Assembly (NCBI RefSeq): GCF_004216665.1
Contig: NZ_SGWY01000001.1
Location: 620,001 to 684,000, forward strand
Source of the DNA: Agromyces ramosus
GTDB lineage: Bacteria; Actinomycetota; Actinomycetes; Actinomycetales; Microbacteriaceae
DNA length: 64,000 nucleotides
Reading direction: 5' to 3'
The notes under the pieces are model-generated. The model saw only the letters and a list, made by a program, of their open reading frames with translations, was not told where the DNA came from and did no database searches. This document shows positions 1 through 64,000 of this stretch, in pieces (position 1 is the stretch's first letter; each line of letters starts with the position of its first letter). The position numbers were made by a program, and so were the translations under genes.

Positions 1-649
1 GCGGCAGGATGATCGAGAAGAAGATCCGGAGGTGCCCGGCACCGTCGATGCGCGCCGCCTCGTCCATGTCGCGGGGGATGTTGCGGATGAACTGCACGAT
101 CAGGAACACGAAGAACGCCTCGGTCGCGAGGAACTTCGGCAGGATCAGCGGCCAGTACGTGTCGACCAGTTCGAGCTTATTGAACATGATGTACTGCGGG
201 ATGATGATCACGTGGAACGGCAGCAGCAGCGTGCCGATCATCGCCGCGAACAGGATCCCGACCCCGCGGAACCGGATCCGCGCGAACGCGTACGCGGCCA
301 GCGCCGACGAGAGCAGGGTGCCGATGACCGCCATGATCGCGATGAAGAACGAGTTCGCGAAGAACCGCCACAGCGGGGTGCCGGCGATGCCCTCGACGAC
401 CTTCACGTAGTTGTCGACGGTCGGGTTCTCGGGGATCAGGCCGGGATTCGAGGCGAACTCGCTCGACGGCTTGAACGTGGACAGGAACAGCCAGAGGAGC
501 GGGTAGAGCACGATCGCGGTCAGCGCGAGCAGCGCCACGAACCAGATGATCGTGTTGACGGTCTTGCGCTTGACGCGGCGGCGGGGCTGGGTCGTCGGTT
601 CGAGGGCGTTCTCGACGACCTCGACGCGTGGGGCTTCGAACGTGGTCAT
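1..649 (-). CDS. Sugar ABC transporter permease, MalG-type (partial, runs off left edge)
   Basis: Inner-membrane subunit of a CUT1-type carbohydrate importer. About 216 N-terminal residues are visible. A basic cytoplasmic tail of about 30 residues leads into the first membrane span (FVALLALTAIVLYPLLW), followed by the SSEFASNP-like periplasmic loop and further spans. The 3' end, which should carry the EAA loop that docks on the ATPase, has just begun at the window edge (DEAARIDGAG). The ATG start overlaps the stop of the upstream permease gene as ATGA, so the two are translationally coupled. The substrate is unknown; the adjacent glycosidase and Gfo/Idh genes suggest an oligosaccharide or glycoside. 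No ATPase gene is visible; such systems often share an MsmK/MalK-type ATPase encoded elsewhere. Confidence 0.92.
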   Translation of the reverse strand, partial: MTTFEAPRVEVVENALEPTTQPRRRVKRKTVNTIIWFVALLALTAIVLYPLLWLFLSTFKPSSEFASNPGLIPENPTVDNYVKVVEGIAGTPLWRFFANSFFIAIMAVIGTLLSSALAAYAFARIRFRGVGILFAAMIGTLLLPFHVIIIPQYIMFNKLELVDTYWPLILPKFLATEAFFVFLIVQFIRNIPRDMDEAARIDGAGHLRIFFSIILP

Positions 650-1656
650 CGGTTCTCTCCGGCGTAGTGCACCCAGGACCTCTGGGTCTTGAACAGGATG
701 AAGGCGATGATCGCCACGGCGATCACGAGCACCCACGCCATCGCCGAGGCGTAGCCCATCTGCAGGTCGGCGAAGCCGCGCTTGTAGAGGTAGAGGGTGT
801 AGAAGTTCGTCATGCCGGCCGGGCCGCCCGAGCCGTTGGAGATGATGTACGCCGACGCGAACACCTGGAACGCGTTGATGATCTCGAGCAGCAGGTTGAA
901 GAAGATCACGGACGAGAGCATCGGGATGGTCACGTTGCGGAACCGGTGCCATGGCCCGGCGCCGTCGACCTCGGCGGCCTCGTAGAGCTCCTGCGGGATC
1001 TGCTTCAGGCCCGCGAGGAAGATCACCATCGGGGCGCCGAACTGCCACACCGCCAGCAGGATCATCATCGGGATCACCAGCTGGACGTTCCCGACCCAGC
1101 CGCCGATGTCGATGCCGAAGAAGCTCAGCGAGTTGTCGACCGGGCCGTCGTTGGAGAACATCGCCCGCCACACGATCGCGACCGAGACGGATGCGCCGAT
1201 CAGCGACGGAGCATAGAACGAGGAGCGGAAGAAGCCCGAGCCGCGATCCCGGTAGTTCAGCAGCATCGCCACGCCCAGCGCCGCGGCGAGCTTGATCGGG
1301 GTGCCGACGAGCACGTACACGAGCGTGATCTGCACCGACTGGATGTAGTTCGGGTCCTCGGTGAACATCCGCACGAAGTTGTCCAGGCCTACCCACTCGG
1401 GCTCGGTGAACAGGTTGTACTTCGTGAAGGCGAGGTAGAGCGAGAAGATCATCGGGCCGACGGTCAGGCCGAGGAACCCGATCAGCCACGGCAGGAGGAA
1501 CCCGTACCCGGCCACCGTCTCCCGGCGGTTCGCCTTGCGCCTGCTCGCCGACGACGGCACCTTGCGCCCTTCATCGCGCCTGACCTGGCGCATCGCCTGC
1601 CGCACGCTTCTCGACCCGGCTTCCGCCGTGACGATCGATTCGGTTTCCGTGCTCAC
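646..1656 (-). CDS. Sugar ABC transporter permease, MalF-type
   Basis: 336-residue partner permease of a CUT1 carbohydrate importer. It has an arginine-rich cytoplasmic N terminus (residues 1-47), about six membrane spans, and the diagnostic EAA loop near residues 226-245 (EAAEVDGAGPWHRFRNVTIP), which contacts the ATP-binding subunit. I chose the GTG at 1656 because GGAGAA lies 7 bases upstream. It follows the solute-binding protein gene across a strong hairpin and overlaps the next permease by ATGA. The gene order binding protein, MalF-type, MalG-type is standard for this family. The substrate cannot be read from the sequence. Confidence 0.94.
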   Translation of the reverse strand: MSTETESIVTAEAGSRSVRQAMRQVRRDEGRKVPSSASRRKANRRETVAGYGFLLPWLIGFLGLTVGPMIFSLYLAFTKYNLFTEPEWVGLDNFVRMFTEDPNYIQSVQITLVYVLVGTPIKLAAALGVAMLLNYRDRGSGFFRSSFYAPSLIGASVSVAIVWRAMFSNDGPVDNSLSFFGIDIGGWVGNVQLVIPMMILLAVWQFGAPMVIFLAGLKQIPQELYEAAEVDGAGPWHRFRNVTIPMLSSVIFFNLLLEIINAFQVFASAYIISNGSGGPAGMTNFYTLYLYKRGFADLQMGYASAMAWVLVIAVAIIAFILFKTQRSWVHYAGENR

Positions 1657-1687
1657 GTTGGTTCTCCGGTTCCTGCGAGAAACAGTA

Positions 1688-1726
1688 CTCCGGGCCCGGC
1701 GGGGTGGTACCCCACCGGGCCCGGAG
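1688..1726 (-). terminator. Strong hairpin between binding-protein and permease genes
   Basis: A perfect 12-bp stem (CTCCGGGCCCGG with CCGGGCCCGGAG) continues after one mismatch into a 5-bp GGGGT/ACCCC stem with a 3-base loop. It starts 17 bases after the solute-binding-protein stop and ends about 30 bases before the permease start. There is no T-run. Known ABC importer operons use such hairpins to stabilise or partly terminate the message, so that more binding protein than permease is made; that role is inferred here. Confidence 0.8.
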
Positions 1727-1742
1727 TCGACTGCTTCGGCTG

Positions 1743-3047
1743 TTACTGGTTGAGGACGACGTCCATCTCGTTGAAGAACTGCTCGACGGCCTCGTCCACG
1801 GTGAGGGTGCCGAACCCGAGCTCCTGGCCGAGCTGGCGGAACTTCTCCTCGAGGGTGCCGTAGCCGACGATCGGCACGGGCGGGGCGTCGCCGAGGCGCT
1901 CGGCGATCGACTCCTCGTAGTCGCGGATCTGCTGGCCGATCGGGTCGAGCTCAGCGCCCTCGAGCATCGTCTCCGAGGCGGGGAGGCCTCGGTTGGTGCC
2001 GAAGATCGCGCCCGCCTCGGGGCTGTTCACGAGGAAGTTGACGAGCGTGGCCGCTGCCTCGGGGTGCTCGGTCGTCGAGGCGATCGAGTGCAGCATCGAG
2101 GGCTTGAGGTACAGGTCCTGCGCGCCCTCCTCGGTCACCGGCGGGGCGACGAGTCCGAGCTCGGTGTACTCGGCACCGAGGTTCGCGAGGTAGCCGGCAC
2201 CGAAGTTGTCCCAGGTCAGCTCGCTCGTGGTGAGTCCGGCGTCGAAGCCCGAGACCGGGTAGATCTCCTCGAGTCGCTGCTGCGGGATGGTGACGGCGCG
2301 AGCGTCCTCGCCCTGCTCCCAGAACGCGGCGAGGTCCTCCTCGGTGAAGTTCGGCTCGCCGTCCTCGGTGAAGAGGTCGTCACCCTTCGCGCGCTGCTGG
2401 ATCTCGAAGTTCTGGATGCGACCGGTGAAGTCGGTGCCGCCCCAGAGCGAGCCGGCTCCGGCGTCGCTGACCTCCTTGACCCAGGCGGTGTAGTCCTCCC
2501 AGTCGCCGCCCTCGAACTCCTCGACGCCGACCTGCTCGAGCAGCTTCGGGTTCGTGAAGAGGCCCCACGCGTTCGTGGAGGTCGGGATGCCGGTGGTCTC
2601 GCCGTCGACGACGCCGATCGAGAGGATGTTCTCGCTCAGCGGCTCGGTGTCGATGATGTTGCCGAGGTACGGCTCGAGGTCGAGGAGCAGGCCGTTCTCC
2701 GAGTACTGCCGGAGGTAGGAGTAGTCGAACTGCATGACGTCGGGCAGGCCGCCTCCAGCCGCCTCGGTCTGGCGCTTCTCCCAGAACTCGGGGAAGCCGA
2801 GGAAGGAGGAGTTGACCGTGATGTTCGGGTACTCCTCGTTGAACGCGGCGATGGCCTCCTCGTACAGCGCGGCGCGAACGTCGTTGCCCCAGAAGGCGAG
2901 GTTGAGGGTGACCTCCTCGTCGGGGTCGTAGGTCGCGGCCGCCTCTTCGCTGCCGCCGCCTCCCGCGCAGCCCGTGAGCACGAGGGCCGCGCTCGCGGTG
3001 ATGGCCGCTGCGGCCGCCGCCATGCGGCGCTTGCGAATGTTGAACAT
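1743..3047 (-). CDS. Extracellular sugar-binding lipoprotein of ABC transporter (family 1)
   Basis: 434-residue solute-binding protein. It has a basic N terminus, a hydrophobic segment and a lipobox LTGC (residues 24-27, with Cys27 as the lipid anchor), then a Gly/Glu/Ala-rich linker. The mature part begins VTLNLAFWGND and has the family 1 pattern DVMQFDYSYLRQY. This is the ligand-capture subunit of the importer formed with the two permeases downstream. GGGAGG precedes the ATG by 7 bases. The gene has its own promoter (TTGACC, 17 bp, TACATT) followed at once by a LacI-type palindrome, so it should be repressed without the inducing sugar. The ligand is unknown. Confidence 0.95.
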   Translation of the reverse strand: MFNIRKRRMAAAAAAITASAALVLTGCAGGGGSEEAAATYDPDEEVTLNLAFWGNDVRAALYEEAIAAFNEEYPNITVNSSFLGFPEFWEKRQTEAAGGGLPDVMQFDYSYLRQYSENGLLLDLEPYLGNIIDTEPLSENILSIGVVDGETTGIPTSTNAWGLFTNPKLLEQVGVEEFEGGDWEDYTAWVKEVSDAGAGSLWGGTDFTGRIQNFEIQQRAKGDDLFTEDGEPNFTEEDLAAFWEQGEDARAVTIPQQRLEEIYPVSGFDAGLTTSELTWDNFGAGYLANLGAEYTELGLVAPPVTEEGAQDLYLKPSMLHSIASTTEHPEAAATLVNFLVNSPEAGAIFGTNRGLPASETMLEGAELDPIGQQIRDYEESIAERLGDAPPVPIVGYGTLEEKFRQLGQELGFGTLTVDEAVEQFFNEMDVVLNQ

Positions 3048-3095
3048 CGTTGTCCTCCCGGAAACGTCTCTGTCTGCCTGGTGCCTGTCACGCTG

Positions 3096-3113
3096 TGGGA
3101 AAGCGCTTCCCCA
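3096..3113. promoter_or_regulatory. LacI-family operator
   Basis: TGGGAAAGCGCTTCCCCA is a palindrome with 8 of 9 paired positions, centred on a CpG as LacI/GalR sites are. It sits directly downstream of the inferred -10 box of the binding-protein gene, where a bound repressor would block transcription. It shares its AAGCGCTT core with the sites at 6958 and 17363. Confidence 0.85.
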
Positions 3114-3142
3114 AATGTAGCCCAGCGGGGGCGGTGGGTCAA
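3114..3142 (-). promoter_or_regulatory. Promoter of the sugar-binding-protein/permease operon
   Basis: Read on the minus strand, TTGACC (3137-3142) and TACATT (3114-3119) are separated by exactly 17 bases, a good match to a housekeeping sigma promoter. The rest of the 170-base gap, up to the glycosidase stop, is unusually AT-rich (around 3150-3180) and holds nothing else I recognise. Confidence 0.75.
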
Positions 3143-3217
3143 CCGGATGCAGAAAATCGTTTCAATTCGTTATCGGAAGGGGTGAGGTCGATCATGCGCG
3201 TCTCGCGGAACTCCCAG

Positions 3218-4150
3218 TCAACGCTGGTTTCCGGACGCCAGCCCATCGCGCGGGCAGAGCAGCCGATCGTCCACAACCACCAGGGGCGCGGCGAACACGG
3301 CGCTTCGGCGCGCTTCCGCAGCGTCGCTCGACCCGAGTTCCGAGCCGTCCCAGTGGGGATGCGTGAAGTAGTAGAGCGTCGCGGCCCCACCCTGCACGAC
3401 GACATCGCCGTGGCGGCCGAAGGTCTCGTCGCCCGCCCGGCAGCCCGGTTCTCCGAGGATGACCTCGTCGTCACCGCCCTGTCGCTCCCAGATCACCGCG
3501 TCGGTGGAGCGGTGCACGCCCATCCCCCGCCACTCGTCGACCAGCATCCACCACCAGCCGCCGAGCTCGAAGACGTTGGGTCCCTCGTGCGGCCGCCCGC
3601 CGATCGCGCGCCCCTCGACGCGCCACGACGCCAGGTCGTCGCTTGCGGCGACCCATGTGGTGGAATCGTCCGCCTCGTCCTTGTACCAGAGGCGCCAGCG
3701 CCCGTCGGGGCAGTGCGCCACGCACGCGTCGATGACGCGGTCGGAGCTCAACGGGACCTCGCCGACCATCCGCCACCGCTCGAGGTCGTCGCCCACGTAC
3801 TCGACGATGCGGCGCGCATGTCCCTCCCAGCGATCGGGGATTCCGTCGATGACCGTGAGGTACATGCGGTACCGCTCGCCGTCGTCGATCACCTCCGGCG
3901 CCCAGTGGGTCTCCTCCCCCGTGCCGAGCCCGAGGCCCGCGACCGTTCCCGCATACCTCCAGTCGAGTGCGTCGGCCGAGCGCGCGACGCCGATGCGGGA
4001 ACCGTGCACCCAGGCGACGCCGGGCTCGTCGACCGTCGCCCGTCGCTGGGTGTAGAACATCCACCACTCGCCCGTGTCCCGGTTGCGGATCACGGTCGGA
4101 TCCGTCGCGCCGTCGTGCACCGGGTCGTGGAAGAGCGCGTCGTCAGGCAC
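3218..4150 (-). CDS. Glycoside hydrolase, five-bladed beta-propeller (GH43/GH32/GH130-like)
   Basis: 310-residue cytoplasmic protein with no signal peptide. The start VPDDALFHDPVHDGATDPT has the early-blade DPT pattern where GH43-type enzymes carry the catalytic base Asp. Repeated blade motifs such as GEWWMFYT, HWAPEVI, DGRWRLWYKD and GGWWWMLVDEW are typical of these propellers. I chose the GTG at 4150 because it overlaps the Gfo/Idh stop by 8 bases (GTGCCTGA) and because the protein upstream of it is low-complexity and unlike the family. It probably hydrolyses an imported glycoside; the specificity is unknown. It is last in the PmoA-cupin-Gfo/Idh-GH operon. Confidence 0.8.
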   Translation of the reverse strand: MPDDALFHDPVHDGATDPTVIRNRDTGEWWMFYTQRRATVDEPGVAWVHGSRIGVARSADALDWRYAGTVAGLGLGTGEETHWAPEVIDDGERYRMYLTVIDGIPDRWEGHARRIVEYVGDDLERWRMVGEVPLSSDRVIDACVAHCPDGRWRLWYKDEADDSTTWVAASDDLASWRVEGRAIGGRPHEGPNVFELGGWWWMLVDEWRGMGVHRSTDAVIWERQGGDDEVILGEPGCRAGDETFGRHGDVVVQGGAATLYYFTHPHWDGSELGSSDAAEARRSAVFAAPLVVVDDRLLCPRDGLASGNQR

Positions 4151-5237
4151 GGCGCAGGTCGGTGATGGGGCTCTCGAGGCTGCGGAGCCGGTCGAGATCC
4201 CGGCGGAGCGTGTCCGGGGTGACCATCGCACCGGACGCCGCGGAGGAGTAGATCGCGGTGACGATCTCGAACGACCGCGCGGCATCCGTTGCGGTCGACG
4301 GCAGCGGCCGGCCCGACACCAGGGCGGCGTAGATGTCGCGGACGAGCGGGTCGTGGCCGCTCGCCTCCTCCACCTCGGGGAGTGCCCAGGCCGCCGCGAG
4401 GTCGGGGTCGACGTGCGGCGCGGGCGTGATGCGCCAGTGCTCGTGGCCGTGTCCGTAGAGGTGGTCGACCGTCACGGTGGCGCGCTCGGTGTCGATGCGG
4501 ATCGAGCTCGTCTCACGCGGCGAGAGGGCACTGGTGACGACGGATGCCACGGTGCCGCCGGCGAACGCGATGACCGCCGTCGAGACGTCCTCCATCTGCG
4601 TCTCGCGGGCGAGCCGCCAGAGCTGGCCCTGCACGCTCGCCCAGTCGCCGAGGAGCCAGGCGAGCAGGTCGATCTGGTGGATGCCCAGGCCGAGCGTCGG
4701 GCCGCCGCCCTCGGTCGCCCACTTGCCGCGCCACGGCACGGCGAAGTAGGCGGGGTCGCGGAACCACAGCGTCTGGCACGTCGCGACCAGGGGCCGTCCG
4801 AGCGCGCCGGAGTCGAGCAGCCCCCGCACGTGCGCGGCGGCCGACCCCGTGCGCTGCTGGAAGACGACGGCGAGTCGCCGATCGTTGCGCGCCGCGGCAT
4901 CCGTCATCGCATCGAGCTCGTCGAGCGAGAGCGCGGCCGGCTTCTCGCAGACCACGTGCAGGCCGGCGTCGAGGGCGGCGATGGCCTGCTCGGCGTGCAC
5001 GCCGGGTGGCGTGCAGACGTGCAGCACGTCGACGGTGCCGCTCGCGAGCAGGGCGTCGAGCGAGTCGAACGTCGCCGGGTCACCCCAGCGCTCGGCGAAC
5101 GCACGGGCGAACGCGGGGTCTCGATCGACGACGGCGACCAGCTCGGCGTCGGGCGTGGCGGCGAGCGCCGCGGCGTGGGCGTTCGCGATGGCGCCCGTGC
5201 CGATGATCGCGGCGCGCAGCGGGGCGTGCTCAGGCAT
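4143..5237 (-). CDS. Gfo/Idh/MocA-family oxidoreductase
   Basis: 364-residue NAD(P)-dependent sugar oxidoreductase. The N-terminal Rossmann fold starts AAIIGTGAIANAHAAAL (GxGxxA) and has the family CEKP motif at about 97-100, whose Lys lies in the active site. The C-terminal sheet domain carries the GGGPTLGLGIHQIDL stretch, with the His-x3-D typical of substrate contacts. Such enzymes oxidise sugars or sugar acids at a ring carbon, or take part in oxidation-elimination glycoside cleavage. The start overlaps the cupin stop by 8 bases and the end overlaps the glycosidase start by 8, so the genes are tightly coupled. The substrate is unknown. Confidence 0.9.
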   Translation of the reverse strand: MPEHAPLRAAIIGTGAIANAHAAALAATPDAELVAVVDRDPAFARAFAERWGDPATFDSLDALLASGTVDVLHVCTPPGVHAEQAIAALDAGLHVVCEKPAALSLDELDAMTDAAARNDRRLAVVFQQRTGSAAAHVRGLLDSGALGRPLVATCQTLWFRDPAYFAVPWRGKWATEGGGPTLGLGIHQIDLLAWLLGDWASVQGQLWRLARETQMEDVSTAVIAFAGGTVASVVTSALSPRETSSIRIDTERATVTVDHLYGHGHEHWRITPAPHVDPDLAAAWALPEVEEASGHDPLVRDIYAALVSGRPLPSTATDAARSFEIVTAIYSSAASGAMVTPDTLRRDLDRLRSLESPITDLRRA

Positions 5238-5973
5238 TGGTCTCCTTCGAGGGGGTCGTCGGGTAGCGGCGCAGGCGGCCGCACATGCCGAACGCGGCGA
5301 CGGCGGGCGACCCGGCGACGCGGGCTGCGGCGAGTCCGGGGTCGCGACCGGCCTCGAGGGCGGCGAGCCGGTCCCCGGTGTCGATGGCGGCCGCCAGCGC
5401 GCCGGCCTCCCAGCGGGAGCGCCACTCGGACGCACGCGGGGCCACGAGCGCCACCGCGCGCTCGTGGAGCCGGGCGAGCCTGGCCGCATCGACGCGGCCG
5501 TCGTCGCCGAACAGGGCGAGGAAGCCCTGCACGGCGAGGTCGCGCCGGGCGAGCGCGGCCTCGAGTCGCTCGGCGTCGGGACGCTCGGCGCCGGGGAGCG
5601 TCGCGGCCGCCCGGTAGCGCTCGGCGTCGGCGAGCACGTCGTCGGGGAAGGTCATCACGGCATCGCCGGCCTCCGGCAGCCCGGCGTTCTGCATGATGAC
5701 GCGCACCTCGAGGTCGCCGTCGTTGACGACGCGATGGATCACGCCGGGGTCGAACCACACGAGGGCCCCGGCGGCGAGCGGATGCTCCGCGAAGCCCGCC
5801 GCGTCGACGGTCTGCAGCCGCCCGTGGCCCGACACCACGAGGTACGCCTCGGCGGACACGATGTGCAGGTGCGGTGTGCCGCCGGCCAGGCCGTCGGGTG
5901 CGCGTCCGCCGTACACCTCGAGGGCGCTGACCGAGGTGGCGCCCGGGAAGACGGGTGGGGTCGGCGTGCTCAT
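5230..5973 (-). CDS. Cupin-domain protein
   Basis: 247-residue protein. Residues about 25-95 form a cupin barrel: GTPHLHIVSAEAYLVVSG resembles cupin motif 1 and LVWFDPGVIHRVVN resembles motif 2, with the His residues available to bind a metal. The C-terminal half is Ala/Arg-rich and helical, with no recognised domain. The ATG overlaps the PmoA stop as ATGA. In carbohydrate clusters such cupins often act as isomerases or sugar sensors; I cannot say which applies here. Confidence 0.75.
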   Translation of the reverse strand: MSTPTPPVFPGATSVSALEVYGGRAPDGLAGGTPHLHIVSAEAYLVVSGHGRLQTVDAAGFAEHPLAAGALVWFDPGVIHRVVNDGDLEVRVIMQNAGLPEAGDAVMTFPDDVLADAERYRAAATLPGAERPDAERLEAALARRDLAVQGFLALFGDDGRVDAARLARLHERAVALVAPRASEWRSRWEAGALAAAIDTGDRLAALEAGRDPGLAAARVAGSPAVAAFGMCGRLRRYPTTPSKETNA

Positions 5974-6911
5974 CGCGCGCCCAGCAGCCCGGGCAGTGCG
6001 GCACCGGCCGACGCGGCCAGGCCCGCCGCTCGATCGGGATCTCCCGCGCCGTCCGCGATCACGACGCCGTAGCGCAGCACGAGGGCGTCGCCGGGCGCGA
6101 CCTCGTGCTCCTCGCTGAAGAAGGGGGCGGGGCAGAGGCACGCGAACTCCTCGCTGCGCGCGAACCACTGCGGCGGGTGCTGCAGGTTGCCGGGGTCGTC
6201 GACCATCACGATCGTCGAGGCGCCGCCGCTGCCGTCATGGCGGCCCGTGAAGCCCATCCAGGGCGCGCGCGTGCCGCGGAGCTCGTCGCCGCCCGCGACG
6301 CCCGGTGCGAGCACGTGCCCGCCGGTGAACGAGCGGGGTCCGCGCCAGAAGAGGCCGCCGTAGCCGGCGTTCCCACGGCCACGGGTCGTCGGCGAGCCGA
6401 TGGGGATGTCGCGGTCGGCGGTGTTCGTCATGCGCGTCTCGAACGCGAGGAGCCAGGCGTCCTCACCGAGCGCGGATGCCGCGAGCACGCGCTCCTCGGC
6501 GAAGATCATCTCGCCGCCCTGCGTGACCCATTCGAGGCGCTCGACGGCGCGTTGGGTGCCAGACGCCGGCTCCGCGGCATCCGTCGCCTCGTCGGCCTCG
6601 AATGCGACATGCCGTTGCTCGCCGTTGTTCGCGAGCTGCACGTAGCCCTCGCCTCGGACGAAGGTGGGGCCGCCCCAGAAGTTCTCGTCGCCGACCACCG
6701 GCAGCGACCAGGCGATGCCCTTGTGCCAGACGTGGTCGTGCGGTCGATAGAGCGAGACCAGCTCGCCGCCGAGCGTGCGGACGGGGCTGACGTACGGCCG
6801 CGGCGATTCGAAGGTCGGATGGCCGGGCCGGAACACGTACTCGGCGAGGACGGCGTCGCCCAGTCGCATGAGGAGTCGATCGCCGGACTCGTCGAGGCGG
6901 ATGCGGGTCAT
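5970..6911 (-). CDS. PmoA/DUF6807-family protein in a sugar cluster
   Basis: 313-residue protein of the family named PmoA (now DUF6807), despite having no membrane spans. The pattern SPRPYVSPVRTLGGELVSLYRPHDHVWHKG, here in pieces (RPYVSPVRT; RPHDHVWHKG), is characteristic, as is the GNAGYGGLFWRGPRSF stretch. Members sit next to Gfo/Idh and glycosidase genes in many actinobacterial sugar clusters, but their biochemical role is not established as far as I know. AAGGAG stands 6 bases before the ATG. It is the first gene after the LacI box at 6958-6975, so the box probably controls the whole PmoA-cupin-Gfo-GH string. Confidence 0.82.
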   Translation of the reverse strand: MTRIRLDESGDRLLMRLGDAVLAEYVFRPGHPTFESPRPYVSPVRTLGGELVSLYRPHDHVWHKGIAWSLPVVGDENFWGGPTFVRGEGYVQLANNGEQRHVAFEADEATDAAEPASGTQRAVERLEWVTQGGEMIFAEERVLAASALGEDAWLLAFETRMTNTADRDIPIGSPTTRGRGNAGYGGLFWRGPRSFTGGHVLAPGVAGGDELRGTRAPWMGFTGRHDGSGGASTIVMVDDPGNLQHPPQWFARSEEFACLCPAPFFSEEHEVAPGDALVLRYGVVIADGAGDPDRAAGLAASAGAALPGLLGAR

Positions 6912-6957
6912 CGGTCTCCTTCGGTCGTCTTCGATCCATCGCGCTCGGTGGTTCGAG

Positions 6958-6975
6958 TGGGAAAGCGCTATCCCA
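6958..6975. promoter_or_regulatory. LacI-family operator upstream of the PmoA operon
   Basis: TGGGAAAGCGCTATCCCA pairs at 8 of 9 positions around its central CpG. It lies between the creatinase-like gene stop (6986) and the PmoA start (6911). TACGCT a few bases upstream on the minus strand could be the -10 element, with the -35 inside the preceding coding end. It is nearly identical to the site at 17419. Confidence 0.85.
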
Positions 6976-6985
6976 GCGTACACGG

Positions 6986-8059
6986 TCACCCGCGTTCGAG
7001 TTCGATCGGACGCTCGCGCCCGTCCACCCGGATCGTCGGCCAGCGCGGGTCGACCGTCAGCACCTCGATGCCGCCGGCCCCGACGAGCATCGTGTCCTCG
7101 ACCTTGGCGCCCGGCGCCGTGGGGTTCCACGCGAAGGCCTGGTCGACCTGCACGGGGTCCGTGACGGCGGGCGTGCCGCGCGGGTCGCGCCCCGCGTATC
7201 CGGCCGCGCCGCCCTGGTGATGCCGCCGCCACTCGCCGGGATCGAAGCCCGCCCGCCCGTAGGCGGCGATGCCCGCCGCGAAGGCCTCGCCGATGGTCGC
7301 GCCCACCCACGTGCCCGCGAGGAATGCGGCCTCGACATCGAGGATGCGCCGCGACGCATCCGCCTCCGACGGCGAGGCGCCCCAGCGCATCCACCGCGTC
7401 GCATTCGCGATGAGGCCGTTGCGCCGGCCGCACACCACGAGCATCGCGCGGTCGCCAATCGGCGACGCGGTGGGCAGGGGGTGCCGGTGGGCGAGTCGCG
7501 AGCGTCCGGCCACGAGCGTCACCAGGGGGTCGATGCCCCGCGCCACGAGGTCGGCCGCCAGCCGGGCGGCCACGTCGCGCTCGGCGTCGGTCGGACGAGC
7601 CGCGGCCGCGGCATCCGTGAGCGCCTCCGCGACCTCTCGACAGAGCGCGCGAAAGCGGGCGAGCTCCGCCGGCAGCAGGCTCGCCCGGGCGACGCGCAGG
7701 TCGGCCGCCGCGTCGGCCTCGTCGAGGTCGGCGGCGCCGCCGGGCACGAGCACGTCGTGCCACGGCACGCGCGTCACCGCCAGGTCGAGGGAGGGGCCGA
7801 CCTCCTCGGCCGCCAGACGATCGGCCTCGTTGTCGAAGACCCGCAGCTCGTCGCCGTCGGGGCGCACGACGACCGCGACCACGGGGTCGCCGGCGAGGGA
7901 CACGTGCGTGCGCGCGCCGTCGAGGTACCACGCGACGGCGGTGTGCGAGCGGAGCACGATCGACGCGGCGCCCCGCCGGTCGAGCAGGTCGAGCACGCGA
8001 CGACGCTTCACGGCACGGTCGACGATCGAGGGGGCGGATGCCGCGACGGGCGCGCTCAT
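6986..8059 (-). CDS. Creatinase/aminopeptidase P-like (M24 fold) protein, probably without metal
   Basis: 357 residues with the two-domain layout of M24 enzymes: an N-terminal creatinase-type domain (to about residue 145) and a C-terminal pita-bread domain. The C-terminal half keeps a His region (WRRHHQGGAAGYAGRD) and a Glu region (GAKVEDTMLVGAGGIEVLT). In the stretch that normally supplies the two metal-binding Asp residues it reads MLVVCGRRNGLIANATR, with Cys and Asn in their places. It is therefore probably creatinase-like or non-catalytic rather than a peptidase. The ATG overlaps the LacI stop (ATGA), so it is co-expressed with the regulator. Confidence 0.78.
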   Translation of the reverse strand: MSAPVAASAPSIVDRAVKRRRVLDLLDRRGAASIVLRSHTAVAWYLDGARTHVSLAGDPVVAVVVRPDGDELRVFDNEADRLAAEEVGPSLDLAVTRVPWHDVLVPGGAADLDEADAAADLRVARASLLPAELARFRALCREVAEALTDAAAAARPTDAERDVAARLAADLVARGIDPLVTLVAGRSRLAHRHPLPTASPIGDRAMLVVCGRRNGLIANATRWMRWGASPSEADASRRILDVEAAFLAGTWVGATIGEAFAAGIAAYGRAGFDPGEWRRHHQGGAAGYAGRDPRGTPAVTDPVQVDQAFAWNPTAPGAKVEDTMLVGAGGIEVLTVDPRWPTIRVDGRERPIELERG

Positions 8060-9066
8060 CGCACGGGCCCCGTGCTCTCGCGCGCCTCGAGGCGCGGCCG
8101 GAACAGCACGGTGTGCTCGATGGGGCCGCCGGCGATGAGCGTGCGCAGTCGCGCCCAGACCTGCGCGCCGATCTCACCGCGCGGCACGGACATGCTCGTG
8201 AGCCGCGGCGTCGCGAAGCCCGCCATCGGCACGTCGTCGAAGCCCGCGATCGAGAGGTCGCCGGGCACGTCGACCCCGAGTTCGCGCAGGCGGGTCATCA
8301 GGCCGAGCGCGACGAGGTCGTTGAATGCGATCACCGCGGTGGCGCCGGCGTCACGAGCGGCCAGCACCGCGTCGGCAGCGGCGTAGCCGTCGTCGAGGCG
8401 GGATCCTCCCGGCACGACGTCGACGCGCACGTCGGGGTGGGCGCCGGTCGCCTCGGCGACCCCGCGCAGCCGCTCGGCGTTCGAGGCGCTCGACACCGGG
8501 CCGGTCACGTAGGCGATGGAGCGGTGCCCGAGCGCGTGCAGGTGGTCGACGAGATCACGGATGCCGCGCACGTAGTCGACCCCGACGATCGGCACGTCGG
8601 CATCGGGCAGCGGGCGGTTCACCACGACCACCGGCGCGACGCGCGACACCAGTCGTCGCAGGCGCTGCTCCGGCATGCGCGGCGCGCAGAGCACGAGCGC
8701 GTCGCACCGCTGCCGCGCCTCGACGGCGGTCGACTCCTCGTCGTCGACGCGCTCGGCCGTGTCGGCGACGAGCACCCGGTAGCCGTCGGATGCCGCGGCC
8801 AGGCTCAGCCCCTTGAGGATGCCTTGGAACAGCGGGTTCTCGAGGTCGGGCACGACCATCGCGATCGTGTCGTTGCGGCCGTGCACGAGGCTCCGGGCGG
8901 CCGGGCTCGGCGAGTACCCGAGCGCGGCGATCGACGCCTGCACGCGGTGCACGATGACCGGATCGACGGACTGCTTGCCGTTCAGCACGCGCGACACCGA
9001 CGCCTGCGAGACGCCCGCGTGCGCGGCCACGTCCGCGATCGTCGACGCGCGGCTGCGCTCGCCCAT
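8056..9066 (-). CDS. LacI-family transcriptional regulator
   Basis: 336-residue repressor. The N-terminal helix-turn-helix STIADVAAHAGVSQASVSRVLNG (shown in pieces: TIADVAAHAGVS, SVSRVLNG) is followed by the hinge helix PSPAARSLV and a periplasmic-binding-protein-like ligand domain (NDTIAMVVPDLENPLFQGI to AGFDDVPMAGFATPRLTS). I chose the ATG at 9066 because AAGGGAG lies just upstream and the protein there starts like its family; a longer reading starting further upstream has no good ribosome site. A CCGG-centred palindrome at 9115-9130 overlaps its own probable -10 (TACACT on the minus strand), which suggests autoregulation. Confidence 0.95.
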   Translation of the reverse strand: MGERSRASTIADVAAHAGVSQASVSRVLNGKQSVDPVIVHRVQASIAALGYSPSPAARSLVHGRNDTIAMVVPDLENPLFQGILKGLSLAAASDGYRVLVADTAERVDDEESTAVEARQRCDALVLCAPRMPEQRLRRLVSRVAPVVVVNRPLPDADVPIVGVDYVRGIRDLVDHLHALGHRSIAYVTGPVSSASNAERLRGVAEATGAHPDVRVDVVPGGSRLDDGYAAADAVLAARDAGATAVIAFNDLVALGLMTRLRELGVDVPGDLSIAGFDDVPMAGFATPRLTSMSVPRGEIGAQVWARLRTLIAGGPIEHTVLFRPRLEARESTGPVR

Positions 9067-9114
9067 GGCGCTCCCTTCGCTGGCCCGACTCGGTTCCGCC
9101 ACGTCGCCGTCGTC

Positions 9115-9130
9115 GGGAAACCGGTTCCTC
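9115..9130. promoter_or_regulatory. LacI-type operator, AACCGGTT core (autoregulatory site)
   Basis: GGGAAACCGGTTCCTC is palindromic around CCGG. It lies immediately downstream of a minus-strand TACACT -10 (positions 9131-9136) for the LacI gene. Its centre differs from the AAGCGCTT centre of the transporter and PmoA sites, a position that decides specificity in LacI proteins. Confidence 0.7.
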
Positions 9131-9145
9131 AGTGTAGCCGCAGAG

Positions 9146-9175
9146 TTGCCGCGCAGCCCAGTCATCGCCTAGGCT
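9146..9175 (+). promoter_or_regulatory. Promoter of the uronate operon
   Basis: TTGCCG (9146-9151) and TAGGCT (9170-9175) are 18 bases apart, pointing to the GTG at 9217. The operator at 9181-9198 covers the expected transcription start, so repression by a LacI protein is likely. Confidence 0.6.
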
Positions 9176-9180
9176 CTCGT

Positions 9181-9198
9181 CGAGAAAGCGGTTTCTCG
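9181..9198. promoter_or_regulatory. LacI-type operator upstream of the uronate operon
   Basis: CGAGAAAGCGGTTTCTCG pairs at 8 of 9 positions. One half-site reads AAGC and the other GGTT, so it is a hybrid of the AAGCGCTT and AACCGGTT classes seen elsewhere in this window. It may be read by the adjacent LacI (8056-9066). Confidence 0.8.
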
Positions 9199-9216
9199 AT
9201 CACCTCTGGAGGCGTT

Positions 9217-10125
9217 GTGCACGTCGTCGTCACCGGTTCATCCGGACGCCTCGGTCGGAGCGTGTGCGCGGGGCTCGCGGCATCCGGCCACACGGTCGTC
9301 GGGGTCGACCGGGCACCGGCGCGACTCGACGGCGTCGACGAGCGCCCGATCGACCTCCGCGACGAGCCGGCGGCCCAGGAGCTGCTCGATCAGCTGCGGC
9401 CCGACGCCGTCGTGCACCTCGCCGGCATCGCGGTGCCGTTCAGCGCGCCCGAGCGCGAGATCCTCGTCACCAACACGACGCTGGCCCACACCGTGCTGGC
9501 CGCCGCGGCGCGAGCCGGCGCCGGCCGCGTGCTCGCCGCGAGCAGCCCCACGGTGATCGGCTACGGCGCGCCCGGGTGGCGCGCGGCATCCGTGCCCATC
9601 GACGAGACCCACCCCGCGCACCCGGCCAACGCCTACGCGCTGTCGAAGATCGTGATCGAGGAGACGGTGCGCATGTTCTCGCGCACCGCTGCCACCGCCT
9701 TCGGGTTCTTCCGCCCCTGCTACGTGATCTCGCCCGAGGAGTGGGCCGGCGCGCCGACGCAGCAGGGCCACACCATCGCCGAGCGACTCGCCGATCCCGC
9801 CCTCGCCGCGGTCAGCCTCTTCAACTACCTCGACGCGCGTGACGCGGCCGCCTTCGTCGACGCGTGGCTCTCCGCACCCGCCGAAGAGGTCGACGGTGAG
9901 GGGTACTTCGTGGGGGCCGGCGACGCACTCGCGACCCGGCCCGTCGCCGAGCTCTGGCGCGAGTACGCTCCCGCCCTCGGCGAGGCGGCCGACGCGCTCG
10001 AGGGCACGCGTCCCGTCTTCTCCATCGACAAGGCCGCCGAACGACTCGGCTGGCGACCCGAACGCGACTGGCGCGGCGAGCTCGCCGCGGCGTCCGCCGT
10101 GCCGACCGAATCGAGGGCATCATGA
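9217..10125 (+). CDS. NAD-dependent epimerase/dehydratase family protein, likely uronate dehydrogenase
   Basis: 302-residue extended short-chain dehydrogenase. It begins VVVTGSSGRLGRSV (the GxxGxxG NAD motif), has a VVHLAGIA motif near residue 67, and keeps the catalytic YALSK (YxxxK). The GTG at 9217 is preceded by CTGGAGG. It is first in an operon whose other products match the oxidative uronate route, so I infer that it oxidises D-galacturonate or D-glucuronate to an aldarolactone. A generic sugar-nucleotide epimerase cannot be excluded from motifs alone. Its stop overlaps the next ATG (ATGA). Confidence 0.75.
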   Translation: MHVVVTGSSGRLGRSVCAGLAASGHTVVGVDRAPARLDGVDERPIDLRDEPAAQELLDQLRPDAVVHLAGIAVPFSAPEREILVTNTTLAHTVLAAAARAGAGRVLAASSPTVIGYGAPGWRAASVPIDETHPAHPANAYALSKIVIEETVRMFSRTAATAFGFFRPCYVISPEEWAGAPTQQGHTIAERLADPALAAVSLFNYLDARDAAAFVDAWLSAPAEEVDGEGYFVGAGDALATRPVAELWREYAPALGEAADALEGTRPVFSIDKAAERLGWRPERDWRGELAAASAVPTESRAS

Positions 10126-11060
10126 CCGCACCCGCACCCGAGTTCGACGGGGTGCTGTTCTTCCCCGTCACCCCGTTCGACGCGGCCGGCCGGATCGAGC
10201 TCGACGTGCTCGCCGAACACGTCGACTCCCGGTTGCCCTTCGCTCCCGGCGGCGTGTTCCCCGCCTGCGGCACCGGCGAGTTCCATGCGCTGTCGGCCGG
10301 CGAGGCGATCGATGTGGTGCGCGCCACGGTCGGCGTGGTCGGCGGCCGCGTGCCGGTCATCGCCGGCGCGGGCGGCCCGCTCGGCCACGCGATCGAGATC
10401 GCCCGCGGGGCGGCCGACGCGGGCGCCGACGGGCTGCTCCTGCTGCCGCCGTACCTCGTCTCGGGCACCACCGACGGGCTCGTCGCGTGGGTCGAAGCCG
10501 TGGCCGCGGCATCCGACCTGCCCGTGATCGTCTACCACCGCGGCACCGCCCGATACACCGCGGAGGCGATCACCCGACTCGCCGCGAACCCCAAGGTCGT
10601 CGGCTTCAAGGACGGCACCGGCGATATCGGGCTGGCCCAGGAGATCGTGCTCGCCGCCGAGGCGACCGGCCGCGAGCTGCGGTTCTTCAACGGCCTGCTC
10701 ACCGCCGAGCTCAGCCAGGGCGCCTACCGCGGCATCGGCATCCCGCTGTACTCCTCGGCCGCCTTCGCGATGATCCCCGAGCTCGCGGCGCTGCACTACC
10801 GCGCCTACACCGACGGCGACGAGTCGACCCGGATGACGCTGCTCCGGGAGTTCTACACGCCGCTCGTGCGGCTGCGCGACGAGACCCCCGGGTTCGGCGT
10901 CTCCCTCATCAAGGCGGGGCTGCGACTGCGCGGCCTCGACGTCGGCTCGGTGCGCCCCCCGCTCGTCGACCCGACGCCCGCGCAGGAGGCCCGCCTCGGC
11001 GCGATCCTCGACGACGGGCTCGCCCTCGCCGAGCGGCTCGACACGGCGGCGGTGCGGTGA
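10122..11060 (+). CDS. 5-dehydro-4-deoxyglucarate dehydratase-like (DapA/NAL superfamily)
   Basis: 312-residue (beta/alpha)8 class I aldolase-type enzyme. The Schiff-base Lys is K163 in VVGFKDGTGD and the partner Tyr is Y138 in LPVIVYHRG. The opening GVLFFPVTPFDAAG and the substrate loop ACGTGEFHALS match the KdgD branch rather than DapA, which has GTTGE. The expected reaction is 5-dehydro-4-deoxy-D-glucarate to 2-oxoglutarate semialdehyde plus CO2 and water. It lies between the dehydrogenase and dehydratase genes with 4-base overlaps on both sides, which supports this pathway role. Confidence 0.85.
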   Translation: MTAPAPEFDGVLFFPVTPFDAAGRIELDVLAEHVDSRLPFAPGGVFPACGTGEFHALSAGEAIDVVRATVGVVGGRVPVIAGAGGPLGHAIEIARGAADAGADGLLLLPPYLVSGTTDGLVAWVEAVAAASDLPVIVYHRGTARYTAEAITRLAANPKVVGFKDGTGDIGLAQEIVLAAEATGRELRFFNGLLTAELSQGAYRGIGIPLYSSAAFAMIPELAALHYRAYTDGDESTRMTLLREFYTPLVRLRDETPGFGVSLIKAGLRLRGLDVGSVRPPLVDPTPAQEARLGAILDDGLALAERLDTAAVR

Positions 11061-12169
11061 CCGCCTCCATCCGCCGCATCGCGACGCGCGCCATCCGCGT
11101 GCCGCTCTCGCGGCCGTGGGGACCCGACGTGCGCGACCTCTCCCTCGTCGAGGTCGTGGTCGAGGACTCGGCCGGCGACCGGGGATACGGCTTCTCGTGG
11201 ACCCCGTCGATCGGCGCGGCGGCCGTGCGGGCGCACCTCGATCACGACATCACGGCGTTCGCCCTCGGGCGCGATGCCGACGCCGCCTCGCTGTGGGAGC
11301 CGCTCTGGCGGCACCTGCACGAGGGCGGCGGGGGCGGCATCACGACCATCGCCATGGCAGGCCTCGACCTCGCGCTCTGGGACCTCGCCGCACGCCGGGT
11401 CGGCCTCGGCGTCACCGACCTGGTCGGTCGGCGGCACGAGTCCGCGGAGGTCTACGGCAGCGGCGTGAACCTGCACTACCCGCTCGACGAGCTCGTGGCG
11501 CAGGCCGGCCGGTGGGTTGACGCGGGCTTCGACGCCGTGAAGGTCAAGGTCGGCAGCCCATCCCTCGCCGACGACGTCGAGCGCATCCGCGCGGTACGCG
11601 ACGTGATCGGCCCCGGCCGCCGGCTCATGGTCGACGCCAACCAGCGCTGGACGCCCGACCAGGCGGAGCGCGCCATCAACGAGCTCGCCGCCTTCGACCT
11701 CGCGTGGATCGAGGAGCCGCTCCGCGCCGACGACCTGGCCGCGCACGTCGCGCTCAGCGAGCGCATCGAGGTGCCGGTCGCCCTCGGCGAGAACCTGTAC
11801 ACGCGCTACCGCTTCGCCGAGTTCATCGACGCGGGCGCCGTCGACGTCGTGCAGCCGAACATCGTGCGCGTCGGCGGCATCACGCCGTTCCTGGCGATCG
11901 CCGGCCTCGCCGCCGATCGCGGCGTCGAGCTCGCACCCCACCTGCTGCTCGAGCTCTCCGCCCAGCTCGCCCTCGCCCTGCCCGGCGATCACCTCGTCGA
12001 ATCCGTCGAGGACGCCTCGTTCGAGACGCTCGGCGCGCTGGCCTCGCCATCGCCCGTCGCCCTCGCCGGGAACCGGGTGCGCACGACGGGGCAGACTGGA
12101 CTCGGCATCCGCTTCACCGAACCCCGAGCGGATGCCGCGGCATCCGCCGACCGCACGGAGGAACCATGA
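11057..12169 (+). CDS. Mandelate racemase/enolase-superfamily dehydratase (probable aldarate dehydratase)
   Basis: 370-residue enolase-superfamily protein. The N-terminal capping domain is followed by a barrel with the base motif FDAVKVKVG (KxK), metal ligands in VDANQRWTP, IEEPL and LGENLY, and APHLLLELS near the end, where a His-type residue often acts. It starts with GTG overlapping the previous stop (GTGA). In context it should dehydrate glucarate or galactarate to 5-dehydro-4-deoxyglucarate; other sugar-acid dehydratases share these motifs. Its C-terminal coding end contains a perfect 20-base palindrome, GCGGATGCCGCGGCATCCGC (12128-12147), made of two copies of this genome's favoured decamer. 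Confidence 0.85.
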   Translation: MTASIRRIATRAIRVPLSRPWGPDVRDLSLVEVVVEDSAGDRGYGFSWTPSIGAAAVRAHLDHDITAFALGRDADAASLWEPLWRHLHEGGGGGITTIAMAGLDLALWDLAARRVGLGVTDLVGRRHESAEVYGSGVNLHYPLDELVAQAGRWVDAGFDAVKVKVGSPSLADDVERIRAVRDVIGPGRRLMVDANQRWTPDQAERAINELAAFDLAWIEEPLRADDLAAHVALSERIEVPVALGENLYTRYRFAEFIDAGAVDVVQPNIVRVGGITPFLAIAGLAADRGVELAPHLLLELSAQLALALPGDHLVESVEDASFETLGALASPSPVALAGNRVRTTGQTGLGIRFTEPRADAAASADRTEEP

Positions 12170-13653
12170 CGACCACTACCGCGACCACCGCCACCACCGC
12201 GGCCCGCCCGACGCTCGACGAGGTCGCCGGCGCGGCGCGCGCCGCCTTCGCGACCACCGTCGCCTCGACCGCCGCCGAACGGTCAGCCTGGCTCACCGCC
12301 GTGGCCGACGCGCTCGACGCGGCCGCCGACGAGCTCATCCCCCTGGCCCACGAGGAGTCGCACCTCGGCACCGCACGCCTCACCGGCGAGCTCGCGCGCA
12401 CGACGGCGCAGTTGCGCCTGTTCGCGTCCGCGGTCGTGGAGGGGTCGTACCTCGAGGCGACGGTCGACCACCCCGACCCGTCGACCACGCCGCCGCGCCC
12501 CGACCTGCGACGGATGCTCCGACCGCTCGGCCCCGTCGCGGTGTTCAGCGCCTCGAACTTCCCGTTCGCGTTCTCGGTCGCCGGCGGCGACACCGCATCG
12601 GCCCTCGCGGCCGGATGCCCCGTGATCGTCAAGGGGCACTCGGCGCATCCGAGGCTCTCGCGGCGCACCGCCGAGATCGTGGCCGGGGCGCTCGCGACGG
12701 CCGGCGCACCCGACGGCGTCTTCGGCCATGTCGAGGGCCGCGAGACCGGTGTGGCGCTCGTGCGGCATCCCGAGGTCCGTGCCGTCGGCTTCACCGGTTC
12801 GCTGCACGGCGGCCGCGTGCTCTTCGATCTCGCGTCGTCGCGGCCCGACCCCATCCCGTTCTACGGCGAGCTCAGCGCCGTGAACCCGGTGCTCATCACG
12901 GCCGCGGCGGTCGATGCCCGCGCCGACGAGCTCGCGAGCGGCCTCGCCGGGTCGTTCACGCTCGGGGCCGGACAGTTCTGCACCAACCCAGGCGTCGTGT
13001 TCGTTCCCGCGGGCTCCGGCTTCGCCGAGCGCGTCGCGGCGGCGGTCGGGCAGTCCGCCCCGGTGCCGATGCTCACCGACGGGATCGCGGCGGCCTTCGC
13101 CGACGGGCTCGCCGGGCTCGCCGCCCACGACGGCGTCGACGTCGTCGCCGGGGCGACGGCGCAGCAGCCGGGCACCGGCTCGGCGGTGGTGCTCTCGACG
13201 ACGACCGGGACCGTGCTCGCCGACCCCGGCGCACTCCTCGCGGAGTGCTTCGGCCCGTCCACCCTCGTCGTGGAGTACGACGACGTCGACGACGCCCTCG
13301 CAGCCATCCGCTCGGTGGGCGGCAGCCTCACCGCGACCGTGCACGCCGAGCCCGGCGAGGAGCTCGGCGACATCCTCGCCGTGCTCACCGAGCTCGCCGG
13401 GCGCGTGCTCTTCGCGGGTTGGCCGACCGGCGTCGCCGTGAGCTGGGCGCAGCAGCACGGCGGTCCGTGGCCGTCGACGACCTCGATCCACACCTCGGTC
13501 GGCGTGACGGCGATCCGCCGGTTCCTGCGTCCGGTGGCCTACCAGGATGCTCCGGATGCCGCGCTGCCCGCCGAGCTGCGCGAGTCGAACCCGCTCGGCA
13601 TCCCGCGCCGCGTCGACGGCGTGCTCGTCGTGCCCGGGTCGCCGGCCGACTGA
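12166..13653 (+). CDS. Aldehyde dehydrogenase (NADP+), probable 2-oxoglutarate semialdehyde dehydrogenase
   Basis: 495-residue aldehyde dehydrogenase. The catalytic Cys is C272 in GAGQFCTNPG and the general-base Glu is in FYGELSAVNP. The cofactor region has AVFSASNFPFAFSVAGGDT and VGFTGSLHGG, the signature of the branch that oxidises 2,5-dioxopentanoate. The enzyme would make 2-oxoglutarate as the last step of uronate oxidation. GGAGGA stands ahead of the ATG, which overlaps the dehydratase stop (ATGA). The N terminus is a Thr/Ala run of about 14 residues with no known function. Confidence 0.88.
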   Translation: MTTTTATTATTAARPTLDEVAGAARAAFATTVASTAAERSAWLTAVADALDAAADELIPLAHEESHLGTARLTGELARTTAQLRLFASAVVEGSYLEATVDHPDPSTTPPRPDLRRMLRPLGPVAVFSASNFPFAFSVAGGDTASALAAGCPVIVKGHSAHPRLSRRTAEIVAGALATAGAPDGVFGHVEGRETGVALVRHPEVRAVGFTGSLHGGRVLFDLASSRPDPIPFYGELSAVNPVLITAAAVDARADELASGLAGSFTLGAGQFCTNPGVVFVPAGSGFAERVAAAVGQSAPVPMLTDGIAAAFADGLAGLAAHDGVDVVAGATAQQPGTGSAVVLSTTTGTVLADPGALLAECFGPSTLVVEYDDVDDALAAIRSVGGSLTATVHAEPGEELGDILAVLTELAGRVLFAGWPTGVAVSWAQQHGGPWPSTTSIHTSVGVTAIRRFLRPVAYQDAPDAALPAELRESNPLGIPRRVDGVLVVPGSPAD

Positions 13654-14823
13654 ATGGGCGTCGCGGGCTATCTCACCGCGGCCACTCCGCCGCGCCTGGC
13701 TGTGGGCGGCATCATCGTGGCCCTGCCGGTGCTGGCGGTCGAGCAGCTCGGCGACGTGGGTGTCGGCGGCCTGCTCGTGGCCGCGGCCCTGGGGCCCAGC
13801 ATCGTCGCCGCTCCGATCGTCGGCGCCGTGCTCGACCGAACCCGAAGACCGGGGGCGTTCGTGGCCGGTGCCGGCATCGTCACGGCTGCGGCGTTCACCG
13901 TCGCCGCCTTCCTCGGCGTCGTGCCCGCCGGTGTCGTCGCGCTCGCCCTCGTGGTGGCCGGCATCGCGACGCCGTTCGTGATGGGCGGACTGTCGAGCTT
14001 CGTCACCGAGGTCATCCCCGAGGAGCGCCGCGCCTACGCGATCGACGCGCTCGCCTACAACCTCGGAGCGGTCGCAGGACCCGCGGCGGTCGCCGTCGCC
14101 GCCTCATTCGGCTCGGCCCGGGTCGCCACGCTCCTCATGGCGGGCAGCGCGCTGCTCGGCGCGATCGGCACGATCCCGCTGCGGCTCCGCCCGGTCGCCG
14201 GCGAGCCGCACGCCTCGATGCTGCGCACCATCGCCGCCGGATTCCGGCACATCGCGACCCACCGCCCGCTCGCCGTGATCACCTCGAGCGGCACGCTGAG
14301 CCAGTTCGGCGCCGGCGGCCTCGCGATCGCCGCCGTCGCCCTGTCGGTCCAGCGCGGAGGCGACGCGGGCGGCGGCGCCCTCATCGTCACAGCGTTCGCG
14401 ATCGGCGGCCTGCTCGGTGCGCTCTGGAACTCCGCGAGGCCGCCGCGCTTCCGGCCCGAAGTCACCATGGGCGTCGGCTTCGCCGCGACCGGCGCGTTCA
14501 CCGTGCTGGCCGCCCTCGACATCGGCACGACGTGGACGATCGCCGCGATCGGCGTGTCGGGCCTGTTCACCGCGGCGAGCTCGGCCGCGATGCTGCTCAT
14601 CCGCAAGCAGCAGAGCCCGCCCTCGCTGCGCTCGCAGGTGTTCACGGTCGGTGCCGGGCTCCGCGCGGCCGCGGCCGCCGCCGGCGCGGCGGTCGCGGGC
14701 CTGGCCGCAGGGTTGGGCGCCGAGGCGCTCATCGTCGCGATCGGGCTCGTGTGGATCGCCTCCGGTGCGATGCTCGTCGTGTATCCGCGACACGCGCCCG
14801 CCATCGACGGCACGGCGACCTGA
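13654..14823 (+). CDS. MFS transporter
   Basis: 389-residue major facilitator superfamily protein with about 12 hydrophobic spans. It has the loop 2-3 motif VGAVLDRTRRPGAF (a GxxxDRxxRR form) and a second-half loop rich in RPPRFRPE. The ATG follows the aldehyde dehydrogenase stop directly (TGAATG) with no ribosome site of its own, so it depends on re-initiation. It is last in the uronate operon. By context it could import a uronate or export a by-product; by family the shorter, Ala/Gly-rich form resembles drug-efflux MFS members. A strong hairpin follows. Confidence 0.85.
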   Translation: MGVAGYLTAATPPRLAVGGIIVALPVLAVEQLGDVGVGGLLVAAALGPSIVAAPIVGAVLDRTRRPGAFVAGAGIVTAAAFTVAAFLGVVPAGVVALALVVAGIATPFVMGGLSSFVTEVIPEERRAYAIDALAYNLGAVAGPAAVAVAASFGSARVATLLMAGSALLGAIGTIPLRLRPVAGEPHASMLRTIAAGFRHIATHRPLAVITSSGTLSQFGAGGLAIAAVALSVQRGGDAGGGALIVTAFAIGGLLGALWNSARPPRFRPEVTMGVGFAATGAFTVLAALDIGTTWTIAAIGVSGLFTAASSAAMLLIRKQQSPPSLRSQVFTVGAGLRAAAAAAGAAVAGLAAGLGAEALIVAIGLVWIASGAMLVVYPRHAPAIDGTAT

Positions 14824-14827
14824 CCGA

Positions 14828-14857
14828 GGGCGACGGATGCCGCGGCAGCCGTCGCCC
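14828..14857. terminator. Bidirectional terminator-like hairpin
   Basis: GGGCGACGG pairs with CCGTCGCCC, and the interior TGCCGCGGCA is itself palindromic, so almost all 30 bases pair. It begins 5 bases after the MFS stop and lies 14 bases from the end of the convergent DUF2510 gene. It has no T-run. Confidence 0.75.
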
Positions 14858-14871
14858 CGGTCGCCCGCCCG

Positions 14872-15861
14872 CTACCGCTCGCTCGTCCAGGTGACGTCCT
14901 CGTACGTGAACGACGGCGCGGTCTGCAACGTCAGCGACGCCGAGTCGGCGACGGACCACGCCTCCCGCCAGGTGAGCGACTCGCCGGGAAGGACCGCCGT
15001 CGTGGGCGGGATGCCGACCTGTCCGCCCTCGGCGCCGACGTCGAGGATCCGGGTGGCCTCGACGCCGTCGGACTCGAGCCGGGAGAAGACCACCGGCTGC
15101 ACGTTCTCGGACGAGTCGTTCGTGATCGTCAACGTGAACACCACGTCCTCCGCCTGGTCGGCGCCCGCCGCGAGGTCCGACGGCGTGAACGGCTCCGGCC
15201 CGGACACGGTCATCGAGACGCCGTCGTCCCACGCCTGCGTGTCGCCGAAGGCGAGCGTCGCAGTCGCCGCCCCATCGGCATCCTCCGCTTCCTCGGTCGG
15301 CACCTGCGAGAACTCCTCCTCCAGCTGCTCCTCGATCTCGGGGATCACCTCGGAGTCGACGATCTGGCCGACGACGCCGACCGTCACCACGGCGAAGACG
15401 ACGATGCCGGCGATCGCGCCGAGCACGGCGACGATGAGGCCGGCGATGGCGGGCCACTTCCCGCCCGGGAGGAACAGGGCGACGATCGCCAGCACGAGCG
15501 CGATCGGCAGCAGGACGAAGCCGGCGATCTGAACGAACGGGATGCAGGCGAGCACGAACCCGAGGGCGGCGAGCACCAGGGCGACCACGCCGAGCACGTT
15601 CACCTTGCCGGGTTCGGAGGTGCGGCTCGGGGCGCCCGGCATCGTCGTGGTGACTCCGGCCGGGGTCACCTCACCGGCTGCCGTGCCGGGGATGCTGCCG
15701 TAGGCAACCGTGTCGTAGGGCACGGTGGCGGCCTGATCGGCGGGCGACGCGACTGGCGCGAGCGGCGCGGTGTGCTCGGTCCACTGCGCGCCGTCCCAGT
15801 ATCGCTGCCGGCCGCTGCCGTCGTCGTACCAGCCTGGGGGTGGTTTCGTCGGATCGGTCAT
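14872..15861 (-). CDS. DUF2510-domain membrane protein with C-terminal DUF4352-like domain
   Basis: 329 residues. Positions about 7-30 are a DUF2510 tryptophan-rich motif (PPGWYDDGSGRQRYWDGAQW). A Thr/Pro-rich linker is followed by three closely spaced membrane spans (about 85-165, DUF4190-like), then an acidic coil (EVIPEIEEQLEEEF) and an extracellular beta-rich domain resembling DUF4352 (VFTLTITNDSSENVQPV). This makes a typical actinobacterial membrane-anchored surface protein of unknown function. No good ribosome site precedes the chosen ATG; an in-frame ATG 12 bases upstream is possible. Confidence 0.8.
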   Translation of the reverse strand: MTDPTKPPPGWYDDGSGRQRYWDGAQWTEHTAPLAPVASPADQAATVPYDTVAYGSIPGTAAGEVTPAGVTTTMPGAPSRTSEPGKVNVLGVVALVLAALGFVLACIPFVQIAGFVLLPIALVLAIVALFLPGGKWPAIAGLIVAVLGAIAGIVVFAVVTVGVVGQIVDSEVIPEIEEQLEEEFSQVPTEEAEDADGAATATLAFGDTQAWDDGVSMTVSGPEPFTPSDLAAGADQAEDVVFTLTITNDSSENVQPVVFSRLESDGVEATRILDVGAEGGQVGIPPTTAVLPGESLTWREAWSVADSASLTLQTAPSFTYEDVTWTSER

Positions 15862-15993
15862 GGTCGCGATCATCGCAGCCGTCACACGCGGCGAACGGGC
15901 CGAAGGGCCCACGGGACGACCAGCTCGTCACGCCCTTCACCCGCGGCGCGGCGCATCCGCGGACGCCGCAGCATCCGCTCGCCCGACCGGCCC

Positions 15994-17337
15994 CTAGACG
16001 CCGAGCTCGAGGTCGGCGATGCGCACGGGCTCGCCGGTGGCGAGCGACAGGTTGCCGGCGATGCCGACCGACACCGCCTTCACGCCGTCGGCGTAGCCGG
16101 CCACGCGGCCGAGCGGGGCGTCATCCGTCACCCGCTTGAAGAGGTGGTCGAGCAGGTACGCGTCGCCGCCCCCGTGGCTGCCGATTCCCTCGGGGATCGG
16201 CACGACGCGCGCGCCCTCCCAGTGCCGCTGCACCACGAGGCGTTCGGAGTCGGGGCGCACCGCGTCCTCGGGCGAGGCGTCGGGGTGCATGCTCGGATCG
16301 ACGATCACGCGGCCGTCCTCGCCGATCAGCACGGCGCCGCGCTCGACGACCTCCAGCTCGGCGCGGCCCTCGGTGCCGTTGACCGTGACGCGGTACCCCT
16401 CCCACGGCGCGTGGGCGTTCAGCGAGTAGCTCATCGTCGCCCCGGTGTCGTAGTCGACGAGGGCCGCGAGGTTGTCCTCGATGGTGATGCCGACGTCGAA
16501 CACGTCGCGGTCGCGCAGGTACCCGTCGTGATGCTCGTTGTCGAGGTAGAGCTCCTTCAGGTGCTCGTCGGCGGAGAGGTCGAGCGCGAACGGGTCGCCG
16601 GTGACCCCGGTGCCGCGCGACGGACGCTCGCCCAGGCCCCGCGCCACCGCGTTCTGGGCTCCGTAGAAGCGCAGGCCGCCGCTCGCGAACACGCGCACGG
16701 GGGTCGCGGCGATCCACCAGTTGACGAGGTCGAAGTGGTGCGAGGCCTTGTGGATGAAGAGCCCGCCCGAGTTCGCCTTCTGCCGGTGCCAGCGACGGAA
16801 GTAGTCGGCCCCGTGCACGGTGTCGAGCGCCCACTCGAAGTGCACCGAGGTCACGGCGCCGATCTCGCCGTCGGCGATGACCTGCCGCAGGGCGGAGTTG
16901 CGCGGGCTGTAACGGTAGTTGAACGTCGTGATCACCTCGCGCCCGGTGTCGGCGATCGCCTCGCCGATGCGCCGCACGCTCTCGGCGTCGATCGTCAGCG
17001 GCTTCTCGACGACGACGTCGGCGCCCGCGTGCAGTGCCCGCACCACGAAGTCGGCGTGCGTGAAGTCGGGAGTGGTGACGATCACGCGGTCGAGTCGCTC
17101 GTCGCGGACCATGCGCTCGACGTCGTCGGGCACGTACCGAGCCGGTACCGGATGCCCCGCAGCAACCACCTCGCGCTCGTAGACGTCGAGCCGACCGGGG
17201 TTGGCATCGCTCCAGGCGACGAGCCGGGCGATGCCGGGAACGTGCTCCGCGCCGAGCTGCGTGCCCGACATCGCCCGGATGTACATCCCCGCCCTGCTGC
17301 CCGTGCCGACGAGTCCGTACCGTTCCTGCTGCGCCAT
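15994..17337 (-). CDS. Gfo/Idh/MocA-family oxidoreductase (long form)
   Basis: 447-residue NAD(P)-dependent oxidoreductase. The Rossmann motif is RYGLVGTGSRAGMY, with VVVEKPLTI as the EKP catalytic motif. The C-terminal domain carries GGLFIHKASHHFDLVNWW, with the conserved His pair and Asp, and a long insertion (DVGITIEDNLAAL) typical of the 430-450 residue subgroup seen in actinobacterial glycan clusters. GTGGAG lies 6 bases before the ATG. It is divergent from a LacI gene, with two LacI boxes between them, so it is probably induced by a sugar. The substrate is unknown. Confidence 0.9.
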   Translation of the reverse strand: MAQQERYGLVGTGSRAGMYIRAMSGTQLGAEHVPGIARLVAWSDANPGRLDVYEREVVAAGHPVPARYVPDDVERMVRDERLDRVIVTTPDFTHADFVVRALHAGADVVVEKPLTIDAESVRRIGEAIADTGREVITTFNYRYSPRNSALRQVIADGEIGAVTSVHFEWALDTVHGADYFRRWHRQKANSGGLFIHKASHHFDLVNWWIAATPVRVFASGGLRFYGAQNAVARGLGERPSRGTGVTGDPFALDLSADEHLKELYLDNEHHDGYLRDRDVFDVGITIEDNLAALVDYDTGATMSYSLNAHAPWEGYRVTVNGTEGRAELEVVERGAVLIGEDGRVIVDPSMHPDASPEDAVRPDSERLVVQRHWEGARVVPIPEGIGSHGGGDAYLLDHLFKRVTDDAPLGRVAGYADGVKAVSVGIAGNLSLATGEPVRIADLELGV

Positions 17338-17362
17338 CGCGTGCTCCACTCGGGTCGACGTG

Positions 17363-17380
17363 CGAGAAAGCGCTTCCCCG
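17363..17380. promoter_or_regulatory. LacI-type operator proximal to the Gfo/Idh gene
   Basis: CGAGAAAGCGCTTCCCCG, with 7 of 9 positions paired around CpG, lies 25 bases upstream of the Gfo/Idh start. Together with the box at 17419 it frames the divergent promoter region; the centres are 56 bases apart, so one repressor tetramer or two dimers could act on both genes. Confidence 0.75.
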
Positions 17381-17418
17381 GAGGCATCCGCGAATCGACG
17401 GATCGAGTGGGAATCAGG

Positions 17419-17436
17419 TGGGAAAGCGCTATCTCG
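17419..17436. promoter_or_regulatory. LacI-type operator in the divergent Gfo/Idh-LacI region
   Basis: TGGGAAAGCGCTATCTCG matches the 6958 site in 16 of 18 bases. An AT-rich stretch (CTACCATTTCTATCAG) just beyond it is the likely promoter core. Confidence 0.8.
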
Positions 17437-17551
17437 GTTCGCTACCATTTCTATCAGCAAGTGCACGCTCGGCCAAGCCTCGGACCCGTCCGGGCGGCCG
17501 CGCGGTAGAGTCGAGGCGCCCGACCGGGGGCGGCACATCGCGGGAGGACTG

Positions 17552-18601
17552 ATGGTCGAGGGCGGCATCCAGACGAGCCGAAGCGCACCGGCGACCCTTC
17601 ACGACGTCGCGCGCGAGGCGGGCGTGTCGCTCGCCACCGCATCCCGCTCGCTCAACGGCAGCACCCGCAAGGTGAACGAGGAGTACCGCAAGCGCGTGCT
17701 CGAGGCCGCCGCGCGGCTCGACTACTCCCCCAACCTCTCCGCCCAGGCCGTGGCCCGCGGCACCACGACGACCGTCGCGCTGCTCGTCGCCGACATCGCC
17801 GACCCCTACTTCTCCTCCATCGCGGCGGGCGTGGTCGCCGAGGCCGACACCGCCCGCCTCATCGTCACGATGGCCGCGACCGAGCGCGACCCCGAGCGCG
17901 AGCTCGAGCTCGTTCGCACGCTGCGCGGGCAGCGGCCGCGGGTGATGATCCTCGCCGGTTCGCGGCCGACCACCGACCCCACCGAGGGTGCACTCGGCGA
18001 GGAGCTGCGCGCCTACGAGCGCTCGGGCGGCCTGGTCGTGCTGATCAGCCGCAACGAGCTCGACCTGCGCACCGTGCTCGTCGAGAACCTCTCCGGCGCC
18101 GAGGCCCTCGCCCGCGAGCTGGTGGGCATCGGCTACCGCCGGTTCGCGGTGATCACGGGCGGCGAGGGGCTGCGCACGGCGGCCGATCGCGTCGAGGGGT
18201 TCCGCGCGGGGCTCGCCGCGACGGGCGGCGAACTGCGCGACGGCGACGTGATCCGCGCCGCGTTCACGCGCGACGGCGGCTACGACGGCATGCGACGCCT
18301 CATCGAGCGCGGGCTCGGCGACATCGAGCTCGTGTTCGCCGCGAACGACGTGATGGCGGTCGGCGCGCTCTCCGCGGTCCGCGACGCGGGGCTCACGCCG
18401 GGCACGGATGTCGCGGTCGCCGGCTTCGACGACATCCCCACGGTGCGCGACGTCACGCCGGCGCTCACCACCGTGCGCGTGCCGCTCGAGGAGCTCGGGC
18501 GCCGTGCGCTCCGACTCGCACTCGGCGACGCGGATGCCGCCGACGAGGGCGCCGTGCGCACCGAGGTCGTGCTGCGCGAATCCACCCCGCGGCGCGACTA
18601 A
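17552..18601 (+). CDS. LacI-family transcriptional regulator
   Basis: 349-residue repressor. The helix-turn-helix TLHDVAREAGVSLATASRSL is followed by the hinge SPNLSAQAVARG and a ligand domain (VALLVADIADPYFSSIAAG; AGFDDIPTVRDVTPALTTV). GGGAGG precedes the ATG. It probably binds the AAGCGCTT-core boxes at 17363, 17419 and 19085 beside its own gene, and perhaps the nearly identical boxes at 3096 and 6958 in the first sugar cluster. It is followed by a 552-base intergenic stretch of repeats. Confidence 0.95.
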   Translation: MVEGGIQTSRSAPATLHDVAREAGVSLATASRSLNGSTRKVNEEYRKRVLEAAARLDYSPNLSAQAVARGTTTTVALLVADIADPYFSSIAAGVVAEADTARLIVTMAATERDPERELELVRTLRGQRPRVMILAGSRPTTDPTEGALGEELRAYERSGGLVVLISRNELDLRTVLVENLSGAEALARELVGIGYRRFAVITGGEGLRTAADRVEGFRAGLAATGGELRDGDVIRAAFTRDGGYDGMRRLIERGLGDIELVFAANDVMAVGALSAVRDAGLTPGTDVAVAGFDDIPTVRDVTPALTTVRVPLEELGRRALRLALGDADAADEGAVRTEVVLRESTPRRD

Positions 18602-18685
18602 GCGCGCGCCGCCGCCCGACGCGCCGCCACGCAGGCACCCGTCGTTCACGCCGCTGTTCGCGCCACCGCTGGCGGTGCACGCCCT

Positions 18686-18764
18686 CGCCGAGATGACGCG
18701 AACTGCCGCTTCGCACCTCGAAGAGCGACCGTTGGCGTCAACTCGCTCGGGTGAGGCATCCGCG
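18686..18764. repeat. 79-bp palindromic intergenic element, copy 1
   Basis: The first of two direct copies. The first 46 bases are identical to copy 2; over the full 79 bases I count four differences. The arms (GAGATGACGCGA near the start, GGCGTCAACTC near the end) form an imperfect stem with two mismatches, and an inner CTTCG-CACCT-CGAAG hairpin is intact. The stretch from the LacI stop at 18601 to the next gene at 19154 holds only these repeats, the tandem array, and the promoter/operator near 19055-19102. Confidence 0.88.
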
Positions 18765-18810
18765 CCAGCCGCGGCCGCCATTCCCCGCGACCCAAGCCAC
18801 CGTCGCCCAG

Positions 18811-18900
18811 GCGCACGCCCGCCAGCCTCAGCGGCGCACGCGCGCCCGCCCGCCGGCGCACGCGCGCCCGCCTCAGCGCGCACCCGCGCCCGCCTCAGCG
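18811..18900. repeat. Tandem repeat, four units of 22-23 bp
   Basis: Four imperfect units begin at 18811, 18834, 18856 and 18879, with consensus close to GCGCACGCGCGCCCGCCTCA followed by GCG. It lies exactly between the two 79-bp elements. No open frame that looks protein-like runs through it. Confidence 0.75.
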
Positions 18901-18913
18901 TCGCACGGGCGCG

Positions 18914-18992
18914 CGCCGAGATGACGCGAACTGCCGCTTCGCACCTCGAAGAGCGACCGATCGCGTCATCTCGCTTGGGTGAGGCATCCGCG
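18914..18992. repeat. 79-bp palindromic intergenic element, copy 2
   Basis: This copy folds better than copy 1. CGAGATGACGCGA (18917-18929) is the exact reverse complement of TCGCGTCATCTCG (18961-18973), enclosing the CTTCG-CACCT-CGAAG inner hairpin. After both copies the sequence stays similar for about 10 more bases. The structure resembles REP/BIME-like or MITE-like intergenic elements; no matching element is seen elsewhere in the window. Confidence 0.88.
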
Positions 18993-19054
18993 ACAGTCGC
19001 TGCGCAGACGCGACCACCCGGCCCCCGGAAGACGGGTGCCGCGCGAACCGGGTG

Positions 19055-19102
19055 TTGCGCGATCCGCCTGTCGTGTCCTACACTCGGGTAAACGCTTTCC
19101 CG
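19055..19102 (+). promoter_or_regulatory. Promoter and LacI-type operator of the second sugar operon
   Basis: TTGCGC (19055-19060) and TACACT (19079-19084) are 18 bases apart. CGGGTAAACGCTTTCCCG (19085-19102) begins at the next base and is a LacI-type palindrome with 7 of 9 positions paired. The same order of -10 box then operator is seen at 3096 and 9181. It should make transcription of the genes starting at 19154 sugar-inducible. Confidence 0.75.
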
Positions 19103-19153
19103 CAGCGGCGCGGCGATCATCGCCACTCGCTCCCGGCTCGAACAGGACACACC

Positions 19154-20404
19154 GTGGCAGAGCAGACCACCCAGCACGACCAGCCCACCGTCGGCATCAT
19201 CATGAACGGCGTCTCGGGCCGCATGGGCTATCGGCAGCACCTCGTGCGCTCGATCCTCGCGATCCGGGAGCAGGGCGGCGTACTCCTCGCCGACGGCGTG
19301 ACCCGCGTGCAGGTCGAGCCGATCCTCGTCGGCCGCTCCGAGGCGAAGCTCGCCGAGCTCGCCGCGAAGCACGGCATCGAGCACTACACGACGAACCTCG
19401 ACGAGGCGCTCGCCGACGACCGCTGGCAGATCTACGCCGACTTCCTCGTCACGAAGGCGCGCGCGAAGGCCATCAGGAAGGCCATCGCGGCCGGCAAGGC
19501 CATCTACACCGAGAAGCCCACCGCCGAGAGCTTCGAGGAGGCGCTCGAGCTCGCGCGGCTCGCCGAGGAAGCCGGCATCAAGAACGGCGTCGTGCACGAC
19601 AAGCTCTACCTCCCGGGCCTCCAGAAGCTGAAGCGCCTCATCGACTCGGGCTTCTTCGGCCGCATCCTGAGCGTGCGCGGCGAGTTCGGATACTGGGTCT
19701 TCGAGGGCGACTGGCAGCCGGCGCAGCGCCCCAGCTGGAACTACCGCGCCGAGGACGGCGGCGGCATCATCGTCGACATGTTCCCGCACTGGAACTACGT
19801 GCTCGAGAACCTGTTCGGCCGCGTCGAGTCCGTGTACGCGAGGGCGGTCACCGAGATCCCCGAGCGCGTCGACGAGAAGGGCCACCCCTACGCCGCCACC
19901 GCCGACGACGCGGCCTACGCCATCTTCGAGCTCGAGGGCGGCGTGATCGCGCAGCTCAACTCGAGCTGGACCACCCGGGTGAACCGCGACGAGCTCGTCG
20001 AGTTCCAGGTCGACGGCACGCTCGGCTCGGCGGTCGTCGGGCTCTTCGGCTGCAAGATCCAGCCGCGCAACGCCACCCCGAAGCCGGTGTGGAACCCCGA
20101 CCTCGCCGACGCGCACGACTACGACGGCGACTGGATCGAGGTGCCGACGAACGACGTGTTCGAGAACGGCTTCAAGACCCAGTGGGAGGAGTTCATCCGC
20201 CACGTCGTCGAGGACGCCCCCAACCACTACGACTTCCTCGCCGGCGCCCGCGGTGTGCTCCTCGCCGAGGAGGGCCTGCGGTCGTCTGCCGAGGGTCGCC
20301 GCATCGACCTCCCCGTCGTCACGCTCGAAGGAGGGTCGACGGATGCCGCGACCGCATCGGATGCCCCCGCGGCACCGGCCGCCGAGCTCACCGGGGCGCG
20401 CTGA
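19154..20404 (+). CDS. Gfo/Idh/MocA-family oxidoreductase
   Basis: 416-residue oxidoreductase. The cofactor motif is VGIIMNGVSGRMGYR, an unusual GxxGRMG form, and YTEKPTAES is the EKP catalytic motif. GGGIIVDMFPHWNYV fills the place of the usual GG..xD..H substrate loop. It starts with GTG, with CAGGA a few bases upstream. The C terminus ends in an Ala-rich tail of about 30 residues. It leads a three-gene operon with a DUF993 protein and a TIM-barrel isomerase, a combination that points to stepwise processing of an oxidised sugar; the substrate is unknown. Confidence 0.9.
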   Translation: MAEQTTQHDQPTVGIIMNGVSGRMGYRQHLVRSILAIREQGGVLLADGVTRVQVEPILVGRSEAKLAELAAKHGIEHYTTNLDEALADDRWQIYADFLVTKARAKAIRKAIAAGKAIYTEKPTAESFEEALELARLAEEAGIKNGVVHDKLYLPGLQKLKRLIDSGFFGRILSVRGEFGYWVFEGDWQPAQRPSWNYRAEDGGGIIVDMFPHWNYVLENLFGRVESVYARAVTEIPERVDEKGHPYAATADDAAYAIFELEGGVIAQLNSSWTTRVNRDELVEFQVDGTLGSAVVGLFGCKIQPRNATPKPVWNPDLADAHDYDGDWIEVPTNDVFENGFKTQWEEFIRHVVEDAPNHYDFLAGARGVLLAEEGLRSSAEGRRIDLPVVTLEGGSTDAATASDAPAAPAAELTGAR

Positions 20405-20406
20405 CC

Positions 20407-21678
20407 ATGACCGCCATCACCCTCATCGACGGCAGCGGCGCCCTTCGCGCCGTGCCGCTCGCGGAGGCGCCCGCGTTCTCGAAGCCGCGGCATCCCCTCA
20501 CGAGCCGGGTGGCCTATGCGGCCGCCCACGTGGTGCCGAAACCCTTCGCCGACAACACCCCCGGCGAGCCCGCCGAGATCGACTGGGACGCCACGCTCGC
20601 CTTCCGTCACCATGTGTGGTCGTGGGGGCTCGGCGTGGCCGACGCCATGGACACCGCGCAGCGCAACATGGGGCTCGACGCCCTCGCCACGCGCGAGCTG
20701 ATCACCCGCAGTGCCGCCGAAGCGGCATCCGTGGGTGCCGACCTCGTCGTCGGCGTCAACACCGACCACGTCGGCGACGAGTCCATCTCGCTCGAGCAGG
20801 TGATCGACGCCTACAAGGAGCAGCTCCACCACGCGGAGGACGCCGGCGCCGGCGTCGTGCTGATGGCGAGCCGCCATCTCGCGCGCGCTGCGCAGACCGC
20901 CGACGACTACCGCCGCGTCTACCGCGAGGTGCTCGGCGCCGCCGCCGGCCCGGTCGTGTTGCACTGGCTCGGCACCGCCTTCGACCCGGCGCTCGCCGGC
21001 TACTTCGGCTCCGACGACACGGATGCCGCGGCGGCCACGCTGCTGCAGGTCATCGAGTACAACCGCGACAAGGTGTCGGGCGTGAAGATGAGCCTGCTCG
21101 ACGCCGACGCCGAGATCGCCGTGCGCGAGCGGCTCCCCGAGTCGGCCCGCATGTTCACGGGCGACGACTTCCACTACGTCGGCCTCATCGAGGGCGACGA
21201 GCGCGGGCACTCCGACGCCCTGCTCGGCGCGTTCGCGGCGCTCGCGCCCAACGCGTCGGCGGCGATCCAGGCGCTCGATCGCGGCGACACGGCCGCGTAC
21301 CGCGACATCCTCGGCCCCACCGAGGCCCTCTCGCAGCAGGTCTTCGCCGCACCGACGTACTACTACAAGACCGGCGTCGCGTTCCTCTCCTGGCTCAACG
21401 GCCACCAGGCGGCGTTCCAGATGGTCGGCGGCCTGCACGCCGCGCGCAGCCTCCCCCACCTCTCGCGCATCGTCGAGCTCGCGAACGCCTCCGGCGCCCT
21501 CGAGCGGCCCGAGCTCGCGGCGGCCCGCTGGCATTCGCTGCTCACGCTCAACGGCGTCGACGTGGCGATCGCGGCTCCGGCCGGTGACGCGGCAGCGACG
21601 GCCGACCACGAGACGACGGATGCCGCGGCGCCCGCCACCGGGAACGAGTCCGACACCGACATCGAGGTGCTCGCGTGA
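20407..21678 (+). CDS. DUF993 / dihydrodipicolinate-synthase-like protein
   Basis: 423 residues. The barrel-like core has GVKMSLLDADAEI, where a Lys (in the position of the Schiff-base Lys of DapA-type lyases) follows GV, and VVLHWLGTAFDP. It is larger than DapA enzymes and carries RHHVWSWGLGVADAMDTAQR, typical of DUF993. The C terminus (about 40 residues) is an acidic, Ala/Thr-rich tail with no fold. It is likely a lyase or aldolase acting on the Gfo/Idh product; the function is unproven. The start is 3 bases after the preceding stop. Confidence 0.8.
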   Translation: MTAITLIDGSGALRAVPLAEAPAFSKPRHPLTSRVAYAAAHVVPKPFADNTPGEPAEIDWDATLAFRHHVWSWGLGVADAMDTAQRNMGLDALATRELITRSAAEAASVGADLVVGVNTDHVGDESISLEQVIDAYKEQLHHAEDAGAGVVLMASRHLARAAQTADDYRRVYREVLGAAAGPVVLHWLGTAFDPALAGYFGSDDTDAAAATLLQVIEYNRDKVSGVKMSLLDADAEIAVRERLPESARMFTGDDFHYVGLIEGDERGHSDALLGAFAALAPNASAAIQALDRGDTAAYRDILGPTEALSQQVFAAPTYYYKTGVAFLSWLNGHQAAFQMVGGLHAARSLPHLSRIVELANASGALERPELAAARWHSLLTLNGVDVAIAAPAGDAAATADHETTDAAAPATGNESDTDIEVLA

Positions 21679-22559
21679 GCGCCCACCCGCGCCTGTCGAT
21701 CAACCAGGCGACGATCAAGTACGCCACGCTCGACGAGGCCCTTGAGGCCACGGTCGCGGGCGGCGTGGAGGCGATCGGCCTCTGGCGCGAGCCCGTGCAG
21801 GCGGTCGGCCTCGACGAGGCGGCCCGCCGGCTCGCCGACTCCGGACTCCGGCTGTCGACGTACTGCCGAGGCGGATTCTTCACCATGCCCGAGGGCCCTG
21901 CCCGTCGCGCGTCGATCGACGACAACCGGCGCGGCATCGAGGAGACCGCGACCCTCGCCGGGGCCGGCGCGCCCGGCTCGACGTCGGTGTTCGTGCTCGT
22001 CGCCGGCGGCATCCCCGAGGGCTCGACCGATCTCATCGGCGCCCGCGCGCGCGTCGCCGACGCCCTCGCCGAGCTCGCGCCCGAGGCGCAGGCGGCGGGC
22101 GTGACCCTCGCGATCGAGCCGCTGCATCCGATGTACGCGTCCGACCGCGCCGTCGTCTCGACGCTGAAGCAGGCGCTCGACCTGGCCGCGCCGTTCGACC
22201 CGTCGGTCGTGGGCGTCACGGTCGACACCTTCCACGTCTGGTGGGACCCCGAGGTGCTGCCGCAGCTCGCCCGCGCCGGGAACGAGGGCCGCATCGCGAC
22301 CTACCAGGTCTGCGACTGGAAGGCCCCGCTGCCGGCCGACGTGCTGCTCGGGCGCCACTATCCGGGCGACGGCGTGATCGACTTCGCCTCGCTCACCGAG
22401 GCCGTCGAGGCCACCGGCTACACGGGCGACATCGAGGTCGAGATCTTCAACAAGGAGATCTGGGACACGTCGTTCGGCGAGGCCATCGCGCGCACCGCGG
22501 CGGGGTTCGACGCCGCGGTCGTGCCGCACCTCGCGGCATCCGTCAGGGCCGCACGCTGA
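21675..22559 (+). CDS. Sugar phosphate isomerase/epimerase-family TIM-barrel protein
   Basis: 294-residue xylose-isomerase-like barrel. Metal-site motifs are visible in order: TLAIEPLHPMY (Glu), GVTVDTFHVWWDPE (Asp, His), QVCDWKAP and DIEVEIFNKE (final Glu). The GTG start overlaps the DUF993 stop (GTGA). It probably isomerises or epimerises the sugar or keto-sugar handled by the two upstream enzymes. Relatives of this family also take part in base-catalysed cleavage of oxidised glycosides, so an elimination role is possible. Confidence 0.85.
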   Translation: MSAHPRLSINQATIKYATLDEALEATVAGGVEAIGLWREPVQAVGLDEAARRLADSGLRLSTYCRGGFFTMPEGPARRASIDDNRRGIEETATLAGAGAPGSTSVFVLVAGGIPEGSTDLIGARARVADALAELAPEAQAAGVTLAIEPLHPMYASDRAVVSTLKQALDLAAPFDPSVVGVTVDTFHVWWDPEVLPQLARAGNEGRIATYQVCDWKAPLPADVLLGRHYPGDGVIDFASLTEAVEATGYTGDIEVEIFNKEIWDTSFGEAIARTAAGFDAAVVPHLAASVRAAR

Positions 22560-22566
22560 GACCGGC

Positions 22567-23895
22567 TCAGGACAGGCGGGTGATCGCCGGCATCGTGAAG
22601 GTGCCGTCGAACATCGCCGCACGCGGCTGGTAGACCCGGAGCATGGGGCGGAAGTCGCCCTCGGGCGTCGGCAGCCAGTTCGCCGCGGCCGTCTCGTCGT
22701 CGGGTCGGTCGCGCTGCATGCGGATCACGATGGATCCGTCGTCGCCGGTGACGACGCCGGGTGTCCGGTCGCCGATCGAGTACCGCCCGATCGGGTTGTC
22801 GACGAGGTAGAACTCCGGCGTCGAGTACATCGTGATCGACCAGAACGCGTCGGCCGGCGGCAGCTCCTGCAGGTGCAGCTCGTATGCGTGGGCGCCGTTC
22901 AGCTGCTCGCCCTCGGCGTCGACGAAGACCTCGGCGTAGTACGCCTCGTAGCCGTGGTTGCCCCACAGGCCGTTGCGGGCCGCCCTGGCCCGCGCGGCAT
23001 AGCCCTCGTTGCGGTCGGCGATCTTCCATTCGGGCTCGTCGATCGTGCCGAGGCCGAGGAAGTCGATGTTGTAGTCGAACCCGTGCGGCCATCCGAGCCA
23101 GCCGTTCACCCCCGCCGACTGGTCGGGCCTCGACATCTCCTCCACGTCGCTCCGGCCCTCGGCGAACGCGTTCGCGAGGTGCTCCTCGAGGTCGCGCGCG
23201 ACGATGCCGTACGGGTTGCGCGGGTCGGTGAGCCCGTAGTCCGAGTACCGGTGCAGGAAGTCCACGTCGGCACGAGCCGGCGGGAACGCCTGGCTCCAGA
23301 CGCGCAGCAGTTCCCAGAACCGCAGGTGCTCCGGCATGTCGGCATGCGGTTGCGGGATGCCGCGGAGCGGCCCGTCGCCCTCGAGCGGCGCCAGGGTGAA
23401 CTGCGGCTGCAGTGCGCGCACGCGCGGCATGTCGGCATCGCCGTCGACGGCGAGCCGCCCGACGATCACCGCAAGGTCGGTCGGCGACTCGATCACGGGC
23501 GCGCCGTCGGGCGCCGCTCCCGACCAGCCGGGCGGCGTGATGAGGAAGGTGCCCTCGGCAGTGCCCGTCGCGCGGCGGCCGACGTAGGCGAAGTTGTTCG
23601 TCCAGGCATCCACGAACTGCAGCACGTAGTAGGCGCCGTCGGTGTCGGGCACGTGCAGGAGCAGCGGGCCGCCCGAGAGGTCGAGCAGGCCGAGCGCGTA
23701 GACCGTGTCGTTGTTGACGCTCACGAACGCATCGGCGGGCGACGCCAGCCCGGTGGCGTGGGCGAACGTGTTGAACCTGGCGGGCGGCAGCGTGCCGAGG
23801 CCGTGCGCGGCGATGGCCTGCATGCTCGACACGTTGTACACCAGCGGATACCCGAAGACGTACGCGTCCAGCAGGTGACGCTCGGTCCAGTCCAT
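22567..23895 (-). CDS. DUF1254/DUF1214-domain protein
   Basis: 442 residues. The N-terminal DUF1254 has the hallmark AYVFGYPLVYN and FVSVNNDTVYALGLLDLSGGPL. The C-terminal DUF1214 has FWSITMYSTPEFYLVDNPIGRYSIGD (in part: MYSTPEFYLVDN) and ANWLPTPEGDFRPMLRVYQP. No signal peptide is visible, although many relatives are exported. The function of the family is unknown. GGGGG lies ahead of the ATG. The gene is convergent with the isomerase, with only 7 bases between their stops. Confidence 0.9.
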   Translation of the reverse strand: MDWTERHLLDAYVFGYPLVYNVSSMQAIAAHGLGTLPPARFNTFAHATGLASPADAFVSVNNDTVYALGLLDLSGGPLLLHVPDTDGAYYVLQFVDAWTNNFAYVGRRATGTAEGTFLITPPGWSGAAPDGAPVIESPTDLAVIVGRLAVDGDADMPRVRALQPQFTLAPLEGDGPLRGIPQPHADMPEHLRFWELLRVWSQAFPPARADVDFLHRYSDYGLTDPRNPYGIVARDLEEHLANAFAEGRSDVEEMSRPDQSAGVNGWLGWPHGFDYNIDFLGLGTIDEPEWKIADRNEGYAARARAARNGLWGNHGYEAYYAEVFVDAEGEQLNGAHAYELHLQELPPADAFWSITMYSTPEFYLVDNPIGRYSIGDRTPGVVTGDDGSIVIRMQRDRPDDETAAANWLPTPEGDFRPMLRVYQPRAAMFDGTFTMPAITRLS

Positions 23896-23936
23896 CGATC
23901 CCCCGTTCCCGTCCGGCCGGGCGCCGGACGCACTCC

Positions 23937-24839
23937 TCACACGCTACGCGGGCGGCGGCGCTCGAGCGAGACGTAGAACACGACGTAGACGATCGCCGAG
24001 ACGACGATGCCCACGACGAACATCCACGCGCTGGGCCGCGTCCATTCGAGGTCTCCGGACCGCACGGCGATCGCGAGCAGGATGCACGCGAGGCTCACGA
24101 GCTGCGCCTGGAACACGCGACGGAACGCCGACCACCGGTCGTCCCAGAGCATCCAGACGTTGACCATCCCGGGCAGCGTGAGCACGGCGCCGACGACGCG
24201 GGCGGTGAGCGGGGTGACCTCCCAGGCCCACGCATCGATGAGCAGCGACGGCACGAGGAAGAGCACGAACCCGGTGACGGATGCCGCGGCGCCGACGAGC
24301 GCGAGCACGTACCGCCACGGCGTGGGGATCGCGACGTCGTCGCCCTCGGGCATGCCGTCGTCCTCCCGCAGGTTCAGGAAGATCGCGATGAGCACGAGCA
24401 CGGGCGTGGCCACGTAGAGCACCACCCACGTGATGAACGAGATATGCCCGAAGTGGAATCGATCCCAGTGCAGGAACGTGGAGATGGACAGGAGCGTGGC
24501 GAACACGAGCACGGCCGGGAAGCCGTGACGTACGCGGTGCCACTGCCGCTGCACCGCCACCTGCACGAAGAACCAGATGCCGCCCGCGTAGGCGGAGCCG
24601 AGCAGCATCGCCGTGATCGGCGGGTTGATGGTCCACGCGAAGTGCTGCTCCGTGGCGCCCGGGAGCACGAGGAGCAGGAACGCGGCGGCGACGAGGAAGG
24701 GGATGATCACGTAGGCCAGCACGCGCGTGTACGGCAGCACTCGGTCGGCCGGTCCGGCGCGGTGCCGCTCGGGCACCTGCGTCGCGGCGAGGTCGGGCGC
24801 GGCCGCTGCCGCGTCGCGGTCGGGTTCGACGTCGCTCAT
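23937..24839 (-). CDS. Multi-pass membrane protein of unknown function
   Basis: 300 residues: an Ala/Asp-rich cytoplasmic N terminus of about 35 residues, then seven or eight hydrophobic spans, for example VLAYVIIPFLVAAAFLLLVL and VVGIVVSAIVYVVFYVSL. It ends in an Arg-rich tail. I do not recognise a family. It lies 45 bases downstream of the large DUF4062/STAND gene on the same strand, separated from it by a small hairpin, so partial co-transcription is possible. The start is supported by GAGGGAG. Confidence 0.7.
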   Translation of the reverse strand: MSDVEPDRDAAAAAPDLAATQVPERHRAGPADRVLPYTRVLAYVIIPFLVAAAFLLLVLPGATEQHFAWTINPPITAMLLGSAYAGGIWFFVQVAVQRQWHRVRHGFPAVLVFATLLSISTFLHWDRFHFGHISFITWVVLYVATPVLVLIAIFLNLREDDGMPEGDDVAIPTPWRYVLALVGAAASVTGFVLFLVPSLLIDAWAWEVTPLTARVVGAVLTLPGMVNVWMLWDDRWSAFRRVFQAQLVSLACILLAIAVRSGDLEWTRPSAWMFVVGIVVSAIVYVVFYVSLERRRPRSV

Positions 24840-24866
24840 GCTCGGCTCCCTCGGTCTCGGATGTCG

Positions 24867-24884
24867 CCCGGCGCTGTCGCCGGG
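24867..24884 (-). terminator. Hairpin after the DUF4062/STAND gene
   Basis: CCCGGCG-CTGT-CGCCGGG, a perfect 7-bp stem with a 4-base loop, starts immediately after the TGA stop. It has no T-run and so may be only a partial terminator. Confidence 0.6.
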
Positions 24885-27494
24885 TCAGGATGGGGCCGCC
24901 GCGGCATCCGCGCCGTTCCGCTGCATGGCGAAGGCGACGGCGTCTTCGACGTGGAGGTGGCGTCCGCGTGCCCGCGCCGCCTCGAACGTGCCGGCTGCGG
25001 GGCTCGCGAGGATCCCGTCGACGTACTGCTGGTGGAACGAGAACGACGGTGCGTTGTAGAGCCCGGTGCGCTCGCGCACCACCTGGGCCGCACCGAGCAG
25101 GGTGCCCGCTCGCGCCACGTCGCCGGAGCCGGCGGCGACGGCGGTGAGCCCCTCCAGTGCGTAGGCGACGCCCTCGTCGTGGTGCAATCGGTCCGAGTTG
25201 GCGAGGCTCTCCTCGAAGCACTCCCGCGCGACGTCGAATCCGCCGAGGAGCACCTCGACCCATCCGCGATGGTGCAGGGCGATCGCCTCGCCGAGGTCGT
25301 CGTGCTGGCGCTTCGCGACGGCGAGGCTCTCGTCGAAGCGGGCGAGGGCCGCGTGCACGTCCTGCCTGAAGAGCGCGACGCGGCCGAGCGTGACGAGCGC
25401 CATCGCCTCGCCCCAGGTGTCGCCCGCCTCGCGGAAGAGGGACAGGCTCGCCTCGAGCGCCTCGTCGGCGCGTGCGGCGTCGGGTTCGCGTGAGCCCAGG
25501 AGGGCGAGGCCGAGCGAGATCAGCGCGAGGGCCTCGCCCGATCGCTCACCCTCGCGACGGAAGAGGGCGGCGCTCTCGCCGAGGCCGGGCACGAGCCACT
25601 CGTCGGGGTCGCGCCAGAACGCGATCGCCCGTGTGAAGTAGAGCGCCGTGGCCCGGGTGAGGTCGTCGAGCTCGTCGCCCGAGTCGACCACTTCGCGCAT
25701 CCAGGCCTGCACTTCGCCGAGGTGCCCGTGGACCCACCAGTACACGTAGAGCGTCCACGCGAAGTGCGCAGCGGTCTTCCACTGGCGCGTGTCGAGCAGG
25801 TGCCGGGCCGTGGCGCGCAGGTTGTCGCCCTCCTCCGCCAGCCGGTTGATCCACTCGAGCTGGGTGGGGCCCTCGAGCTCGAATTCCGCCAGCTCGCCGA
25901 GTCGCACGAAGTAGTCCGCGTGCCGATCGCGGAGGGCGCGCGAATCGGGCCGCGGCTCGAGCTGGTCGAGGGCGTACTCGCGCACGGTCGAGAGCATCGA
26001 GAACACCGCCCGGTCGCCCCGGTCCTGCTGTCGCACGAGGCTCCCGTCGACCAGGGCGCCGAGGTCGTCGAGGATGTCGCCCTCGGGGATGCCCTCGCCG
26101 ATCCACTCCGCGGCATCGAGCGTGAAGCCGCCGGCGAACAGCCCGAGCCGGGCGAGCAGCTCCTGCTCCGACGGGGTGAGCAGTTGCGTGCTCCACTCGA
26201 TCGTGGAACGGATCGTGCGCTGCCGTTCGGGAAGGTCGCGGAGCCCGCCGCCGAGCACGAGCAGTCGCTCGTCGAGGCGCTCCAGCAGCTCGGCCGGCGT
26301 CAGCACGCGCCCCCGCGCCGCGGCCAGCTCGAGTGCGAGGGGCACGCCGTCGAGGGCGATGCAGATGCGTTCGACGTCCTCCACGTTGTCCTCGGTGAGC
26401 TCGAAGTCGGGCTTCGCGGCGCGGACCCGTTCGACGAACAGGCTCACCGACGGGGCGGCGAGCGCGCGGCCGACGCTCGCGCCGTGGCGCATGTCGGGGA
26501 GGGCGAGCGGGCCGAGCTCGATGCCGTGCTCGCCGGAGACCCGCAGCAGGATGCGGCTCGTCGCGAGCACGGTGAGGTGCGGGGCATCCGTGAGGAGCGA
26601 CCGGATGGCGGGCGCGGCGTCGACGACCTGCTCGACGTTGTCGAGGAGCAGCAGCATGCGCCGGTCGCGCACGGCCATGCGGAGCTTCTCGTCCAGCGTG
26701 CCGTCGCCGATGTCGATGATGCCGAGCGCGCTGGCGATGGCGGCGGGCACCAGCGCGGGATCGGTCACGGACGAGAGGTCGACGAACGCGATGCCGCCCG
26801 GGAACCGCTCGTGCACGCGGTTCGCCGCGTCGATCGAGAGTCGGCTCTTGCCGATCCCCCCGGGGCCGGTCAGGGTCACGAGCCGCACGTCGTCGTCGGA
26901 GAGGAGTTCGACGACCGCCTCCACCTCGCGTTCGCGACCGATGAGCGAGGTGAGCGCCGCCGGGAGCTCGACGGTGCCGTCCATCGAGTCGACGGGCTCG
27001 TCGGCCGGCGACGATGCACGGGTGAACCGCTCGGCGAGGAGCGTCGCGAGATCGCCGCGCACGAGCTCGGCGAGCTGCTCGGGGTCGGCGTAGTACGCGT
27101 ACGACGCCCGGTCGTCCCCCCGGATGCGCTCGAGGAGTTCGGCCAGCCGCGGCTCGCGCTCGCCGCCGTCCTTGACGTACACGAGCATCGGCATCCCGGG
27201 GCGGGCGAGGCGGTACTCGTCCTCCAGTCCCGAGATGTCCTCGCCGGGCGCGACCCAGCCGTAGCGCTCGCCGTAGAGTCCGACGAAGATGTCGCTCTGG
27301 GCGAGGTACGCGCGGTACAGGTCACGGGGCGGATGCGGGCGCGCACCGAGCTCGAACATCACCGGTGCGAGGTTGAGCTGCTCGATCGCCGCACGCACGG
27401 CCCGTCGCTCCGACCCGAGTTCGCGCAGCGTGGAGCTCACGAACACGCGCAGTCGCTGGTCGGGGGTGCGGATCGCCGGATCGGCCGGACTCAT
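24885..27494 (-). CDS. DUF4062-STAND ATPase-TPR protein
   Basis: 869 residues in three parts. Residues about 14-110 are DUF4062 (RLRVFVSSTLRELGSERRAV, then DIFVGLYGERYGWV), a domain found at the N terminus of many signalling and conflict-type NTPases. Residues about 180-470 are a STAND/NB-ARC ATPase with P-loop GPGGIGKS (210-217) and Walker B MLLLLDNVEQ, followed by a winged-helix part (LTPSEQELLARLGLFAGGF). The remainder is TPR-like helical repeats (LGLALLGSREPDAARADEALEA and similar). STAND proteins act as ligand-triggered oligomeric switches; neither trigger nor output can be read here. The start, just after GAGGAA with a long spacer, is moderately certain. Confidence 0.85.
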   Translation of the reverse strand: MSPADPAIRTPDQRLRVFVSSTLRELGSERRAVRAAIEQLNLAPVMFELGARPHPPRDLYRAYLAQSDIFVGLYGERYGWVAPGEDISGLEDEYRLARPGMPMLVYVKDGGEREPRLAELLERIRGDDRASYAYYADPEQLAELVRGDLATLLAERFTRASSPADEPVDSMDGTVELPAALTSLIGREREVEAVVELLSDDDVRLVTLTGPGGIGKSRLSIDAANRVHERFPGGIAFVDLSSVTDPALVPAAIASALGIIDIGDGTLDEKLRMAVRDRRMLLLLDNVEQVVDAAPAIRSLLTDAPHLTVLATSRILLRVSGEHGIELGPLALPDMRHGASVGRALAAPSVSLFVERVRAAKPDFELTEDNVEDVERICIALDGVPLALELAAARGRVLTPAELLERLDERLLVLGGGLRDLPERQRTIRSTIEWSTQLLTPSEQELLARLGLFAGGFTLDAAEWIGEGIPEGDILDDLGALVDGSLVRQQDRGDRAVFSMLSTVREYALDQLEPRPDSRALRDRHADYFVRLGELAEFELEGPTQLEWINRLAEEGDNLRATARHLLDTRQWKTAAHFAWTLYVYWWVHGHLGEVQAWMREVVDSGDELDDLTRATALYFTRAIAFWRDPDEWLVPGLGESAALFRREGERSGEALALISLGLALLGSREPDAARADEALEASLSLFREAGDTWGEAMALVTLGRVALFRQDVHAALARFDESLAVAKRQHDDLGEAIALHHRGWVEVLLGGFDVARECFEESLANSDRLHHDEGVAYALEGLTAVAAGSGDVARAGTLLGAAQVVRERTGLYNAPSFSFHQQYVDGILASPAAGTFEAARARGRHLHVEDAVAFAMQRNGADAAAAPS

Positions 27495-27638
27495 GGAATG
27501 AGTCTGTTCCTCGCGGCATCCGCGTGTAAATACCCATGACGGGGCGCGCGGGCGCCTGCGATGGCAGGGCGAGCCGACGCGGCGGTACACTCGCCGCGTG
27601 GCCGCCGCCACGTCGCGGCGGCGCTGCGAGGGGGTCGG

Positions 27639-29354
27639 ATGGATGCTCGTGCACCGGCGGCGCTGCCGCCCGTGATCCTCGTCGTCTCGGCCGACGAGCA
27701 GGTCCTCGAGTCGTTGCTGGTTCCGCTGCGGCGGCGGTACGCCGAGGACTACCGCATCGTCGACGCCGACGGTCCGGCGAGCGCGGTCGCCGCGATCGAG
27801 GAGCTGGCCGCGGTCGACGGCAGCAGTCTCGCGCTCGTGCTCGCCGATGACGCGACACCGGTGGCCGAACACGACAGCGTGTTCGCGGCGGCGCGACGCA
27901 GCTTCCCCGACGTGCGACGGGGCCTCGTGATCGAGTGGGGGTCGTGGGCCGACCGGACCACCGCGGATGCGGTGCTCGAGCTCATGACGCGCGTGCAGAT
28001 CGACTACTACGTGGTGCGTCCGGTGCACTCCCCCGACGAGTCGTTCCATCGCGCGGTGACCGACTTCCTGCGCGAGTGGGAGGCGTCGGCCGGCAAGCGC
28101 CACCGCGGCTTCACCGTGATCGGCGAGGAGGCCCAGCCGCGCACCCACGTGCTGCGGAGTCGCCTCGCGCGCGGCGGCGTGCCGAGCGACCACCTCGACC
28201 CGTCCTCGCCCGACGCGGTGTCGTTGCTCGCCGCCGTCGGCGTCGAGTACTCGGGCGTGCCGCTCGTGCGCACCGCCGACGGCCGGGTCCTCGTCGATCC
28301 CGACGATGCCGAGCTGGCCCGCGCGTACGGCCTCGAGACCGCCCTGCCCGAGACGGATGTCGAGCTCGCCGTCGTCGGGGCGGGGCCGGCCGGCCTGGCG
28401 GCGGCCGTGTACGCGGCCTCCGAGGGGCTTCGGACGCTCGTGCTCGAGGGCGAGTCGATCGGCGGGCAGGCGGGGTCGAGCTCGCTGATCCGCAACTACC
28501 TCGGGTTCTCGCGGGGCGTCTCGGGCGCCGAGCTCGCGCAGCGCGCCTACCAGCAGGCGTGGGTCTTCGGGGCGCGGTTCGCGCACACCCGCAGGGTCTC
28601 GGGCATGCGCATCGTCGAGGGCGGGTTCGAGCTCGACGTGGCCGGCGGCGACGTGGTACGGGCCCGCGCCGTGGTGCTCGCGTCGGGCGTCACCTACCGG
28701 CGACTCTCGGCGCCCGGGCTCCAGCCGTTCGTCGGCGCCTCGGTCTTCTACGGCGCCTCCTCGGTGGAGGCGCGCGCGCAGTCCGGGCGTGACGTGCTCG
28801 TCGTCGGCGGCGGCAACTCGGCCGGGCAGGCCGCGCTGCACCTCGCACGCTACGCGCGGTCGGTGTCGCTGGTGGTGCGCGGTCCGTCGCTCGCCGCGAG
28901 CATGTCGCGATACCTCATCGACCAGCTGGATGCCGCGGGCGTCGGCCTCGTCACCGGGGCCCGGGTGGTCGACGCGGGCGCCGCGGCCGAGCCCGACCGC
29001 CTCGACCACGTGGTGCTCGAGCGCACGGACTCGGGCGAGCGCACGACGATGCCCGCCGACGCCGTGTTCATCACCATCGGCGCCCGTCCGCACACGGAGT
29101 GGCTCGCACCCGAGGTGCTGCGCGACCAGTGGGGATCGGTCATCACCGGTCCCGACGTGCTCGCCGAGGGCGGCAAGCGCGCCTGGCTCGGCGGCGACGA
29201 CGGCCCGACGGCGCTGGAGTCGTCGGTGCCGGGGTTCTACGCCGTCGGCGACGTGCGCCGGGGGTCGGTCAAGCGCGTGGCGTCGGCGGTGGGCGAGGGA
29301 TCGGTGGTGATCTCGTCGGTGCACGCGCACCTCGGCGCGCACGCCGGCGGCTGA
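27639..29354 (+). CDS. Receiver-domain-fused thioredoxin-reductase-like flavoprotein, CxxC absent
   Basis: 571 residues. Residues about 10-145 form a receiver-like domain (PVILVVSADEQVLESLLVPL, LVLADDATP with a candidate phospho-Asp). A short linker domain is followed by an FAD/NAD(P) reductase of thioredoxin reductase type: GAGPAGLAAAVYAA (247-), ESIGGQAGSSSLIRNYLGF, NADP motif VVGGGNSAGQAALH and GFYAVGDVRRGSVKR. The place of the redox-active CATC reads FYGASSVEA, so disulfide reduction by the usual route is not possible. GAGGGGG precedes the ATG and TACACT at 27586 is a likely -10. It is divergent from the DUF4062-STAND gene. Confidence 0.88.
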   Translation: MDARAPAALPPVILVVSADEQVLESLLVPLRRRYAEDYRIVDADGPASAVAAIEELAAVDGSSLALVLADDATPVAEHDSVFAAARRSFPDVRRGLVIEWGSWADRTTADAVLELMTRVQIDYYVVRPVHSPDESFHRAVTDFLREWEASAGKRHRGFTVIGEEAQPRTHVLRSRLARGGVPSDHLDPSSPDAVSLLAAVGVEYSGVPLVRTADGRVLVDPDDAELARAYGLETALPETDVELAVVGAGPAGLAAAVYAASEGLRTLVLEGESIGGQAGSSSLIRNYLGFSRGVSGAELAQRAYQQAWVFGARFAHTRRVSGMRIVEGGFELDVAGGDVVRARAVVLASGVTYRRLSAPGLQPFVGASVFYGASSVEARAQSGRDVLVVGGGNSAGQAALHLARYARSVSLVVRGPSLAASMSRYLIDQLDAAGVGLVTGARVVDAGAAAEPDRLDHVVLERTDSGERTTMPADAVFITIGARPHTEWLAPEVLRDQWGSVITGPDVLAEGGKRAWLGGDDGPTALESSVPGFYAVGDVRRGSVKRVASAVGEGSVVISSVHAHLGAHAGG

Positions 29355-29384
29355 CCGCGACGTGAGCCGCGGCATCCGCTCGGA

Positions 29385-31154
29385 TCAGGCCGACTGAACC
29401 CGGTCGAGCTCGGCGTAGCGACCGCCGGCCGCGATCAGCTCGTCGTGCGACCCGACCTCCACGATGCGCCCGCGCTCGAGCACGACGATGCGGTCGGCGG
29501 AGCGGATCGTCGAGAGCCGGTGCGCGACCACGAGCGTCGTGCGACCCCGCATGAGGTGCTCGAGGGCGCCCTTGATCTTCGCCTCGGACTCGGGGTCCAG
29601 CGCGCTCGTCGCCTCGTCGAGGAGCAGCACGCGCGGGTCGCGCACGAGCGCGCGTGCGATCGAGAGCCGCTGGCGCTGGCCGCCCGACAGCCGGGCGCCG
29701 CGTTCGCCGACGACCGTGTCCCACCCCTGCGGCTGCGCCTCGACGATCTCGAGCGCGTTCGCGTCGCGCAGGGCGGCGAGCACGCGCTCGTCGCCCACGT
29801 CGCGGAGCCCGTAGACGATGTTCTCGCGGATCGTGCCCTCGAACAGCACCGACTCCTGCGGCACCACCGACACGAAGCGGCGGAAGGTGCGCAGGTCGAG
29901 CTCCTCCATGTCGACGCCGTCGAGCAGCACCCGGCCGCGCGTCGGCCGCAGGAACCCGAGCACGAGGTTGAGCAGCGTCGACTTGCCCGAGCCCGACGAG
30001 CCCACGAAGGCCACGGTCTCGCCGGGCCGGATCTCGAGCGAGACGTCGTCGAGCGCCGGCGGGATGCCGAGGTCGTAGCGGTAGTCGACGCGGTCGAGGC
30101 GCAGGCCTCCCGTGACGTCGGCGACGGCGCGCTTGCCGGCGTTCAACTCGAGGTCGGGCTCCTGCACGACCTCGGCGATCGAACGCACCGACTCCGTGCC
30201 GCGCGCGATGACGGGCAGCAGCATCAGCAGGTTCGTGGCGGCGCCGGTGAGCAGGGCGAAGTAGGAGCTGAGCAGCACGACCTGGCCGGGCGTGATCGGG
30301 ATGAGTCCCGTGATGGAGACCCAGGCGGCGAGCACGAGGCATCCGACGCCGAGCAGTTGCAGGCTCACCCACGACAGCGACGCGAAGCGGCCGTTCAGCA
30401 GGTCGAGCTGGAAGCCGGCGCTGCGCACCCCCTCCGCACCGTGCGCGACCCGGCGGACGGCCGTCTGCTCGAGGCCGTGCGCCCTGGTGATGGGGATCAG
30501 GGTCGCCATCTCGCCGACGCGGGCCGAGAACTGCTCGACCTCGCGACGGAACATCTCGTTGCGGGCCGCGCTGCGACGGTTCAGGATGGCGCGCAGCAGC
30601 ACGGCCAACGGGATGGCGAGCGCGTAGACGGGCAGGAACGCTGGCACGTTGATCGCGGTCATGACGATCGCGCCGATGAGCACCATCGTGGCCGAGAGCA
30701 GCGGATGCGTCGTCTGCTGCAGCATGACCTCGACGTTCTCGACGTCGCGCACGACCTTCGTCTGCACGATCGCCGAGTTGGCGCGCGAGTGGAAGCCGAT
30801 GGAGAGCGACTGGAGGCGGGCGGCGAGCGCGTTGCGCAGGTCGGCGCCGATCGAGCGCACCGCGCCCATGAAGAACCGGGTGTAGAGCACGTGGTTCGGG
30901 TAGTTCTGCACGAGCGCGATGAACGCGATGCCGGCCCAGAGCGCGAGCGTCGAGAGGGGCCCGCCGGCGACCACGACGTCGATGATCTCGGCGGTGACGA
31001 CCGGCAGCAGCCAGAGGGGCGTGTCCTTCAGCGCGAAGAAGCCGACGGCCGCCAGCACGCGGCGGCGATGCAGGTCGAGCAGGCGGAACACGGACCGCAC
31101 CGGATGCCGCCCGTCGATGGCGCGCTCGATCTGGGAAAGCGTTTGCCCGGTCAT
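29385..31154 (-). CDS. ABC transporter, fused permease-ATPase (exporter type)
   Basis: 589-residue half-transporter. The N-terminal six-span domain (about 35-320) precedes an ATPase with Walker A GSSGSGKST, Q-loop, signature LSGGQRQRL, Walker B LLLDEATSA and the switch His in VVAHRLS. It probably works as a homodimer or with a partner outside this window, exporting lipid, peptide or drug. GGAGAG stands directly before the ATG. The first codons contain a weak LacI-like palindrome (31132-31149) that I do not count as an operator. It is divergent from the Eis-like gene. Confidence 0.92.
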   Translation of the reverse strand: MTGQTLSQIERAIDGRHPVRSVFRLLDLHRRRVLAAVGFFALKDTPLWLLPVVTAEIIDVVVAGGPLSTLALWAGIAFIALVQNYPNHVLYTRFFMGAVRSIGADLRNALAARLQSLSIGFHSRANSAIVQTKVVRDVENVEVMLQQTTHPLLSATMVLIGAIVMTAINVPAFLPVYALAIPLAVLLRAILNRRSAARNEMFRREVEQFSARVGEMATLIPITRAHGLEQTAVRRVAHGAEGVRSAGFQLDLLNGRFASLSWVSLQLLGVGCLVLAAWVSITGLIPITPGQVVLLSSYFALLTGAATNLLMLLPVIARGTESVRSIAEVVQEPDLELNAGKRAVADVTGGLRLDRVDYRYDLGIPPALDDVSLEIRPGETVAFVGSSGSGKSTLLNLVLGFLRPTRGRVLLDGVDMEELDLRTFRRFVSVVPQESVLFEGTIRENIVYGLRDVGDERVLAALRDANALEIVEAQPQGWDTVVGERGARLSGGQRQRLSIARALVRDPRVLLLDEATSALDPESEAKIKGALEHLMRGRTTLVVAHRLSTIRSADRIVVLERGRIVEVGSHDELIAAGGRYAELDRVQSA

Positions 31155-31199
31155 CTCTCCATTGTGCCGTCGATCAGGCTCGCTCGCTACGCTGGGACG

Positions 31200-32522
31200 A
31201 TGTCGTTCGATCCTCGCAGCACTCCGGTCGACCCCGCCGCAACCGCCGCACTGGCCCGACACGGACTCGAGTATCGACTCCTCGACCCCGCCGACCTCGA
31301 GGCGATGCACGCGTGGATCGAGGCCGAGAACCGCGGCTTCCACCACGGCCGGCCGCGCGACGTCGACCGGGCGCACGACCTGTCCGTCGCGTCGGAGCGG
31401 CGGGTGCACGGCGTGTACGACCCCACCGCGGTGGACCCGCACGTCCCGGTCGCCACGGTCGACGGGTGGCCGACGGGGCTGAGCGTCCCCGGCGGCCGCA
31501 GCGTCGACGCCTGGGCGGTGAGCGCCGTGACCGTCTCGCCCACCCATCGGCGGCGCGGCATCGCCCGGGCCCTCATGGAGGGCGAGCTCGCGAACGCCCG
31601 CAACACGGGCGCCGCGCTCGCCATGCTCACGGTGACCGAGGCGACGATCTACGGTCGCTACGGGTACGCGCCGGCCGCCAAGGCCGCGACGGTCACGGTC
31701 GACCGCCGACGGGTGCACTGGGTCGGTCCGGATGCCCCGGGGCGCGTGCAGTTCGTCACCGCCGCCGCCCTCCGCGAGGCCGCACCGGCGATCGCCCGTC
31801 GCGCCGTGTCGCGCACGCCGGGCGAGATCGACCGGTGGCCCGGCATCCTCGACCGAGCGCTCGGGCTGGTGGACGCCGACGGCGACGCCGCGCGCTCGAT
31901 CCGCACCGTGCGCTACGACGACGAGCACGGCCAGCCCCAGGGCTTCGTCGCATACCGCATCACGCGCGAGCCCAACCAGCCCGGATTCCTCGAGTTCGAC
32001 TTCCTCGTCGCCGCCACCGACGACGCCGAGCGCGCGTTGTGGCGGTTCCTCATCGAGCAGGACTTCGTGAGCGGCGTGCGCGGGCGCCTCCGCTCGATCG
32101 ACGAACCCCTGCCGTGGCTCCTCGAGGACCCCAGGGCGGTCACCCTGTCGGACCTCGCCGATCACCTCTGGGTGCGAGTCCTCGATCCGGTCGAGGCGCT
32201 CGGCGCCCGCCGGTACGGCGCCGCGGGCGTGCTCGAGCTCGACGTCGCCGATTCGCTGGGCCATGCGCGCGGGCGCTTCCGGCTCACCGTCGACGACCGC
32301 GGTCGTGCCGAGGTCGAGCGGGTCGAGGCCACGGATGCCGCGGCGTCCGGCCAATCGCTCGCACTCGGCGTGCAGGAGCTGGGCGCGATCTACCTCGGCG
32401 GCGTGCGCCCGTCACTGCTCGGTCGCGCGGCGCGCATCACCGAGCGACGGCCCGGATCGCTCGTGCTCGCCGATCGGATGTTCGCAGCCGAACGCAGCCC
32501 GCACCTCAGCATCTGGTTCTGA
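31200..32522 (+). CDS. Eis-family GNAT N-acetyltransferase
   Basis: 440 residues. The N-terminal GNAT domain carries the acetyl-CoA pyrophosphate loop VSPTHRRRGIARALMEGEL and the Tyr-rich TEATIYGRYGYAPA typical of Eis. The second GNAT-like domain has RSIRTVRYDDEHGQPQGFVAYR. A C-terminal SCP2-like domain ends in LSIWF, the terminal carboxylate being the general base in Eis enzymes. Eis proteins are hexamers that acetylate amines, including aminoglycosides; the substrate here is unknown. A TACGCT -10 ends 6 bases before the ATG, so the message is probably leaderless. Confidence 0.88.
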   Translation: MSFDPRSTPVDPAATAALARHGLEYRLLDPADLEAMHAWIEAENRGFHHGRPRDVDRAHDLSVASERRVHGVYDPTAVDPHVPVATVDGWPTGLSVPGGRSVDAWAVSAVTVSPTHRRRGIARALMEGELANARNTGAALAMLTVTEATIYGRYGYAPAAKAATVTVDRRRVHWVGPDAPGRVQFVTAAALREAAPAIARRAVSRTPGEIDRWPGILDRALGLVDADGDAARSIRTVRYDDEHGQPQGFVAYRITREPNQPGFLEFDFLVAATDDAERALWRFLIEQDFVSGVRGRLRSIDEPLPWLLEDPRAVTLSDLADHLWVRVLDPVEALGARRYGAAGVLELDVADSLGHARGRFRLTVDDRGRAEVERVEATDAAASGQSLALGVQELGAIYLGGVRPSLLGRAARITERRPGSLVLADRMFAAERSPHLSIWF

Positions 32523-32524
32523 CC

Positions 32525-32559
32525 GCGGCGACCGGAGAGCGCTTCCCGCCGGTCGCCGC
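32525..32559 (+). terminator. Hairpin downstream of the Eis-like gene
   Basis: GCGGCGACCGG and CCGGTCGCCGC form a perfect 11-bp stem with a 13-base loop, starting 2 bases after the stop. The loop contains GAGCGCTTCCC, which looks like half of a LacI box. It has no T-run. Confidence 0.75.
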
Positions 32560-32630
32560 TCCACCCCAGTCCGGGGGGTGCCGTGAGAGCGCTCCCGCGC
32601 ATGCCCCCGGAATCCGCCCGACGGCCGCTT

Positions 32631-32644
32631 ACTGACCGGTCAGT
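32631..32644. promoter_or_regulatory. Perfect 14-bp palindrome, TetR-type operator candidate
   Basis: ACTGACCGGTCAGT, 130 bases upstream of the sugar-binding-protein start. The pattern TGACCGGTCA is common among TetR-family operators, but no TetR gene lies in this window. The rest of the 251-base gap holds the upstream terminator, GAAGCGTTATCAACGG (a poor LacI-like half-site) and an AT-richer stretch (32655-32700) likely to include the promoter. Confidence 0.55.
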
Positions 32645-32773
32645 GAGTTACGGAAGCGTTATCAACGGTTTTGTTCCGCGCGCCCACAATTGCGTCATCA
32701 TGGCTGTGCCGCCGCCAAGGATGACGGCGGAACCCCCGAGGGGTCGACCTCAATCACAGAGAAGGGGAGAGCC

Positions 32774-33838
32774 ATGAAGACACCTTCATTGGTCTCTACT
32801 GCAGCGCTCGTCGGTGTCTCGACGTTGCTGCTTGCAGGCTGTTCGACGGGCGGCGGTGGTGAAGAGACAGGCGGGGGCGACGCGGCAGCGACGCGCGCCT
32901 GCGTGATCCTCCCCGACGCCGCGTCGTCGCCGCGTTGGGAGAACAACGACCGTCCGTATCTCGAAGAGGGCCTGGAGGCTGCCGGGTTCGAGACCGACAT
33001 CCAGAACGCCCAGGGCGACGTCAACAAGTACGCCACCATCGCCGACCAGCAGCTCAGCCAGGGCTGCGGCGTGATGCTCCTCGTCGACTACAACGGCGCG
33101 GGCGGTGCGGTCGCCGAGAAGGCCAAGGCCGAGGGCATCCCGGTCATCGCCTACGACCGACCGATCGAGGGTGCCGACTACTACGTCTCGTTCGACAACC
33201 TCGAGGTCGGGCGCCTCGAAGGCCAGTCGATCGTCGACGGCCTCGCGGCGGCGGGCAAGGACCCGGCCACGGCCAAGGTCGTGTACATGGGCGGCGACCC
33301 GGCCGACGGCAACGCCAAGATGTTCCACGACGGCGCCGTCGAGGTCATGGAGGCCGCGGGCATCAAGCCGGCGGCCGAGCCCCCGGGCGTGTGGGACGGC
33401 GAGAAGTCGGCGACGAACTTCGAGCAGGCGCTCACCTCGCTCGGCGGCCAGGTCGACGCGGTGTGGGTGGCGAACGACACGAACGCCGCGGGCGTGATCA
33501 CGATCCTCGACAAGAACGGCCTCGTCGTTCCGGTCTCGGGTCAGGACGCGTCGATCGCCGGCCTGCAGAACGTGCTGCTCGGCAAGCAGACCGCCACGGT
33601 CTACAAGCCGATCAAGCTCGAGGCCGACGCCGCGGTCGAGCTCGCCGTCGCGCTCCTCGAGGGCGAGACGCCGACCGCCGACCAAGAGCTGGAGGACGGC
33701 ACCCCGTACATCGCGGTGACGCCCGAGCTCGTCGGACCCGACCGGGTCGTCGAGGTCGTCGACGCCGGCGACGCCGACCCGGCCGAGCTCTGCCAGGGCG
33801 AGGTCCAGGCCAAGTGCGGCGAGTACGGCATCGAGTGA
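32774..33838 (+). CDS. Sugar ABC transporter substrate-binding lipoprotein (XylF/RbsB-type)
   Basis: 354-residue binding protein of a CUT2-type importer. The lipobox is LAGC (residues 20-23, Cys23 lipidated), followed by a Gly-rich linker. The mature protein has two Rossmann-like lobes: ACVILPDAASSPRWENND, VIAYDRPIEGADYYVSFDNL and AVWVANDTNAAGVITIL. The pattern YDRPI..A..YVSFDN is the D-xylose-binding type. GGGGAGAG precedes the ATG. Xylose or a related pentose is a reasonable guess for the ligand, but no catabolic enzyme lies next to it. Confidence 0.92.
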   Translation: MKTPSLVSTAALVGVSTLLLAGCSTGGGGEETGGGDAAATRACVILPDAASSPRWENNDRPYLEEGLEAAGFETDIQNAQGDVNKYATIADQQLSQGCGVMLLVDYNGAGGAVAEKAKAEGIPVIAYDRPIEGADYYVSFDNLEVGRLEGQSIVDGLAAAGKDPATAKVVYMGGDPADGNAKMFHDGAVEVMEAAGIKPAAEPPGVWDGEKSATNFEQALTSLGGQVDAVWVANDTNAAGVITILDKNGLVVPVSGQDASIAGLQNVLLGKQTATVYKPIKLEADAAVELAVALLEGETPTADQELEDGTPYIAVTPELVGPDRVVEVVDAGDADPAELCQGEVQAKCGEYGIE

Positions 33839-33861
33839 TCGCACCATGATCGGGCCCCGGG

Positions 33862-33881
33862 CCCCGGCGGGACCGCCGGGG
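33862..33881 (+). terminator. Intra-operon hairpin after the binding-protein gene
   Basis: CCCCGGCGG-GA-CCGCCGGGG: a 9-bp perfect stem with a minimal loop, flanked by further GGCCCC/GGGGCC repeats. Its place between binding protein and ATPase mirrors the hairpin at 1688-1726 and suggests the same 3'-end stabilisation. Confidence 0.75.
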
Positions 33882-33962
33882 TTCGGGGCCTCATTCCCCC
33901 TCCCAGCGTCGGCCGCCGAGTGCCACACTGAGAGCCAGACAGCGTCGTCGAAAGGAAGCGGC

Positions 33963-34738
<776 letters not shown>

Positions 34739-34742
<4 letters not shown>

Positions 34743-36031
34743 GCACGCAGAAGACGCCCTCCGGCACGATCGCAACCGAGACCTCGGCCACCGAGATCAG
34801 CGCCGACCTCATCGGCAGCGGCCAGGAGGGCACGATCGGCGACCAGGTGCGCGCGTACTTCCAGCGCGTGCGCAGCGGCGAGATGGGCGCACTGCCCGCG
34901 ATCGGCGGATTCGTCGTCCTGACCATCCTGTTCAGCTTCCTCAGCCCGTTCTTCCTCACGGAACGGAACTTCGCCAACCTCCTGACCCAGGCGGCCACGC
35001 TCGTCATGCTGGGCATGGCGCTCGTGTTCGTGCTGCTGCTCGGCGAGATCGACCTGTCCGCCGGCGTGACGAGCGGCATGACGATGGCGCTGTTCATCGT
35101 GCTCGTCAACGTGCACGGCGTGCCCTGGATCATCGCCCTCGCCGCCGCGTTCGCAGTCGGCATCCTCACCGGCACGTTCATCGGGTTCTTCGTCGCGAGG
35201 GTGGGCATTCCATCCTTCGTCGTGACACTGGGCCTGTTCCTCGGGTACCAGGGCATCACGCTCATGATCATCGGAGCAGGCGGCCTGTACCGCGTGCAGA
35301 TCCCCGAGATCAGGGCCATCCAGAACGCCAACATGCCCGTCTGGGCCGGCTGGGCGATGCTCGCGGTCATCCTCGCCGTGTCCGCCGCGACCTCGTTCTG
35401 GGATCGTGCGCGACGCCGGCGCGCTGGCGTGCCCAACCGCACCATCACGTTGGTCTGGATCAAGCTCGGCGTGATCGCCGTCGTCGGCGGCGCGGTGGTC
35501 GCCATCCTCAGCCGCAACCGCGGCCAGTCCGTCGGGGTCGTCGAGGGCGTGCCGATCGTCGTGCCGATCGTGCTCGTCATCCTCTGGATCGGCACGTTCG
35601 TGCTCGACCGCACCAGGTACGGCCGCTACCTCTACGCCATCGGCGGCAACGCCGAGGCGGCACGCCGCTCCGGCGTGAAGGTCATGCTGATCCGGTGGAC
35701 CGCCTTCATCTGCTGCTCGAGCCTCGCCGTCGTCTCCGGGCTGTTCTCGATCAGCAAGGTCGGTGCGGTCGACGCGGCCGCGGGGCGCGAGATCGTGCTC
35801 TCCGGCGTCGCCGCCGCCGTCGTCGGCGGCGTGAGCCTCTTCGGTGGCCGCGGTCGCCTGCTGCACGCGGCGGTCGGCGCGCTCGTGATCGCCGTGATCA
35901 CGAACGGCCTCGGCCTGCTCAACCTCCCCGCGGGCGTGAACCTCGTGGTGACGGGCGGCGTCCTCATCCTCGCGGCGACGGTGGACGCGGTGTCCCGGGT
36001 GCGCGCGGGCGGCTCGATCCTCCGCACCTGA
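34739..36031 (+). CDS. Sugar ABC transporter permease (XylH-type)
   Basis: 430-residue permease. A hydrophilic N terminus of about 50 residues leads into ten or more membrane spans. LGEIDLSAG is the conserved CUT2 permease motif, and YAIGGNAEAARRSGVKV is the ATPase-contact loop. A cytoplasmic basic loop (RARRRRAGVPNRT) splits the protein, as in xylose permeases, which are longer than RbsC. The operon ends in a strong hairpin. Confidence 0.93.
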
Positions 36032-36045
36032 GGCGGCGGAGCGAA

Positions 36046-36079
36046 GCGGATGCCGCGGGCGTGTCGCCGCGGCATCCGC
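36046..36079 (+). terminator. Terminator-like hairpin after the CUT2 importer operon
   Basis: GCGGATGCCGCGG and CCGCGGCATCCGC form a perfect 13-bp stem with an 8-base loop, 14 bases after the stop. The stem consists of the genome's over-represented CGGATGCCGC decamer and its inverse, so here the motif takes part in an RNA structure. Confidence 0.8.
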
Positions 36080-36133
36080 CTCGTCATTCCCGGAGCGGGC
36101 GGCCCGGTCGCAGTCGGCGCGGCCGGGGACCCG

Positions 36134-37258
36134 CTAGCGGACGTCCTGGCGGGGGAAGACGACCTTCTCCACGATGATGATGAGCGAGGCGGCGACCGGG
36201 ATCGCGACGAGCGCGCCGAGCACGCCGCCGAGCGTGCCGCCCGCGACGGCGGCGATCACCACGAGGGCGCCGGGCACCGCGACCGCGCGGTTCATGATGC
36301 GCGGGCTGAGCACGTAGGCCTCGACCTGCATGTAGATGAGGTAGTAGATCGCCGCGGCGAGTGCCGTCACCGGCGACGCCGCCAGGCACACGAGCGAGAT
36401 GATGATGGCGCCCGTGAGCGTGCCGACGAGCGGCACGAGCGAGGCCAGGAACGCGATGAACGCCAGCAGGATGGGCGCCGGTGCGCCGATGATCGACAGG
36501 AAGATGAGGCTCAGGACGCCGTTGAGCGCGCCGAGCGACAGCTGGCCGATCACGTACCGGCCGACGGATCCGGTGATCTCCTCGGACACCGAGCGGAACC
36601 CCGAGCGCGAGCTGGCCGGCACGAACCGCCCCGCGTACCGCTTCATCGAGGCGAGCGAGGCGAGGAAGTAGAGCGTGAGGATCAGCACGATCGTCGCGCC
36701 CGTGAATCCCCCGGCGATCCCGGCTCCGACCGCGAGGATGCCGCCGGTCAGCGCACCGAGGTTGTCGGGGTCGGCGAGCCAGTCGCCGCCGGCGCTGATG
36801 GCCTGCTGGATCGCGTCCCCGCCCACGAGCGAGTTGAGCCATGCGACGAGGTCGCTGTTCTGGATGTTCTCGACGATCGAGTCCCAGTCCTCGATCAGGA
36901 TCTTCGTCTGCTCGATGACGATGGGCACGAGGGTGGCGATCAGGCCGACGAACACCCCGATCACGACCACGAAGACGAGCAGGATCGCCAGCCATCGCGG
37001 GATGTCGCGTCGTTGCAGCCAGCTCACGACGGGGTCGAGGCCGAGCGCGAGGAAGAGCGCGAGGGCCACGTAGAGGATGACCGTGCCGAGCTGCCCGACG
37101 ATTCCGCCGAGGAGTATCGCCAGCAGCACGCCCAGCGCACCGACGAACCCGATGCGGAACGCGTGGATCTTCACCTCGGGCCCGGCCGAGTCGGCGTTCG
37201 CGGTGACCTCGGCCGCGGGTGGGGGTTCGAGCGTGCTTGACCGATTCCGTCTCCACAT
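36134..37258 (-). CDS. AI-2E family transporter (YdiK/PerM-like)
   Basis: 374-residue membrane protein with about eight spans and the family pattern: an N-terminal pair, a long soluble helical stretch (IEDWDSIVENIQNSDLVAWLNSL), then a core with LILTLYFLASLASMKRY, ITGSVGRYVIGQLSLGALNG and IAFLASLVPLVGTLTGA. The family name comes from the E. coli TqsA link to autoinducer-2, but many members move other substrates. A second, divergent family member lies at 54472-55734. I set the start at the ATG opening MWRRNRSS; no clear ribosome site supports it. Confidence 0.88.
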   Translation of the reverse strand: MWRRNRSSTLEPPPAAEVTANADSAGPEVKIHAFRIGFVGALGVLLAILLGGIVGQLGTVILYVALALFLALGLDPVVSWLQRRDIPRWLAILLVFVVVIGVFVGLIATLVPIVIEQTKILIEDWDSIVENIQNSDLVAWLNSLVGGDAIQQAISAGGDWLADPDNLGALTGGILAVGAGIAGGFTGATIVLILTLYFLASLASMKRYAGRFVPASSRSGFRSVSEEITGSVGRYVIGQLSLGALNGVLSLIFLSIIGAPAPILLAFIAFLASLVPLVGTLTGAIIISLVCLAASPVTALAAAIYYLIYMQVEAYVLSPRIMNRAVAVPGALVVIAAVAGGTLGGVLGALVAIPVAASLIIIVEKVVFPRQDVR

Positions 37259-37313
37259 GCTGGCGACGCTACGCCGCTCCCGCGCGGTGGCCACGCGCCG
37301 CGCCGACGCGGCG

Positions 37314-38444
37314 TCAGAGCGCGACGACACCCGCCACCGCCGTGACGACGAGCGCGACGGAGACCGCGACACCGCCGACCGCTGCGGACGCGATCGCGAC
37401 CGTGCGGGCGGGCGATCCCGGCGATCCGGGCGAACGCGCCGGTCCGAACCGTCCGAACCGGCGGGGCGAGCCGGAAGCGCGGGACGAACCCGATGAGCCG
37501 GCGGTTCCCGGAGCCTGACGCCGCGTTGAACGCGGCCGACGCCATGTGCGGGCGGTGCGGCCCTCGTGCTTGCCCCGCCCGGTGATGATCATGCCGCGGA
37601 TGACGTCGCGCATCGTCGCGGCGACGTCGTGCGCGGTGGGTCGGCGGGCCGGGTCGTCGTCGGTCATGGCCGAAAGGAGGGCCCGCCACTCGCCGGGAAG
37701 GTCTTCGGGAACGGCCGGCGGCCGATGCAGGCGCGCCAGCGCGGCCTCGATCGCGCTGCCGGGATACTCGCGCTCGCCGCGCAGCGACTCGAGGAGCACG
37801 AGGCCCAGGGAGTACACGTCGCTCGGCGTGCCGACCTCGTCGCCTCGCGCCTGCTCGGGCGAGATGTAGGCGGCCGTGCCCATGATGGCGCCGTCGCCCG
37901 TGAGCCGCGATCCGTCGGCGAACTGGGCGACGCCGAAGTCCGCGAGCTTGGCCATGAGGGTGTACCCGAGCGTCGGCACCTCGGCGACGAGGATGTTCTC
38001 GGGCTTGACGTCCCGGTGCACGATGCCGTGCCCGTGCACGTAGCTGAGCGCATCCGCCATCTGCGCCCCGATGTCGGCGACCTGGCGTGGCTTCATCGGA
38101 CCCCGTGCGAGGCGGTGGGCGAGGGAGCGTCCCTCGACGTACTCCATGACGACGTAGCGGCGGGCGACGCCCTCGTCCATGAGGACGCCCGCATCGTGGA
38201 TGCCGACGAGCCCGGGATGGTTGAGCCGGCTCAGCAGCCGGATCTCGCGCTCCCGGCGCTGCAGGTCGGCGACGGTGTCGTCGTCGGCACGGAACACCTT
38301 GACCGCGATGTCGCGGCCGAGTTCGGTGTCACGGGCGCGGTAGACGTCGGCCATCCCCCCGGAGCCGAGGTGCTCGCGGAAGTCGTACCGTTGTCGGTGG
38401 TGGTCGGGCGTGGGTATGTGGTCTGCGAGTCGCAGATCGCTCAT
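37314..38444 (-). CDS. Membrane-anchored serine/threonine protein kinase
   Basis: 376-residue Hanks-type kinase: Gly loop HLGSGGMADV (25-34), catalytic Lys49 (AVKV), HRDVKPEN (Asp145), DFG at 169-171, and TAAYISPEQ in the P+1 loop. After about residue 290 comes a basic Ser/Pro/Gly-rich juxtamembrane region, and the protein ends in one hydrophobic span (IASAAVGGVAVSVALVVTAV). There is no extracellular sensor domain, unlike PknB. AGGAG lies 7 bases before the ATG. Its targets are unknown. Confidence 0.92.
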   Translation of the reverse strand: MSDLRLADHIPTPDHHRQRYDFREHLGSGGMADVYRARDTELGRDIAVKVFRADDDTVADLQRREREIRLLSRLNHPGLVGIHDAGVLMDEGVARRYVVMEYVEGRSLAHRLARGPMKPRQVADIGAQMADALSYVHGHGIVHRDVKPENILVAEVPTLGYTLMAKLADFGVAQFADGSRLTGDGAIMGTAAYISPEQARGDEVGTPSDVYSLGLVLLESLRGEREYPGSAIEAALARLHRPPAVPEDLPGEWRALLSAMTDDDPARRPTAHDVAATMRDVIRGMIITGRGKHEGRTARTWRRPRSTRRQAPGTAGSSGSSRASGSPRRFGRFGPARSPGSPGSPARTVAIASAAVGGVAVSVALVVTAVAGVVAL

Positions 38445-38703
38445 GGTCAACTCCTGATGTCTGTACGTCTCGGGCTGTGGCGCACTCCGCATCGACTGAC
38501 TCATGCGTGAACCGAGAATACCCAACGGCGCCCGTTCGTCCCGGGGGGCTTGCACGTGGCGCTCCGATGCCCTAAGCGGCCCTGATGAGCACCGATTCCT
38601 CGAGGTTCGACCGAACGGATGCCGCCGATCCGGGAATGCCGAGCGGACGCTCGCGTTGTCGTTGGGAGCGGGTGCGTTCCGTGCGCCGGCATCGAGGAGG
38701 AAC

Positions 38704-40197
38704 GTGACCGAGCAGACTGCCGTCGGATTCCGCTCCGAACGCGGGCCGGTGCTGATCGCGCTCATGCTCTCGACGGGCCTCGTGGCCATCGAGGCGACGA
38801 TCCTCGCCACGGCGGTGCCCTCGATCGTGGCCGACATCGGCGGGTTCTCGCAGTTCCCGTGGCTGTTCTCGATCTTCCTGCTCGCCCAGGCCGTCTCGGT
38901 GCCCGTGTACTCGAAGCTCGCCGACACGGTCGGGCGCAAGCCCGTCATCCTCTTCGGAATCGCCGCGTTCCTCGTGGGGTCGATCCTCTGCGGCGTCGCC
39001 TGGGACATGACCTCGCTCATCGTCTTCCGCGCGGTGCAGGGCCTCGGCGCCGGCGCGGTGCTCCCGGTCTCGATCACCATCACGGGCGACATCTACACCG
39101 TGCGCGAGCGCGCCAGGGTGCAGGGCTACATCGCGAGCGTGTGGGCCGCGTCATCCGTGATCGGGCCCTCGCTCGGCGGGCTGTTCGCCGAGTTCCTCTC
39201 GTGGCGGTGGATCTTCTTCGTCAACATCCCGTTGTGCTTCATCGCCGCGTGGATGCTCATCCGGGCCTATCACGAGACCGTCGAGCGCCAGAAGCACCGC
39301 ATCGACGTCGCCGGCGCCGCCGTGCTGACCGTCGGCCTCACGCTCCTGATCCTCGCCGTGCTCGAGGGCGGGCAGGCCTGGGCGTGGTGGTCGTGGCAGA
39401 GCATCGGCGCATTCGCGCTCGCGGCGGTGCTCCTCACGGCGTTCGTCCTCATCGAGCGCCGCGCCGCCGAGCCCGTGCTGCCGTTGTGGCTGTTCTCCCG
39501 CCGGCTCATCGTCACGACGTCGCTCATCTCGTTCGGCGTCGGCGCCGCGCTGATCGGCCTGACCTCGTACGTGCCGACGTTCCTCGAGATCTCGGCGGGG
39601 GCGAGCCCGCTCGTGTCCGGCCTGGCCGTCGCCGCGCTCACGCTCGGGTGGCCGATCTCGGCCTCGCAGTCCGGCCGGCTCTTCCTGCGCATCGGGTTCC
39701 GCGCCACCGCGCTGATCGGCCTGGGCATCGCCGTGCTCGGCGCCGTGGGCCTCTTCGCCGCCTCGCTCGTGCCGAGCCCCTGGACCACCGCCATCGCGTG
39801 CTTCGTAGTCGGACTCGGGCTCGGGCTCGTCGCATCGCCGACCCTCATCGCGGCGCAGTCGTCGGTGGCGTGGACGGAACGCGGCGTCGTCACCGGCGCG
39901 AACATGTTCCTGCGGTCGATGGGCAGCGCGGTCGGCGTGGCGATCTTCGGCGCGGTCGCGAACGCCGTGATCGCGGGCTCGGGACTCGGCGAGCACTCCC
40001 CCGACGCGATCCAGGCGGCATCCGGAGCCGTGTTCATCGCCGTCGTCGTCGCGACCGCCGTGACGATCGCGGGAGCGCTCGCGATGCCGCGCGGCCACGT
40101 CGACGACATCGAGCACCGGCCCGCCGAGGCGGCCGACCTGAACGGACCGGCTCGGGAGCCGGCCGATGAGGAGGCCGCCGCGCCGCCCGGCGGCTGA
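38704..40197 (+). CDS. MFS transporter, DHA2 (EmrB/QacA) type
   Basis: 497 residues with about 14 hydrophobic spans. Motif A is KLADTVGRKPV and motif C-like stretches include AASSVIGPSLGG; the start TGLVAIEATILATAVPSIVADIGG is typical of DHA2 efflux pumps (motif D1). GAGGAGG stands before the GTG. A hydrophilic acidic tail of about 40 residues ends the protein. The likely role is proton-driven export of drugs or metabolites. The 259 bases upstream, shared with the divergent kinase, show no clear operator. Confidence 0.9.
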   Translation: MTEQTAVGFRSERGPVLIALMLSTGLVAIEATILATAVPSIVADIGGFSQFPWLFSIFLLAQAVSVPVYSKLADTVGRKPVILFGIAAFLVGSILCGVAWDMTSLIVFRAVQGLGAGAVLPVSITITGDIYTVRERARVQGYIASVWAASSVIGPSLGGLFAEFLSWRWIFFVNIPLCFIAAWMLIRAYHETVERQKHRIDVAGAAVLTVGLTLLILAVLEGGQAWAWWSWQSIGAFALAAVLLTAFVLIERRAAEPVLPLWLFSRRLIVTTSLISFGVGAALIGLTSYVPTFLEISAGASPLVSGLAVAALTLGWPISASQSGRLFLRIGFRATALIGLGIAVLGAVGLFAASLVPSPWTTAIACFVVGLGLGLVASPTLIAAQSSVAWTERGVVTGANMFLRSMGSAVGVAIFGAVANAVIAGSGLGEHSPDAIQAASGAVFIAVVVATAVTIAGALAMPRGHVDDIEHRPAEAADLNGPAREPADEEAAAPPGG

Positions 40198-40201
40198 ACG
40201 C

Positions 40202-41647
40202 TCAGCCCGCTCGCATCCCGGCGGGTCCGATGACCTCGCGCTGGTACGTGCGGATCCAGCGCTGCCGCGTCTCGCGGAACTCCGCGTGGGTCGCGAACCG
40301 GTAGTGGTAGGCGTGCACGCGCACCCACGTCGGCGGCGCGCCGTCGAACGGGTCGGTGCGCAGCAGCGCGAGCGTCGGGGCATCCGCCTCGAGCAGGCGC
40401 AGCAGCAGCACCTCGAACCACGGCTCCCACATGCGGCCGAGCGGCAGGAACCACATCAGCCAGTCGAGCCGCAGGTGGTACGGCGCCCACTGCCGCGGCA
40501 CGGCACGAAGGTCCCCGGGCTTGCCCTTGAAGCCGTACTCGCGCCACTCCGAGTCGTCGTCGGGCTCCTCGGCGAGCGTGCCCTCGACGACGATCTCGAT
40601 GCGCCGCTTCGTCACGGTGCCGAACGCTCCGTAGGCGTTCACCAGCATCCACCGGTTGAAGCTCGCATTCATGAGCTGGCGCCGCGAGAGCAGGTTGCGG
40701 ATCGGCCACCAGCTCAGCACGAGCAGCAGCGCGGATGCCGCGAGCACGACGATCGCCCACCAGATCGGCGTCGTCGCGGCATCCGTGCCCAGGTCGGCGG
40801 GGATGGCCGGGATCGCCCAGTGCCAGGCGGAGTCGGTGATGGCGGATGCCGCGAGCACGACCGTGATCCAGTTGAGCCAGGCGAAGTTGCCGGTGACGAT
40901 CAGCCAGAGCTGGGTGAGGATGACGATCACCGCGGCGGTCGAGCCGACCGGTCCCGGCACGAAGAGGAGGAACGGCACCACGAGCTGGGCGAAGTGGTTG
41001 CCGAGCACCTCGCCGCGGTGGAACCACTTCGGCAGCAGGTGCGCCTGCCGGCTCAACGGGTTGGGCATCGGCTGCGTCTCGTGGTGGTACATGAGCGCGG
41101 TGAGGTCGCGCCACTCTCGGCCGCCGCGGATCTTGATCATGCCCGCGCCGAACTCGAGGCGGAAGACGAGCCACCAGATCGCGACGATGATCGTGACGGG
41201 CGGCGGCTGGTCGTTCGAGCCGAGGAACGCGACCGTGAAGAGCGCCTCGCAGAGCAGCATCTCCCAGCCGAATCCGTAGAAGGTCTGCCCGACGTTCACG
41301 ATCGAGAGGTACAGGATCCAGAGGGCGAGGAAGACCAGCATCGGCACGAACGGCGGCCCGAGCTGCGGCAGCCCGACGACGACGGATGCCGCGAGCACCA
41401 TGCCGGTGACCGCGACGGCGACGAGGCGACGATCGGTGTAGCCCCAGCGGAAGACGCTCGGCCCGCGCAGCCGCCGGGCGATCCGGAGGAGCTCGGGCAC
41501 CGGGAGCAGCCCGTGCTCGCCGAGGAGGGGGCGGAACTGGTTGAGCGTGGAGAGGAAGGCGATGAACGCGAGGGCGCCCACGCCGCGCTGCAGCACCTGG
41601 CGGGCGATCTCGTAGTCGTGCGCGTCGAACCAGTCGAGCCAGTCCAC
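40202..41647 (-). CDS. Lipase maturation factor family membrane protein
   Basis: 481 residues with many membrane spans and the family's conserved stretches: GYGFGWEMLLCEALF-like FYGFGWEMLLCEALFTVAF, RLEFGAGMIKIRGGREWRDLTAL, YHHETQPMPNP and a cytoplasmic C-terminal domain with EYGFKGKPGDL and WAPYHLRLDWLMWFLPLG. Vertebrate LMF1 helps lipases fold in the ER; bacterial members have no established role, and no lipase gene is adjacent. It lies 57 bases downstream in transcription from a phytoene-desaturase-like gene. Confidence 0.9.
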   Translation of the reverse strand: MDWLDWFDAHDYEIARQVLQRGVGALAFIAFLSTLNQFRPLLGEHGLLPVPELLRIARRLRGPSVFRWGYTDRRLVAVAVTGMVLAASVVVGLPQLGPPFVPMLVFLALWILYLSIVNVGQTFYGFGWEMLLCEALFTVAFLGSNDQPPPVTIIVAIWWLVFRLEFGAGMIKIRGGREWRDLTALMYHHETQPMPNPLSRQAHLLPKWFHRGEVLGNHFAQLVVPFLLFVPGPVGSTAAVIVILTQLWLIVTGNFAWLNWITVVLAASAITDSAWHWAIPAIPADLGTDAATTPIWWAIVVLAASALLLVLSWWPIRNLLSRRQLMNASFNRWMLVNAYGAFGTVTKRRIEIVVEGTLAEEPDDDSEWREYGFKGKPGDLRAVPRQWAPYHLRLDWLMWFLPLGRMWEPWFEVLLLRLLEADAPTLALLRTDPFDGAPPTWVRVHAYHYRFATHAEFRETRQRWIRTYQREVIGPAGMRAG

Positions 41648-41704
41648 GCCCTCACGCTACGCCCGGTGTCGCGACGGCCGGAAGCCGTTGACGCCCGGGT
41701 GGCG

Positions 41705-43141
41705 TCAGCCGATGTCGAACCGCTCCCGCAGCGCCAGCTTGGCGGCCCACCACCCGTTCATGCCGTGCACCGCCGGGCCCGGCGGCGTCGCGCTCGAGCA
41801 GAGGTAGACGCCCGGCACGGGCGTGCGCCACGGCGCGGTCGACACCACGGGCCGCTTCACGAACTGCGCGAGGGTGATCTCGCCCGAGTAGATGTCGCCG
41901 CCGATGTAGTTCGCGTTGTGGGCGGCGAGATCGGTGGCGGTGCGCTGCGCCGACGCGAGCACGAGGTCGCGGAAGCCCGGGGCGAACCGCTCGACCTCGC
42001 GGGTCACGAGCTCGGTGGCGTCGAGCGTCGATCCGGCGGGCACGTGCGTATAGGCCCAGAGCACGTGCTTGCCGGCGGGCGCCCGGCTCGGGTCGACGAC
42101 GGTGGGCTGGGTCGCGAGCACGTACGGATGCCGCGGCGCCAGGTCGTCGACGCCCGGCTGGAGTCCGCGGCGCACCGCGTTCTCGGCCGCCGCGATCTGC
42201 TCCCGCGACCCGCCGAGGTGCACCGTGGGCGCGAGGCCCACCTCGGGATTCGTCCAGGGCACCGGTCCGTCGAGCGCGAAGTCGACCTTCGCCACGCCCG
42301 AGCCGTAGCGGTAGCGACGGATGGCGCGCCGGTACGCCGCGGGGAGGTCGGCCGTGAGCAGCAGCTCGGGCGACGTGTCGAGGAGCACCGCTCGGCTGCC
42401 GCGCACGTCGTCGAGCGAGCGCACCGGGGCATCCGTCACGATCTCGCCGCCCAGCCGGCGCAACTCGTTCGCGAGGGCATCGGCGATGACCTGCGAACCG
42501 CCCCTGGGGAAGCCCCAGCCCACGCCGTGGGCATGCATCGCGAGCAGCAGGCCGGCCCCGGCGGACGCGAGCGACGGCATGCCGCCGGCTGCATGCGCGA
42601 CCACGCCGGTGAAGAGCGCCGGCGCCACGTCGCCCAGGAAGCGCACGTTCCAGGCGCCGGTGCCCTGTTCCAGCGACCGGAGCCCGAACCGCACCGCCGC
42701 GATCGGGTCGCGCGGCATGCGGAGCAGCTGCGAGCCGGTGAACGACACGACTCCGCGTTGCCGGGCGAGCAGCGGCGCGATGAGCCGTCGCCACGCGCGC
42801 CCGTCGGCGCCGCCGAGTGCCCTCGCCGTTCGGTCGAGGTCGCGCCACGCGATCCCGGCGCGGCCGCCGTCGAGCGGGTGGGCGTACGACGCCTCGGGCA
42901 CGATCCACTCGATCCGGTCGAGGAGCCCGAGCTTGCGGAACACCGGCGACGCCAGCGCCGCCGGGTGCACGGCCGAGCACACGTCGTGCCGGAAGCCCGG
43001 CAGCGTGAGCCCGGCCGAGCGCACGCCGCCGCCGATGGAGGACTCGGCCTCGAGCAGCCGCACGGACAGTCCGGCGCGCGCGGCCACCACCGCGGCCACG
43101 AGCCCGTTCGGCCCGCTGCCGACTACCGTGACGTCGATCAC
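41705..43141 (-). CDS. Phytoene desaturase-like FAD-dependent oxidoreductase
   Basis: 478 residues. The FAD dinucleotide motif is VTVVGSGPNGLVAAVVAARAG, followed by LLEAESSIGGGVRS. The middle has GVGWGFPRGGSQVIADAL, and the C-terminal FAD motif is PGVYLCSSATPPGPAVHGMNG. This matches the CrtI/NAD(P)-binding oxidoreductase family common in actinobacteria outside carotenoid clusters; no other carotenoid gene is near. It starts with GTG, 4 bases after the NUDIX stop, so it is translated by coupling. Confidence 0.88.
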   Translation of the reverse strand: MIDVTVVGSGPNGLVAAVVAARAGLSVRLLEAESSIGGGVRSAGLTLPGFRHDVCSAVHPAALASPVFRKLGLLDRIEWIVPEASYAHPLDGGRAGIAWRDLDRTARALGGADGRAWRRLIAPLLARQRGVVSFTGSQLLRMPRDPIAAVRFGLRSLEQGTGAWNVRFLGDVAPALFTGVVAHAAGGMPSLASAGAGLLLAMHAHGVGWGFPRGGSQVIADALANELRRLGGEIVTDAPVRSLDDVRGSRAVLLDTSPELLLTADLPAAYRRAIRRYRYGSGVAKVDFALDGPVPWTNPEVGLAPTVHLGGSREQIAAAENAVRRGLQPGVDDLAPRHPYVLATQPTVVDPSRAPAGKHVLWAYTHVPAGSTLDATELVTREVERFAPGFRDLVLASAQRTATDLAAHNANYIGGDIYSGEITLAQFVKRPVVSTAPWRTPVPGVYLCSSATPPGPAVHGMNGWWAAKLALRERFDIG

Positions 43142-43145
43142 CGGG

Positions 43146-43886
43146 TCAGAACCCGGCTCCCATGGTGTTGACGTAGATCCACGGCAGTCGGTCCATCACG
43201 AGCCGGTGCTGGTTGCCCTCGGCGTCGGGGCCCTCGTCGGCCACGGCCGGGTGATCCTCCTGGCGGTGGCGCTCCGCCTCGTACTCGTCGTCCTCCTGCC
43301 AGAGGATCGTGGTGCCGTCCTCGCTGAGCTTCGCCACGTAGGGCTTCACGTCGCCGCTGCGCAGCTCGGCGAGCGCCGCATCGACGGATGCCGCGTGCTG
43401 CAGCCCGTGCAGCGTCACCCAGGTCGGCGGCCACAGGGTCATCGAGCCGGCCGCGTGCCGGTCGAGCGCGTCGACGGGGCGCAGCCACTCGACCGCCATG
43501 ACCTCGTCGGGCGCGGGTCGGATCTCGCCGTCGGGAACGCGCACGGCGAAGAACGTGGTGCGCAGCTGCTTCGGCGAGTTCTTCGGCGGGGTCCAGTGCG
43601 AGAACGGCACGAGGTCGTAGCGGTCGAGCTCCAGCCCGATCTCCTCCCGGGTCTCGCGCACGGCGGCACGCCGCGCGGCGTCCTCCGTGTCGATCGAGCC
43701 GCCCAATGCGTCGGCGTCGTCCACGGCTCCACCGGGGAACACCCAGGCGCCCGCGAACGATCCGCGATCGCGCGGTCGCTCGGCGAGGAGCACCTCGAGG
43801 CCGCGTTCGCCGTCGCGGAGGAGCACCACCGTCGCGGCCGCCCCGGCAACCTCGTCGTTGGTGAGGGATTCAAGGTCGCTGTCCAT
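43146..43886 (-). CDS. NUDIX hydrolase (NUDT19-like)
   Basis: 246 residues. The Nudix box Gx5Ex7REUxEExGU fits GGSIDTEDAARRAAVRETRE followed by EIGLE. The opening AATVVLLRDGERGLEVLLAERP with FPGGAVDD and the longer C-terminal half resemble the NUDT7/NUDT19 (CoA-diphosphatase-like) subgroup. It probably hydrolyses a nucleoside-diphosphate derivative such as a CoA ester. It is the first gene of the NUDIX, phytoene-desaturase-like, LMF string. Confidence 0.88.
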   Translation of the reverse strand: MDSDLESLTNDEVAGAAATVVLLRDGERGLEVLLAERPRDRGSFAGAWVFPGGAVDDADALGGSIDTEDAARRAAVRETREEIGLELDRYDLVPFSHWTPPKNSPKQLRTTFFAVRVPDGEIRPAPDEVMAVEWLRPVDALDRHAAGSMTLWPPTWVTLHGLQHAASVDAALAELRSGDVKPYVAKLSEDGTTILWQEDDEYEAERHRQEDHPAVADEGPDAEGNQHRLVMDRLPWIYVNTMGAGF

Positions 43887-43977
43887 GTCCCCACATTAGG
43901 CCGGTCGGCGCGCGAGCGCATCGGTGTCGGCGGCAGGGTCCCCGCAGCCCTCGGCCGCCACGGATACACTGCGGAGC

Positions 43978-44787
43978 ATGCACCTGCCACGACTGCGCGG
44001 CGCCGGCGAGGAGGCCGTGTCCCCCCAGGCGACACTCGTGCTCGCGCCGAACCCCGGCCCCATGACCCTCGACGGCACGAACTCCTACGTGCTCCGGGCG
44101 CCGGGTTCACCGGGGGTGGTCGTCGTCGACCCCGGGCCCTCGGATGCCGCCCACCTCGAGCGACTCGCCTCGTACGGCCCGGTCGAGCTCGTGCTGCTCA
44201 CCCACCACCACGCCGACCACGTCGAGGCGTTCGCGGAGTTCGCCCGGCAGGCCGGCGCTCCGGCACGGGCGATGGATCCGGCCCACTGCATCGACGCGCC
44301 GCCGCTCGCCGACGGCGAGGTGATCCAGGTCGCCGGCCTCGAGCTCGAGGTGATGGCGACGCCCGGCCACACGTCCGACTCGGTCTGCTTCGTGCTGCCC
44401 GACGACGGCGACCACGGCTCGGTGCTCACGGGCGACACGGTGCTCGGGCGGGGCACCACGATCATCGCCGACCCCGACGGCGCGCTGGGCCCGTACCTCG
44501 ACTCGCTCGCACGCCTGCAGGCGTTCGCCGCTTCGGCCGGCGGGGTGGTCACGGTGCTGCCGGGCCACGGTCCGGTGCTGCGCGACCTGGCATCGATCTG
44601 CGAGGACTACGTCGTCCACCGCGGCGAGCGACTCGCGCAGATCAGGGCGGCGCTCGAGCGTCTCGGCGCCGACGCATCGGTCGAGGCGGTGACCGACGTC
44701 GTGTACGCCGACACGGATGCCTCGGTGCGAGGTGCAGCCGAGGCATCCGTTCGTGCGCAGTTGCGGTACCTCAGGGGCACCGCCTGA
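43978..44787 (+). CDS. MBL-fold metallo-hydrolase (LACTB2-like)
   Basis: 269 residues. The zinc motif is LTHHHADHVE (76-81), with a further His in MATPGHTSDSV and Asp in LTGDTVLGRG, then VLPGHGPVL. The opening LAPNPGPMTLDGTNSYVL is typical of LACTB2-type hydrolases, which act on thioesters or RNA. A TACACT -10 ends 7 bases before the ATG and there is no ribosome site, so translation is probably leaderless; this decides the start. It is convergent with the reductase at 44791. Confidence 0.9.
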   Translation: MHLPRLRGAGEEAVSPQATLVLAPNPGPMTLDGTNSYVLRAPGSPGVVVVDPGPSDAAHLERLASYGPVELVLLTHHHADHVEAFAEFARQAGAPARAMDPAHCIDAPPLADGEVIQVAGLELEVMATPGHTSDSVCFVLPDDGDHGSVLTGDTVLGRGTTIIADPDGALGPYLDSLARLQAFAASAGGVVTVLPGHGPVLRDLASICEDYVVHRGERLAQIRAALERLGADASVEAVTDVVYADTDASVRGAAEASVRAQLRYLRGTA

Positions 44788-44790
44788 CGG

Positions 44791-45363
44791 CTACGCGACG
44801 AGCGCGACGCCGCCCGTCCAGCCGATCTTCTCCTGCACGGCGAGCGTGAGCTGGAGGAATCCGACCGCCTCGAGCTCGCGGGCGCGGGCGAGCGACCCGG
44901 CGTCGACCGCGGCCACGCCGCCGGCGCGGATGACGTCGGCGAGGGCGTCCTTCGCGGCCGCGTCGTCGCCGGCGATCAGCACGGTGGTGGGCTCGCTGCC
45001 GATGGTCTTGGCGGCGAGGGTCGCGGCGAAGTTGGTGTTGAAGGCCTTGAGCACGCGCGACTCGGGCAGTGCCAGGGCGAGTTCGCCGGCCTTCGAGCCG
45101 TCGGCGGGGGCCACGAGCGAGTCGAACGTCTCGAAGTCGAGCGGGTTCGTGATGTCCACCACGATCCGGCCGGCGAGCTCGGCGCCGCGCTTCGCGACGA
45201 TCTCGGCGAGCGAGGGGTGCGGCACGGCGAGCACGACGATCTCCCCCGTGATGGCGTCGGACGTGTCGCGCCCGACGAACTCGACGGTGTTGCCTCCGGC
45301 TGCCACGATGGCGCCGATCGCACTGCCCATGTTGCCCGAACCGATGATGCTGACGGTGGTCAT
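44791..45363 (-). CDS. NADPH-dependent F420 reductase-like protein
   Basis: 190 residues. The Rossmann motif is TVSIIGSGNMGSAIG, followed by VVLAVPHPSL, VVDITNPLDFETF and VLKAFNTNFAATLAAKTIG, the pattern of the F420-NADP oxidoreductase (FNO)/COG2085 family. It probably moves hydride between NADPH and a flavin-type cofactor or substrate. GGAGAGGA precedes the ATG. It is divergent from a MarR gene, with palindromes in the shared promoter region, suggesting repression relieved by a redox-active compound. Confidence 0.88.
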   Translation of the reverse strand: MTTVSIIGSGNMGSAIGAIVAAGGNTVEFVGRDTSDAITGEIVVLAVPHPSLAEIVAKRGAELAGRIVVDITNPLDFETFDSLVAPADGSKAGELALALPESRVLKAFNTNFAATLAAKTIGSEPTTVLIAGDDAAAKDALADVIRAGGVAAVDAGSLARARELEAVGFLQLTLAVQEKIGWTGGVALVA

Positions 45364-45395
45364 GTCGTCCTCTCCGCGCCTTCCGGCGCGATTAC

Positions 45396-45442
45396 TTGTC
45401 GATACAACCAACATGCTAGCCCAGTTCAGTTGTTGCGTCAAC
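45396..45442. promoter_or_regulatory. Operator region between reductase and MarR genes
   Basis: Two inverted repeats: TTGTCGATACAA (45396-45407) and GTTGTTGCGTCAAC (45429-45442), both with TTG/CAA arms typical of MarR sites. The second abuts the TAGACT -10 (45451-45456) of the MarR gene, suggesting autoregulation. Confidence 0.6.
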
Positions 45443-45462
45443 CAATACGCTAGACTGGGGTC

Positions 45463-45981
45463 ATGGACGAGACGAGATGGTTGAGCACTGAGGAGTCCGC
45501 GGCCTGGGTGCGACTCGTCGCGCTTGCGGAGCTGCTGCCCGGTGTCCTCGATGCGCAGCTGCTGCGCGACGCCGGCCTCACCCACTTCGAGTACGGCGTG
45601 CTCATGGCCCTCGGCGCCTCCCGTGAGCGCACCATGCGCATGACCGAGCTGGCCTCGCGAACCAACGCGACGCTGCCCCGCCTCTCCCACGTCGCGCGTC
45701 GCCTCGAGGAGCGCGGGCTCATCCGCCGCTTCCCCTGCCCCGAGGACCGCCGGGCGACGAACGCGACGGTCACCGACGCCGGCCTCGCGCTCATCGAGGC
45801 GGCCGCGCCCGGCCACGTCGACACGGTGCGCGCCAACGTGCTCGACGTGCTCTCCCCCGAACAGCTCCAGCAGCTCTACGAGATCGCCGGCCGCGTGCTC
45901 TCGAGGCTCGACCCCGACGAGCGCCTCACCGCGACGTCCTGCCAGTTCAGCGAGGGCCCGGCGCTCGCCCGCGCCGGCTGA
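45463..45981 (+). CDS. MarR-family transcriptional regulator
   Basis: 172 residues. The winged helix lies at about residues 45-105: MRMTELASRTNATLPRLSHV is the recognition region and RRFPCPEDRRATNATVTDAG the wing with the family's DxRxxxxxLT-type motif. A TAGACT -10 ends 6 bases before the ATG, so the transcript is likely leaderless. It probably controls itself and the divergent F420-type reductase. Confidence 0.92.
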   Translation: MDETRWLSTEESAAWVRLVALAELLPGVLDAQLLRDAGLTHFEYGVLMALGASRERTMRMTELASRTNATLPRLSHVARRLEERGLIRRFPCPEDRRATNATVTDAGLALIEAAAPGHVDTVRANVLDVLSPEQLQQLYEIAGRVLSRLDPDERLTATSCQFSEGPALARAG

Positions 45982-46027
45982 CCGCCTCCCCCACGCACGC
46001 CCCGTCGGCGCGCGCCCCGCGACGCCC

Positions 46028-46087
46028 TCGATCGGACGGGATTCGGCGGTGCGCGGGCCCCGGCACCGCCGGATCGCGTCCGATCGA
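46028..46087. repeat. 60-bp intergenic palindrome
   Basis: Two nested perfect stems share one centre. TCGATCGGACG (46028-46038) pairs with CGTCCGATCGA (46077-46087), and CGGCGGTGC (46044-46052) pairs with GCACCGCCG (46063-46071), leaving a 10-base loop. It lies in the 193-base gap between the MarR stop and clpP. It could be a terminator for the MarR gene (no T-run) or a repeat element; the rest of the gap is GC-rich with no clear structure. Confidence 0.8.
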
Positions 46088-46174
46088 CGCCCGCGACGCG
46101 TCACGCCGCTCTGGGCAGCACTGCCGTGAGCGGCATCCGCCCCGCGCGCGCCGAGGCGCACGCAGGCTGGACGC

Positions 46175-46798
46175 ATGAGCGAACACGAGACCCCACCGAT
46201 CCAGCCGATCGACGCCGAGCTCACCCGGCGCCTGTTCCACGAGCGTGTCGTCGTGCTCGGCGACGAGCTCGACCAGGCGGGCGGCAACCGCCTGATCGCG
46301 CAGCTGCTCACCCTGTCCGCCGACGATCCGCGCCGTGACATCCGCTTCTGGATCAACTCGCCCGGCGGCTCGGTGCCGGCGATGCTCGCGATCATGGACG
46401 TGATGCGGGCGATCCCGAACGACGTCGCGACCATCGCGATGGGCTGGGCGGCGAGCGCGGGCCAGTTCCTGCTCACCGCGGGCACACCCGGCAAGCGGTT
46501 CGCCCTGCCGCACGCGCGCATCCTCATGCACCAGGGCTCCGCCGGCATCGGGGGCACGGCCGTCGACGTCGAGCTCCAGGCCGACGACCTGCGCTACACG
46601 CGCGACGTCGTGCTCGGCATCACCGCCGAACTCACGGGCCAGTCGCTCGAGCGCATCGCGCAGGACTCGCTGCGCGACCGCTGGTACACCGCCGAGCAGG
46701 CCGTGGAGTACGGCTTCGTCGACCGGATCGTCCACGGATCCGATGAGCTGCTCGGCGGCGGCGCCCGTCCGGTGACCGGACTGCGGGTGTCGGCATGA
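46175..46798 (+). CDS. clpP: ATP-dependent Clp protease proteolytic subunit, active-site intact
   Basis: 207 residues. The serine protease triad is in place: Ser94 in MGWAASAGQ, His119 in ILMHQGSAG, and an Asp in QDSLRDRWYTAEQAVEYG. NSPGGSVPAML is the handle-region glycine motif. The N terminus (about 15 residues) is short, with no obvious long propeptide. It probably forms a mixed or homo-heptameric ring with the next gene product. The promoter seems to be CAGGCT ending 6 bases before the ATG, with no ribosome site. It lies outside the usual clpP1-clpP2-clpX locus, so it is likely an accessory pair. Confidence 0.93.
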   Translation: MSEHETPPIQPIDAELTRRLFHERVVVLGDELDQAGGNRLIAQLLTLSADDPRRDIRFWINSPGGSVPAMLAIMDVMRAIPNDVATIAMGWAASAGQFLLTAGTPGKRFALPHARILMHQGSAGIGGTAVDVELQADDLRYTRDVVLGITAELTGQSLERIAQDSLRDRWYTAEQAVEYGFVDRIVHGSDELLGGGARPVTGLRVSA

Positions 46799-47418
46799 GC
46801 TCCTACACGATCCCCTACGTCGTCGAGAAGCGCGGCAACGCCGAGCGCACGATGGACGTCTACAGCCGGCTGCTCTCCGAGCGCATCGTCTACCTCGGCA
46901 CCGAGATCGACGACGGCGTCGCCAACGTGCTCATCGCGCAGTTCCTGCACCTGGCCTCCGAGTCGAGCGAGACGCCGATCAGCCTCTACCTCAACTCGCC
47001 CGGCGGCTCGCCCGGCGCGGCGCTCGCGGTCTACGACACCATGCGGCACATCAGGCCGGATGTCGCGACGACGTGCGTCGGGCAGGCGGGCGGTCCGGCC
47101 GCGGTGCTCCTCGCCGGCGGCGCCAAGGGGATGCGAGCCATCCTCCCGCACGGCAAGGTGACGCTGCACCAGCCGTCGACGCAGGGCCGCGGCACGGTGC
47201 CCGACCTCATCATCCACGCCGACGAGGTCGTGCGGGTGCGCGCCGAGCTCGAGGCGGCGCTCGCCTCCGACACGGGCCGCGACGTGCTGACGCTGCGCCA
47301 CGACACCGACCGCGACCTGATCCTGCCGGCGGCCGCCGCCGTCGCCTACGGCCTGGCCGACCATGTGCTCGAGGCGCAGGTCCCCGTGGGCCTGACGGAG
47401 GCCGCCGCCGCGCGTTAG
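46795..47418 (+). CDS. ClpP-like subunit lacking the catalytic serine
   Basis: 207 residues, clearly ClpP: MDVYSRLLSERIVYLG, LYLNSPGGSPGAALAVYD, KVTLHQPSTQGRGTV and a TDRDLILPAAAAVAYGLAD end. The usual GQAASMGA reads GQAGGPAA (residues 96-103), so Gly100 replaces the nucleophile Ser; His125 and the Asp are kept. It therefore resembles a structural ClpR-type subunit. The ATG overlaps the active clpP stop (ATGA), implying equal synthesis. Its stop overlaps that of the convergent regulator (TTAG shared). Confidence 0.92.
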   Translation: MSSYTIPYVVEKRGNAERTMDVYSRLLSERIVYLGTEIDDGVANVLIAQFLHLASESSETPISLYLNSPGGSPGAALAVYDTMRHIRPDVATTCVGQAGGPAAVLLAGGAKGMRAILPHGKVTLHQPSTQGRGTVPDLIIHADEVVRVRAELEAALASDTGRDVLTLRHDTDRDLILPAAAAVAYGLADHVLEAQVPVGLTEAAAAR

Positions 47419-47879
47419 GCGGCGAGGAGGAACGCGTCGGAGGGCGCTGCGACGGTCGCGCCGCCGCGCGCCATCGTGCCGGCGGCGTCCGCACCGGTGA
47501 GGTCGAGCGGATGCTGCAGCGCGGAGTCGGCGCGGAAGGCGAGCGACGCCTCGACGAGCAGGCGCTCTCGGCGCTCCGCCTCGCGGCGATCCTCGTCGCG
47601 GCGCGCGCCGAGCCGCTCGCCGACGCGGCGCACCACGTCGAACAGCTCGAGGCCGAGCGCGTCGGCCACCGACCCGAGGATCTCGGACGACGGCTCCTTG
47701 CGCCCGCGCTCGATCTCGGAGAGGTACTGCGGCGACACGCCCGCGGCGGCGGCCACCTCGGTGAGGATCCGCTCCTGGTCGAGGCGCTCCCGGCGGAGCA
47801 CCTCGCCGAGCACGTGCCGCCAGAGCGGCTTCGGCGCGTGCGGGCCGAGCGCCCGCGAGAACTCGACGACCTTGCCCAT
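47415..47879 (-). CDS. ClgR/PopR-like XRE regulator with C-terminal LLAA tail
   Basis: 154 residues. The helix-turn-helix spans about residues 24-80 (ILTEVAAAAGVSPQYLSEIE, then RGRKEPSSEILGSVADALGL), closely resembling ClgR and Streptomyces PopR, activators of clp genes. The last residues are AFLLAA, like an SsrA-type tag. ClgR and PopR are known to be degraded by ClpP through a terminal Ala-Ala, so a feedback loop with the convergent ClpP pair is likely. Its stop overlaps the ClpP-like stop by 4 bases, placing the two genes tail to tail. Confidence 0.85.
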   Translation of the reverse strand: MGKVVEFSRALGPHAPKPLWRHVLGEVLRRERLDQERILTEVAAAAGVSPQYLSEIERGRKEPSSEILGSVADALGLELFDVVRRVGERLGARRDEDRREAERRERLLVEASLAFRADSALQHPLDLTGADAAGTMARGGATVAAPSDAFLLAA

Positions 47880-47966
47880 GTGCCGAGGCTAATCGCGGAG
47901 GGTGCGCGTCGTCAGGCCGATCCGCTCAGGGCAGAATCGGATGCCGCGAACCCGCGCCGCGCGCGC

Positions 47967-48443
47967 TCAGCCCGTCGCCCGCTGCGCCGCCTCGCCGAGC
48001 CGCTCGGCCACCCGCTCGGTCGCCCGCGCCAGCACCTGCTTCTCCTCGGGATCGAGCGCGTCGAGGAACAGGCTCCGGATCGACGCGGCATGGTCGCGCA
48101 GCGAGTGCAGCAGCGTGCGCTTGCCCTCGCGCGTGAGCACGACCCACGAGCCTCGGCCGTCGGTGTCGCACTCGGCTCGCTCGACCAGGCCCCGAGCAGC
48201 CATGCGCGACAGCTGGTGCGACAGCCGGCTCTTCTCCCAGCCGAGCGCCTGCCCGAGCGCACCGGGGCGGAGCCGCCGTTCGGGCGCATCGAAGAGCGAG
48301 AGCAGCACGGAGTAGTCGGCCTGCGAGATGCCCGCATCGCGCTGCAGCCGGCCGTCGAGCTCGCGCATGAGGTCGCGGTGCATGGTGAGGAAACCGCGCC
48401 AGAGCGCCCACTCACCCTCGCCGATCTCTGACACCACGGACAT
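47967..48443 (-). CDS. MarR-family transcriptional regulator
   Basis: 158 residues. The winged helix is at about 45-115: GALGQALGWEKSRLSHQLSR is the recognition region, and ECDTDGRGSWVVLTREGKR the wing. I chose the ATG opening MSVVSEIG, with GGTGGGC close upstream; in-frame ATGs 9 and 18 bases upstream are possible. It is divergent from an FMN reductase gene, with a long inverted repeat over that gene's promoter. Confidence 0.92.
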   Translation of the reverse strand: MSVVSEIGEGEWALWRGFLTMHRDLMRELDGRLQRDAGISQADYSVLLSLFDAPERRLRPGALGQALGWEKSRLSHQLSRMAARGLVERAECDTDGRGSWVVLTREGKRTLLHSLRDHAASIRSLFLDALDPEEKQVLARATERVAERLGEAAQRATG

Positions 48444-48466
48444 GCCCACCATCCTATCCATATTTG

Positions 48467-48506
48467 GTTGACACGTCATCTATTAGGGTTATGATGACGC
48501 GTCAAC
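48467..48506 (+). promoter_or_regulatory. Promoter and MarR operator of the FMN reductase gene
   Basis: TTGACA (48468-48473) and TATGAT (48490-48495) are 16 bases apart, the best consensus promoter in the window. GTTGACACGTCATC (48467-48480) and GATGACGCGTCAAC (48493-48506) are inverted copies differing at one base, covering both boxes. TGACGCGTCA within the right arm is itself a perfect palindrome. A bound MarR would block the promoter fully. Confidence 0.85.
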
Positions 48507-48529
48507 TACTTCCCGGAAGGACTCCCCGA

Positions 48530-49120
48530 ATGACCGCAGTCAGGATCGGCATCATCATCGGCAGCACGCGACCCGGTCGCGTCGGCGACCAGGTCGCCAG
48601 ATGGGTGCTCGAGCACGCATCCGCCCGCAGCGACGCCGAGTTCGAGCTCGTCGACCTCGCCGACTTCGCGCTCCCGCACCTCGACGAGGCCGTGCCACCG
48701 AGCATGGGCCAGTACGCGCAGGCGCACACCAGGGCATGGGCCGAGAAGGTCGACTCGTTCGACGGCTACATCTTCGTGACGCCCGAGTACAACCACTCCA
48801 CGTCGGGTGCGCTCAAGAACGCGCTCGACTTCGTCTACCGCGAATGGAACGACAAGGCCGCGGGTCTTGTCAGCTACGGTTCCGTGGGCGGCACGCGCGC
48901 CGCCGAGCACCTGCGCCTGATCCTGGGCGAGCTGCAGGTGGCCGACGTGCGCCAGCAGGTGTCGTTCTCGCTCATGACCGACTTCGAGCAGTACACGAAC
49001 TTCACCCCGGCGGCCTACCACCAGGGCATGCTGGCGACCCAGCTCGACCAGCTGGTGCCGTGGACTACCGCCCTCAAGGGCGTGCGCGAGGCACGCACCG
49101 AACTCGACCGCGCGGCGTAG
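48530..49120 (+). CDS. NAD(P)H-dependent FMN reductase
   Basis: 196-residue flavodoxin-like reductase. IGIIIGSTRPGRVGDQVARW is the FMN phosphate-binding loop, and VTPEYNHSTSGALKNALDFV is the conserved flavin-contact motif. YGSVGGTRAAEHLR matches azoreductase/ChrR-type enzymes. It probably reduces quinones, azo compounds or metals using NAD(P)H. GGAAGG precedes the ATG. It is regulated by the divergent MarR gene through the operator above. Confidence 0.92.
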   Translation: MTAVRIGIIIGSTRPGRVGDQVARWVLEHASARSDAEFELVDLADFALPHLDEAVPPSMGQYAQAHTRAWAEKVDSFDGYIFVTPEYNHSTSGALKNALDFVYREWNDKAAGLVSYGSVGGTRAAEHLRLILGELQVADVRQQVSFSLMTDFEQYTNFTPAAYHQGMLATQLDQLVPWTTALKGVREARTELDRAA

Positions 49121-49191
49121 ACCCCTCGCGACTGACCCCGGCTCCCGCCGCGCGGCGCGCCGCCGGAGTCAGCGCGTCGCGGTGCGCGGGC

Positions 49192-49494
49192 TCAGGCGGG
49201 CTCGTAGGTCAGGCAGTCGGCGTCGTCGGCGCCCGGCCCGATGCGCACGGATGCCGCGTGGCACTCCAGTGACGTGTTGTGGATGCACTCCGCACGCTGG
49301 CAGGCGCCGACGTGCGTCACCACCTTGTCGAGGCCGCCCTTGGTACCGAGCGGGATGAACGTGGCGCACTCGGCGTCGCCGATCGATCCGCCGATCGTGA
49401 CGGCGGCCGCGTGGCAGTGGGAGTGGTCGTTGTAGGAGCATCCGGCCACCGAGCATTCGGCGACGGCGGGCAGATCGTCGAGCGTCATGCTCAT
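49192..49494 (-). CDS. Protein with two DUF1540 cysteine-rich repeats
   Basis: 100 residues made of two similar halves: ECSVAGCSYNDHSHCHAAAV and ACQRAECIHNTSLECHAASV, each followed by an acidic DAEC/DADC segment. Spaced Cys and His residues in each half suggest metal binding; the function is unknown. AGGAGG lies 5 bases before the ATG. Confidence 0.85.
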   Translation of the reverse strand: MSMTLDDLPAVAECSVAGCSYNDHSHCHAAAVTIGGSIGDAECATFIPLGTKGGLDKVVTHVGACQRAECIHNTSLECHAASVRIGPGADDADCLTYEPA

Positions 49495-49622
49495 GGGGAC
49501 CTCCTGAAGCGGTTGCGACCCTTGCGTTACCGGCGATGGTAGTCCCGGACGCGGTCGCGCGCAGTACCCCGGGCGGTCTTTTTCGCAGATCAGCGGCCAT
49601 TTCTTAGTTAGGTGAGCCTCGC

Positions 49623-49838
49623 CTACGCCGGGGCGTTGTCAGGGTCGACGGTCTCGATCGTCTCCTCCTCGACCGCGTTGTCGGCTTCGAGCTCGTTGGC
49701 GTCGGGGCCGACCTCGTCGCCGACGGCCACGACGTCGTCGGCGTCGTTGCGCGGCTCGCCCTCGGCCCGTCGCCCGCCGACGTCGGGCGTGTCACGGCCG
49801 GCGTCGTGTCGCTGTGCATGGTCTCGTGGATCGGTCAT
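49623..49838 (-). CDS. Small acidic protein of unknown function
   Basis: 71 residues: a charged N-terminal part (RDHAQRHDAGRD) and a strongly acidic C-terminal half (ELEADNAVEEETIETVDPD). It is probably unstructured. The GAGGAGG site ahead of the ATG and the sharply acidic composition argue that it is real. I do not recognise a family. The flanking gaps (49495-49622 and 49839-49913) hold nothing clear. Confidence 0.6.
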   Translation of the reverse strand: MTDPRDHAQRHDAGRDTPDVGGRRAEGEPRNDADDVVAVGDEVGPDANELEADNAVEEETIETVDPDNAPA

Positions 49839-49913
49839 GGGGCCCTCCTCGTTCCGTTGCCTCCAGCGTCGGCCCGAGGCCGGGCGCCGTCAACGGCTTG
49901 ACGCCGGACCTGC

Positions 49914-50282
49914 TCAGCCCACCGGCGGCAGCTCGTCGGCCGACGCGAACACGGCGGCGCCGCGAGCCCGCGCGATCTCGGCCATCTCGTCGGCCCCGGC
50001 CGACGCGCCGCCGACCCGGAGCACCGCGTCGCACCGCGCGACGAGCAGGCGCGCGTAGGGGTGGAACACCGATTCGAACGCCGCATCGCCGGTGGCCGTC
50101 GACCCGGCGAGCTCCGCGAGCGGCAGCGCGAGCGCTTCGCCGGTGAGCGGCACGTGCCCGCGGCGGAGCACCTCGTACGCGGCGCGGTTCATGAGGTCGA
50201 CGTTGGCGGCGAGCTTCTCGGGATCATCGCCCGTGCCCGAGCGGTACGGGCCGGCGATGAGCACCAGGAAAGGTTCGGTCAT
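49914..50282 (-). CDS. DUF4406-like protein
   Basis: 122 residues. FLVLIAGPYRSGTGDDPEKL is the nucleoside 2-deoxyribosyltransferase-like start of DUF4406, with LMNRAAYEVLRRGHVPLTGE and RCDAVLRVGGASAGADEMAE (where this superfamily often carries a catalytic Glu). It possibly acts on a nucleoside or nucleotide. The ribosome site is weak. Confidence 0.75.
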   Translation of the reverse strand: MTEPFLVLIAGPYRSGTGDDPEKLAANVDLMNRAAYEVLRRGHVPLTGEALALPLAELAGSTATGDAAFESVFHPYARLLVARCDAVLRVGGASAGADEMAEIARARGAAVFASADELPPVG

Positions 50283-50360
50283 GCGTCCATCATGCCGATT
50301 GGCACTAGAGGGCGTGCGCTCGCGCACGACAGAATGAGCGGAGACACCTGGAGGTGCGCG

Positions 50361-50468
50361 ATGTCCATCGAAACCGTGCTCTGGTCGATCCTCGGCCTGA
50401 TCGGCGCCGTCGGCGGCGTCCTGCTCCTCGCGGCCCTCTGGTCGATCATCCGCGCACCGCGCTCCTGA
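50361..50468 (+). CDS. 35-residue single-span membrane protein
   Basis: A very short gene with a clear GGAGG 6 bases before the ATG. The product is one transmembrane helix (VLWSILGLIGAVGGVLLLAALW) and a short basic tail IIRAPRS. It lies 22 bases upstream of the NhaA-fusion gene on the same strand, so it may be a companion small membrane protein. Confidence 0.65.
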   Translation: MSIETVLWSILGLIGAVGGVLLLAALWSIIRAPRS

Positions 50469-50490
50469 CGTCGCGACGTGAACTGACCGC

Positions 50491-52374
50491 ATGACGAGCG
50501 CCGCCACCACCACGGCACCGTTGGTCCGCCATGCCGTCAAGAAGGGCGGCACGTCCGACCGACTGTCGGCGCTCCTGCTGCTCACCTTCACGCTCATCGC
50601 GATCGTGTGGGCCAACTCACCGTGGGGCGCGACCTACGACGAGTTCTGGGACACCGAGGTGGAGGTCATCGTCGGCGAATTCGCCGCGCACCTCACACTG
50701 CACCAGCTCGTGAACGACGGGTTGATGGCGTTCTTCTTCTTCACGGTCGGCCTCGAGGTGAAGCGCGAGTTCACGATCGGCGAGCTCACCGACCGCAAGC
50801 GGGCTGCGGTCCCCGTGATCGCCGCGGTCGCCGGACTCGCGCTTCCCGCCGCGATCTTCCTGCTCCTGAACGCGAACACCGGCCAGGCGCACGCATGGGG
50901 CGTCGTGATCTCGACCGACACCGCGTTCCTGCTCGGCGCGCTCGCGATCATCGGGCCGAAATTCCCGGCGCGGCTGCGCACGTTCCTGCTGACCCTTGCC
51001 GTCGTCGACGACATCGGAGCGCTCGTGGCGATCGCCGTGTTCTACAACGAGGGACTGCGGGCCCTGCCCCTCGGGATCGTGGCGGTGCTGCTCGTGGCGC
51101 TCGCCCTCGTGCGGTTCCTGCCGGTGGGCCGTGGCCCGGCGTACGCCGTGCTGGGCTTCGGACTCTGGCTCGCCGTCGCGGCGGCGGGCGTGCACCCCAC
51201 CCTCGCGGGCGTCGCCGTGGCGCTGCTCATCCCGGTGTTCCCGCCGCGGCGCATGGACGTCGAGCGCGCCGCCGAGCTCACCCGTGCGTTCCGCGAGTCG
51301 CCGAACACCACCTATGCGCGAGCGGCCACCCGCAGCCTGCGCGACTCGCTCTCGATCAACGAGCGCCTGCAGGCGGCGTGGTCGCCCTACATCGCGTTCA
51401 TCGTTCTGCCGATCTTCGCGCTCGCGAACGCGGGCGTGCGGCTCGATCCGGCGACCCTCGCCGCGGCCGTGGTCTCGCCCCTCACGTGGGGCGTGATCGC
51501 CGGCCTCGTCGTGGGCAAGTTCGTCGGCATCACCGGGGCGACGGCACTGGTGCGGATGCTCCGCATCGGCCGCCTCGCGCCGGGCCTCACGATGCCCCGC
51601 ATCGCGGGCGGCGCGGCGCTGTCGGGCATCGGCTTCACGATCGCCCTGTTCATCGTGGGACTCGCGATCGAGGACCCCGAGATGCAGGACCTCGCGCGCG
51701 TGGGCGTGCTCACGGCATCCGTCATCGCATTCGTGCTCGGCTGGGCGATCTTCGTGGTGGGCGACCGCCTCCGTCCGCCGATGGCCGTCGGCGCGAAACT
51801 CGCCCGGCCGTTCGACCCCGAGCGCGACCACTACCGCGGTCGCCCCGACGCCCCGTACCAGATCGTCGAGTACGGGGACTTCGAATGCCCGTTCTGCAGT
51901 CGAGCGACCGGCTCGATCGACGCGGTCATCGAGCACTTCGGCGACGACGTGCGGTGGGTGTGGCGGCACCTTCCGCTCGAGGCGGTGCATCCGCACGCGA
52001 AGGAGGCGGCGCAGGCGGCCGAGGCCGCAGCGCTGCAGGGGCGATTCCTCGACATGGCGCGCACGATGTTCGCGCACCAGGATCGGCTCACGACCGACGA
52101 CCTGTGCCGGCATGCCCGCGAGCTCGGCCTCGACATGGATCGCTTCGCGGAGGACCTCAGATCGCCCGCCGTGGTGCGGCGGGTGGAGGACGACATGCTC
52201 GACGCCGAGCTGATGGACCTGCACTCGACGCCGACGTTCTTCATCGGCGAGCGCCGGCACAAGCGGCCGTACGACTCCGGCACGCTGATCGCGGCCCTCG
52301 AGGCCGAACGCGAGCGGGCCGAGCAGGAGGCGGCGCGGGAGGCACGGGGCGCCCGCTCGGACGGCACCGGCTGA
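50491..52374 (+). CDS. nhaA: Na+/H+ antiporter NhaA fused to a DsbA-like thioredoxin domain
   Basis: 627 residues. Residues 1 to about 430 are NhaA with about 12 spans, including the ion-binding Asp pair in VVDDIGALV (173-174) and [13 protein letters not shown]. Residues about 445-605 are a DsbA/thioredoxin-like domain with CPFC at 466-469 and a cis-Pro motif [12 protein letters not shown]. The last 20 residues are a charged helix. NhaA exchanges sodium for protons at the membrane; the thioredoxin domain would lie on one side next to it. Such fusions are known in actinobacteria; the redox partner is unknown. Confidence 0.92.
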
Positions 52375-52477
52375 CGGCGCGCGACCGGTCGCGGACACCC
52401 CCGTCGACGACCGGCACGCGCGAGGCTCGCCCGCAAGCCCGTGGTGGATGCCGAGCCGCTTCCATACGGTGTCACCC

Positions 52478-53323
52478 ATGGGACGAGACGACGACGGCAT
52501 GCGTGGCGACCCGGGCACGCTCTCGATCGTGGTCCCGGTGCGGAACGACCGCGACCGGCTCGAGCGGCTCCTGCGCTCGATCGCCGCGCAGTCGCGGGCG
52601 CCCGACGAGGTGATCGTGGTGGACAACGGCGGCAACGGCGACCTCGACGCCCTCGCCCGACGCTACGGATTCCGCATCGTGACCGAGCCCGTCGTCGGCA
52701 TCCCAGCGGCCACTGCCCGTGGTCTCGACGCGGCGTCGTCCGACGTGCTCGCCCGCGTGGACGCTGATTCCGTGCTTCCCCGCGATTGGGTGGCCGCGGC
52801 GCATGACCGCTTCGCCGACCCGGCGGTCGGCGCCGTGACGGGGTGGGCCTGGCTCCCGCGCGCGCCCCGCGGCGCCTCGCGCGTGCTCGTACTGGGCTAC
52901 CTCGGCGGCTACACGCTGCTCGCCGGCATCGGCCTCGGCCATCGTCCGCTCTGGGGCTCATCGGCCCTCGTGCGCAGTTCGCTGTGGCGAGTCGTGCGCG
53001 ACGACTTCTGTCGCGACGACCAGCGGGTGCACGACGACCTCGACCTGAGCATCCACCTTCCACCGGGCACCCGGGTACTGCGCGACCGGCGGCTGTCGGT
53101 GGGCGTCTCGACCCGCCCCTTCCGGGATCCGCAGAAGCTCTGGCGCGACGCGGCCATGGGCGTGCACACGTTCGTGCGGCACTGGCCCCACGAGTTCCCG
53201 CCGTTCCGCTGGGCGCGCATCGTGCGCGCACGGGCGACCGGCGGGGCGGCCCGGGCACCGCAGGGCGTGGCCGCGTCGGGTCAGCCCCGCTCGGGCGGCA
53301 GCACGTCGTCCCAGCCGGCCTGA
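52478..53323 (+). CDS. Glycosyltransferase family 2
   Basis: 281 residues, GT-A fold. [20 protein letters not shown] is the nucleotide-sugar site, [10 protein letters not shown] carries the DxD-type metal motif, and [18 protein letters not shown] holds the catalytic ED-like region. [19 protein letters not shown] is hydrophobic and may sit at the membrane. TACGGT ends 7 bases before the ATG, suggesting a leaderless message. The last 43 bases overlap the end of the convergent nitroreductase gene. Confidence 0.85.
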
Positions 53324-54093
53324 GGCGTCTCGCACGTCTCGCGGTACACGTACTGCGACGGACGCTTGCGCTCGTGGCTCACCCAGTCGATCGCCGGCCG
53401 CCGTTGCTCCTCCGGCACGTAGCCGAGGCGGTAGACCGCCATCAGCTCGAGGTCGTCGGGCACCCTCAGGAGGCGCACGACCTCGTCCCACCGACCCGGC
53501 ACCTCCATCGGGAACGAGATGAACTGGATGCCCATGCCGAGCTCGACGGTGGTGAGCCACACGTTCTCCATGGCGGCGCCCATGCTGAACACCGAGTAGA
53601 ACGAGGAGAGCTGCCCGGGCCGGTACTCCGACCGGTCGAGCATCACCCCGAGCAGCAGGGGCGACCCTGCGACGAGCTTGCGGTTCTCCTCGCCGAGCGT
53701 CTTCGGCACCCCGAACGCGTTCATGAGCTTCTGCCCGCGCGTGGTGAAGACCTGGCTCGTGAACGGGCGGAGCGCCGCCGGGAGCCGGTCGAACAGCATG
53801 CCGCTGCGCTGCTGCTCCATCTCGGCCTGGCTGAAGCGGAAGTACGGCTTGTACCGCTCGAAGAAGGTGCCGTTGGACATGGCCTCGGTCATGCTCTCAC
53901 TCGAGATGCGCGCGATCCGCTCGATCGTCTCCCGGTTCTCGACGACCACGAAACGCCAGGGCTGGCTGTTGAGCTGCGACGGGGCCCGTCCGGCCGCCTC
54001 CAGGAGGGTCCGCTGGTGCTCCTCCGAGACTGGATCGGGCAGGAACGGTCCGTTCGTCGTCTTGCGGCGGCGGATGGCGTCGAGCAGCTCCAT
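53281..54093 (-). CDS. Nitroreductase-family flavoprotein
   Basis: 270 residues. The opening [20 protein letters not shown], the FMN-binding [16 protein letters not shown], and [19 protein letters not shown] are the family's conserved motifs. It probably reduces nitroaromatics, quinones or flavins with NAD(P)H. It shares 43 bases of its 3' end with the convergent glycosyltransferase gene. Confidence 0.9.
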
Positions 54094-54100
54094 GCGGGTG

Positions 54101-54469
54101 CTACCTCCTCGTCTCGGGCGCCAGCGAGCGGATCAGCGCGGCCGCGAAGAACGGCGCCGCCGACAGGGCGATGAGCGGATGCCGCCGGGTGCGCGTGCCG
54201 GCGTACGGGATCAGCGCCAGCGGCACCGCGGAGGGCGCGAGCAACGCCGCCGCCTCGCGGCTGACGCGGCGCGGACGCCCCCACGCCGCCGAGCTCATCG
54301 CCCCGGCGGCGAGCGCGGAGGTGGCGACGTACAGGGCGTGGTGCACCCACCTGGCGTTCCGCGTGTCGACCAGCCGCAGGGCGACGGATGCCCCGAGCGC
54401 GCAGGTCGCCGCGAAGCTCACGGCGGCCGCGGTGAACATCGGGGCGGAGCGCGCACGTCCGTCGGTCAC
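54101..54469 (-). CDS. Small membrane protein of unknown function
   Basis: 122 residues with three or four hydrophobic stretches, for example [20 protein letters not shown] and ALIRSL near the end. It starts with GTG 2 bases after the AI-2E-like stop and ends 8 bases before the nitroreductase start, so it is in an operon with both. The family is not recognised. Confidence 0.65.
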
Positions 54470-54471
54470 GA

Positions 54472-55734
54472 TCAGGCGACCGGGGTCCCGCCGGCAGTGC
54501 CCGCGGGAAGCTCCTCGGGATGCGACGTGGCGTCGGAATGCGATCGTCGGCGGCGCCGGAGGGACTTGCGTTCATCGATCGATGGATCCGGTCCATCCCA
54601 GACCTTGATGATCGCCCAGCCCACGGCGGTGAGCGGAACCGCCAGCACGGCGCCGATGATGCCCGCCAGGATCGTCCCGGCAGTCAGCGCGATGAGGATG
54701 ACGAGCGGATGGAGCTTCAGCGACTGCGCCATCACGACGGGCTGCAGCAGGTCGCCCTCGAGCTGGTTCACGACGATGACGATCGCGATGACGATGAGGG
54801 CGACCACGGGCCCGTTCGCCACGAGAGCGACCAGGGCGGCGAGGATGCCGGCGACCGTCGCACCGACGAGCGGGATGAACGCCGTGAGGAACACGATGAC
54901 CGAGAGCGGCAGGGCGAGCGGCACCTGCAGCACGACGAGCCCGATGCCGATCGCCACGGCGTCGACGAGGGCGACGATCGCCGTGCCCCGGACGTACCCG
55001 CCGAGCACCTTCACGCTCGTCACGCCCACGCGACGCCCGCGCTCCAGGCGCTCGCCGCGGAAGGGCCGCATGAAGAACGCCCAGATCCGGTCGCCGTCCT
55101 TGAGGAAGAAGAACAGCACCACGAGCATCAGCAGGAGGCCGGCGACGAACTCCGTCGCCCGTGAGACGCCGGTGAGCGCCGTCTGTCCGAACTCGGCGCT
55201 GGTCAGGAAGTCCACGATCGAGTTGCGCGCGTCCTCGACCTGCTGCTCGTCGATCGGGAACGGCAGCGTCTGCACCCAGCCGAGCAGGTCGTCGAAGCCG
55301 TCGGTCGCCGCGGTGGAGAGCTCATCCCACTGGTTGCGCACGGCGAACACGATGGCGGTGATGATGCCGCCGAGCACGAGGATGCCGCCGAGGAGGGTCA
55401 CCCACGCCGCGAGGATCGGCGCGAGCCCGATGCGGCGGAGCCAGCCCACGAGCGGGCTCGCCGCGGCCGCGAGGATGAGCGCGATGAGCACGGGGATGAC
55501 GAGGAGCTTGACCTGCACGAGCGCCCAGACGGCGACGGCGCCGAGCACGAGCACGAGCAGGACCTGGAGGCTGCGGATCGCCCAGCGGCCCAGGCGGTCG
55601 TTCCAGATCGGCCCCCCGGCTCCGCGACGGGCGGTGTCGCCGTGGGATGCCGAGGGTTCGCCGGGTTCGCCGGGCTTCCGCGGGCCGCCGGGCTCGCCGG
55701 CGGCGACGGTCTGGCGCGCGCGTCGGAAGATCAT
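54472..55734 (-). CDS. AI-2E family transporter (second copy)
   Basis: 420 residues. The cytoplasmic N terminus has collagen-like GEPGGPRKPGEPGEP. The membrane core has about eight spans with the family motifs LVVLFFFLKDGDRIWAFFMR, VLGGYVRGTAIVALVDAV, VFLTAFIPLVGATVAGILAA and DLLQPVVMAQSLKLHPLVI. A basic tail (RRRRRS) ends the protein. It is only distantly similar to the 36134-37258 copy. Its substrate is unknown. Confidence 0.88.
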   Translation of the reverse strand: MIFRRARQTVAAGEPGGPRKPGEPGEPSASHGDTARRGAGGPIWNDRLGRWAIRSLQVLLVLVLGAVAVWALVQVKLLVIPVLIALILAAAASPLVGWLRRIGLAPILAAWVTLLGGILVLGGIITAIVFAVRNQWDELSTAATDGFDDLLGWVQTLPFPIDEQQVEDARNSIVDFLTSAEFGQTALTGVSRATEFVAGLLLMLVVLFFFLKDGDRIWAFFMRPFRGERLERGRRVGVTSVKVLGGYVRGTAIVALVDAVAIGIGLVVLQVPLALPLSVIVFLTAFIPLVGATVAGILAALVALVANGPVVALIVIAIVIVVNQLEGDLLQPVVMAQSLKLHPLVILIALTAGTILAGIIGAVLAVPLTAVGWAIIKVWDGPDPSIDERKSLRRRRRSHSDATSHPEELPAGTAGGTPVA

Positions 55735-55950
55735 GCGACGACCTTAGGGCCGGCACGGCCCGCGCCCCATGCCTTGACGCGGAGCGGCGCACATGCAACG
55801 ACGGTCGGGGCGGGTCTCGCGATCGCCTGGTCCAGGGCGAAGATGGCGTGGACGACGGGTCCGGCAGTGACGTCCGGGCCGTGGGGCCGAACGGCTCGAG
55901 GTGGATTCCCCGATGCCGCCGCGGCCGAACCGGAGATACACTCACCGTCC

Positions 55951-56658
55951 ATGGACATGCTGAAGGGCGAACAGATCGCCGCGGCCAATCTGACCGACTG
56001 GCGCAAGCTGGCCCAGGGACTGCATGCCCGGTACCTGGTCGACGACTTCGGCACCGGCGCACGGTTCGTCGTCGCAGTGGGCGAGGCGGGCGACGCGCTC
56101 GGCCACCACCCGCGCGTGTCGATCGGCGATGGGCACGTCGATCTCGAGTTGGTCAGCGACGACGCCGTCTACCGCGACGACGAGGGCACCGAACACGTCG
56201 TCGAGTGGGTGACCCGGCAGGATGTCGACCTCGCTCGGCGGATCACCGAGATCGCGGCCGACCACGGGGTCGCCGCCGACCCGGCCTCGGTCGGCGAGAT
56301 CGAGCTCGGCCTCGACACGGCCCACTCCGCGACCATCGCCCCGGTGTGGGCCGCCCTCCTGACCGGGAGCGCCGAGTCCCAGGGCCGCGGGTCCCCGAGC
56401 GACGAGATCCGGGACGCCACGGGACGGGTACCGAACCTGTGGTTCGGGGACGCCGAGGAGCACGACACCCCCCGTCAACGGTTCCACATCGAGGTCTACG
56501 TGGCGCCCGAGGTCGTCGACCAGCGGATCGCCGCCGCCCTCGCCGCGGGCGGCACCGTCGTCGACGACAGCGACGCGCCCTCGCTCACGGTGATCGCCGA
56601 CCAGGACGGCAACACGGGAGTCGTCTGCGTCGACGTGTCCGCTGCGCAGAAGGAGTGA
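55951..56658 (+). CDS. Pterin-carbinolamine-dehydratase-like/VOC fusion protein
   Basis: 235 residues. The N-terminal half resembles pterin-4a-carbinolamine dehydratase (ALGHHPRVSIGDGHVDLEL, with HHP at 52-54). The C-terminal half is a VOC/glyoxalase-like domain (LWFGDAEEHDTPRQRFHIEV, VIADQDGNTGVVCVDV). Substrates are unknown. A TACACT -10 ends 8 bases before the ATG with no ribosome site, so the message is probably leaderless. The preceding 216 bases hold this promoter and nothing else clear. Confidence 0.82.
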   Translation: MDMLKGEQIAAANLTDWRKLAQGLHARYLVDDFGTGARFVVAVGEAGDALGHHPRVSIGDGHVDLELVSDDAVYRDDEGTEHVVEWVTRQDVDLARRITEIAADHGVAADPASVGEIELGLDTAHSATIAPVWAALLTGSAESQGRGSPSDEIRDATGRVPNLWFGDAEEHDTPRQRFHIEVYVAPEVVDQRIAAALAAGGTVVDDSDAPSLTVIADQDGNTGVVCVDVSAAQKE

Positions 56659-56744
56659 TCCGCCGACTCGGGTGATGATCGCCCACCGTGCCGGAGCGAC
56701 CTTCACGCCATCATCGCGTGGACCGGACGAGCGCGAGACACGCC

Positions 56745-57329
56745 CTAGGCCGAGCCGCTCCACGGCGCCGGGACGAGGACCCAGCACACCTCCGCGCCCG
56801 CGTCGTCCTCCGCGTGCCAGCTGTGGGGCTCGCGCCCCGGGAAGGTCAGGGCGTCGCCGGTCTCGAGGCGCACCGAGCGATCGGCGAAGCGCACGGTCAC
56901 GGCGCCCGAGACCACGTGCATCACCTCGACGTCGGCGTTGACCGTGTAGAGCTCGTGGCCGCCGTGGGCGCCGGGCACGAGCGAGGACCGGATGAGCTGC
57001 ACGCGCGACTCACCACGCGGTGACATGAGCAGCTCCGTCACCCCGACGCCGCCCAGGTTGATGTTCGGTGCGTCGGCTCGCGTGATGCGCTGGATCTCGG
57101 GCTCGGCGAAGAGCGCGCCGACGGGCAGCGAGAGCACCTGGCACAGCTGCACGAGCGTCGCGACGCTCGGCGACGTCTCGTCGCGCTCGACCCGGCTGAG
57201 GAAGCCCTTGCTGAGCCCGCTCGACTCCGCGACCTGCGCGAGCGTGAGGTTCTGCGCGATGCGCGTGCTGCGCAGCTTGGCGCCGATCGGCGTGCCCACC
57301 GCGTCGGCCGACGGATGGATCGGGCGCAT
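56745..57329 (-). CDS. XRE-family regulator with C-terminal cupin domain
   Basis: 194 residues. The helix-turn-helix is at about 15-70 ([20 protein letters not shown], then ERDETSPSV). The cupin sensor at about 120-185 has [20 protein letters not shown] and [13 protein letters not shown] chose the ATG after GGGAGGAG; a reading starting further upstream lacks such a site. It resembles PuuR-type regulators of amine catabolism. It is divergent from the ureohydrolase gene and likely controls it. Confidence 0.9.
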
Positions 57330-57411
57330 GCGCACTCCTCCCTTGACGGCGGTGGCAACGGCGTCGTACAGTTGCCGCAAGTTTTCTCAACAGTACCAAA
57401 GGTTTCGTAAT
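57330..57411. promoter_or_regulatory. Divergent promoter region of the ureohydrolase cluster
   Basis: 82 bases, far more AT-rich toward the ureohydrolase side. Two similar direct segments, AGTTTTCTCA and AGGTTTCGTA, lie 18 bases apart just before the ATG, and a TTGCCGCAA palindrome precedes them. They are candidate sites for the XRE-cupin regulator; the -10 is not clear. Confidence 0.45.
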
Positions 57412-58395
57412 ATGCAACTCACTCCCGACGAATCGAGCAGCGGCATCCGCGGCCCCGTCGATGCGAGCGTCGTGCCGCGCTTCGCCGGCATCGCCACGTT
57501 CGCGCGACTCCCGCGCCTCGACGAGGTCGATCGCGCCGACGTCGCGATCGCCGGGGTGCCGTTCGACAGCGGGGTGAGCTACCGCCCGGGCGCCCGCTTC
57601 GGTCCAGCGCACGTGCGAGAGGCCTCGCGCCTCCTCCGCCCCTACAACCCCGCTCAAGACGTGTTCCCGTTCGGTGCGCAGCAGGTCGCGGATGCCGGCG
57701 ACATCGTCGCCAACCCGTTCGACATCGCCGAGGCGGTGCGCCAGGTCGAGGCCGGCGCGAGGGAGCTCGCCGAGCGCGCGGGCCGGCTCGTGGTGATCGG
57801 CGGCGACCACACCATCGCGCTTCCGCTCCTGCGGGCGGTGCACGCGCAGCACGGTCCCGTCGCGGTGCTGCACTTCGACGCGCACCTCGACACGTGGGAC
57901 ACCTACTTCGGGGCGCCCATGACCCATGGCACGCCATTCCGCCGCGCATCCGAGGAGGGGCTCATCGACCTCACCGCGAGCATGCACGTCGGCATCCGCG
58001 GCCCGCTCTACGCGAAGGGCGACCTCGAGGACGACGAGCGCCTCGGCTTCTCGATCATCACCAGCGAATACCTCGAGGAGCACGGGCCGGCGGCGGCGAT
58101 CGATCGCATGCGCGCCCGCATCGGCGACGCACCGCTCTACATCTCGATCGACATCGACGTGCTCGACCCTGCTCACGCGCCGGGCACGGGCACACCCGAG
58201 GCCGGCGGCCTGACGAGCCGGGAGCTCCTGCGCATGATCCGGGCGCTGTCCGACCGCCGCATCGTGGGCGCCGACATCGTCGAGGTCGCGCCCGCCTACG
58301 ACCACGCGCAACTCACCGCCGTCGCGGCGAGCCACGTGGCCTACGAGCTCATCAGCGCGATGGCGCCGCGCGGCGCCCGGCCCTCCGCGGGCTGA
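57412..58395 (+). CDS. Ureohydrolase, agmatinase-like
   Basis: 327 residues with the three manganese-site motifs of the arginase/agmatinase family: [27 protein letters not shown] and [38 protein letters not shown] is the agmatinase-type start. It hydrolyses a guanidino compound to urea and an amine. Agmatine, guanidinobutyrate and guanidinopropionate are all possible; the neighbouring NCS1 permease makes an unusual substrate plausible. The ribosome site is weak. Confidence 0.88.
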
Positions 58396-58457
58396 CGGCC
58401 GCCCCCAACGCAGCCCGCGCACCCAACCCGCAACCCCGAGGCGAAGGAGCCCCACCG

Positions 58458-58883
58458 ATGACCGAGCAGACCCAACCGACTCGAGAGGCGGTGCTGGCCG
58501 CGGCATCCGAGATCGTGCAGGCCTTCGCCGACACCGACGGCGAACGGTACTTCGCGACGTTCGCCCCCGAGGCGACGTTCGTGTTCCACACCGAGCACGA
58601 GCGGCTCGCCGACCGGGCGACGTACGAACGGCTCTGGGCGAGCTGGGTCGACGGCGGATGGCATGTCGTGTCGTGCACGTCGAGCGACCAGCTCGTGCAG
58701 TCGTTCCCGGGCGGAGCGGTGTTCTCGCACTCCGTCGACACCACGGTCGAGACGGGCCAGGGCACCGAGTCGTATCGCGAACGGGAGACCATCGTCTTCC
58801 GTGCCGACCCGGCGACGGATGGCACGGCGCCGCGTCTCGTCGCCGTGCACGAGCACCTCTCCCCCATGCCCGACGCCGCCTGA
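58458..58883 (+). CDS. NTF2-like (SnoaL-type) protein
   Basis: 141 residues of the cone-shaped alpha+beta fold: EIVQAFADTDGERYFATFAP begins the domain, with DRATYERLWASWVD and YRERETIVFR in the sheet. Proteins of this fold serve as small enzymes or binding partners; the role here is unknown. AGGAG precedes the ATG. It sits between the ureohydrolase and the permease, which implies a role in the same pathway. Confidence 0.78.
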   Translation: MTEQTQPTREAVLAAASEIVQAFADTDGERYFATFAPEATFVFHTEHERLADRATYERLWASWVDGGWHVVSCTSSDQLVQSFPGGAVFSHSVDTTVETGQGTESYRERETIVFRADPATDGTAPRLVAVHEHLSPMPDAA

Positions 58884-58928
58884 TCCACCCCCGTCACCCC
58901 GACACCCCACTCACCGAGGAGACCTGCA

Positions 58929-60320
58929 ATGTCGCTCTACTCCCGCCTCGAGCAGTACCTCGAGGAACACTCCGATGACGCCGGCCCCGTGCGCGGCACC
59001 CTGTCCCTCCCCCGCATCGGCATGATCTGGCTCGCCGCGAACCTCGTGGTCACGACGCTGCTCACGGGCACGCTCTTCGTGCCGGGCGTCGACTACGGCC
59101 TCGTGATCGTGCTCATCATCGTCGGCACCCTCGTCGGTGCGGCGGTGCTGGTGACGGTTGGCAACATCGGCACCCGCACCGGACTGCCCACCATGGCCCT
59201 CACCCGCGGACCGTTCGGCACGCGCGGCAGCCTGCTGCCGGTCGCCGCGAACGTCATCATCCTCATGGGCTGGAGCTGGGTGCAGGCGATGCTCGCCGGC
59301 ATCGCACTCGACTTCCTGGTGGCCTCCGTCACCGGGTTCTCGAGCCCCGTCATGTTCGCGGTGCTCTGCCAGACCCTCGTCGTGATCCTCGCGATCTTCG
59401 GGCACACCGGCATCGCGCGCGTGGAACCCTGGCTCGCCGTGCTGATCCTCGGCATCATGGCGTACATCTTCGTGGTCGCCTTCACGACCTACGCGCCGTC
59501 GGAGTACCTCGGCATCCCGGCCGACCCGTCGCTCGGCTACACGCCCATCCTCGTGCTCGACGTGGTGATCGCCACCGCGATCTCGTGGACCGTGCTGTCG
59601 GCCGACTTCAACCGCTTCGCGAAGTCGAGCCGCGCGGGCATGATCGGCTCGGGCATCGGCTACACCCTCTCGACGGTCATCTCGATGGCGATCGGCGCGA
59701 CCGCGATCGGATACGTCGTGCTGTCAGGCGGCGAGGCGATCCCCTTCGACCCGGTGACGATCGTCGAGCCGTTCGGAGCCCCGCTCGCCGTCGTGATCTT
59801 CCTCTCGGTCATGGCCACCAACACGATGGTCGTCTACGGAATGGTCACCACGATCGTGAACGCGGTGCCCGGGCGCGCGAAGCTGAAGTTCCTGCCGACG
59901 GCGCTCATCGTCGGGATCATCTCGATCATCGGCTCGACCTGGTTCGGCCTGCTCAACCAGTTCACGACGTTCCTCGTGACGATCGGCGCCCTGTTCGCGC
60001 CGGTGTTCGCGATCATGATCGCCGACTACTACATCGTCAAGCGGGGGGCCTACACGGCCGACATCCTCAAGGCGCGCGAGGGCCGATACTGGTACCTCGC
60101 CGGGGTGAACTGGGCAGCCGTCGTCGTGTGGGCGATCGGGGCGGTCGCGGCGTACGTCTTCACGTACACCCTGCCGACGCCGGTCGGCGCGACGATCCCG
60201 GCGTTCGTGATCACCTTCGTGCTCTACCTGCTCGTCTCGCTGCGGGAGCGCTCCTCGACGCGGGCGGAGCCGAGCACGAACCTCGCGGATGCCGCGCCCG
60301 AGGCCGTGCCGCATGCGTGA
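58929..60320 (+). CDS. NCS1-family permease (cytosine/purine type)
   Basis: 463 residues, about 12 spans. GLPTMALTRGPFGTRGSLLP is the substrate-pocket helix region of NCS1 carriers, followed by GWSWVQAMLAGIAL, and SADFNRFAKSSRAGMIGSGI matches the conserved loop. IADYYIVKRGAY is also typical. GAGGAGA precedes the ATG. By family it imports a nucleobase, hydantoin or similar compound with a cation; the neighbouring ureohydrolase suggests a guanidino-containing one. Its end overlaps the cyclase start by 8 bases. Confidence 0.9.
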   Translation: MSLYSRLEQYLEEHSDDAGPVRGTLSLPRIGMIWLAANLVVTTLLTGTLFVPGVDYGLVIVLIIVGTLVGAAVLVTVGNIGTRTGLPTMALTRGPFGTRGSLLPVAANVIILMGWSWVQAMLAGIALDFLVASVTGFSSPVMFAVLCQTLVVILAIFGHTGIARVEPWLAVLILGIMAYIFVVAFTTYAPSEYLGIPADPSLGYTPILVLDVVIATAISWTVLSADFNRFAKSSRAGMIGSGIGYTLSTVISMAIGATAIGYVVLSGGEAIPFDPVTIVEPFGAPLAVVIFLSVMATNTMVVYGMVTTIVNAVPGRAKLKFLPTALIVGIISIIGSTWFGLLNQFTTFLVTIGALFAPVFAIMIADYYIVKRGAYTADILKAREGRYWYLAGVNWAAVVVWAIGAVAAYVFTYTLPTPVGATIPAFVITFVLYLLVSLRERSSTRAEPSTNLADAAPEAVPHA

Positions 60321-60942
60321 CCTGAGCCATCCGATCCGATCGGGGATGCAGGTCTACCCGGGCGACCCCGAGGTCCGACTGTCGGCGGCGCTCGAGCTGG
60401 AGCGCGACGGCGCCGCCGTCACCGCGCTCCAGCTCGGGTCGCACAGCGGCACGCACGTCGACGCGCCGGCGCACACCGTCGCCGGCGGACGCACGATGGA
60501 CGCCGTCGGCCTCGACGAGCTCGTCGGCGACGCCCTCGTGATCCGGGTGCCGGGCCTCGCCGACGGCGCGACGGTCGGCATCGACGAGCTCGGTGAGGTG
60601 CCGGCGGGGGTGCCCGGGATCGTCGTGATCGACACGGGCTGGGCGCGGCACTTCGGCACCGAGCGGGCGCTGCGGCATCCGGCGATCGGCGTCGAGGCGG
60701 CGCGCCTGCTCGTCGACCGCGGCATGCGGGTGCTCGGCGTCGACACGCTGAGCCCCGATCCGACGGATGCCGCGGGCACCTCGGAATTCCCGGTGCACGA
60801 GGTCGTGCTCGGCGGCGACGGGCTCATCGTCGAGAACCTCACCGGGCTCGACGACCTGCCGACGCGCGTGCGGATCGGGATCTTCCCGCTGCGCCTCGGC
60901 GACGACGGCGCACCCGCCCGCGTGGTGGCGTTCGTGGACTGA
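60313..60942 (+). CDS. Cyclase-family (kynurenine formamidase-like) hydrolase
   Basis: 209 residues. LQLGSHSGTHVDAPAHTVAG is the HxGTHxDxPxH metal motif. RDLSHPIRSGMQVYPGDPEV is the typical start, and LGVDTLSPDP is the conserved middle motif. It would cleave an amide or formamide with a bound metal. It overlaps the permease stop and completes the ureohydrolase operon. Confidence 0.88.
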   Translation: MRDLSHPIRSGMQVYPGDPEVRLSAALELERDGAAVTALQLGSHSGTHVDAPAHTVAGGRTMDAVGLDELVGDALVIRVPGLADGATVGIDELGEVPAGVPGIVVIDTGWARHFGTERALRHPAIGVEAARLLVDRGMRVLGVDTLSPDPTDAAGTSEFPVHEVVLGGDGLIVENLTGLDDLPTRVRIGIFPLRLGDDGAPARVVAFVD

Positions 60943-61002
60943 GCGGCTCGCCGTCCGGGCGATCCGACGGGCTCACGGCCCACTGTCGCACGGACGTCGC
61001 GC

Positions 61003-61695
<693 letters not shown>

Positions 61696-61792
61696 GGCCA
61701 CCATTCAATCGCGGATCGTACGACGAGGGGTGTACCCCGGGTGACTCCGACGAGCGGATGCCGCGGCGCCGCGGCCCCGGCATCGTGGAGGC

Positions 61793-62350
61793 ATGACCAC
61801 CTCCACGACGCGAACGACCCCGCGCCCGGCGACCGGCTCCCGGGTCATCCGGATGCCGCTCTCCGCCCGCACGCGCAAGCTGCTGCTGCTCGTGCACATC
61901 GCGTCCGCCGGGGTGTGGCTGGGACTCGACCTCGTGCTCGGCATCCTCGTCTTCACGGTGCTCACGGGCGATGGGACCGGGGCGGGCGCCGCCGCCGCGA
62001 GCCTCGCCGCGGTCGCGACGTGGCCGCTCGTGGTGGCGGGCCTCGCGACGCTCGCCTCGGGCGTGCTGCTCGGACTCGGCACGAAGTACGGGCTCGTGCG
62101 CTACCGCTGGGTGCTCGTGAAGCTCGTCGTCAACGTGGTGCTCGTGACCCTCGTGGTGCTCGTGCTCTGGCCCGGCATGGTCGCCGTCGGCGAGGCCGGT
62201 CGCGCGGCGCTCGCCGACGGGACGGCGCCGGCGATGACCGCGACGCTCGTCTTCCCGCCGGTCGTCTCGTCCACCGCCCTGCTCGTGGCGATGGCGCTGT
62301 CGGTGTTCAAGCCGTGGGGGCGCACGCGACGGGTCCCGCGCGACGAGTGA
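61793..62350 (+). CDS. DUF2269-like four-span membrane protein
   Basis: 185 residues. A Thr/Arg-rich N terminus precedes about four spans, with LVHIASAGVWLGLDLVLGIL in the first. GLGTKYGLVRYRWVLVKLVV between spans is typical of DUF2269-type integral proteins. GTGGAGG precedes the ATG. The function is unknown. Confidence 0.72.
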   Translation: MTTSTTRTTPRPATGSRVIRMPLSARTRKLLLLVHIASAGVWLGLDLVLGILVFTVLTGDGTGAGAAAASLAAVATWPLVVAGLATLASGVLLGLGTKYGLVRYRWVLVKLVVNVVLVTLVVLVLWPGMVAVGEAGRAALADGTAPAMTATLVFPPVVSSTALLVAMALSVFKPWGRTRRVPRDE

Positions 62351-62438
62351 TCCGTGAGGCGCGAGCGGCAATGCCGAAGTACCGGAGTACCCGAGGAATC
62401 GCGAGCGAACACGATCGGGCGACCGGGTCGATTGCGGG

Positions 62439-62858
62439 TCAGGAGCGCCGGTCGGCGGGCGTCGTCGACCAGACGGCGAGCGCCACGAGCAGCGGCTGGA
62501 AGAACAGCCGGATGAAGCGGGCACGGTCGGTCGTGAGCCCGAAGGCGCTTCGCCGCTCCGCCCACTGCGCGAGGTTGCCGGGGAACACGGCGATGAAGAA
62601 CGCGGCGACGATCGCGCCGATGCGCTCACGCTCGCGCGGGAGCGCGACGAGCGCCGCTCCGAGGCCGATCTCGGCGACACCCGACCCGACGACCACCGCG
62701 TCGGCGTCGATGGGCACCCACGGCGGCACCTGCGCCCGGAACTCACGGCGCGCCCAGAACAGATGGCTCACCCCCGCGAAGACGAGGGCGCCGGCGAGCA
62801 TGAGGCGTCCGATCGAGCGAGCGGGAGTCGACCGCGGGATGCCGGCCTTCCGCGTCAT
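62439..62858 (-). CDS. DoxX-like membrane protein
   Basis: 139 residues with four hydrophobic stretches, a DoxX-type start (LMLAGALVFAGVSHLFWARR) and FQPLLVALAVWS at the end. DoxX proteins are linked to redox or sulfur handling in the membrane; the role here is unknown. Its ATG overlaps the stop of the upstream small membrane protein (ATGA). Confidence 0.75.
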   Translation of the reverse strand: MTRKAGIPRSTPARSIGRLMLAGALVFAGVSHLFWARREFRAQVPPWVPIDADAVVVGSGVAEIGLGAALVALPRERERIGAIVAAFFIAVFPGNLAQWAERRSAFGLTTDRARFIRLFFQPLLVALAVWSTTPADRRS

Positions 62859-63049
62859 CGCTCGATCGACTTCTGCTCGTCGGGGCGTCGCACGAAGTAC
62901 CGGAGCGCGAAGAAGACCACGACCGCGACCACGGCGACGATCGCGAGCTTGCCGATGAACCAGAGCAGGCTGAACAGGACGTCGACGAGGAACCAGGCGA
63001 CGATCACCGCGACGATCACGCCGATGACGGTCCAGACGGTGCGGCTCAT
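62855..63049 (-). CDS. Small two-span membrane protein
   Basis: 64 residues: two hydrophobic helices (VIGVIVAVIVAWFLVDVLF; LAIVAVVAVVVFFALRYFV) and a charged tail. It resembles small hypothetical membrane proteins of Microbacteriaceae. It is cotranscribed with the DoxX gene. Confidence 0.7.
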   Translation of the reverse strand: MSRTVWTVIGVIVAVIVAWFLVDVLFSLLWFIGKLAIVAVVAVVVFFALRYFVRRPDEQKSIER

Positions 63050-63079
63050 GCTTCGAGGCTAGTCGTAGGATGACGGCTC

Positions 63080-63727
63080 ATGACGCCGGATTCGATCGAG
63101 GCCTTCGTCGAGCGGCTCGCGGCGAGCCCATCGGGCCCGAGCAGCGTGAACCCGTTCGACGCCACGCGCAGCGACAACGCGATCAGGCGTCGGAACCTCG
63201 CGCGGTACCTCGGGCAGCTCTCCGAGCGACGACCGACCACGCTGCTCGTGGGCGAGGCGCCCGGCTATCGCGGCATGGCGATCACGGGCGTCCCGTTCAC
63301 GAACACGGTGCTCCTGCAGCGCGGCATCCCGGAGTTCGGGCTGCTCGGCGCCGCGAACGGCTACGAGGTTCCGGATGCCCCGGGCGTCGCCGCCGAACCG
63401 ACGGCGACCGTCATGTGGCGCACGCTCGTCGCGCTCGACTTCCTTCCGGTGCTGTGGAGCGCCTTCCCGCTGCATCCGCACCGACCCGGGGACCCGAGGT
63501 CGAACCGCACTCCGACCATGACCGAGACCTCCGAGTGGGCCTGGTCCTGGCAGGCGCTGACGCAGGTCTTCCCGATCCGGTCGGTGGTCGCGGTCGGCAG
63601 CATCGCCCACTCCGCACTGGCGAGGAGCGGGTGGTCGGCGCCGCGCGTGCGGCATCCCGCGCACGGCGGTCGTGAGGAGTTCCGGCTCGGCCTCGAGGCG
63701 CTGCTCGCCGAGGGCGCCATCGCCTGA
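63080..63727 (+). CDS. Uracil-DNA glycosylase-superfamily protein
   Basis: 215 residues. TLLVGEAPGYRGMAITGVPF is motif 1 of the UDG superfamily (GEAPGxxGxxxTGxPFT), LWSAFPLHPHRPG resembles motif 2, and VVAVGSIAHSALA lies in the fold's C-terminal part. It could remove uracil or another base; the lack of an obvious iron-sulfur cysteine set argues against family 4. A TAGGAT -10 ends 8 bases before the ATG, suggesting a leaderless message. Confidence 0.8.
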   Translation: MTPDSIEAFVERLAASPSGPSSVNPFDATRSDNAIRRRNLARYLGQLSERRPTTLLVGEAPGYRGMAITGVPFTNTVLLQRGIPEFGLLGAANGYEVPDAPGVAAEPTATVMWRTLVALDFLPVLWSAFPLHPHRPGDPRSNRTPTMTETSEWAWSWQALTQVFPIRSVVAVGSIAHSALARSGWSAPRVRHPAHGGREEFRLGLEALLAEGAIA

Positions 63728-63739
63728 GCCGGCGTCGAC

Positions 63740-64000
63740 TCAGCGGATGCCGCCGCCGAGGCGTGCCGAGATCTCCGCCGCGGTCGCCCGCGCCGCGTGC
63801 ACCACGTCGTCGAGCCGGACCGCGCTGTACGAGGTGCCGATGTACGGCACGGTGAGCGCCGCGACGGTGCCGCCGATCCGGTCGGTGACCGCGACGACCA
63901 CGTCGGTGACGCCGGCTTGCAGCCGATCCGGGCGGGTCAGGTAGCCGTCGGCGAGCTGCTCGGCCTCGCCGGGCAGGAGGTCGGCCGCGGCATCCGACGC
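63740..64000 (-). CDS. IclR-family regulator, C-terminal part (runs off right edge)
   Basis: The visible 86 C-terminal residues match the effector domain end of IclR proteins: VAVTDRIGGTVAALTVPYIG and VVHAARATAAEISARLGG. The DNA-binding part lies outside the window, so targets and effectors cannot be inferred. It is convergent with the UDG-like gene, with 12 bases between stops. Confidence 0.85.
   Translation of the reverse strand, partial: ASDAAADLLPGEAEQLADGYLTRPDRLQAGVTDVVVAVTDRIGGTVAALTVPYIGTSYSAVRLDDVVHAARATAAEISARLGGGIR

Follow-up and report, generated by a model that had tools for sequence, protein, structure and literature searches.

An Agromyces locus of the PopR-clpP3clpP4 kind with a serine-less second ClpP subunit and a predicted self-activation box before the regulator gene

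The accessory clpP locus of Agromyces ramosus, which lies in the 64,000-nt stretch of DNA analysed here (the window), is in our judgement likely to be the form that the PopR-clpP3clpP4 backup Clp protease takes in Agromyces, where the first subunit (P3) would cut, the second (P4) would dock the ATPase and the regulator would act as the switch. Judged by its genes and predicted sites, it belongs to the PopR-clpP3clpP4 kind and departs from it in two respects: P4 lacks the nucleophilic serine, and a predicted self-activation box precedes the regulator gene. The finding that is new here is the constancy of the Ser-His-Asp (SHD) triad in P3 (168/168 pairs of related loci) set against its alteration by different routes in P4 (125/168 pairs, with SHD kept in the other 43). 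The observations behind this reading, namely the triads, pocket residues, boxes, -10 spacing, degron-like end, layout and conservation, can be read in the sequence itself. The genes and gene features of the locus are as follows.

46175..46798, plus strand: clpP3-like gene (P3), catalytic subunit with Ser94-His119-Asp168; Pfam CLP_protease
46795..47418, plus strand: clpP4-like gene (P4), serine-less subunit with Gly100-His125-Asp174; Pfam CLP_protease
47092..47094, plus strand: Gly100 codon of P4, at the place of the nucleophilic serine (GQAGGPAA)
47415..47879, minus strand: popR-like regulator gene with a ClgR/PopR-type HTH; Pfam HTH_3
47415..47418, no strand: TTAG common to both convergent stops (regulator TAA and clpP4 TAG)
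47418..47432, minus strand: C-terminal FLLAA of the regulator, a candidate ClpX/ClpP degron (AA end in related regulators; the genome's own tmRNA tag)

The two ClpPs score 200 bits and 197 bits against Pfam CLP_protease (cut-off 20.2) and the regulator scores 46 bits against HTH_3 (cut-off 23). The nucleophile Ser94 of P3 is encoded at 46454-46456, and the P3 and P4 genes overlap by ATGA at 46795-46798. A sequence-only reading of this DNA had assigned Ser94, His119 and an Asp to the first ClpP and Gly100, His125 and an Asp to the second, and had described a convergent ClgR/PopR-like regulator with an FLLAA end and a TTAG overlap; the sequence bears out both descriptions, the two aspartates being Asp168 and Asp174. 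A genome-wide family search found four PF00574 genes, arranged as two pairs. The core pair is situated on contig 2, apart from the accessory pair, and both its subunits have a complete SHD triad; the triad of P4 is not SHD (Gly100), so the accessory pair does not have Ser-His-Asp in both subunits. The closest named relatives of P4 are from Agromyces. P4 combines an incomplete triad with the ClpP fold, as ClpR does. The single-chain structure model of P4 has a mean pLDDT of 70.8 and query TM-scores of about 0.8 to ClpP structures, a value expected from sequence identities of 42-48%; such a predicted model gives little past the ClpP fold, and a ring is not shown by it.

For the comparison of triads, 448 ClpP domain hits were gathered from loci that had been picked by similarity to two P4 queries, which makes an uneven sample; after two gap-rich hits were dropped and identical rows merged, 421 rows, including four reference rows, were obtained. 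There were 169 loci with a distinct P4, and omission of one gapped row left n=168 for the triads; neither triad nor locus counts are independent, since the pairs have common ancestors. The 209 rows of first subunits, in which core P1 and P3 are pooled, have SHD in 208 cases and SHE in one. The fully supported clade of core second subunits has SHD in 33/33 rows, and nine further rows of uncertain placement comprise eight with SHD and one with SHS. The P4 group of the tree (170 rows, support 0.81) has SHD in only 43. Depending on the lineage, the Ser of P4 is replaced by Gly, Ala, Trp or Glu; the His is replaced by Gly in the Streptomyces type and by Asp or Gln elsewhere; and the Asp is replaced by Thr, Asn, His, Ser, Glu or Ala. 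When the triad columns were removed and a tree was built from 95 P4 representatives together with nine core rows, the minimum numbers of changes among the 95 P4 rows were five for Ser/non-Ser, three for His and seven for Asp/non-Asp (gaps excluded), a count that does not separate gains from losses. As judged from these comparisons, the second subunit has lost its triad several times independently, the serine-less P4 of A. ramosus being one such case.

Several lineages can be followed individually. In Streptomyces P4, GQP stands for HQP, i.e., Gly occupies the place of the catalytic His, in 18/18 loci (L099, L110, L120-L135). Among 120 listed relatives of the P4 of Streptomyces klenkii, whose named organisms are Streptomyces and one Wenjunlia, Gly is found at the His place in 119; the exception, P0023, is a fused database protein with SHD at the aligned places. 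P0023 (P4-P4) and P0066 (P3-P4) are both database proteins in which two ClpP domains are fused in one frame. Sixteen Nocardioides loci, including L058-L060, have Trp at the nucleophile place of P4 together with Thr at the Asp place.

The sequence-only reading proposed that Gly100 be aligned across the family and held that Ser-bearing relatives would point to a local mutation. Such relatives do exist: among the best 120 protein relatives listed, the nucleophile place is occupied by Gly in 109 and by Ser in 11, and Ser is kept in P4 relatives of Cellulomonas sp. B6, Actinotalea soli and several Gordonia and Nocardioides. This part of the objection stands only for relatives from outside the family: Gly occupies the place in 19/19 Agromyces loci and Ser is missing from 38/38 loci of other genera of the same family (Ala in 24, Gly in 14). 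A local point mutation of the P4 serine is thus ruled out. P4 is not favoured as a degenerating gene either: its median dN is 0.083 vs 0.135 for P3 (91 pairs from 14 of the 19 Agromyces loci, with crude dS values), which speaks against decay.

The third place of the ATPase docking pocket, which we take to be place 82 in E. coli mature numbering, is occupied by an aromatic residue or His in P4 but not in P3 in 167/168 pairs. Place 62 is aromatic in nearly all accessory subunits (P4, 170/170; P3, 169/179). Core-side first subunits have aromatic residues at place 60 and at place 82 in 29/29 rows each; the aromatic residue at place 60 is found in 1/179 P3 and 0/170 P4, and that at place 82 in 10/179 P3. 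The pocket of the window's P4 consists of Ser60, Tyr62 and His82, and that of its P3 of Arg60, Trp62 and Ala82. The published experiments, cited in this paper from the available portions of each source, give these residues a meaning. It was shown that the activity of Streptomyces ClpP1P2 comes from the first subunit, that ClpP1 combined with ClpP2 S131A retains full activity, and that the second-subunit pocket changes S94A, Y96V and Y116V abolish degradation with all three ATPases (PMC9765437, in part); in M. tuberculosis, ClpP2 forms the ATPase docking face (PMC4416901, in part). Since the triad is kept by P3 and the place-82 pocket is kept only by P4, it is probable that the cutting is done by one ring and that the ATPase docks on the other. 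Judged by their residues, the two accessory subunits seem to have complementary losses, each lacking what its partner kept, and we infer that P3 and P4 belong to one particle. A structural, ClpR-like second subunit, as proposed by the sequence-only reading, is supported by these data; the companion proposal, that the half-dead ring shifts activity or substrate choice, is doubtful, considering that the second-subunit Ser-to-Ala mutant of Streptomyces is fully active (PMC9765437, in part).

The same mutant favours an explanation of why the residues went. It is possible that the losses in the P4 triad are neutral, the site having been dispensable from the start as P3 cuts, with Gly100 altering neither the rate nor the substrates. 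That the residues lost differ by lineage and that 43/168 P4 still have SHD agree with this explanation, which is compatible with the backup protease and to which we give an even chance. Second subunits of the core protease, however, are also dispensable for activity in Streptomyces and have kept SHD in every row of their supported clade, and dispensability alone therefore fails to explain the bias of P4.

The presence of a docking-type pocket in P4 bears on two other possibilities. Since the docking-type residues of P4 are like those of core ClpP2, P4 (or P3) might swap with core subunits and form hybrid rings, e.g., of core ClpP1 and P4, that would retune the main machine; in Streptomyces hawaiiensis, ClpP_ADEP works with core ClpP2 (available part of PMC12607617). 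P3 is, however, located upstream (5') of P4 on the same strand in 168/169 loci, which favours a dedicated pair, and we consider hybrid rings improbable. ClpP_ADEP was also reported to disrupt ADEP-activated ClpP1 (PMC12607617, same part), and P4 could by analogy be a poison subunit that breaks core rings when an antibiotic hyperactivates core ClpP1. Against such a role, P4 has kept its docking pocket and its alignment to canonical ClpP starts at the N-terminal loop, as would be expected for a working ring, and P3 co-occurs; we regard it as very improbable. A ClpP1 Tyr-to-Ser change at place 60 impairs ADEP binding (PMC9765437, in part) and ClpP3P4 is reported to be ADEP-insensitive (PMC12607617, in part); the absence of the place-60 aromatic residue offers a sequence reason for the insensitivity of ClpP3P4 to acyldepsipeptides.

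The convergent regulator is present in 161/168 loci with enough DNA, including 18/18 of the Streptomyces type, and was not found within the available DNA at seven (L009, L014, L015, L020, L155, L159 and L171). The tail-to-tail layout is thus the ordinary one, and the suggestion that this layout with its overlapping stops constitutes a distinct, new version of the PopR system is ruled out. Among the 161 related loci with a regulator, the gene ends overlap in 20, and in four of these, the window's own included, the overlap is exactly four bases long; in 91 of 161 loci the ends of clpP4 and of the regulator gene are 0-49 nt apart. The stop overlap is a minor feature. NUDIX, metallo-beta-lactamase-like and MarR neighbours (the first two named by eye) recur in several Agromyces species, which suggests that the accessory locus is inherited within the genus. 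A MarR-family gene stands on each side of the module, at 45463-45981 and 47967-48479, the latter 87 bases upstream of the regulator and in the same direction; farther away, the ORF at 50491-52374 appears by eye to encode an NhaA-type antiporter fused with a thioredoxin/DsbA-like domain. In a sample of 299 genomes of the family, the window's own included, a listed P4-type match (at least 183 bits) occurs in 42, and the module is therefore patchy. Of seven genomes of the genus, again counting its own, G240 is the one in which there are just two matches to ClpP. Genome G268 (loci L017 and L190) has as many as seven, of which two are of the P4 type.

Over 50 residues, the regulator (P0003) shares 66% identity with its counterpart at the Streptomyces klenkii locus, and its HTH part has a median identity of 51% to the 18 Streptomyces-locus regulators vs 43% to the genome's own ClgR. 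It falls below the cut-off of the ClgR equivalog NF041677 (77 bits; cut-off 170 bits), as does the best other copy of the genome (100.9). An AA end is present in 146/161 related regulators, 130 of which end in LAA; the remaining 15 end in VA (7), AS (3), VS (2), AG (2) or AV (1), and three of the regulators with VA (L042, L013 and L044) are from Agromyces. The tmRNA tag of the genome is ANKKQSDFALAA, which ends in FALAA, and the FLLAA end of the regulator thus resembles a tag read by ClpX. The genome's own ClgR-like protein (L115, G000:C1:58486-58797) ends in DADMMVR, i.e., without AA; for Streptomyces ClgR, an AA end is reported in the accessible part of a review (PMC9775585). In S. lividans, degradation of PopR requires ClpP1 and ClpP2, and purified ClpXP1P2 of S. 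hawaiiensis digests PopR (PMC9765437, in part). A neighbouring ClgR-paralogue regulator with two terminal alanines accompanies the clpP pair here, and the proposal of a PopR-like module with a ClpP-type degron on its regulator is supported by the prevalence of AA ends and by the tmRNA tag.

The predicted regulatory sites of the window are as follows.

46105..46119, no strand: PopR-type box A, GCCGCTCTGGGCAGC; matrix score 11.7, third best of 63986 window places
46120..46134, no strand: PopR-type box B, ACTGCCGTGAGCGGC, tandem partner of box A; score 9.4, sixth best
46163..46168, plus strand: -10-like element CAGGCT in the clpP3 promoter, at a distance of 28 nt from box B
47886..47891, minus strand: -10 element TAGCCT of the regulator promoter; TANNNT, with 28-30 nt spacing in related promoters
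47921..47935, minus strand: PopR-type box before the regulator, TCTGCCCTGAGCGGA; best single site in the window, 19.3 read on the plus strand

The box matrix was trained on 146 non-Agromyces loci, and the single-box threshold was set at 12. An unprimed count of palindromes 5' of clpP3 in 165 loci placed TCTGCC-N3-GGCAGA at the top of those with 6-base arms (26 loci, compared with at most four in 20 single-base shuffles); this sequence occurs in the PopR site cited in PMC9775585 (in part). Before the first clpP of the window it is present in a degenerate form, as two tandem boxes: A and B are each below the single-box threshold, and as a pair they are the best tandem of the 64 kb (21.1 vs 4.7 for the next). 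A box scoring at least 12 precedes clpP3 in 155/165 loci and is missing in 5/19 Agromyces loci, the window's own included.

A box scoring at least 12 is also found upstream of the regulator in 98/160 loci vs 28/744 random background stretches, and in 18/18 Agromyces loci that have a regulator. By type of P4, it is present in 38/38 loci with Gly, 20/20 with Trp, 25/30 with Ala and 15/40 with SHD, and in 0/6 with Glu, 0/6 that lost Asp and 0/20 that lost His, 18 of the last being the Streptomyces-type loci. Serine loss and the regulator box are a raw association, and no link between the two is claimed, as there are only three independent pairs on supported branches. The PopR-type box upstream of the regulator leads us to predict self-activation through the strong site at 47921-47935, a box not seen in the 18 Streptomyces-type loci; since it is absent from the His-lost loci, the system studied so far is not known to activate itself.

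TANNNT follows the box at 28-30 nt in 89/98 boxed regulator promoters, and clpP3 promoters have CANNNT at an offset of 28-29 nt in 80/163 cases and TANNNT in 1/163. The start codon lies 6 nt past the -10 element in both the clpP3 and the regulator genes of the window, and the two messages may therefore be leaderless. Boxes placed just 5' of the core promoter fit activation. It could be argued that the regulator is instead a repressor, or that it is stable and its LAA end incidental, given that 15/161 related regulators lack AA. The boxes, however, are 28-30 nt upstream of the -10 element, clear of the core promoter, the poor -10 of clpP3 suits an activator, and PopR is named a transcriptional activator of clpP3clpP4 in the available parts of PMC9765437 and PMC12607617; we consider a repressor or a stable regulator quite unlikely. 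A wider regulon was also considered and rejected. The seven other TCYGCYNNNRGCRGA sites of the genome have no TANNNT within 60 nt after them on either strand, and this pattern is not enriched genome-wide (eight sites vs 24 for the reversed control). The junction pattern GGGCAGCACTGCC has one exact match, at the accessory locus.

An activator of this kind would complete the backup protease in the following way. P3 would hold the only complete active sites, and P4, a pseudoprotease, would complete the double ring and give a face for the docking of ClpX or ClpC. While the core works, the regulator with its ssrA-like end would be destroyed by ClpX and core ClpP1P2. When core capacity drops, it would accumulate and bind the tandem boxes before clpP3 and the box of its own gene, and this binding would turn the spare on from the clpP3 promoter with its poor -10 element; the spare P3P4 may then trim the regulator. 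The ring composition, the degradation of the regulator and the direction of regulation are inferred from the sequence together with the published Streptomyces experiments. A more specific version of this scheme, which in our estimate could go either way, is that the losses are complementary: the docking pocket would have been lost in one subunit and the active site, repeatedly, in the other (in Streptomyces P4 too), so that neither would work alone, and the particle would carry all seven of its active sites on a single ring and offer a single docking face. Within the branch that contains Agromyces, Gordonia and many Nocardioides, the clpP3 promoter with its poor -10 would be driven by an activator that activates itself and is degraded by ClpP; this activator would be a latch that reads the loss of free core Clp capacity and switches on a version without the ADEP-pocket aromatic residue.

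Among known systems, the locus shares with PopR-clpP3 clpP4 of Streptomyces lividans a two-gene accessory clpP operon, a ClgR-paralogue regulator and a PopR-type box before clpP3, and with the Streptomyces-type loci a convergent regulator ending in LAA (18/18). It differs from the Streptomyces type in that P4 has lost the Ser and not the His, and in having the regulator box, which none of the 20 His-lost loci has. As in the housekeeping ClpP1P2 of Streptomyces and Mycobacterium, the second subunit would dock the ATPases (PMC9765437 and PMC4416901, both in part), and as in the Streptomyces enzyme the activity would come from the first (PMC9765437, in part); unlike P4, the core second subunit has SHD, and unlike P3, core-side first subunits are aromatic at places 60 and 82. 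Cyanobacterial and plastid ClpR is likewise a ClpP paralogue that forms part of a mixed core without being catalytic (PMC7966870 and PMC6508832, both in part), but P4 clusters with actinobacterial second subunits, in a tree without any ClpR sequence. ClpP_ADEP of S. hawaiiensis is similar as an accessory ClpP that bypasses an antibiotic-hit ClpP1; it differs in being a single gene near the ADEP cluster, nearest to ClpP1, with no regulator of its own described in the available part of the source (PMC12607617).

ClpP3 expression via PopR serves as a read-out of ClpP1P2 function (PMC9765437 and PMC12607617, in part); in the available parts of these two papers we found no description of the role of ClpP4. 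A literature search made mostly at listing level, with little coverage of subscription papers, turned up neither a description of a degenerate ClpP4 triad nor one of self-regulation by PopR. The docking-pocket split, the loss of His from Streptomyces P4 and the box upstream of the regulator are additions to the sequence-only reading. If P4 is indeed a pseudoprotease that arose by several independent losses, the second subunits of these loci would constitute a natural repeated experiment on the minimal active sites and docking faces of a Clp particle, and the predicted self-activation box would provide a testable switch.
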